From positions 1 to 22,462 of the IMG/VR virus record IMGVR_UViG_3300009181_000382: a DNA stretch of 22,462 bases. One strand, given 5' to 3'. The translations under genes were made by a program, and so were the position numbers. Below the pieces are notes generated by a model. It did no database searches. It was not told the DNA's origin and worked only from the letters and a program-made list of their open reading frames with translations. The DNA comes from a virus. Shown here piece by piece: positions 1-22,462 of the stretch; position 1 is the stretch's first letter; each line of letters opens with the position of its first letter.

Positions 1-1
1 A

Positions 2-538
2 CGGGATGGGAACGAATGCTCCCGCTACACCCTGCTTTGCACCCAGGAAGCCATCGCGCCCCCGCCAGGGACTAATCCCGGCATTGTGGGCTGCTTCGCG
101 AACGGCACCTTTGACATCACCGCTTGGATTGACGCGAGCATTTTGGGCTTCCCGGTAGCTGCTCACACGGACGGATACATCTACTTTCATGAGAAGGGTA
201 GCACCGTTAATGGGGGCGCGCTTTCCTGGTCGCTGGAAACCGGCCTGCTGAAGATTGGCAACGGCGACACGCTCTACAAGGTCAACAGCCTGTACCCCGA
301 TTTCGCAGGCCTAATGGGCGGCGCGACCATGCGCGCCTCGGCTTACAAATACGCACAAAGCACGTCCGTTTCGACGGGACCATTCGACTTTACCTCGGCA
401 ACCGAGAAACTAGACCTGTTGGCGGGACCGCCTATTGGGAGGTTCGTCGGCTACCGGTTTTACGGGAACAGCTCCCCGGCTTTTATGCGTACCGGACTAC
501 TGACAATGGACATTGAAGATACAGGGATGGCGTTTTGA
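2..538 (+). CDS. Podovirus tail/DNA-stabilisation protein, C-terminal part (5' end outside window)
   Basis: The frame is open from the left edge and ends in TGA at 536-538, so this is the last 178 residues of a larger protein. It is rich in beta-strand-type sequence. Its end follows a pattern I associate with P22 gp10-like packaged-DNA stabilisation or tail-hub proteins of short-tailed phages: a YIYFHEKG segment, then GNGD, a YPDF motif, a long strand with YKYAQ, and TEKLDL before a GRF-type strand. Family knowledge: such proteins close the portal vertex after DNA packaging. A GTG at 86 could be mistaken for a start, but the frame is coding upstream of it. The stop overlaps the next gene by 4 nt, which suggests coupled translation. 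The family call is by pattern only. Confidence 0.65.
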   Translation, partial: RDGNECSRYTLLCTQEAIAPPPGTNPGIVGCFANGTFDITAWIDASILGFPVAAHTDGYIYFHEKGSTVNGGALSWSLETGLLKIGNGDTLYKVNSLYPDFAGLMGGATMRASAYKYAQSTSVSTGPFDFTSATEKLDLLAGPPIGRFVGYRFYGNSSPAFMRTGLLTMDIEDTGMAF

Positions 539-897
539 GTCTGTTTGCGGCCTGGGATAAGGCGAAGCCGATACTTGAGCCGGCGCTAGTTGAAACGAAG
601 GGCACCCACACGATTGATGATGTGTGCCTGATGATTGGAGCCGGTCACTTTCGGCTTTGGGCTGGAGAGAATGCCGCTGCGGTGACTGAGTTTATCCAAA
701 TGCCCCGCATGAAGATTTTGAGCGTGTTTATCTGCGGCGGCGACCTTGAGGAACTGAGGAAGATGGAAACCGAGAAACTGATCCCCTTCGCCAAAGAAAA
801 CGGCTGCACCCGCATCCTCGGGGCCGGGCGTGCGGGTTGGTCGCGTGTTCCATCTGACTGGACCCGAGGCGGCGTCTACATGCACAAGGACATCTAA
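535..897 (+). CDS. GNAT-like phage virion-region protein
   Basis: A 120-residue protein that starts at TTG within the stop codon of the preceding gene (TTGA overlap). The segments GTHTIDDV, FRLWAGENAAAVTEF, ICGGDLEEL and GAGRAGWSRV match the GNAT-fold protein commonly found beside tail genes of podoviruses; the last segment corresponds to the acetyl-CoA loop and following helix. In those phages it is thought to be a virion or assembly factor rather than a proven acetyltransferase. Usual length is 120-140 residues, so this copy is complete. A long minus-strand frame covers the same DNA but is Arg/Gly-rich and looks like a shadow. Confidence 0.7.
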   Translation: MSLFAAWDKAKPILEPALVETKGTHTIDDVCLMIGAGHFRLWAGENAAAVTEFIQMPRMKILSVFICGGDLEELRKMETEKLIPFAKENGCTRILGAGRAGWSRVPSDWTRGGVYMHKDI

Positions 898-898
898 G

Positions 899-2053
899 AT
901 GGCGGTCGGCAAGGGCGGTCAAAGCGGCAACCAGAACCAGAGCGGAAGCATGAGCGGCTCCACGTCTGGGCAGACGGACACGACGCAGAACCAGACCGGC
1001 ACTAGCGTAACCTCGGGCACGCAGACTGGAACGCAGACCGGTTCGCAAACTGGATCGCAGTACGGCACACAGACCGGATCGCAGTACGGCACACAGACGG
1101 GCACCACGACCGCGACCCCAACCGCAGGGTTTGGATCTGTCTCTGATTTGCTTCAGGGCCTTGTGTCTGGTAACAGCGGCCTGACCCCGCAGCAGTTGGC
1201 GGCGATGGGCATCAACACTAATGCCGCTCAGAACTACGGCAACGCCTTGGATTACGGCGGCCAGGTTATGTCGCAGTATGTGGGGGATAACCACCAAGCC
1301 CACACGATTGCCAACCCCGATTATGTTGTGTCTCCCACGGCCTCGACTTACACGGACGCTTACCAAAACCCGTATTTGTCGCAAGTCGTAGACGCCACCC
1401 GCAACGATTTGACGCAGGGCTATAAGCAGGGATTAACCGAGCTTCAAGCCAAGTACGGCGGGGCGATGGGCAACGGGCGTGAGGGTGTTGCCGCTGGACA
1501 GTTGGCCGACGACTACACGCGCGCCCTTGGCAGCACGTTGGGCGGATTGCGTTCGGATGCGTTCAAGACTGCGCTTACCCCGGCGATGGCTGACGCTTCG
1601 CAGCAATATCAGGCAAACGTTCAAAACGTTGGCAACAAGCAACAGGCCCAAATGTTCAACGCTGGGCAAGAGAACGTAAACGATAACCTCTCCATGCAGG
1701 CGATCCGGGATTGGACCAACAACCTCGGGGCTAAGTACGGCGCGCAGACCGGGGCGGCAAACACTAACGCTTCGTTATCGCAGGGAGGCATTGCGAATCT
1801 CGCGGGCTTCTTGGGAAGCCAAGTTCCGGCGTTTGGTCAGTCCAACACCGGAACAAGCGCGGGCGTCAACACAGGAACTAGCGCGGGCACCTCAACCGGC
1901 ACCTCAACCGGCACGTCAACCGCCACCAATGACAGCAGCACGCAGACCACGCTTGAGAACATCTTAAAAAGCATCACCTCCGGCACCTCAAGCGGCACCA
2001 CTTCCGGCACAGGCTCAAGCTCTGGCAAGAGCGGCGGCCTTTCACTCGGGTAA
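899..2053 (+). CDS. Repeat-rich internal virion/ejection-type protein
   Basis: A 384-residue protein. I place the start at ATG 899, one base after the previous stop, because AAGGA at 886-890 lies 8 nt upstream; an in-frame ATG at 830 would overlap the preceding gene and has no such site. The N-terminus (about 1-75) is low complexity, rich in Gly, Ser, Thr and Gln, with SQYGTQTG repeats. The middle contains YQNPYLSQVVDATRNDL and a GGAMGNGREGVA stretch, then long helices with many Gln and Ala. The C-terminus returns to GTSTGTSTG repeats. The NPY...VVDAT plus G-x-R-x-G-V-A pattern occurs in internal or tail-associated proteins of podoviruses, so a role in the ejectosome or tail is inferred. No enzymatic motif is visible. 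Confidence 0.7.
   Translation: MAVGKGGQSGNQNQSGSMSGSTSGQTDTTQNQTGTSVTSGTQTGTQTGSQTGSQYGTQTGSQYGTQTGTTTATPTAGFGSVSDLLQGLVSGNSGLTPQQLAAMGINTNAAQNYGNALDYGGQVMSQYVGDNHQAHTIANPDYVVSPTASTYTDAYQNPYLSQVVDATRNDLTQGYKQGLTELQAKYGGAMGNGREGVAAGQLADDYTRALGSTLGGLRSDAFKTALTPAMADASQQYQANVQNVGNKQQAQMFNAGQENVNDNLSMQAIRDWTNNLGAKYGAQTGAANTNASLSQGGIANLAGFLGSQVPAFGQSNTGTSAGVNTGTSAGTSTGTSTGTSTATNDSSTQTTLENILKSITSGTSSGTTSGTGSSSGKSGGLSLG
1052..1099 (+). repeat. 24-bp tandem duplication encoding SQYGTQTG
   Basis: Two units, 1052-1075 and 1076-1099, differ only at the last base. They lie inside a wider TQTG-coding tract (about 1012-1110) whose other units are more diverged. The near-identity at DNA level points to a recent duplication by slippage, and the copy number may vary between relatives. 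Confidence 0.85.
1889..1924 (+). repeat. 12-bp tandem repeat encoding TSTG
   Basis: Units at 1889-1900 and 1901-1912 are identical (ACCTCAACCGGC); 1913-1924 is a third copy with two changes. They encode the Gly/Ser/Thr tail of the virion protein and mirror the repeat tract at its N-terminus. Confidence 0.8.
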
Positions 2054-2062
2054 GGTTTTCAC

Positions 2063-2377
2063 ATGGACATAAACGCACTGCTTAAAGCACTAGCAAGCGG
2101 AAGTGGCTCCCCAGGTGACCCATGGAGCCAGGCCGCGATGATTAACCCAAATTTTTGGGGCCAATCAAAAGAGGACGCGGCCAGAACATTCGCAAACCCG
2201 ACAGGCTCGCCCATGATGCCGCATTACCGTGAACTCCCCAAAAAGGAGGACGGCACATACGACGTTATGGCCATCAAGACGGGAAGTCAGGACGGCAATG
2301 GCTCCTTCGGCAAAATGGTAGGCAACGCCATCATCCCGCAGACCATGGCTGCTAAAGGAGGCGCAAGTGGCGGCTAA
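2063..2377 (+). CDS. Small virion-region protein sharing an IPQTMA motif with its neighbour
   Basis: A 104-residue protein of unknown function. ATG 2063 is preceded by TAAGG at 2051-2055, which overlaps the upstream stop codon, with 7 nt spacing. The sequence is hydrophilic, with NPNFWGQSKEDAARTF in the middle. Its C-terminus contains GNAIIPQTMAAKGG; the next protein begins MAAKGG and soon has GNILIPQTMAG, so the two proteins share a linear motif across their junction. The last codons also hold the AAAGGAGG ribosome binding site of the next gene. A role in particle assembly is inferred from position only. Confidence 0.6.
   Translation: MDINALLKALASGSGSPGDPWSQAAMINPNFWGQSKEDAARTFANPTGSPMMPHYRELPKKEDGTYDVMAIKTGSQDGNGSFGKMVGNAIIPQTMAAKGGASGG
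2354..2361 (+). promoter_or_regulatory. Ribosome binding site deciding a GTG start
   Basis: AAAGGAGG is a near-perfect Shine-Dalgarno sequence lying inside the end of the preceding gene, 5 nt before GTG 2367. It supports GTG 2367 as the start of the 395-residue protein and an 11-nt gene overlap. Confidence 0.8.
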
Positions 2378-3554
2378 AGGCGGCGACTTTGGAACCACGC
2401 TAGGCAATATCCTGATCCCGCAAACGATGGCGGGGCTGCAAAACTATGGCCTGAAGGAAAAGGCTATTGAGCAGCAACAGACTCAGGAGTCAGCCCTGGG
2501 CGCTCTCTTGCGCGGCCTACAGTCCGGGCAGAGCGGTGGCCCGCAGATGCCAATGATTGCGCAGCAGAAGCTTGCGGCACTGGCAGATCCTGAGACGGCT
2601 AAGGCTCGCGCGATTGTTAGCGTGTTCCCGGAACCGCCCAAAATCATGACCAAGAAGGATGATGAGTCGATTGTCTCGATGGGTCCGGGCGGATCTAATT
2701 TGCAGACCATTGCGCCATCCATTGCCAAGCCTGCGCCCAAGGCTGATTTAGTCACGATTAAGCCCGTGGCTGGCCCAACACGCTCCTATAACGCGGCCAC
2801 ACAGCAAGACGAAATTGAAGCGGCGCTTAAGTCCGGCGGGGTTGAAGTCCGCGAGCCCTCAACGCGTGTTGACGTGAACATGACGCCCCAGACCAAGGCG
2901 CTGACAGAGCTTTCGAGCAACGCCCTCTCAGAAGGCCGCACCAACGCTATGAGCAGCTTTGAGTCGCTCTATTCGCTTGGGCGTATGAAGCAGGCGCTAG
3001 ATGATGGCCTGAAGCCCGGTGCTTTGGCCCCAGCACAGGAGACCGTCTCGAACGTCCTTGTCGGCTTGGGCGTGGACCCCAACACGGTGAACCAGTTCTA
3101 TAACGCCAAAGCCAGTGCGGACTATGACGCTGCATCTAAAGAACTGACACGCTCAGTTATCAAGGCCTTCGGCGCGAACCCCTCCAATAGCGACCGCGAC
3201 TTTGCAGAGAAGATGGCGCCGCAGCTTAAGACGAACCCACAGGCGGCTCCTTTGCTTATTGCGCGCATCGAGGCCAAGCACAAAGGCAACATCGAGTCCT
3301 ATAGGTCGATGCTCAAGGGCCTGCAAAGCGATCCCAACGCGGGGATTGCTTTGGCGGAGCTTGGCGCAAAGCAGAACCAGTATGACGCGCTCCTTAAGGA
3401 TTTGAACGCCGGACCGCCGAAAATTCCGGGTGCGCCCACCGCACCCAAGCCAATGGCCAACGTAATTCAAAGCCTCCCGCCCGACGCCGTGAGGCAGGCG
3501 GATGGCACGTACACAAGCCCGTCCTATCCCGGAAAGATAATCAGGCCGCAGTAA
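2367..3554 (+). CDS. Ejection-type internal virion protein (395 aa)
   Basis: Starts at GTG 2367 behind a strong AAAGGAGG. After MAAKGG and the IPQTMA motif come Gln/Ala-rich helices, a Pro/Lys-rich spacer around residues 90-150, and a helical domain from about 170 to 335. That domain contains LGRMKQALDDGLKPG and AFGANPSNSDRDFAEKMAPQ, followed by a long charged helix. The C-terminus is Pro-rich and ends in a short domain with TYTSPSYPGKIIRP. Size, helical content and place between two other Ala/Gly-rich virion proteins resemble the middle ejection protein of P22- or T7-like phages. That is inference; no catalytic motif is seen. The stop shares its last base with the next ATG. Confidence 0.65.
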   Translation: MAAKGGDFGTTLGNILIPQTMAGLQNYGLKEKAIEQQQTQESALGALLRGLQSGQSGGPQMPMIAQQKLAALADPETAKARAIVSVFPEPPKIMTKKDDESIVSMGPGGSNLQTIAPSIAKPAPKADLVTIKPVAGPTRSYNAATQQDEIEAALKSGGVEVREPSTRVDVNMTPQTKALTELSSNALSEGRTNAMSSFESLYSLGRMKQALDDGLKPGALAPAQETVSNVLVGLGVDPNTVNQFYNAKASADYDAASKELTRSVIKAFGANPSNSDRDFAEKMAPQLKTNPQAAPLLIARIEAKHKGNIESYRSMLKGLQSDPNAGIALAELGAKQNQYDALLKDLNAGPPKIPGAPTAPKPMANVIQSLPPDAVRQADGTYTSPSYPGKIIRPQ

Positions 3555-5548
3555 TGCCGTTTGTAATTGAAGATGCCTTGCCCGGAACTGTAGACGCATC
3601 TCCTGACCTAAAGGATATGGCGAAGCGATACGGCGTGCCAGAAGCGCGAGGCGGGTATGTCATTGAGGACGCCGACACTCGCTCGCCTTTGGTCAAGGGC
3701 ATCAACAATGGCGCTCGCGCGGTTGAAACAACGGCGGCGCAAATTCTAAGCGCTGTAGGCGGTATGCCGGGCGATCTAAGCAACCTTGTCGGTTTTCTCG
3801 CCAGCAAGGCCGGGATTGATATGCCCAAACCTCCCCAGACCGGCGGGTTCCCCACGTCTGCGGATATTATGTCGCAATTCGAGAAAGTTGCACCCGCGTA
3901 TCAATTTGAGACGCCGCTTGGGAAGTACGCGAACAAAGCAGCCGTGGGTGCTGGTTCTGCAATGGTCTTTGGCGGTCCCACAGCCCTATCCACCCTTGCT
4001 GGTGCGGGCGGGGGCATCGGCGCGCAGGCTGGGCATGATTTATTCCCGGAAAGCCCCTTGGCGGAAGTATTGGGCGGAATTCTCGGCGGCGGTGCTGTTG
4101 GAGGTGGTTATAGCTGGTTGCGTCCGCAGCCCAGCACCGTTGCGCGAAACATCCTAAGAGACGCGCGCACTCCGCTAGATGAAGCCCAGGCGCTTCAACG
4201 TGACTCGAATGCCTTTGGCTTGGGAACGCTGACGGCTCCTGAGTCCATGAACAGCAATTATGGGCTTCAGATTCAGCGACTACTTGAGCAAGACCCGCTT
4301 GGCGTGAACACGCGCGCGGCTATGGCCGAGCGCGGCACAAACGCATCTAGGGTGTCTGGACAGCAGCTTGACAGCATATCCTCCCTCACCCCGCGCGAGG
4401 GTGCAGACGCCGTACAGGCCGGCGCTAAGGGCGCAATTGATACCCTCAAGGCTGGCCGCGAATCCGCTGGAAGCCCAGGATACAAAGCTGCGTTTGCCAG
4501 CACTCCGGTCGGCATTGACCCTGCCCCAATTTTTGCAAAGCTCAAAGAAATCGGTGATACGCAGCCCGCGATGCGCCCGGTCATGGATAAACTGGCGCGC
4601 ACGGTTATGGTCGACCGCTACGGCAGGCCAATTACCGACCTCGAAAAAATGCAAAACGGCATCAAGTTTGCGCTTGATGACATTGTTGGCAAAGCCACAA
4701 CCAGCGGGCAAGGCAAGCTTGCGTCCTCCGCAATGGACGCAAAAAAATCATTGCTTGAAGTTTTGGACACGGTTTCGCCCGAGTTCAAACAAGCCCGCCA
4801 AGCATGGGAAAGTTTGTCTCAGCCGGTCAATGATGCCGAGCGCGGACTTATTGGCGCGCTGGTCAACAATGACAAAAGCATCGGCGCGGTTAATCGCCCG
4901 CTGAGTGATTCGGCCAAGATATTCATCAATCCCAAAAACGAAACGCCGGCTGACATAACCAAGGCGGCGGCGGCAATTTCACAAGCTAATGGGGATGCCG
5001 TTCCCGCGCTGGTCAAACAATACCTCCACGACAAACTTGACGCGGCCAAAGGGGCGGTGGTCTCCGATACCTCGCGCCTTGGTGCCAAGTTCAACCAGCA
5101 GACACTTGGCGCGACCGAATTGGAGCCGCGCCAAGCCGCAAACGTAGAGGCCGCAATTCGTGCGCTACCGGATGGATCACGTATTTGGAACGGCTTTGAA
5201 CGGGTGATGGCGGTTTATCGCGCGCAGGGCAACCGCTACATGGCCGGATCACCCACGTCCTACAATAACTTTATTCGTCAAGATTTGGCCGAGCCTGGGG
5301 CGGTGTCTGCCGTTGGCAGGGCGGTATCTACCGCTGGAAGATCAATTTGGGATTCGGTGCAAAACGCGCGGCTGCGCTCGACTTACTCAATCCTCGACCG
5401 CGTTCTTTCTAGTCCCGATAGCATTGAGCAGCTTCGGGCTATTGCGCGGGAGCCGAGCCGCAGGCGGGTTCAAGTAATGGTCGGCAGCTTCATGGGTGAC
5501 GCCCCCGGGCGCATCGGAAAGGCCCAGCCAACCGCTGAGCCAGATTAG
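3554..5548 (+). CDS. Large ejection/internal virion protein (664 aa)
   Basis: ATG 3554 overlaps the preceding TAA by one base. The N-terminus repeats a short motif (PFVIEDA at 2-8, GYVIEDAD at 34-41). Residues about 130-195 are very rich in Gly and Ala, with glycine-zipper spacing (GGGIGAQAG, LGGILGGGAVGGG), the kind of segment expected to enter a membrane during DNA ejection. The rest is predicted helical, with PEFKQARQAWESL and a C-terminal YRAQGNRYMAGSP region. It is the last and largest gene of the virion block, as the gp16/gp20-type proteins of P22-like phages often are. No lytic transglycosylase motif is visible. Function is inferred from size, composition and position. Confidence 0.7.
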   Translation: MPFVIEDALPGTVDASPDLKDMAKRYGVPEARGGYVIEDADTRSPLVKGINNGARAVETTAAQILSAVGGMPGDLSNLVGFLASKAGIDMPKPPQTGGFPTSADIMSQFEKVAPAYQFETPLGKYANKAAVGAGSAMVFGGPTALSTLAGAGGGIGAQAGHDLFPESPLAEVLGGILGGGAVGGGYSWLRPQPSTVARNILRDARTPLDEAQALQRDSNAFGLGTLTAPESMNSNYGLQIQRLLEQDPLGVNTRAAMAERGTNASRVSGQQLDSISSLTPREGADAVQAGAKGAIDTLKAGRESAGSPGYKAAFASTPVGIDPAPIFAKLKEIGDTQPAMRPVMDKLARTVMVDRYGRPITDLEKMQNGIKFALDDIVGKATTSGQGKLASSAMDAKKSLLEVLDTVSPEFKQARQAWESLSQPVNDAERGLIGALVNNDKSIGAVNRPLSDSAKIFINPKNETPADITKAAAAISQANGDAVPALVKQYLHDKLDAAKGAVVSDTSRLGAKFNQQTLGATELEPRQAANVEAAIRALPDGSRIWNGFERVMAVYRAQGNRYMAGSPTSYNNFIRQDLAEPGAVSAVGRAVSTAGRSIWDSVQNARLRSTYSILDRVLSSPDSIEQLRAIAREPSRRRVQVMVGSFMGDAPGRIGKAQPTAEPD

Positions 5549-5698
5549 GCCATGAGCGCAGTAATGGAACGCCAGGGCTCCAAGCAGGCCGACAACCGCA
5601 ATCGCTGGGCCACCCATATCAAGGCCGCCCTCGCGGCTAGACGACGCGGCAAGCCACGCCCCAGCAATAAAACCAAGCATCTGGATCACGTACCACAT
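5387..5698 (-). CDS. Probable small antisense membrane protein
   Basis: A 103-residue frame on the minus strand. It has two clear hydrophobic segments, VIQMLGFIAGAWLAA (about 4-18) and AIAVVGLLGALAFHYCAHGL (about 32-51), with a further hydrophobic WLSGWLGL, then a polar tail. The hydrophobic half lies in DNA where the plus strand has no credible gene; the tail is antisense to the last 160 bases of the 664-residue virion gene. The plus-strand alternative here (5552-5740) encodes only a Lys/Arg/Pro-rich peptide. The ATG has only a weak AGG-type site, and a run of 11 G lies about 21 nt upstream on this strand. If real it could be a moron-type gene or a membrane lysis factor. Confidence 0.45.
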   Translation of the reverse strand: MWYVIQMLGFIAGAWLAASSSREGGLDMGGPAIAVVGLLGALAFHYCAHGLIWLSGWLGLSDAPGGVTHEAADHYLNPPAARLPRNSPKLLNAIGTRKNAVED

Positions 5699-5719
5699 GG
5701 GCTGAGCCTAACCCAGAAA

Positions 5720-5730
5720 CCCCCCCCCCC
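5720..5730. repeat. Homopolymer of 11 C (G on minus)
   Basis: Eleven consecutive C bases sit between the virion and lysis blocks. On the minus strand they form a G tract in the leader of the antisense membrane gene. Such tracts change length by slippage and are also a common place for sequencing error. Confidence 0.9.
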
Positions 5731-5736
5731 AAAGGA

Positions 5737-5750
5737 TTAACATAAGTTAA
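5737..5750. repeat. Small AT-rich inverted repeat
   Basis: TTAAC at 5737-5741 and GTTAA at 5746-5750 form a short palindrome with a 4-base centre in the gap between the virion block and the lysis block. It could be an operator or part of a promoter, but no clear -35/-10 pair accompanies it. Confidence 0.3.
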
Positions 5751-5821
5751 CGGCGCACCCCGACCCCAGCGGCGAACTAGGGCCGGGGCACTTCCAAGGC
5801 ACACCCTATAGGAGATGTGAC

Positions 5822-6034
5822 GTGGCTCCCGACGATAGCAGACACAACCGCCGGCAAGACGACAAAATTTCCGAGATGATGAACGACCGCATCTCCGAGT
5901 TGTCAAAGCAGCTTCAGGCGCACATCACCGATTGCTCTGCTCAGTCAAAGAAGCTGTTTTGGGCGGTCCTGGCGGTCTTGGGCTGGTTGGTTGTGCATAG
6001 CCTTCCCTTTGTCAGCAAAATGTTCCCCGGATGA
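5822..6034 (+). CDS. XhlA-like small membrane protein, holin candidate
   Basis: A 70-residue protein starting at GTG 5822, with TAGGAG at 5809-5814 seven nt upstream. Residues 1-43 are charged and helical (RISELSKQLQAHI looks like a coiled coil). Residues 44-62 (KLFWAVLAVLGWLVVHSLPF region) form a single membrane span, followed by a very short end. A cytoplasmic coiled coil followed by one C-terminal span is the layout of XhlA-type phage proteins, which help release the endolysin. Its place at the head of the lysis block fits. It overlaps the next gene by 4 nt (ATGA). Confidence is good for the gene and moderate for the role. Confidence 0.7.
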   Translation: MAPDDSRHNRRQDDKISEMMNDRISELSKQLQAHITDCSAQSKKLFWAVLAVLGWLVVHSLPFVSKMFPG

Positions 6035-7092
6035 CCCAGGCCCCGCTAAGCCGTGAGGTGATGCAAGAGGTTGTAAACGCTTTTGCTAGGGCAGAGGGCA
6101 ACAAGGCGAAGGCGTCGAAGCTACTTGGGCGCAACGTTAATACATATAAGTACCAGCTTGAACTGGCGCAGAGGGCGGGGGTGACGCCCTCGGTTGAGGT
6201 TCCCAAGGCAGAGCCTAGCAACCCGCTACAGCCGATTGTTGACGGGCTGCGGTCGGAGGTTGACCGGCTCCGGGATGAACTGAAAAAGGCTTCGCGCCCT
6301 AACTTCACCATACGCCAAGACACGCGCGGGGAGACTGATACTTACCGGGTATTAGTCATGGGTGACGCCCACGACGACCCAGCCATCCCCGACAAAAGCC
6401 GTTTCTATTGGGCTGGGAAATATTGCGCCGAGCAAAAGCATGACGTGCTTTTGAGCATTGGCGACTTCCTGAACATGAATTCTTTGTGCTTCCACATCCC
6501 CGATGAGAACTACAACGGGCGGGCCAAGGGGACATTTATTGCGGACATAGCATCCGGCAAGGAAGCATTTGCCGCTCTTAGTGCTGGGCTTGGGAATTGG
6601 AAGCCTGAGAAGCACAAGACCGTGGGCAACCACGAAAACCGGCTTTACCGCGCCGAGGACAAGGCCCCCGCATCGTGGGGCATGTACCACGCGCTTTACA
6701 ACGAAATGATGACCGACGCGGGCTTTACTTACTCGCCATATGCAGCCCCGCACCTTATCGGCGGCGTTGCCTTCACACACATCCCCCAGACGATTATGGG
6801 CAAGCCGTATTCCGGCAGGCACCTTAACTCAATCGGCAATGACGCAACCCAAGACATGGTAATCGGGCACCGGCACAGGGCGGCGAAGCATCCGTTTGCA
6901 AAGCTATTCCGCGACACAGTGACGATTGTTGACAGCGGATGCTTCCTGCCTTGGGGGCATGTGGAGGATTTTGCAGAACACACGCCGGGTCTTTGGGATT
7001 ACTGCCTGACCGATGTTCGCATCAAGGACCGCAAAATCGTTGACGTGAACTTCGTAAGCCTTCTCACGTTGGAGGAGCGGTATGCTGCCTAG
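6031..7092 (+). CDS. HTH-metallophosphoesterase fusion
   Basis: A 353-residue protein with two parts. Residues about 8-50 (NAFARAEGNKAKASKLLGRN and onward) look like a Fis-type helix-turn-helix, followed by a short coiled coil. From about 104 comes a calcineurin-like phosphoesterase domain with the full set of metal motifs: GDAH (111-114), GDFL (144-147), GNHE (199-202), a His at 250 in FTH and GHRH (279-282). These residues bind two metal ions in the family, which hydrolyses phosphodiesters or phosphomonoesters. The likely substrate is nucleic acid or a nucleotide, given the DNA-binding-type N-terminus; this is inference. Its place among lysis genes is unusual, although late phage operons do carry such genes. 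It starts at ATGA and overlaps the next gene by 11 nt. Confidence 0.85.
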   Translation: MTQAPLSREVMQEVVNAFARAEGNKAKASKLLGRNVNTYKYQLELAQRAGVTPSVEVPKAEPSNPLQPIVDGLRSEVDRLRDELKKASRPNFTIRQDTRGETDTYRVLVMGDAHDDPAIPDKSRFYWAGKYCAEQKHDVLLSIGDFLNMNSLCFHIPDENYNGRAKGTFIADIASGKEAFAALSAGLGNWKPEKHKTVGNHENRLYRAEDKAPASWGMYHALYNEMMTDAGFTYSPYAAPHLIGGVAFTHIPQTIMGKPYSGRHLNSIGNDATQDMVIGHRHRAAKHPFAKLFRDTVTIVDSGCFLPWGHVEDFAEHTPGLWDYCLTDVRIKDRKIVDVNFVSLLTLEERYAA

Positions 7093-7396
7093 CCACGTCC
7101 GCATCGGCTACGAGACTTACAAAGTCTCACCCATGCCCAAGGCCGAACGGGACATTGAGGGAGATTTTACCTCAAGCAGCCAACTAATCCGCGTGAGGAT
7201 CGGCGGCAGAAGCCCGCGCTTCATTGCAAACACCCTTCTGCATGAAATCCTGCACGGCGTCTTTTATCAGGCCGGGCTTAGGGATTCCCTGTCGCTAAAC
7301 CACGCCAAAGAAGAAGCCATTGTGAACTGTCTCGCCAATGGACTTAGCCAAGTATTCCGAGACAATCCTGATTTGGCGAAGCTGTTCAGCAAATGA
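7082..7396 (+). CDS. Small HExxH zinc metallopeptidase-like protein (minigluzincin)
   Basis: A 104-residue protein with NTLLHEILHGVFYQAGL, giving the zinc motif HEILH at residues 54-58. Glutamates in HAKEEAIV (77-78) follow about 20 residues later, the spacing expected for the third ligand in gluzincin-type or ImmA/SprT-like small peptidases. The N-terminal half is beta-rich (YETYKV, QLIRVRI), as in that fold. No signal peptide is seen, so it should act in the cytoplasm. The substrate is unknown; related proteins cut repressors or host proteins, but nothing here shows this. It is coupled to its neighbours by 11-nt and 4-nt overlaps. Confidence 0.8.
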   Translation: MLPSHVRIGYETYKVSPMPKAERDIEGDFTSSSQLIRVRIGGRSPRFIANTLLHEILHGVFYQAGLRDSLSLNHAKEEAIVNCLANGLSQVFRDNPDLAKLFSK

Positions 7397-7581
7397 CCCA
7401 CGACAAGCCTTTTATTATTCCGCACACCGGAGACACGCCCGCAGTTCTGTTTTGGGCGGGTCGGATGCACTCAATGGACCCGAATACGGCATTGCTCTGG
7501 ATCGTCAGGCTCACCGAGTACCTCTACAGCCACAACGTAATCGTGCTGCCCGAGCCCGCCTCCGAGGTGACGGATGAGTGA
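7393..7581 (+). CDS. Small conserved-looking phage protein of unknown function
   Basis: A 62-residue protein starting at ATG 7393 in an ATGA overlap with the metallopeptidase gene and ending 8 nt inside the endolysin gene. The sequence has hydrophobic and aromatic residues spread evenly (FIIPHTGD, TALLWIVRLTEYLYSHNVIVLP), as in a small folded domain. No signal peptide or membrane span is seen. A different frame starting at 7338 covers the same DNA but is Arg-rich and poor. Tight coupling on both sides argues that this is a real gene. Confidence 0.65.
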   Translation: MTHDKPFIIPHTGDTPAVLFWAGRMHSMDPNTALLWIVRLTEYLYSHNVIVLPEPASEVTDE

Positions 7582-7987
7582 CATCCTAGACGACCTGATC
7601 CGCGACGAGGGGATGGTCCTTAAGCCCTACCGCGACACGGTGAACAAACTGACCATCGGTGTAGGGCGGAACCTCGATGACGTGGGCATCTCGGAAGAAG
7701 AAGCCCGCGCCATGCTCAACGCGGACGTTGACCGCGCCGAAAGTGGGCTGCGCAAGACGTTTCCGTGGTTCCTGACCGCGCCCGAACCAGTACAGCGTGG
7801 CCTTGTAAACATGGTTTTTAACATGGGCCTCACCCGCCTTACGCAGTTCGGGAAGATGCTCAGCGCCCTTGCGGCCAAGGACTACGACACCGCAGCGGCG
7901 GAAGCCATCAAGAGCAAGTGGGCAACCCAAGTCGGCACCCGCGCCGTGCGTATCGCGGAGCTTTTTGAATCAGCAAAGGAGAAATGA
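7574..7987 (+). CDS. Endolysin, T4-type lysozyme (GH24)
   Basis: A 137-residue muramidase. The catalytic triad of T4 lysozyme relatives is visible: Glu12 in RDEG, Asp21 in PYRDT and Thr27 in KLTIGVG. The helical core follows, with LVNMVFNMG and a closing WATQVGTRAVRIAELF. Length and motif order match cytoplasmic phage lysozymes, which cut the NAM-NAG bond of peptidoglycan. There is no signal peptide or SAR helix, so it needs a holin to reach the cell wall. It overlaps the upstream gene by 8 nt and is followed at once by a holin candidate, then spanins. Confidence 0.92.
   Translation: MSDILDDLIRDEGMVLKPYRDTVNKLTIGVGRNLDDVGISEEEARAMLNADVDRAESGLRKTFPWFLTAPEPVQRGLVNMVFNMGLTRLTQFGKMLSALAAKDYDTAAAEAIKSKWATQVGTRAVRIAELFESAKEK
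7975..7981 (+). promoter_or_regulatory. Ribosome binding site deciding the holin start
   Basis: AAAGGAG ends only 2 nt before ATG 7984 but 8 nt before the in-frame ATG 7990. The spacing favours 7990 as the main start. Two closely spaced in-frame starts resemble dual-start holins, so the longer form may also be made. Confidence 0.6.
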
Positions 7988-7989
7988 CT

Positions 7990-8187
7990 ATGGAAACCGA
8001 AACCAAACCGTTCTGGCAGTCTAAGACTTTGTGGGTAAACGTCATCGCCGGCGTTGCCACTGTGGCCGGCGTGTTCAAGCTGGATCTGGGCCTGACCCCG
8101 GAAGTTCAAGCCGAACTCGCAACCGGCATCCTTGCCGTGGTGAACATCGTTCTGCGCTTCACCACCAAGACTGCGGTTGGCAAGTGA
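7990..8187 (+). CDS. Small membrane protein, probable holin
   Basis: A 65-residue protein, or 67 if ATG 7984 is used. FWQSKTLWVNVIAGVATVAGVF forms a first hydrophobic segment, and ELATGILAVVNIVLRF (about 44-59) a second, with a polar turn LDLGLTPEV between them. It ends in a short positively charged tail. Two spans, small size and position directly after the endolysin fit a class II-like holin. This type (KPFWQSKT... then a Leu-Arg-Phe end) is familiar from phages of alphaproteobacteria. The AAAGGAG site favours start 7990. It overlaps the i-spanin gene by 4 nt. Confidence 0.75.
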   Translation: METETKPFWQSKTLWVNVIAGVATVAGVFKLDLGLTPEVQAELATGILAVVNIVLRFTTKTAVGK

Positions 8188-8375
8188 CAACCCTAATCGG
8201 TATCGGCGTCATCGTCCTGGCCTTGGGTGCAATCCTTTGGAAAGCATCTAAGGCCGGGGCTGACCATGTGGAGGCGAAAGCCAATGAACAGGCCGTCGAA
8301 GACATTCTGGAATCTGCTCGCCCTGCCACTGACACTGAGCGTCAGCGCGTGCAGTCATTTTTCCGCCGAGACTAG
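8184..8375 (+). CDS. Inner-membrane spanin (Rz-like)
   Basis: A 63-residue protein starting at GTG 8184 in a GTGA overlap with the holin stop. Residues 2-19 (TTLIGIGVIVLALGAILW) form one N-terminal membrane anchor; the remainder is a charged helix (HVEAKANEQAVEDILESA, TERQRVQSFFRRD) expected in the periplasm. A second, lipoprotein gene is embedded in its 3' part in another frame, the classic Rz/Rz1 arrangement. The pair would fuse inner and outer membranes in the last step of lysis. It is short for an i-spanin. Confidence 0.75.
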   Translation: MTTLIGIGVIVLALGAILWKASKAGADHVEAKANEQAVEDILESARPATDTERQRVQSFFRRD

Positions 8376-8490
8376 ATCAGCCTGCGCCATCTTCTCGCCC
8401 ATCACGTATTCACAGCTTGATACGCCGGCCACGGTCGAGCAGATAGAACAACACGATGTTAAGTGGATGCGGCTGTGCGGCAAGCCCTAG
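8284..8490 (+). CDS. Outer-membrane lipoprotein spanin (Rz1-like), overlapping the i-spanin
   Basis: A 68-residue lipoprotein. I choose ATG 8284 because GGAGG at 8270-8274 lies 9 nt upstream and because it gives a clean signal peptide (MNRPSKTFWNLLALPLTLSV) ending in the lipobox VSAC, with lipidated Cys23. The mature part contains CAIFSPITYSQLDTPATVEQ and a C-terminal Cys, a pattern I recognise from o-spanins of alphaproteobacterial phages. The first 92 nt lie inside the i-spanin gene in a different frame, and the end overlaps the next lipoprotein gene. Longer in-frame starts at 8227 and 8266 would spoil the signal peptide. Confidence 0.8.
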   Translation: MNRPSKTFWNLLALPLTLSVSACSHFSAETRSACAIFSPITYSQLDTPATVEQIEQHDVKWMRLCGKP

Positions 8491-9239
8491 CCATCCTCGC
8501 CCTAACACTGGCGGGGTGTGCCGCTGGGGGTTCAAATCCCCCGCCGCAGCCTGTGCAACCAGGCCCCCCGCCAGTGCCCACATTCTCAGCCGACTGGACC
8601 GCCCCCCTTGGCATAGCCCTCCGCTGTGGTGGTCCCGGCCTGCTAACCCCCTTTGGCTGCGACCTTCCCGAAGGTGCCAAGTGGGGCGTGTTACCCCAAG
8701 AGGGCAATGGCGGCATGGACTGCGTAGACCCGCAGCCCAACGTGTGCTTCCAGCCCCATGACGGCGTTCTGGGCTTTCACGCTGGCGCCCCCGGCATGGC
8801 TCTAGTGAGCGCCCGGACACTGGACGGCAGCAAGCCCATAAGCGTTAAGGCCGTGGTTACGGTTGAGAACGACTGCCGGGATGTGAGCTACGCTGGCCCG
8901 GTGATCTACGGCGGCGGGGTGGATGACGGCGATCCGACCGGGACATATGCGGCGGCGTACATCTCATGTGCTGGACCGAGCGACCCGGTAAAGGTGTGGA
9001 TCTACAGACCTACGCTGGCGAGCCCTATAAGCGGCCCCGTGAACCTTGGACCGCACACGCTTAGGATTGACTACGTGCCTAGCAGGGGCTTCGTCATCAG
9101 CCTGGACGGGGCCGTAATCCTCGACCACGAGCTAGGCTCCGATCCCCTTACATTCCCCAATGACCCAAGGCCAGCAATGTGGTTTGGCAATGCCACGGGT
9201 GCGGTGGGACGGTTTGATGTGTTTACAGGTGGCCCATGA
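8463..9239 (+). CDS. Lipoprotein with a concanavalin/LamG-like beta-sandwich
   Basis: A 258-residue protein with an N-terminal lipoprotein signal (QALAILALTLAGC, lipobox LAGC, Cys19 if GTG 8463 is the start). GTG 8475 is an equally good start and puts Arg at position 2; neither has a clear ribosome binding site. A Pro-rich linker (about 25-40) leads to a beta-rich domain. Its end, PHTLRIDYVPSRGFVISLDG then AMWFGNATGAVGRFDVF, is typical of concanavalin A-like/LamG folds, which bind glycans or proteins. Several Cys suggest disulfides in the periplasm or on the surface. It follows the spanins directly and shares their transcript. A role in surface modification, exclusion or lysis is possible. 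Confidence 0.7.
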   Translation: MDAAVRQALAILALTLAGCAAGGSNPPPQPVQPGPPPVPTFSADWTAPLGIALRCGGPGLLTPFGCDLPEGAKWGVLPQEGNGGMDCVDPQPNVCFQPHDGVLGFHAGAPGMALVSARTLDGSKPISVKAVVTVENDCRDVSYAGPVIYGGGVDDGDPTGTYAAAYISCAGPSDPVKVWIYRPTLASPISGPVNLGPHTLRIDYVPSRGFVISLDGAVILDHELGSDPLTFPNDPRPAMWFGNATGAVGRFDVFTGGP

Positions 9240-9355
9240 AAGACCCGGCGCAGGCCCTAGATGACGGCATCAGTTGGTGGGACCGCGAGAAGTTCAAGGT
9301 GGGCATTATCCTCGGGTATGTGGTGGCTCTGCTTCAGGTGTGGTGGGCGAGTTAA
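9236..9355 (+). CDS. 39-residue membrane protein at the end of the late operon
   Basis: The frame begins at ATG 9236 in an ATGA overlap with the lipoprotein stop and ends at TAA 9353-9355. The N-terminal half is polar (MKDPAQALDDGISWWDREKF). The C-terminal half (VGIILGYVVALLQVWWAS) forms one membrane span with an aromatic end. The coupled start and clear topology support a real gene. It may be an accessory lysis protein. Its last 4 bases overlap the end of the convergent zinc-cluster gene. Confidence 0.6.
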   Translation: MKDPAQALDDGISWWDREKFKVGIILGYVVALLQVWWAS

Positions 9356-9873
9356 CCCCGCTCGCATCGCAGCGTATCGAATGTTACCGGATACTTTCCT
9401 TCACCCATTTTATGCCTGCGGCCAGTTATGCCGTTTTTGGAATCAACCCAGCATCCCATTGAGCAGAAGAAACCACGCTCCTGGGTAACAATTCTTTTTC
9501 CGTATGGGGCGGCGTGCGAGGTCACAGTCATGCTTTTGCGGATTTGGAATAAAACCCCGCAAACTTGACAATTACGCTCCCACCTATTCGCTGCGTTTTG
9601 GCAAGCCCGCGAGCAATATATTTTTGTCTTTATGTTTGCGGGCGGTCGGTGAAACGTGGTTTTGCAAAACTCGCATGTAACCATTGAGCGTTTCTCCGTA
9701 GTCGCCTTACGCCCCATCAGGTTGAACTTTGTATAAGTGCATTTGGTGCATCTAAGGGACTTCGAGTCCTTCCTCACCATGCGTTCGGCCAAACATTCCG
9801 GGCATTTCCGCAACTCATAGCGGCGCGTTTGACCGCCCTCGAATGCAGTTACTAATGGAGATGATTCATTCAT
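9352..9873 (-). CDS. Protein with three four-cysteine zinc sites
   Basis: A 173-residue protein with twelve Cys in three regular sets: C24/C27/C42/C45, C67/C70/C87/C91 and C102/C105/C137/C141. Each set has the paired CxxC or CxxxC layout of a zinc ribbon or treble-clef finger (for example CPEC...CTKC and CEFC...CSRAC). Similar cysteine-rich modules accompany HNH or homing nucleases and DNA-binding phage proteins, but I see no nuclease core, so DNA or RNA binding is the safest inference. The basic end (GRRHK) fits. No clear ribosome binding site precedes ATG 9873. It converges on the late operon. Confidence 0.65.
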   Translation of the reverse strand: MNESSPLVTAFEGGQTRRYELRKCPECLAERMVRKDSKSLRCTKCTYTKFNLMGRKATTEKRSMVTCEFCKTTFHRPPANIKTKIYCSRACQNAANRWERNCQVCGVLFQIRKSMTVTSHAAPYGKRIVTQERGFFCSMGCWVDSKNGITGRRHKMGEGKYPVTFDTLRCERG

Positions 9874-9897
9874 GGTGCTGCTGGTATATGCGGTGGT

Positions 9898-10284
9898 TTA
9901 GTCATCCCCGCGCGTTTCTGGAAACAGCGTTCTTAGTATTTCGTCAGGTTCGCCGATCCCGTCTTTAGCTGCGACGTATTCTTTAGGCATCCACACCGAT
10001 CTAACCCACTTAAAGACGCCATGTGGATCGTCGGAATCAGGCGTAAAAATCGCCTCAATCCGAATGAAGTTGGTTGGGCATGTATGTTCCTCATAAAGGA
10101 ACATGCAGTCCAAATCCTCGGGCTTGCCCTTAAACATAGCGCAGCCCTCCACAATAAAGAAAATGGGGCCGTCTAGGCTTTTGATTTTTAGAAGATCAAG
10201 GGTTTTGAACATGCCGGGATGGCGGTCGCTATCCACCTTGACCTCTGGCGTGGCCATCAACTCCATCTCGGTCGGCTTGGTCAT
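9898..10284 (-). CDS. Hypothetical phage protein (128 aa)
   Basis: I do not recognise the family. ATG 10284 is chosen because CCGGAG lies 10 nt upstream; an in-frame GTG at 10308 would add 8 residues and lacks a site. The protein is soluble and mixed alpha/beta, with KTLDLLKIKSLDGPIFFIVE, PEDLDCMFLYEEHTCPTNFI and VFKWVRSVWMPKEYV, and three Cys. It lies between the candidate attP and the zinc-cluster gene, with 24 nt to the latter, so the two probably share a transcript. Sequence quality (few rare codons, balanced composition) supports a real gene. Confidence 0.6.
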   Translation of the reverse strand: MTKPTEMELMATPEVKVDSDRHPGMFKTLDLLKIKSLDGPIFFIVEGCAMFKGKPEDLDCMFLYEEHTCPTNFIRIEAIFTPDSDDPHGVFKWVRSVWMPKEYVAAKDGIGEPDEILRTLFPETRGDD

Positions 10285-10351
10285 ATATACAAAACTCCGG
10301 TTTGCCACTTCTGCATTTTAGCCCTTAAAACACTGACTCGCCGTTACCAAG

Positions 10352-10479
10352 GGTTGCCAGCGCAAGGCATTGATTCTGAGGACTGGTTGCCAGCCCTCTC
10401 TGTCCGCCAACACCTTAAAGCCTATTTGATTTTATTGATCTTTTTGCCTGATTTGGCAACCCTGACCGGCGGGTTGCCA
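10352..10479. other. attP: Candidate attP region with repeated arm-type sites
   Basis: The stretch beside the 3' end of the integrase gene holds four copies of GGTTGCCA: 10352-10359, 10385-10392 and 10472-10479 on plus, and 10454-10461 on minus. The last two form a perfect 9-bp inverted repeat (TGGCAACCC and GGGTTGCCA with an 8-base centre). Between them, 10394-10409 (CCCTCTCTGTCCGCCA) reads exactly like the 3' end of a tRNA-Ser: 5 bases of T-stem, 7 of acceptor stem, discriminator G and CCA. Integrases of this type often use tRNA 3' ends as attachment cores with repeated arm sites nearby. The call is inference from sequence and position. Confidence 0.5.
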
Positions 10480-11495
10480 CTACGTATCTTGCCCATAGCC
10501 GATTTCCCAAGCTCGCGCCGGTTGGCCGCTTCGGTGTAACGAGTCACTTCCTTCAGGGTCTTGTGGCCCGTTATCGCCATGATTTCGTGGGGGGTGCAGC
10601 CCGCTTCAGCGAGTCTCCGGGACTGCGCTTTCCGCAGCCCGTGGGCTGAGCATTCAGTCAGCCCGGCCTCATTGCACCACTTCCGAAACAGGTTCCCAAA
10701 ACCGGCAGGGGAGAAGGGCTTACCAAAGGAAGTTACCAGAAAACTCAGGTGACCGGATTTTGACGCAGCGATGACTTCCGCCAAGTCTGGGTGGATGGGG
10801 ATTTCTACGAGTGCCCCAGTCTTGTTCTGGGTGATGGTTAAAACCCGGTCTTTGACGTGCTGCGGTCCAAGCCTCACAACGTCGCCACGGCGGGATGCGG
10901 TGTAGAGCATCAGAGATAGGGCCAGGCGGGCTTTAGAGCCTATTGGGTGAATCTCTTGGAACTTGGCTATGTCGGCCTCTGTCCACGTCTTGAAGCCCTC
11001 AGAACGAATCCTAATGGCCTTCACGCCTGCGGTCGGATCGGTGCGCAGCATATCCATCCTCATCGCAAACTTGGCGAGCATCCGAATAATCCGCAGGACG
11101 TTATTTGCGGCGGCGGGTTTGTCGCCCTTCTCATTCATCATCGTTTCGACGTGGCGGCGCTCTAGCCCGGCAAGGCGCTTTTCCCCGTGGGCATTCCGCA
11201 GGGCCTCCAATAGGCCCCGATAGGTTCCCTGAGTCGCCTTAGAGAGCGACACAAATTGCGCCGATTGATAGTAGGCCGCGACCGCAGCGCCAATTGTTCC
11301 CGGAGCGGTGCGGTCTTCGCCAATCGCCTGCGGCATGGGACGGCCCGCAAGGGCCGCTTGGTAAGCCCCCATGAACTCATCAGATCCCGGCAATCCAGGT
11401 AAGGGGGTGCGCTTTCCGTCCCTGCGGAAATAGCGCCGAGTGACCCCGTGGCGGTCCTTAAATTCGTGGACGTATTGCAAGCGGAGCCGTGCCAA
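10422..11495 (-). CDS. int: Tyrosine-type site-specific integrase
   Basis: A 357-residue integrase. The N-terminus (1-60) is a small basic arm-binding type domain with RYFRRDGKRTPLPGLPG; a SAM-like core-binding domain follows (about 65-165). The catalytic domain has the full set of residues: Arg in TASRRGDVV (202/203), Lys225 in TQNKTG, HGLRK (His285, Arg288), His311 in TGHKT and the nucleophile Tyr320 in VTRYTEAAN. It recombines attP with attB and, with a helper, excises the prophage. The first possible start is TTG 11495 with GGGA 9 nt upstream; no ATG or GTG exists before the upstream stop. It overlaps a small upstream gene by 38 nt, and attP is probably just beyond its 3' end. Confidence 0.93.
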   Translation of the reverse strand: MARLRLQYVHEFKDRHGVTRRYFRRDGKRTPLPGLPGSDEFMGAYQAALAGRPMPQAIGEDRTAPGTIGAAVAAYYQSAQFVSLSKATQGTYRGLLEALRNAHGEKRLAGLERRHVETMMNEKGDKPAAANNVLRIIRMLAKFAMRMDMLRTDPTAGVKAIRIRSEGFKTWTEADIAKFQEIHPIGSKARLALSLMLYTASRRGDVVRLGPQHVKDRVLTITQNKTGALVEIPIHPDLAEVIAASKSGHLSFLVTSFGKPFSPAGFGNLFRKWCNEAGLTECSAHGLRKAQSRRLAEAGCTPHEIMAITGHKTLKEVTRYTEAANRRELGKSAMGKIRSGNPPVRVAKSGKKINKIK

Positions 11496-11664
11496 GGTCG
11501 CGGTCCCATTCGTTTGCCGGCGCGTCCTGCGCCTGGGCGGTTTCCACGACTATACGCCCCTCCCGGTCCACCATAACCCTCGAAACAACGCAGCCAGCCG
11601 CCTTTACAGCCTTGACGGCTGCGGCCATATCACGCTGGCGGAAGGTGCTGGGGGCTCTGCTCAT
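11458..11664 (-). CDS. Small protein commonly found in front of phage integrases
   Basis: A 68-residue protein: FRQRDMAAAVKAVKAAGCVV, then RVMVDREGRIVVETAQ and an acidic NEWDRDL near the end. A short helix followed by a V-x-R-E-G-R-I-V-V strand is a pattern I recognise from small genes directly upstream of integrases in alphaproteobacterial phages and islands. Its function is unknown; a link with excision is possible from position alone. ATG 11664 has GAGG 4-5 nt upstream. It overlaps the integrase start by 38 nt, so the two are probably translated together. Confidence 0.75.
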   Translation of the reverse strand: MSRAPSTFRQRDMAAAVKAVKAAGCVVSRVMVDREGRIVVETAQAQDAPANEWDRDLGTAPLAIRPRI

Positions 11665-11671
11665 ATGTCCT

Positions 11672-12100
11672 CTATCGGCCTATTCGTGATAGGGCGTCTA
11701 TGTGTGAGAGAAGGGCGGCACGGTCATCAAAACACTGTATAGCTGCGTCAAACATTTGCTCCCGCGTCCGGTCTGCATCGCGCTCATCTTCCTCGTTGCG
11801 CGCACGAACCTCAGTTAACTCCTGTGCAGTCAGCGGCTTGATCTGCTCAATGTAGAGAGCGTCCACAGGGGGCAAAGACTCTGACCCCACTCCAATCCCG
11901 GCTTCAGGTGCAGCCTGAAAGTTGCCGTGGTGGGCAGTGTCCCCCTGTGGGTTCTGTGTGGAGAGAGCGTCTATGTGTGCGAGGAGTGCGGCGCGGTCGG
12001 CGTGGGCACGAGCATACTCGCGGTCGGATTGTCTGCATCGCTGATAACCGCCGGAACCATCTTCAAAGTCATGCCGCTTCCTGATCTGCTCAATGGTCAT
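11672..12100 (-). CDS. Ea22-like early phage protein with an internal duplication
   Basis: A 142-residue, mostly helical, charged protein. ATG 12100 is chosen because it lies 4 nt after the stop of the upstream gene with a G-rich site before it; a longer in-frame start at 12169 would overlap that gene. The motif DRAALLAHIDALS occurs near residue 35 and DRAALLSHIDALS at the C-terminus, each after a helix with scattered Arg and Cys. Such repeated D-R-A-x-L-L-x-x-I-x-A-L units are typical of Ead/Ea22-like accessory proteins in phage early operons, whose role is unknown. The Pro/Gly-rich middle looks like a linker. Confidence 0.65.
   Translation of the reverse strand: MTIEQIRKRHDFEDGSGGYQRCRQSDREYARAHADRAALLAHIDALSTQNPQGDTAHHGNFQAAPEAGIGVGSESLPPVDALYIEQIKPLTAQELTEVRARNEEDERDADRTREQMFDAAIQCFDDRAALLSHIDALSRIGR
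11694..11725. repeat. Copy A of a 32-bp duplicated segment
   Basis: It matches 11967-11998 at 28 of 32 positions, including 13 identical bases (GCGTCTATGTGTG). Both encode the DRAALL(A/S)HIDALS motif of the same protein, so the similarity extends below the protein level. Confidence 0.75.
11967..11998. repeat. Copy B of the 32-bp duplicated segment
   Basis: Direct repeat of 11694-11725, about 273 bp away and in the same reading frame, so recombination between copies would remove 91 codons in frame. Confidence 0.75.
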
Positions 12101-12104
12101 AGGA

Positions 12105-12902
12105 TCAGCCCCCACACAATCCAGAATCGCACCCGCTTCCGCTGTGTGATTCCTCAAGCTCAAAAACACCCTGTTCTTTAGCGTATTTACCCGGCGGTGA
12201 TTTGGCCCACCGGACGATATCTCTAATGCCCAGCGCGGACATATGCTTGGCTGGCCTAAACATCACTCGAGGTTTGCCAAGTGACGTATTCCCAAGCTCT
12301 CTTTCAATCGCCTCCACCTTCGCAATATCAGGCTCCTTAAGGTGCCGAATATCTGTCTTGTTCGCGTTAATGCATGGCGAACATTCCTTGCTTCTGTGTG
12401 GCAGCACATCGAACCCGGCGCGGGCTACCAAAGCATTGCGCTCGGCCTCTTTCATGTGAACCAGAGGGCACCGCGTAAGTCGTCCACCTGATGCTGGATC
12501 ATCTTCGATCTCTGCCGGGAACGTCGCGCGCTTCTCGGATTCTTCCCGCCGAACGCCGATCATATTTATTGACCGCCGTTCTGGGTCACGTTCATCAAGC
12601 CACGCGATTGTGGGCAATATTTTGAGGTGCTCGGTGCAGAACTGCATGCCGCTGCGCGGCCAACCTGACTTTTTGCGAACGAGGTTTGCGAGACCAATGG
12701 ATGTCGTGCGCGCAGTTTCAAATCCGTACCTTTGAGCAAGCTGCTCACCCATCCCAACGCGCTCCATCCAATCTTGCCGCGCCCATCCGGTGTCGTTGTA
12801 TAGGCAAACAACGCCATCAAGGCCCGACTCATGCGCCCATTGAATTAGCGCAATGCTGTCGTTTCCATACGACACCTTTAATACATATTGCGGTGTGCTC
12901 AT
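12105..12902 (-). CDS. PP-loop ATPase / PAPS reductase-like enzyme (first copy)
   Basis: A 265-residue protein of the adenine-nucleotide alpha-hydrolase-like superfamily. The N-terminal strand ends in SYGNDS (11-16), a variant of the SGGxDS PP-loop that binds ATP pyrophosphate in PAPS reductases, DndC and thiolating enzymes. YNDTGW (35-40) and GVRREES (116-122) match conserved positions of that group. Cys is placed as in Fe-S or metal-binding members: C89 in FCTEH, C145, C174/C177 in ECSPC, and C258/C263 near the end. The substrate is unknown: sulfate reduction, tRNA thiolation or DNA modification are all possible. ATG 12902 has GGAG 10 nt upstream. It is an early gene in the leftward operon. 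Confidence 0.8.
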   Translation of the reverse strand: MSTPQYVLKVSYGNDSIALIQWAHESGLDGVVCLYNDTGWARQDWMERVGMGEQLAQRYGFETARTTSIGLANLVRKKSGWPRSGMQFCTEHLKILPTIAWLDERDPERRSINMIGVRREESEKRATFPAEIEDDPASGGRLTRCPLVHMKEAERNALVARAGFDVLPHRSKECSPCINANKTDIRHLKEPDIAKVEAIERELGNTSLGKPRVMFRPAKHMSALGIRDIVRWAKSPPGKYAKEQGVFELEESHSGSGCDSGLCGG

Positions 12903-12906
12903 CGTC

Positions 12907-13440
12907 TTATGGCTCCTTCACTGTGTGCTTGAGTGCCGCTAAAGCCTCATCGCGCTCGTCAAAAGCCTGCGTCATCGCCAAGCCCAAACCTTTCCAGCCA
13001 ACATAGGGGGGGTCGCCCGTGAACTTGGTTCGCATAACAATAGGGATTTCGCAAAAATGTGCCGCCTCTCTTTCCAGATCGCGCCACTTGTCGCGGTCGG
13101 CCAGGGCCTCATCACGCTCGCGTTCTGCTTTCTCTGCGCGTACTACAAGCGCACGGTACTCCTCGCTCTTTACATACACATGGTCCGCGAAAGACCGCTG
13201 CCATCCAAGTATCTCAGCTTTAGCGTCATCCCTCTCCCGTGTGGCGGTGGCGAGGTCTTGGAGTAATGCGGCGACAGCCCCAGCCAGCAACACCTCATCT
13301 TCATGGAATGTTTCGGGGCTGGCGTTGACGCGCTTGGCATACTCAAGGGCATTCCCGTGACGGATGTCCGCAGCGTAGTGCGCGTCCATTTCGGCAGCTT
13401 CAGCCTCGGCCAGCTTCTTCAGTTCTTCGTTCGTAGTCAT
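12907..13440 (-). CDS. Coiled-coil early phage protein of unknown function
   Basis: A 177-residue protein. Residues about 60-125 are strongly coiled-coil, with repeats of the type ERDDAKAE, ERERDEALADRDKW. The motif DERDEALAALKHT recurs at the C-terminus. Between them is a non-helical part (FCEIPIVMRTKFTGDPPYVGW). The N-terminus is acidic. ATG 13440 has AAGGA 6 nt upstream. Proteins of this build are common in the accessory part of phage early operons and usually have no known role. It lies 4 nt before the first PP-loop gene, so they are probably co-translated. Confidence 0.65.
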   Translation of the reverse strand: MTTNEELKKLAEAEAAEMDAHYAADIRHGNALEYAKRVNASPETFHEDEVLLAGAVAALLQDLATATRERDDAKAEILGWQRSFADHVYVKSEEYRALVVRAEKAERERDEALADRDKWRDLEREAAHFCEIPIVMRTKFTGDPPYVGWKGLGLAMTQAFDERDEALAALKHTVKEP

Positions 13441-13459
13441 GTGTAATCCTTAGAGCGCC

Positions 13460-13843
13460 TTAGGGCGCTGGGTTTGCAAGTCGGTAGCGTTTGCCTGCGG
13501 GGCTTAGCTTCCACAACTCCGCTGCGGTCGAGGCTAGATCCACGCGGTATCGCTTCTGGAACGTCTCCCAGCCCATCTTGTGGCCGTCCGCGTGGGCTTT
13601 GGAACACAAGGGCACAACTTGCTCATCACCCCCGCCCGCGCCGCGGCTGACAACGTGGTGGGCCTCGATCTTGCCAAAGCACTCATGCGGCACTAGGGCG
13701 TAGTCATCGCCCACGACAACGCGGTCCATCTTGCCGGCGCACAGGCACTCATGGCCGCGCACCCATTGGAGATGGCCTGCGCACTTGATGACGGTGGACT
13801 CACGCAGACCCATCTTGGCGCGCTTCTTACGCTTGGGGATCAA
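13460..13843 (-). CDS. HNH-type nuclease-like protein (DUF968/Ref-like)
   Basis: A 127-residue protein. Residues 59-90 give an HNH pattern: IEAHHVVSRGAGGGDE with His62/His63, then VPLC (77-80) and HADGH (84-88). Four further Cys (21, 33, 35, 55) probably hold a structural zinc. The EAHH...GAGGGDE...PLC pattern is that of DUF968/Ref-like phage proteins; Ref of phage P1 is a RecA-dependent nuclease, so a role in recombination or DNA processing is inferred. The start is TTG 13843 in a TTGA overlap with the preceding gene, with AGGGA 9 nt upstream; ATG 13813 is an alternative that would remove the basic N-terminus. Confidence 0.75.
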   Translation of the reverse strand: MIPKRKKRAKMGLRESTVIKCAGHLQWVRGHECLCAGKMDRVVVGDDYALVPHECFGKIEAHHVVSRGAGGGDEQVVPLCSKAHADGHKMGWETFQKRYRVDLASTAAELWKLSPAGKRYRLANPAP

Positions 13844-14334
13844 CGGATTAAATCCCTATTTTTGAATGTGGTTATCATGCGGTCAAACGCTTCGGCCTTG
13901 TGCGGCAAGGTGTCGAGTTCCCGCTTGGACCTGATGCCAAGGTGTTCCTTCAGCATCGCGTCGGCCAAGTCATCGCGTGTAAGAAACTGGCTCATGGTCA
14001 AATCGCTTCCGGTGTTGTCAAAAAGCCAGTCCTGAAAAGCGGGCTCTTTGCATTTGACCCCTGCCAAATTGCTCCGGGTAAACTTGCTGGGTCTATCCTG
14101 ACCTTCGACCGCAGCGGATGGGGTAAGCACAGGAGTCACCACTGCGTCAGGCCCATTTTCTTGCAGGCGTGCTACAGCCACCCACACCGGGTTTGATCTA
14201 TCCGGTGCCCCGAACATCGACAGGAACTCATTGCTCTGCTCTATCGGTATGTCGATGGACACGCGCGCCACTTTGAGCCCCGGCATGAACCGGAGGTCAA
14301 CGTAGGTGCCACGGGTGACCGCGGGCTTAGTCAT
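13840..14334 (-). CDS. Early phage protein of unknown function (164 aa)
   Basis: The N-terminal part (DLRFMPGLKVARVSIDIPIEQ, then FLSMFGAPDRSNPVWVAVARL) is of a type I recognise from early operons of phages of alphaproteobacteria. It looks like a small beta-rich domain. After a Pro/Ser linker comes a helical C-terminal domain with FQDWLFDN and LADAMLKEHLGIRSKRELD, which resembles a short DNA-binding or protein-interaction module. No catalytic residues are seen. ATG 14334 overlaps the upstream small gene in ATGA, and the stop overlaps the HNH gene. Function unknown. Confidence 0.7.
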   Translation of the reverse strand: MTKPAVTRGTYVDLRFMPGLKVARVSIDIPIEQSNEFLSMFGAPDRSNPVWVAVARLQENGPDAVVTPVLTPSAAVEGQDRPSKFTRSNLAGVKCKEPAFQDWLFDNTGSDLTMSQFLTRDDLADAMLKEHLGIRSKRELDTLPHKAEAFDRMITTFKNRDLIR

Positions 14335-14501
14335 TTCCTCATCGCCTTTTTCATCATTTGGAACGCGACAATTTCCGCGTTCTCTCTCGTTAGCTTGGCA
14401 AGGAACTCAAGTATGGCCGCGCGTTCTTCGTATTCGTCCCGCTTGTGGTCGGGCCAGGTGCCCAACTCATTGCGGATTAGCTGGTGGTGTATGGCTACCA
14501 A
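14331..14501 (-). CDS. Small helical early protein (56 aa)
   Basis: The frame starts at TTG 14501, within the last codons of the SSB gene, and ends in TGA 14331-14333 overlapping the next ATG. It contains HHQLIRNELGTWPDHKRDEY followed by EERAAILEFLAKL and a basic end (MMKKAMRK). It is amphipathic throughout, has natural amino-acid composition, and bridges the two neighbours with short overlaps. The TTG start lacks a clear ribosome binding site and probably depends on coupling to SSB translation. Function unknown. Confidence 0.6.
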   Translation of the reverse strand: MVAIHHQLIRNELGTWPDHKRDEYEERAAILEFLAKLTRENAEIVAFQMMKKAMRK

Positions 14502-14914
14502 GGCACATCATCATCCATTGACTGCGTAGCCCTCCCCGCGTCAGCCACGGGCCTATCCGATGAGGGCTTGCCATCCAGCAGGATCAGTTCACCACCGAAG
14601 CCCTGCACAACCACTTCGGTTGAGTATTTCTCCGCGCCATCCTTGTCGGTCCATTTGCGCGTCTGAAGCTGGCCGCTGAGGTAAACCTTGGATCCCTTCT
14701 GGGTGTACTTCTCGGCAATCTCGGCAAGCTGTCCAAAAATCACGACGCGGACCCATTCCGTTTTTTCTTTGCGCTCGCCCGTGGCCTTGTCTTTCCATGA
14801 GTCAGAGCAGGCGACGTTGAGGTTCGCCACCTTCTGACCGTTCTGCATCGTGCGGATTTCGGGGTCGCGCCCGAGGTTGCCGATAATCATTACGCGGTTA
14901 AGTGAGCCAGCCAT
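14495..14914 (-). CDS. ssb: Single-stranded DNA-binding protein
   Basis: A 139-residue SSB with an OB fold: SLNRVMIIGNLGRDPEIRTM, then ANLNVACSDSWKDKATGERK, TEWVRVVIFGQLAEIAEKY and GSKVYLSGQLQTRKW, all at the usual spacing. A short flexible linker leads to the acidic tip DDDVPW. Most bacterial SSBs end in DDDIPF; this tip, which recruits partner proteins, keeps the acidic run but has Trp for Phe. It coats single strands in phage replication and works with the ERF annealing protein of the same operon. ATG 14914 has AGGAG 9-10 nt upstream. Confidence 0.95.
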   Translation of the reverse strand: MAGSLNRVMIIGNLGRDPEIRTMQNGQKVANLNVACSDSWKDKATGERKEKTEWVRVVIFGQLAEIAEKYTQKGSKVYLSGQLQTRKWTDKDGAEKYSTEVVVQGFGGELILLDGKPSSDRPVADAGRATQSMDDDVPW

Positions 14915-14915
14915 T

Positions 14916-15101
14916 TCACTTCGCTCCTGTTTTCTGAGGGGGCCACTGCCCCAATTCCTTAAGTCTGTCTTTCATCGCGTCGGCCTGGTCTGCCAGGCGG
15001 TCGATGTACGAGGTCATGGCGCGCTCGCTGGCGGTGTCGTAGTCCTCGCCTAGGTCGGCCATGCGGCGCTCCATTTCTGCGAACCAAAGGTCTTTGCTCA
15101 T
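14916..15101 (-). CDS. Small early protein between PP-loop and SSB genes (61 aa)
   Basis: ATG 15101 is chosen because it overlaps the stop of the upstream PP-loop gene (ATGA); a longer in-frame start at 15122 would overlap more. The sequence is helical and charged (DLWFAEMERRMADLGEDYDT, then IDRLADQADAMKDRLKELGQ) with no Cys or membrane span. It ends one base before the SSB start. It resembles small phage proteins that act as adaptors, but I cannot assign a role. Confidence 0.65.
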   Translation of the reverse strand: MSKDLWFAEMERRMADLGEDYDTASERAMTSYIDRLADQADAMKDRLKELGQWPPQKTGAK

Positions 15102-15934
15102 ACGCCGCACATCCCCTCGCACTCGTTGTTAAACATGTCGAATTGCCTGCTTCTCTCGTAGACGCTCGCGCTGAAATCTATTTCCGGCAGCGGCTTCATG
15201 CTGTCATGCAAGAACGGCTTCCCAATAGTCACCTGACAGGCTTGGGCTTGGGCTTGGGCTTCAAACGCAACGGCCCTGGCGAACTCCTCGGGCTCATCTG
15301 TCTTGAGGCGCAGCCACTCCTCATCCGAATGGTACGGGCAATAGACACATGCGGATCTGGGTGGGCGCGGGTAACCGTTCCGTTCCATCCACGCCAAACA
15401 ATCTGCGCGCGTCATATTAAGGTCGATTAGGGGCCAGTGGTGCTTTGACCAACTTTCTGGCGACTCTTTGCGCCGGTAGGTTTCATCGCGGGAGATGCCC
15501 AGCCACTTCATAATAAGTGGTGGCATCCCCGGCTTGTGCGCCAAGCGTTCGCGCCTGCTGACAAACAATTTGCACTGGCGTTCCAGGACGGCGACTTTGT
15601 AATCAGCCGTGTATTTGCGACCAATCATTCCTTTGGTGCCGTCCGGGGCCTGGATGTAAAACGGGACCAAAGTTTTCCAGTATTTTTTGCCGCTGCGCTT
15701 GCTGACGGCCAGTTGCAAACCATCATCGGTAAGGTTGCCCGCCGTTACTCTGTAAACCGGAAACGGCAGTTGCTTGGTTAGCCAATCCAACCACGCATAA
15801 ACTGAGCGCGGCTCCGATTGCGTATCCGCAAAAATCGCGCAGTCAGGCATTGGCGTAATTTCCCCGTGCGCAGCCATTAGCGCCATTGTTGACGACTGCA
15901 CGCCGGCCCCGAGGGAGATGACGTTCAGCATCAT
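15098..15934 (-). CDS. PP-loop ATPase-like enzyme (second, different family)
   Basis: A 278-residue protein starting MLNVISLGAGVQSST. SLGAGVQSS (7-15) is a PP-loop variant found in phage and bacterial adenine-nucleotide alpha-hydrolase-like enzymes. FADTQSEP (36-43) follows as in PAPS-reductase relatives. C196/C199 in CVYCPYHSDEEW and C272/C276 near the end suggest an Fe-S cluster or zinc site. SRDETYRRKES (148-158) occupies the place of the GxRxxES-type motif. It shares little with the other PP-loop protein of the operon beyond the fold. Reaction unknown; thiolation or amidation of a nucleobase is a reasonable guess. The start overlaps the ERF stop in ATGA. Confidence 0.8.
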   Translation of the reverse strand: MMLNVISLGAGVQSSTMALMAAHGEITPMPDCAIFADTQSEPRSVYAWLDWLTKQLPFPVYRVTAGNLTDDGLQLAVSKRSGKKYWKTLVPFYIQAPDGTKGMIGRKYTADYKVAVLERQCKLFVSRRERLAHKPGMPPLIMKWLGISRDETYRRKESPESWSKHHWPLIDLNMTRADCLAWMERNGYPRPPRSACVYCPYHSDEEWLRLKTDEPEEFARAVAFEAQAQAQACQVTIGKPFLHDSMKPLPEIDFSASVYERSRQFDMFNNECEGMCGV

Positions 15935-16716
15935 TCAGCGGCCTGAGGTTGCTGAAGCGCCACTGCGGCGGCTTCCACTTCCTTGATGAACTTGTCAAAC
16001 GCTGGCCTGCACTCGTATGCCGTCGCCATCTTCTGAGCCTCTCCGCGCAGCCCAGTCCCGTCAGGTCCGGTCCAGAGGTTGGGATACACCCCGCAAATCT
16101 TGACGTAGCGGGGCTTGGCGGCGGTGATGTGTTCCATCAGCTCATCGGGGGATCCGCAGCCGTTGAGGTCATGGATGTGGTTTCTCACCCAGGTCTTGGC
16201 CTCGGACACACCGGGCGCGTTCTTTGCGTTCACTGGGTCTTTCTCGGCAGGCTTGGCAACGGGTCCGGGCTTGTGTTCCTCGGTCGAGCCATCGTCGGCA
16301 TCTTCGCCAGTCTCCAAGCCGAGGGCTTTCAGCAGCGCCATTTTGACGGCGTAGGAGATTGCCTTGCCGGGGCCTTTGTCTTGGGCGTCGATCCCATAGC
16401 CGAGGGTGGGCACGCACACGAAGTCTGAGGGGTCCGCGGCGTTGACAAACTTGATGTCCAGCGACATTTCGGTTCGGTTGCCGTTCTGCACGTAGGCCAT
16501 GTTTTGCGGGTAATAGAGGACGCCATGCTTGACCAGCACCGGGCGAACCTTGGCGGTCACGGCGTCATGGGTGACAACCTTGTAGTTGCCAATAGGGCGG
16601 TCCTTTTGAATGTAGGAAACCTCGGCCATCACAGCGAGCAGGCGTTGATGAACGTTGCGGTTATCGACCGCGGCTGCGGTGGAAGTCTCAGGCGTTGATT
16701 TCGTGACTGCGTTCAT
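15931..16716 (-). CDS. erf: ERF-family single-strand annealing protein
   Basis: A 261-residue protein. Residues about 22-140 form the ERF core: HQRLLAVMAEVSYIQKD, THDAVTAKVRPVLVKHGVLY and the signature GYGIDAQDKGPGKAISYAVK continuing into ALLKALGLETGEDADD. The family anneals complementary single strands and promotes recombination or genome circularisation without RecA. After a Pro/Lys/Glu linker (about 145-170) comes a C-terminal helical domain with WVRNHIHDLNGCGSPDEL. ATG 16716 has AAAGAGGT with short spacing. SSB downstream in the same operon is a natural partner. Confidence 0.9.
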   Translation of the reverse strand: MNAVTKSTPETSTAAAVDNRNVHQRLLAVMAEVSYIQKDRPIGNYKVVTHDAVTAKVRPVLVKHGVLYYPQNMAYVQNGNRTEMSLDIKFVNAADPSDFVCVPTLGYGIDAQDKGPGKAISYAVKMALLKALGLETGEDADDGSTEEHKPGPVAKPAEKDPVNAKNAPGVSEAKTWVRNHIHDLNGCGSPDELMEHITAAKPRYVKICGVYPNLWTGPDGTGLRGEAQKMATAYECRPAFDKFIKEVEAAAVALQQPQAAE

Positions 16717-16728
16717 TGCAAACCTCTT

Positions 16729-16839
16729 TCAATTCCAAAAGCGATAATCAGAAACGTCCAACCCCGAGACGCGCCAGAAGATGGGCGGCAGCAGCAAGTT
16801 GCGCAGACGAATGAGAGTGCGGCGGCGTCTGCGGGTCAT
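16729..16839 (-). CDS. Very small basic protein (36 aa)
   Basis: ATG 16839 overlaps the stop of the upstream gene (ATGA), and TGA 16729-16731 lies just before the ribosome binding site of the ERF gene. The product begins MTRRRRRTLIRLRNLLLPPI and ends WRVSGLDVSDYRFWN. It is strongly basic at the start with a hydrophobic centre. It fills the only gap in this part of the operon. Coupling supports it, but composition is extreme, so it may also be a translated leader for the ERF gene. Confidence 0.45.
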   Translation of the reverse strand: MTRRRRRTLIRLRNLLLPPIFWRVSGLDVSDYRFWN

Positions 16840-17039
16840 TGTTTGAAAACCTTCAGGGCTTCGTCTGCGCGCGCCTGAATTTCCTTGGCGCGAGTCGTCC
16901 AATTTGTGATGTCATCAGCGTGCTCAATGGAACTGCGCGTAAAGCTCTCAATGAACGCCAAGGCGCAGCGCAAGTCGGTCATCAGCGCATAGGTCTTGCA
17001 GTATTCGCTAAACCAGTCGGTGGGCTGCGTGTTGCTCAT
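16836..17039 (-). CDS. Small helical early protein (67 aa)
   Basis: ATG 17039 is chosen because it overlaps the stop of the upstream 36-residue membrane gene (ATGA); an in-frame GTG at 17057 would add 6 residues. The sequence (PTDWFSEYCKTYALMTDLRC, then IEHADDITNWTTRAKEIQAR) is helical and soluble. No known motif. It is one of a series of short genes next to the leftward promoter. Confidence 0.6.
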   Translation of the reverse strand: MSNTQPTDWFSEYCKTYALMTDLRCALAFIESFTRSSIEHADDITNWTTRAKEIQARADEALKVFKQ

Positions 17040-17146
17040 GGGGCTAACGCCATCCACAGCATCCAGGGCGTGGCCATCAGCGCAGCTAAAGCCAGCCCAT
17101 GCCCCACAAGGATCAGGTCGGCGTGTAGTTGGTCGAGGGAGTACAT
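17036..17146 (-). CDS. Very small membrane protein (36 aa)
   Basis: ATG 17146 is preceded by GGAGGAA with 5 nt spacing, one of the best ribosome binding sites in the operon, and the gene ends in an ATGA overlap with the next. The product starts MYSLDQLHADLI; the rest (VGHGLALAALMATPWMLWMA) is a single membrane span. Function unknown. Early phage membrane peptides of this size can block host functions or superinfection, but nothing here shows that. Confidence 0.6.
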   Translation of the reverse strand: MYSLDQLHADLILVGHGLALAALMATPWMLWMALAP

Positions 17147-17148
17147 GG

Positions 17149-17319
17149 CTATTCCTCCCCCATCAGGTCATCGATGGCGTCTTGCTCAGTCGCGCCCCGG
17201 CCCACGCGCAGCCGGCCATCATCGTCAGTCTCATCGCCGTCAAAGTGGGCTTGCCAGTCGGCATGGCGGAAGGGCACGGGCGGGCAAACAAACGTGGTGA
17301 TGATTTTGCGGTCGGTCAT
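17149..17319 (-). CDS. Small acidic early protein (56 aa)
   Basis: ATG 17319 to TAG 17149-17151. It starts MTDRKIITTFVCPPVPFR, continues HADWQAHFDGDETDDDG and ends GATEQDAIDDLMGEE. The K-x-x-x-T-F-V-x-P-P-V-P start, a D-W-x-A-x-F-D-G middle and a G-A-T-E-x-x-A-I end match a small protein I know from early operons of rhizobial phages; its role is unknown. The many Asp and Glu allow a DNA-mimic or inhibitor role as speculation. It lies 3 nt after the upstream gene's stop. Confidence 0.7.
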   Translation of the reverse strand: MTDRKIITTFVCPPVPFRHADWQAHFDGDETDDDGRLRVGRGATEQDAIDDLMGEE

Positions 17320-17322
17320 GGC

Positions 17323-17637
17323 TTACTCCGCTGCCACTGAGTACCCAGCACGGCGCCGCTGCATGAACAGCTCATCAGAAAGCTCATCAATCCCAGCGGT
17401 CGCCATGTTCTCCGCGTCGCAAAACCCGTTCACAAACAGGTCGGACGCATCCCCTTCGGGATGGAACACTTTGGACAGGTCATCCATGAGCTTTTCGCGG
17501 AGGGCGGGCTCGATCCCAATCGTTGCCGAGCGTGCTTCGCTCAAGGCCATAAGGAGGTGGTTGCGGATGTTTTCTTTAACCGTCGCGATGACGGCCTGGT
17601 CGGACTCGGCTTTGCGGAGAGAAAAGGGACAGGTCAT
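17323..17637 (-). CDS. Early phage protein of unknown function (104 aa)
   Basis: Soluble and largely helical: KAESDQAVIATVKENIRNHL, LMALSEARSATIGIEPALRE, then KVFHPEGDASDLFVNGFCDA and an RRRAGYS tail. ATG 17637 lies 3 nt after the stop of the first operon gene. There are no Cys pairs and no membrane span. I do not recognise the family. Clean composition and tight spacing support a real gene. Confidence 0.65.
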   Translation of the reverse strand: MTCPFSLRKAESDQAVIATVKENIRNHLLMALSEARSATIGIEPALREKLMDDLSKVFHPEGDASDLFVNGFCDAENMATAGIDELSDELFMQRRRAGYSVAAE

Positions 17638-17640
17638 GGC

Positions 17641-17841
17641 TTATGCCGCCTTCCGCTGACGGCGCTTCGGGGCCACGTACTCGGAGGCGCGGCCTTCGTA
17701 GTACGCGGTGTGGCGCTCCAGCTCGTCGCGGCTCTCGCACAGACCGGCCCAGGTCATGATGTCGATCGTCTCGTTGGCCGGGTGGTTCTGCGCTTTAGTG
17801 AGGCGTTCAATCAGGTCGGGGGCTTGGGTCCAGGTGAACAT
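17641..17841 (-). CDS. First gene of the leftward early operon (66 aa)
   Basis: ATG 17841 is chosen because GGAG lies 8 nt upstream; an in-frame ATG at 17877 would lie inside the operator region, close to the expected transcript start. The protein (MFTWTQAPDLIERLTKAQNH, TIDIMTWAGLCESRDELERH, then YVAPKRRQRKAA) is short, helical and ends in a basic tail. It is the first product made when the repressor leaves the left operators. Function unknown. Confidence 0.65.
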   Translation of the reverse strand: MFTWTQAPDLIERLTKAQNHPANETIDIMTWAGLCESRDELERHTAYYEGRASEYVAPKRRQRKAA

Positions 17842-17873
17842 CTGTGCTGCTCCAGTGCTTGGTGACTGAAGAC

Positions 17874-17902
17874 ACATTGTCGGATATTTCCGTCACCGTC
17901 AA
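17874..17902 (-). promoter_or_regulatory. Putative leftward early promoter (PL-like)
   Basis: On the minus strand TTGACG (17897-17902) is followed after 17 nt by CAATGT (17874-17879), which is a weak -10. The transcript would start near 17867, about 25 nt before ATG 17841. The operator at 17879-17894 lies inside the spacer, so repressor binding would block polymerase. Inferred from pattern and position. Confidence 0.5.
17879..17894. promoter_or_regulatory. Operator site L1
   Basis: GTCGGATATTTCCGTC is a 16-bp near-palindrome matching the sites at 19254-19269 and 19276-19291 (consensus GWCGGAAATTTCYGWC). It overlaps the putative PL spacer. Confidence 0.65.
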
Positions 17903-17938
17903 CGGGAAAAATCCGCCATGACGGAAATTCTTTCCGAC
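17901..17938. promoter_or_regulatory. Operator sites L2 (degenerate) and L3
   Basis: L3 at 17920-17938 (GACGGAAATTCTTTCCGAC) has both half-sites of the operator motif with 3 extra central bases. Between L1 and L3, 17901-17917 (AACGGGAAAAATCCGCC) looks like a weaker third copy. Site centres are about 20-22 bp apart, so the sites lie on one face of the DNA as in lambda-type operators. Confidence 0.55.
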
Positions 17939-17983
17939 AGCGTTAAAAAGGTTCGGGATTAGGGGGTGACGGGCCTTATGACC

Positions 17984-18289
17984 CTAGGACTTGGGTCGGG
18001 TGCAGCCCTTGCGTTCCCATTTGTCCTTGGCGGCGGCATCGGCCTTGGTCTGCCAGGCCATGTTATCCGGGCGATCCGGGCCACCGCAGGCAAGGGGTTT
18101 TACGTGGTCTATGACCCACCCCGGACAGGGGCCCTTTGTGGCCGCATTGGCGGGGCAGGGGTGGGCCTTCTTGAATTGGGCTATGGCTGCGTCGCTTCGG
18201 GGCTGACGGGCCTCAGACGGGCTTGTAAGGCACGCCAGAGGCAGGCTTAGGCTTGCCAGAACCAAGAGAGCCTTCCGGGACACGTTCAT
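17984..18289 (-). CDS. Exported HNH nuclease-like protein in the repressor operon
   Basis: A 101-residue protein with a signal peptide (NVSRKALLVLASLSLPLACL, probable cleavage near SEA-RQ). The mature part has FKKAHPCPAN, CPGWVIDHVKPLACGG, then DNMAWQT and KDKWERKGC. The IDH...N-M-x-W-Q-T...K-D-x-W-E pattern is an HNH nuclease core, and four Cys could form disulfides in the periplasm. The family is widespread in phages and proteobacteria; its targets are mostly unknown. ATG 18289 gives the best signal peptide; ATG 18310 is an alternative. The first 77 bases overlap the upstream lipoprotein gene. Being downstream of the repressor, it should be expressed in the lysogen. Confidence 0.75.
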   Translation of the reverse strand: MNVSRKALLVLASLSLPLACLTSPSEARQPRSDAAIAQFKKAHPCPANAATKGPCPGWVIDHVKPLACGGPDRPDNMAWQTKADAAAKDKWERKGCTRPKS

Positions 18290-18506
18290 AGCCCGCGCGC
18301 TGGTAATCATCTATGCAACCCCGCAGTCTGGTTTCAGCCCCGGCCCCGCTTCCAAAGGTCTGGGGCGCAACAATCTGGGCCACGGACTGAGCGGAACTAT
18401 ACGGGCCGCATTTGGCGATTTCATCACCCCGGCGAAGGTAAACGATCTCCCCGCCCGCGGCGCAGCCCGAAAGCAACAAAACCCCGAAAATCGCTAATTT
18501 CCGCAT
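18213..18506 (-). CDS. Small lipoprotein behind the repressor gene
   Basis: A 97-residue lipoprotein: signal MRKLAIFGVLLLSGC with lipobox LSGC (Cys15), then IVYLRRGDEIAKCGPY, AETRLRGCIDDYQRAGYERV and a polar Pro/Lys tail. The C-G-P-Y and L-R-G-C-x-x-D-Y-Q-R-x-G-Y motifs resemble a conserved small lipoprotein of proteobacteria with unknown role. ATG 18506 has AAAGGTG 4 nt upstream and follows the repressor stop by 3 nt, so it is almost certainly on the repressor transcript. Its 3' end overlaps the HNH gene's signal peptide coding region in another frame. Confidence 0.75.
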   Translation of the reverse strand: MRKLAIFGVLLLSGCAAGGEIVYLRRGDEIAKCGPYSSAQSVAQIVAPQTFGSGAGAETRLRGCIDDYQRAGYERVPEGSLGSGKPKPASGVPYKPV

Positions 18507-18509
18507 GTT

Positions 18510-19214
18510 TCACCTTTCCAGGTAATCGACCCCGACAACCAGGTGGATCTTGTCCACCTTGTCCTGCTTCCACTGAATGTCCTTGGGCGGGTTGAACTGC
18601 CGGCAAACCACGACGCCCCCGGCCCGCCGCACCAGGCGCTTCACGAAGCACTGACCATCGGTGAGTTGGATCACCACGTCATCGCCCGGGCGGACTTGGC
18701 GGAAAGGATCGACCTGAAGCACCTCTCCGGGCTGGTATCGAGGGTCCATTGACGTGTCATAGACCCTGACCGCATAAGCCTCGGCAACACCTACGAGACT
18801 GGCTGGACGCACGGCGAACCCCCATACTTTACCTTGATCGATAAAGAACCCAGCTTCGCCGCCCCTTCCGTGCCCTAAAATGGGCAAGTCTTTTTGTCCT
18901 GTCTGGGGCGCCGGGATAAAGGTTAGGTTGCCTTTTGGCTTAGAATCAATTGCCATATTTGCGTTATGCGGGCGCACCGGCTCAACCGTGAGTTCGCCGG
19001 AATCAATGCCTAGTATGCGAGCAAGGATGGCGACATCTTCGGCCCGAAGCTCCCGAGGGCTGGCTTTGAAGATGTAATCGTGAAGATACCCACGGGCGCG
19101 GGGCTTTCCGGCGTAGGTCAAACGGGTGGATAGCGCACTGAGGCTGTACCCGGCCTTTTCCGCCAGGGCGAGTAATTTTTTTCGGGCCATGTCTAGGTTG
19201 TCGTTTTCCGCCAT
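18510..19214 (-). CDS. cI: CI-like repressor with S24 (LexA-type) peptidase domain
   Basis: A 234-residue repressor. Residues 8-75 form a helix-turn-helix domain (KLLALAEKAGYSLSALSTRL and LRAEDVAILARILGI). A linker to about 107 leads to the S24 domain: self-cleavage bond most likely Ala121-Gly122 (in GGEAGFF), Ser155 in YDTSMDP and Lys192 in CFVKRLV. The set is complete, so induction by RecA-driven self-cleavage is expected. ATG 19214 has no Shine-Dalgarno sequence; a possible promoter places the transcript start within a few bases of it. The gene faces cro, and the DNA between carries two operator sites. Confidence 0.92.
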   Translation of the reverse strand: MAENDNLDMARKKLLALAEKAGYSLSALSTRLTYAGKPRARGYLHDYIFKASPRELRAEDVAILARILGIDSGELTVEPVRPHNANMAIDSKPKGNLTFIPAPQTGQKDLPILGHGRGGEAGFFIDQGKVWGFAVRPASLVGVAEAYAVRVYDTSMDPRYQPGEVLQVDPFRQVRPGDDVVIQLTDGQCFVKRLVRRAGGVVVCRQFNPPKDIQWKQDKVDKIHLVVGVDYLER

Positions 19215-19223
19215 AGGGGATTA

Positions 19224-19253
19224 ATTTTCGCTCATGGCAGTGACGGAACCCAA
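19224..19253 (-). promoter_or_regulatory. Possible repressor maintenance promoter (PRM-like)
   Basis: On minus, TTGGGT (19248-19253) and GAAAAT (19224-19229) are spaced by 18 nt. The operator at 19254-19269 ends right next to the -35, where bound repressor could touch polymerase as lambda CI does at OR2. The transcript would begin almost at ATG 19214. Both hexamers are imperfect. Confidence 0.4.
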
Positions 19254-19269
19254 GACGGAAATTTCTGTT
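19254..19269. promoter_or_regulatory. Operator site R2
   Basis: GACGGAAATTTCTGTT matches the 16-bp operator motif; the left half is perfect and the right half is weak. Its centre is 22 bp from that of R1. An extra half-site (GACGGAA) lies at 19242-19248. Confidence 0.65.
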
Positions 19270-19296
19270 TACAACGTCGGAAATTTCCATCAGTAT
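19268..19296 (+). promoter_or_regulatory. Putative rightward early promoter (PR-like)
   Basis: TTTACA (19268-19273) and CAGTAT (19291-19296) with 17 nt spacing. Operator R1 (19276-19291) fills the spacer. The start of transcription is expected near 19303, only about 4 nt before the cro ATG. Confidence 0.5.
19276..19291. promoter_or_regulatory. Operator site R1
   Basis: GTCGGAAATTTCCATC with the perfect 10-bp palindrome GGAAATTTCC at its core is the best-preserved copy of the operator motif. It lies in the PR spacer, so binding should stop cro and the rightward operon. Confidence 0.7.
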
Positions 19297-19306
19297 CCAA
19301 CGCACC

Positions 19307-19540
19307 ATGAGCAAACAACGCAAAAAGCCCAAGAAACCCGACGCCGAATTGATGGCGAGCATTCGCCAATTCATCAAGGCGACCCACATCAGCCCCAGCA
19401 CGTTTGGTCGAGCCGTGGCGAATGATCCAAGCCTGATTGACGGCGTGAAAAAGGGCCGTGAGCTGCGCCGCGAGTTGCGCGCCAAGGTCTTGAATTACAT
19501 CCGCACCCATTCTGCCGAGCAGATGGAAGCAGCGGAATGA
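19307..19540 (+). CDS. cro: Cro-like transcription regulator
   Basis: A 77-residue basic protein, diverging from the repressor gene. After a Lys/Arg-rich start come SIRQFIKATHISPSTFGRAV, which forms a helix-turn-helix (HISPSTFGRAV as the turn and recognition helix), and then DPSLIDGVKKGRELRRELRA. The F-x-x-x-T-x-(I/M)-S-x-(S/T)-x-F-G-x-x-A-x-x-D-P pattern is that of Cro-like proteins of alphaproteobacterial phages. It should bind the same operators and favour lytic growth. No Shine-Dalgarno sequence precedes ATG 19307, and the putative PR start makes the transcript nearly leaderless. Confidence 0.85.
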   Translation: MSKQRKKPKKPDAELMASIRQFIKATHISPSTFGRAVANDPSLIDGVKKGRELRRELRAKVLNYIRTHSAEQMEAAE

Positions 19541-19793
19541 CCCCCTCACTTCAAACCGCTCTGGCCCGTATGGCGTTCCCCCGCGCCACCAGAGCCGCGC
19601 GTGGTGGCCCCCCCTCCATCACGCGCACCCATTTGGCGCACAAGCGCAAAATCCGCGACCTGGACGGCATCCGGGGATTCACTTGTTGGAAAGGTCCCAC
19701 TCGGAACTACGCTGAAGTGTCTGCCTTTGCGTTGAAGTCGGATTACCCCTCGGGCTTCAACCTCGTTCAACAACGTTCTTCTACCAAACTCAT

Positions 19794-19834
19794 CCTCGGA
19801 GCGGCCTTGGCGGGCTGCTCCGAGGGTTTTCTTT
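19794..19834 (+). terminator. Strong intrinsic terminator after cro (tR1-like)
   Basis: Perfect 9-bp stem CCTCGGAGC (19794-19802) with GCTCCGAGG (19817-19825). The 14-base loop can form a small inner GCC/GGC stem. It is followed by GTTTTCTTT. It faces rightward only. It should end most PR transcripts before the replication genes, as tR1 does in lambda. Confidence 0.85.
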
Positions 19835-19897
19835 GCGCGCCAGATGCCCTGCAAGGCCCGGTGCGCCGCATCTCCAAAGCTTTTGAATCCGTTGTCA

Positions 19898-19934
19898 TCC
19901 ATCGTTTTCAATCATCAAACGATGGAGAGTTTTT
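19898..19934 (+). promoter_or_regulatory. Hairpin covering the ribosome binding site of the next gene
   Basis: A perfect 10-bp stem, TCCATCGTTT (19898-19907) with AAACGATGGA (19917-19926), and a 9-base loop. The right arm contains three of the four bases of the GGAG site (19924-19927) used by ATG 19935, and a run of five T follows at 19930-19934. It may block translation until opened, act as a second terminator, or both. Confidence 0.6.
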
Positions 19935-20345
19935 ATGTGGAACAAAGCGTTCCGTTCTCGAAACAAAGAGTTTCCCGTGAGCTCCGCCGCCGTCATTGCT
20001 GACGACTGCCACGACATGGTGCGCCAGATGGCGCTGCCGTTAGTGCCGCAGCGTCGCGTTAAAGGCGCACTGGGTGCGGTCGCAAGAGATTCGGGCGTGA
20101 GCTACAGCAAGCTCCGCAAAATTTACTACCGCCTAACGGACCACATTCTGGCCGTTGAGTTCCGCAGCATAGCGGGAGCCTACAAAAACCACATTGAGAA
20201 GCAGGAACGCGCCCTTGAGTGCGAACTGGAACAACTGCGCAGCCTACGCGCCGCGCGAATGATGAAAGAAACACATGGGGAATTTGATTTTAAGACATCT
20301 GCGGGCGCTGTGGGGGCGGTGGATGGTGAAACAAGCAATCCGTAA
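19935..20345 (+). CDS. Early regulatory-type protein with helix-turn-helix-like region
   Basis: A 136-residue protein. ATG 19935 has GGAG 7 nt upstream inside a hairpin. The core (VKGALGAVARDSGVSYSKLR, then KIYYRLTDHILAVEFRSI) reads as a helix-turn-helix followed by a long helix, YKNHIEKQERALECELEQLR, that may form a coiled coil. Genes of this type stand at the head of the rightward early operon in phages of alphaproteobacteria; transcription control is inferred. The C-terminal tail is flexible. Its position after a terminator makes an antiterminator role worth considering, but there is no direct evidence. Confidence 0.7.
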   Translation: MWNKAFRSRNKEFPVSSAAVIADDCHDMVRQMALPLVPQRRVKGALGAVARDSGVSYSKLRKIYYRLTDHILAVEFRSIAGAYKNHIEKQERALECELEQLRSLRAARMMKETHGEFDFKTSAGAVGAVDGETSNP

Positions 20346-20454
20346 CGAACGCCTTATTGCAGAGATGCTTTGCACTGCTGGCGAGGAGCCGCAGGCCAAG
20401 CCGCAACGCACCAACTATCCCAAACACCGCGTTGTTGCGAGGACGCAGAAATAA
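20275..20454 (+). CDS. Small basic early protein (59 aa)
   Basis: ATG 20275 to TAA 20452-20454. The product starts MGNLILRHLRALWGRWMVKQ and ends PKHRVVARTQK; it is basic and helical in the first half. It overlaps the upstream gene by 71 nt, so a shorter form from ATG 20323 (43 aa) is possible. The next gene's ATG follows the stop directly. Neither start has a strong ribosome binding site. Its place in a gap-free operon is the main support. Confidence 0.5.
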   Translation: MGNLILRHLRALWGRWMVKQAIRNERLIAEMLCTAGEEPQAKPQRTNYPKHRVVARTQK

Positions 20455-20796
20455 ATGGCCGTCCGCCGCAGCAAGTACGGAGTACGCCTAGACGCCGCGG
20501 GCAAAGCAGCGCGGACGGTCGATGGGAAACTGTTTCATTCCCAGCGTGAGGCGAAACGCTTTGTGCTGCTGCGCCAGTGGGAACGTCTTGGACAGATCCA
20601 CGAATTGCAAACCCAACCCAAGTTTCCGCTGAGCATCGAAGGCGTCCACCTTGGGCACTACGTCGCGGACTTCAGCTATCGCCGTGACGGCAAGTATGTG
20701 GTCGAGGACGTTAAGGGCCACATGACAAAGTTTAGCGCATGGAAGATTGCGCACACAGAGGCGCAGTACGGCATCACCGTGGAGATTGTGAAATGA
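20455..20796 (+). CDS. DUF1064-family nuclease-like protein
   Basis: A 113-residue protein with the typical DUF1064 layout: a basic SKYGV start, then FHSQREAKRFVLLRQWERLG, IHELQTQPKFPL, YVADFSYRRDGKYVVEDVKG and a closing WKIAHTEAQYGI. Asp72 in ADF and Glu84...Lys87 in VEDVKG form the D-(x)n-E-x-K motif of the PD-(D/E)xK fold, with Glu32 nearby. The family is thought to act as a junction resolvase or endonuclease in phage replication. The length is normal. ATG 20455 follows the upstream stop with no gap. Confidence 0.85.
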   Translation: MAVRRSKYGVRLDAAGKAARTVDGKLFHSQREAKRFVLLRQWERLGQIHELQTQPKFPLSIEGVHLGHYVADFSYRRDGKYVVEDVKGHMTKFSAWKIAHTEAQYGITVEIVK

Positions 20797-21023
20797 GGCT
20801 CATGCCCATTAACGAGCCCGAAGATAAGTCGGGCGACGATTGCCCCATCCTCTGCCCCTTCTGTTCGGCGCCGTGGTCGGACTCGAATCTCCGACTTTAC
20901 GATTTGGACGCAGGAGATCACTGCGCAAGCGGTCGGTTTAGCCCTGAGAATTGCTCTGTTTTGATTACATGCCACCGCTGTGATCGCGATATGTACCGCA
21001 AAGACGGAGTGGAGTTTGCATGA
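20793..21023 (+). CDS. Small zinc-ribbon protein
   Basis: ATG 20793 overlaps the DUF1064 stop (ATGA); a longer in-frame start at 20739 lies inside that gene and is unlikely. The 76-residue product has CPFC at 21-24 and CHRCDRDMY at 60 onward, giving a CxxC...CxxC zinc ribbon, with acidic residues between. It resembles Lar-type restriction-alleviation proteins of phages, which share the CPFC...CxxC pattern, but the family is not certain. It overlaps the next gene by 4 nt. Confidence 0.65.
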   Translation: MRLMPINEPEDKSGDDCPILCPFCSAPWSDSNLRLYDLDAGDHCASGRFSPENCSVLITCHRCDRDMYRKDGVEFA

Positions 21024-21202
21024 CCCTGATTGCATCCGACAAGGCCCGCATCATCTGGTTAGGCGCTAGAGCCTCCCACAAGGCCAGCGACCACCTACAC
21101 CGCCAGTTTGTTCTGGCAGTAGCCCACGACCTAGCTGCTGAGACAAAGCGCAAGTGTGTGGAGATGGAGCCGAGGCTGCCGCTGTTTGAGGGCAACACAT
21201 GA
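21020..21202 (+). CDS. Small early protein of unknown function (60 aa)
   Basis: ATG 21020 in an ATGA overlap with the zinc-ribbon gene. The sequence (ARIIWLGARASHKASDHLHR, FVLAVAHDLAAETKRKCVEM) is helical with several His. There is no Cys pair or membrane span. The end overlaps a ten-codon frame (21199-21231). Function unknown. Confidence 0.6.
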   Translation: MTLIASDKARIIWLGARASHKASDHLHRQFVLAVAHDLAAETKRKCVEMEPRLPLFEGNT

Positions 21203-21227
21203 GCCGGTGGCGCACGGAAACCATGCT

Positions 21228-21320
21228 GTGACCATCACCGAGTTCCTCATCTGGTTTCTGCTGATAGTTATGCTTGAGGGTGTCTGTGTGGTCTGGCTGT
21301 TTCATTGGGCTGGTAAGTAG
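21228..21320 (+). CDS. Very small membrane protein (30 aa)
   Basis: GTG 21228 to TAG 21318-21320. The product, TITEFLIWFLLIVMLEGVCV followed by VWLFHWAGK, is almost entirely one membrane span. Its start overlaps the stop of a ten-codon frame (ATG 21199, product MSRWRTETML), which itself overlaps the upstream gene, so ribosomes could pass from one to the next. Size makes this uncertain. Confidence 0.45.
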   Translation: MTITEFLIWFLLIVMLEGVCVVWLFHWAGK

Positions 21321-21352
21321 CGGGCCTTAGGGCCCTGAAGGGGGTTTGCAAG

Positions 21353-21577
21353 ATGCTGACAATTCGACGCCACGTAGCCTATCCGGTTCGCCCCAAGGCC
21401 GAGCCTGATCCCAAGCTTGCCAACCGCCGCCCGTGGTCGGACACAGACGACGCCACCATCACGAAGCTCTACGGCGACAACTCATGGGCTGTCATTGGCG
21501 CCCTGCTGGGACGCTCCCGCCAGGCCGTCAAGAACCGCGCCCGCATCATTGGATTGGTGGGGAATGACAATGATTGA
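21353..21577 (+). CDS. Myb/SANT-like DNA-binding protein
   Basis: A 74-residue protein with RPWSDTDDATITKLYGDNSW followed by AVIGALLGRSRQAVKNRARI: a tryptophan-spaced, three-helix Myb/SANT or GcrA-like domain ending in a recognition helix (RSRQAVKNRA). It probably binds DNA, perhaps at the replication origin or an early promoter. ATG 21353 has a G-rich site (AGGGGG) 8 nt upstream. It overlaps the DnaA-like gene by 8 nt. Confidence 0.75.
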   Translation: MLTIRRHVAYPVRPKAEPDPKLANRRPWSDTDDATITKLYGDNSWAVIGALLGRSRQAVKNRARIIGLVGNDND

Positions 21578-21944
21578 AAGGGATTACCTGTTTCTGCCCG
21601 GGCGACCGATCCACGCCATCATTGCCGAGGTCGGCCAGAAATACGGCCTGACCTATTCGGAGATGATTGCGAAGCGCCGGCAGCTTTATTTGGTGGGGCC
21701 AAGGCACGAAGCAATATGGAGGTGCGCCATGGAAACGACCGCCAGTCTGCCAGAGATAGGCCGCGCCTTTCACCGGGACCACACCACTGTTCTGCACGCC
21801 ATCAGAGCGCACGAAGTCCGCAACGGCATCGCATCAGACGAAATGAAGGCCAAGCACGCGGAGCGCCTGAAGTCCTGCGGCCTTCGCAGTGCCCATTCCA
21901 AGATGGTCAGGGCATCGAACGCACAAGCGGCACAGGAGATTTGA
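21570..21944 (+). CDS. Stand-alone DnaA domain IV-like protein
   Basis: A 124-residue protein with the origin-binding domain of DnaA but no ATPase domain. IIAEVGQKYGLTYSEMIAKR and VGPRHEAIWRCAMETT match the first helices. SLPEIGRAFHRDHTTVLHAI (59-78) matches the DnaA signature at most positions. A helical tail follows. It may bind DnaA boxes in the phage origin, or compete with host DnaA. ATG 21570 is chosen over 21564 because GGGGA then lies 6 nt upstream. Its stop overlaps the next ATG by one base (TGATG). Confidence 0.85.
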   Translation: MIERDYLFLPGRPIHAIIAEVGQKYGLTYSEMIAKRRQLYLVGPRHEAIWRCAMETTASLPEIGRAFHRDHTTVLHAIRAHEVRNGIASDEMKAKHAERLKSCGLRSAHSKMVRASNAQAAQEI

Positions 21945-22462
21945 TGGCCCGCACCGACAGCAAATGGATGCCCGTGTATGTGGCGGATTACCTTGCCGAC
22001 ACCACGCATCTCAGCACCCTGCAACACGGGGCGTTCCTCTTACTGCTTTTCAGCTATTGGCGGCGCGGGTCAAAGATACCCGACAGCGATGTATTTCTTG
22101 CCCAGGTGGCAAGGATGCCCGTCAAGGAATGGCTAGCCATTAGGCCAATGCTGGCAGACCTATTTGAAGTCTCTGGCGGATGGTGGACCAACAGGCGCCT
22201 TGAGATTGAGCTAGCCAAGGCCGCAGCCCATACCAAAGCTAAAGCAGAGGCAGGAGCAAAGGGAGGGCATAGCCGATGGCAAAAGCATAGCACTGCTATG
22301 CCGCCGCCATTAGCAAGCGAGTCACGAACAGATACACCTTCACCTTTACCTTCACAGTTATCTAGCGATAACTCAGGTGCTACCGCACCTGTGGCGCGCA
22401 AATCCCGGAAGCCGAGGAGGACACGACTTGAGAACGATTGGAAACCTAGCGAAAGAAATTGG
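21944..22462 (+). CDS. DUF1376 replication protein, 3' end outside window
   Basis: The frame begins at ATG 21944 with AGGAG upstream and is open to the window edge (173 codons seen). The N-terminal part, SKWMPVYVADYLADTTHLST, LQHGAFLLLLFSYWRRGSKI and GWWTNRRLEIELAKAAAHTK, is the DUF1376 domain found at the start of phage replication initiators (YdaU-like). AKGGHSRWQK leads into a Ser/Thr/Pro-rich linker, then RKSRKPRRTRLENDWKPSER, the usual beginning of the C-terminal region. It probably works with the DnaA-like protein to load a host helicase. Confidence 0.85.
   Translation, partial: MARTDSKWMPVYVADYLADTTHLSTLQHGAFLLLLFSYWRRGSKIPDSDVFLAQVARMPVKEWLAIRPMLADLFEVSGGWWTNRRLEIELAKAAAHTKAKAEAGAKGGHSRWQKHSTAMPPPLASESRTDTPSPLPSQLSSDNSGATAPVARKSRKPRRTRLENDWKPSERNW

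Follow-up and report, generated by a model that had tools for sequence, protein, structure and literature searches.

A lambda-like phage immunity region carries a lipoprotein gene and an exported HNH gene with a plausible role in lysogen protection

Results

The repressor operon and its putative operators

The window analysed here is an entire viral contig of 22,462 bases with a GC content of 0.576. It belongs to a temperate phage, as it encodes an integrase, Erf, SSB proteins, an S24 repressor, a primosomal protein and an endolysin. Integrase relatives with up to 48% identity were found in genomes from the phylum to which a Comamonadaceae genome belongs. Two genes that lie apart from each other in one early operon (12105-12902 and 15098-15934, minus strand; phrog_424, 4.5e-27 and 1.3e-43) belong to the phosphoadenosine phosphosulfate reductase family and are possibly linked to DNA or nucleotide modification. 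An HNH protein encoded at 9352-9873 on the minus strand (phrog_1271, 7.5e-8) is unrelated to the exported HNH protein described below.

The repressor operon is read from the minus strand in the order repressor (19214-18510), lipoprotein (18506-18213) and HNH protein (18310 or 18289 to 17984). The product of its first gene has an N-terminal DNA-binding part and an S24 peptidase-like domain; matches to PF00717 (1.1e-10) and to the transcriptional repressor family phrog_4 (1.4e-17) identified it as an S24/cI-like repressor. Between the end of the repressor stop at 18510 and the lipoprotein ATG at 18506 lie 3 nt. A Shine-Dalgarno sequence, GGAAAGGTGAAACATG, precedes this ATG, in agreement with the good ribosome binding site noted in a preliminary description of the locus. 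All coordinates and layout statements of that description held when the sequence was read again.

Repressor-type palindromes of 16 bases, which we regard as putative operators, flank the operon at 17879 on one side and at 19254 and 19276 on the other. A scan of the whole window for the palindrome GACGGAAATTTCCGTC, allowing at most two mismatches, returned these three places against 0.03 expected by chance; the palindrome was itself derived from the flanking regions, and the informative part is that it occurred nowhere else in the window and on both sides of the operon. The putative operators occupy two intergenic regions. Ahead of the repressor gene and a cro-like gene are the putative OR site at 19254-19269 (GACGGAAATTTCTGTT, two mismatches to the palindrome) and a second putative OR site from the same scan at 19276-19291 (GTCGGAAATTTCCATC). 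Ahead of the leftward operon (start at 17877) are the putative OL-side site at 17879-17894 (GTCGGATATTTCCGTC) and a second one at 17919-17939 (TGACGGAAATTCTTTCCGACA), which has the same half-sites with three extra bases. The candidate cro-like small protein (19307-19540, plus strand) is encoded by the first gene of the divergent rightward operon; it was assigned by position and size and had no family match in Pfam or PHROGs. A hairpin with a T run 3' of the HNH stop (17912-17925, minus strand) resembles a terminator, but it is weak and at chance level in a consensus scan.

Because putative operators were present in both flanks of the operon, the lipoprotein and HNH genes would lie between OL and OR. 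The rexAB genes of lambda are located between OL and OR. As judged from the sequence, the immunity region of the window is lambda-like, and its repressor operon ends in a lipoprotein gene and an exported HNH gene. We infer that both genes are co-expressed with the repressor in the lysogen, as had been proposed; this is strongly supported by the 3-nt spacing, the flanking putative operators and the repressor-then-HNH order, which roughly half of the related viral loci share.

The lipoprotein

The lipoprotein (97 aa; 18213-18506, minus strand) begins with a signal peptide containing a classical lipobox, LLLSGC, with Ala at +2. This sequence, MRKLAIFGVLLLSGC, is that of a bacterial lipoprotein. 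An AlphaFold2 model from the single sequence was poor (pLDDT 68). We detected no relatives in viral contigs or in the related HNH loci; the comparison with named phages gave signal-peptide resemblance only, the 398 genomes of the phylum gave only chance-level matches, and none of the PADLOC 2.0 models matched.

The lipoprotein and the HNH protein had been put forward as a pair. Comparison of related loci indicated otherwise: the HNH gene was kept, and the gene between it and the repressor was replaced by genes for unrelated membrane or exported proteins. A conserved lipoprotein-HNH pair was rejected, since no relatives of the lipoprotein were detected in viral contigs, named phages, related loci or the 398 phylum genomes. 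Because relatives exchange it for unrelated envelope proteins and keep the HNH gene, the lipoprotein is probably a separate envelope gene, for surface or entry exclusion, and not a dedicated partner of the HNH protein.

Export of the HNH protein

The HNH gene (17984-18310, minus strand) encodes 108 aa from the ATG at 18310 or 101 aa from the ATG at 18289. The overlap with the lipoprotein gene is 77 nt from the internal ATG at 18289, as first described, and 98 nt from the ATG at 18310. With either start, the coding sequence of the signal peptide MNVSRKALLVLASLSLPLACLTSPSEA falls inside the lipoprotein gene, at its 3' end. Ahead of the HNH gene there is only a weak ribosome site.

The overlap of two genes for exported proteins had been considered unusual. 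We rejected it as a special feature, because the HNH start of one relative (L021) overlaps an upstream lipoprotein gene by 37 nt and other relatives also overlap their upstream gene. A packaging-type HNH protein of the kind found beside terminase was rejected for the window on account of the signal peptide and the location in the immunity region. Most relatives have a cleavable signal, others have a lipobox (L012, L105) or a membrane anchor (L008, L010). These features across the family support the predicted export. As the relatives would reach the envelope by different means, the envelope location itself appears to be conserved.

Sequence, fold and selection of the HNH family

A single-sequence search of viral contigs found 31 relatives of the HNH protein, and an alignment search found 304, of which the best 80 were fetched; a further 26 loci came from genomes. 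In the 31-member alignment, R38, F46, C52, P53, C62, D68, H69, G77, D79, N83, Q87, K95, D96 and E99 were kept, and D68, H69, N83, D96, E99, C52 and C62 were invariant in the family. The third HNH histidine was absent; an invariant K95-D96-x-x-E99 motif (KDxxE) was found further along the helix instead. No third H or N metal ligand was found on the helix, where the column near N83+9 was mostly Ala or Gly. Nuclease activity is therefore not certain.

The window protein scored 13.4 bits with PF01844, below the Pfam cut-off of 21.4 bits, and 15 of the 31 relatives matched this family at E ≤ 0.1, the best at 0.0014. In none of the libraries compared did the family reach a curated threshold, and its scores stayed under the Pfam, NCBIfam and PADLOC cut-offs; PADLOC 2.0, which holds anti-phage defence models, gave no match for the window protein and includes no member of the family. 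An AlphaFold2 model had a beta-beta-alpha fold with a pLDDT of 83.5 (about 88-97 over the mature domain), in which D68-H69 lie in a strand at 65-69 and N83 is followed by a strand at 84-88 and a helix at 89-102. Foldseek matches of this model in the PDB were mostly HNH nucleases, with probabilities up to 0.99 and none below E = 0.1. The top match was the HNH domain of type I-F Cascade (probability 0.99, TM 0.49, E = 0.11), to which the sequence profile of the family also pointed (E = 0.06). Among the best fold matches, the Cas8f-fused HNH domain of this Cascade and the colicin E7/E9 DNases share a D/H-H...GG-D...N core with the modelled protein; unlike it, they are a cytoplasmic effector or bacteriocins and differ in the third metal-binding residue, and the sequence matches were E = 0.06 or weaker. 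The alignment, the predicted model and the Foldseek matches thus support the HNH identity despite the sub-cut-off Pfam score.

The HNH core had a median dN/dS of 0.069 over 61 viral pairs, indicating strong purifying selection, and values of 0.01-0.05 within the cluster of L006, L063, L066 and L075.

Recurrent position behind repressors

We searched the related loci with a repressor profile grown from the window's repressor and applied without regard to position, which may miss or over-call HTH proteins. In 41 of the 77 viral loci with enough sequence, or 27 of 53 clusters at 75% identity, a same-strand repressor was found upstream of the HNH gene at a distance of no more than 1,200 bases. Other placements were fewer: downstream on the same strand (4), upstream on the other strand (6) and downstream on the other strand (3). 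The corresponding value for control ORFs of the same loci was 7.0%; the control ORFs include non-genes, the loci are the best-scoring 80 of 304 relatives and are not independent, and gene starts in the relatives were assigned mechanically. Three more loci (L009, L103, L112) look like repressor-HNH cases that the profile missed. On a tree of the HNH core, which has few columns and weak support, the repressor-operon trait took at least 20 changes by parsimony, at least 5 of them forced by well-supported branches, compared with 29 for shuffled labels. The placement thus seems to be partly inherited, yet frequently gained or lost.

In six further loci (L025, L070, L077, L088, L094, L111), the region before the repressor matched the 250 bases behind the HNH gene with scores of 14-28, a level that the best of about 10 random draws attained in only 3 of 43 loci. 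Such a recurring sequence is as expected for OL and OR. The test succeeded for only part of the relatives, probably owing to the uncertain start positions of many repressor genes.

Genes between the repressor and the HNH gene

By a simple hydrophobicity rule, 29 of 38 middle genes encode a hydrophobic segment of the envelope type, compared with 18% of control ORFs; the products of the L106 and L108 middle genes start with plain signal peptides yet fall below this rule. The middle gene encodes a lipoprotein in the window, L066 (CC0125 family, NCBIfam 8.9e-33), L069, L111 and L021; a tiny membrane protein in L006, L063 and L079; an exported protein in L014, L098 and L108; and a Rap1a-type periplasmic immunity protein, directly behind the repressor and before the HNH gene, in L106 (5599-5976; PF18602, 4.2e-18). 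A family of membrane proteins with a zinc ribbon recurs in the repressor operons of L002, L070, L077 and L088 (phrog_8436 for L070 and L077). L005 and L118 have no middle gene. In L063, the membrane protein is accompanied by an HSDR_N domain protein; this restriction-like protein (L063, 5006-5779, assigned by Pfam), which has a counterpart with a near-identical start in L072 (4951-5721), is another candidate defence gene in a repressor operon. Near-identical HNH genes were joined to different middle genes in L006, L063, L066 and L075, indicating that the HNH gene is the stable part.

Other locations of the family

In the remaining viral loci, about half, the HNH gene lies behind a late activator (L004), near anti-repressors, near terminase, or beside endolysin and spanin-like genes. 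The enzyme is therefore not tied to lysogeny. At L017 (5378-6734), the exported HNH gene is placed between genes for an M15-like endolysin and a spanin-like membrane protein, a lysis-cassette niche. The single named phage with the family among 50,697 records is MW202512, an uncultured podovirus that carries it in the structural region. Two plasmids had the family, one copy being on a cryptic plasmid, as did 5 of 274 and 6 of 369 sampled genomes (the samples overlap), and chromosomal copies without phage context exist.

Discussion

The operon layout, the flanking putative operators, the export signals, the conserved HNH core and the recurrent order of repressor, envelope protein and HNH protein can be read from the sequences. 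Placement, export and conservation together speak for an enzyme that lysogens express and whose DNA substrate lies outside the cytoplasm. The reading we prefer, to which we give a probability of about 45%, is a nuclease in the periplasm whose target is DNA on its way across the envelope, most likely that of superinfecting phages. The repressor operon would be on in the lysogen, and the HNH protein would be secreted to the periplasm and fold there with disulfides between its conserved cysteines. It would then cut double-stranded DNA; the host chromosome would be spared by sitting in another compartment, and envelope-crossing DNA, chiefly of superinfecting phages, would be cut. The DNA of tailed phages usually travels through a protected channel and may be out of reach for an enzyme in the periplasm, which counts against phage exclusion.

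By analogy, phage exclusion is the most likely benefit of the exported HNH protein, because defence genes hold the same operon position in Pseudomonas putida prophage P1 and the membrane nuclease SNIPE cuts at the envelope. In prophage P1, RexAB-type defence genes are in the operon of a CI-like repressor (PMC12894663); these genes, lambda RexAB and the window's genes are alike accessory genes that follow a cI-like repressor, share its transcript and are expressed (in the window, by prediction) in the lysogen. The positional likeness to lambda RexAB extends to the same strand behind cI, between OL and OR. RexAB, however, is a DNA-binding sensor with a membrane channel, whereas the window's effector would be an exported HNH protein, and no homology to RexA or RexB was found, Rex families being absent among the PHROGs, Pfam and PADLOC matches of the window. 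SNIPE cuts phage DNA during injection (PMC13190303) and resembles the predicted HNH protein in being a nuclease at the cell envelope that tells self from non-self by place; it differs in being a single inner-membrane protein with DUF4041 and a cytoplasmic GIY-YIG domain, not a small exported HNH protein. P22 SieA, T4 Imm and Sp, and HK97 gp15 are, like the two predicted products of the window, phage-encoded envelope proteins, but their block to DNA entry involves no nuclease. A review of superinfection exclusion (PMC11436027) nowhere uses the word nuclease, and in the open-licence literature we found nothing on exported, periplasmic or secreted HNH proteins and nothing relevant on HNH genes in repressor operons. 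Protection of lysogens by the window's genes is, on these analogies, plausible.

The strongest rival, which we consider rather unlikely, is that the exported protein is a general periplasmic or secreted DNase against natural transformation or plasmid uptake, guarding the prophage from replacement or curing. The same anatomy of an exported, lysogen-expressed protein would fit, and chromosomal relatives and the cryptic plasmid copy exist. Passages of the literature discuss transformation as a threat to prophages (PMC12637031) and link resistance to transformation to Campylobacter prophages (PMC3995785). The middle genes, however, look like a mixed envelope and defence set, which fits phage exclusion better.

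We regard it as improbable that the HNH protein is a scavenging or structural host enzyme carried as neutral cargo (a moron), using extracellular DNA as food or shaping biofilms, and placed at a tolerated site. The family does occur in chromosomes in other settings, and the phage immunity region is a known site for accessory genes; but phage copies are under strong purifying selection and the gene has been recruited to this operon repeatedly, both of which suggest that the prophage gains from it.

A role in lysis seems more doubtful again. The protein, exported beforehand, would degrade freed host DNA, lower viscosity and help virions spread, which suits the gene's position in L017, directly behind an endolysin gene, and in L095, where it also follows an endolysin gene. 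However, the repressor transcript, which would be off during lysis, carries the HNH gene in the window and in roughly half of its viral relatives, and the window's own lysis gene is distant (7574-7987). Least probable is an HNH fold that has lost catalysis and binds DNA or some other component of the envelope, for instance to block the DNA channel: the missing third histidine and the sub-cut-off Pfam scores would suit it, but 31 diverse members keep D68, H69 and N83 without exception, together with K95, D96 and E99 further along the helix.

Accessory genes behind phage repressors have repeatedly turned out to be defence genes. The window's operon is, as far as the compared loci indicate, one example of a wider pattern among many unrelated environmental phages: one small exported nuclease-type protein, strongly conserved, has been placed behind a repressor repeatedly and occurs on at least 304 viral contigs, in a family almost absent from isolated phages and below family-library cut-offs. 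Should the HNH protein prove to cleave periplasmic DNA, SNIPE would have an exported counterpart, and a gene of some 100 codons would allow a direct test of compartment-based discrimination of self from non-self. We tentatively propose that environmental Gram-negative temperate phages commonly arm their lysogens in this way, with a repressor-driven periplasmic HNH protein that would destroy incoming phage DNA while its compartment spares the chromosome, and with a variable envelope neighbour that may add entry or surface exclusion. If this is true, a widespread prophage defence would be missing from present defence catalogues.
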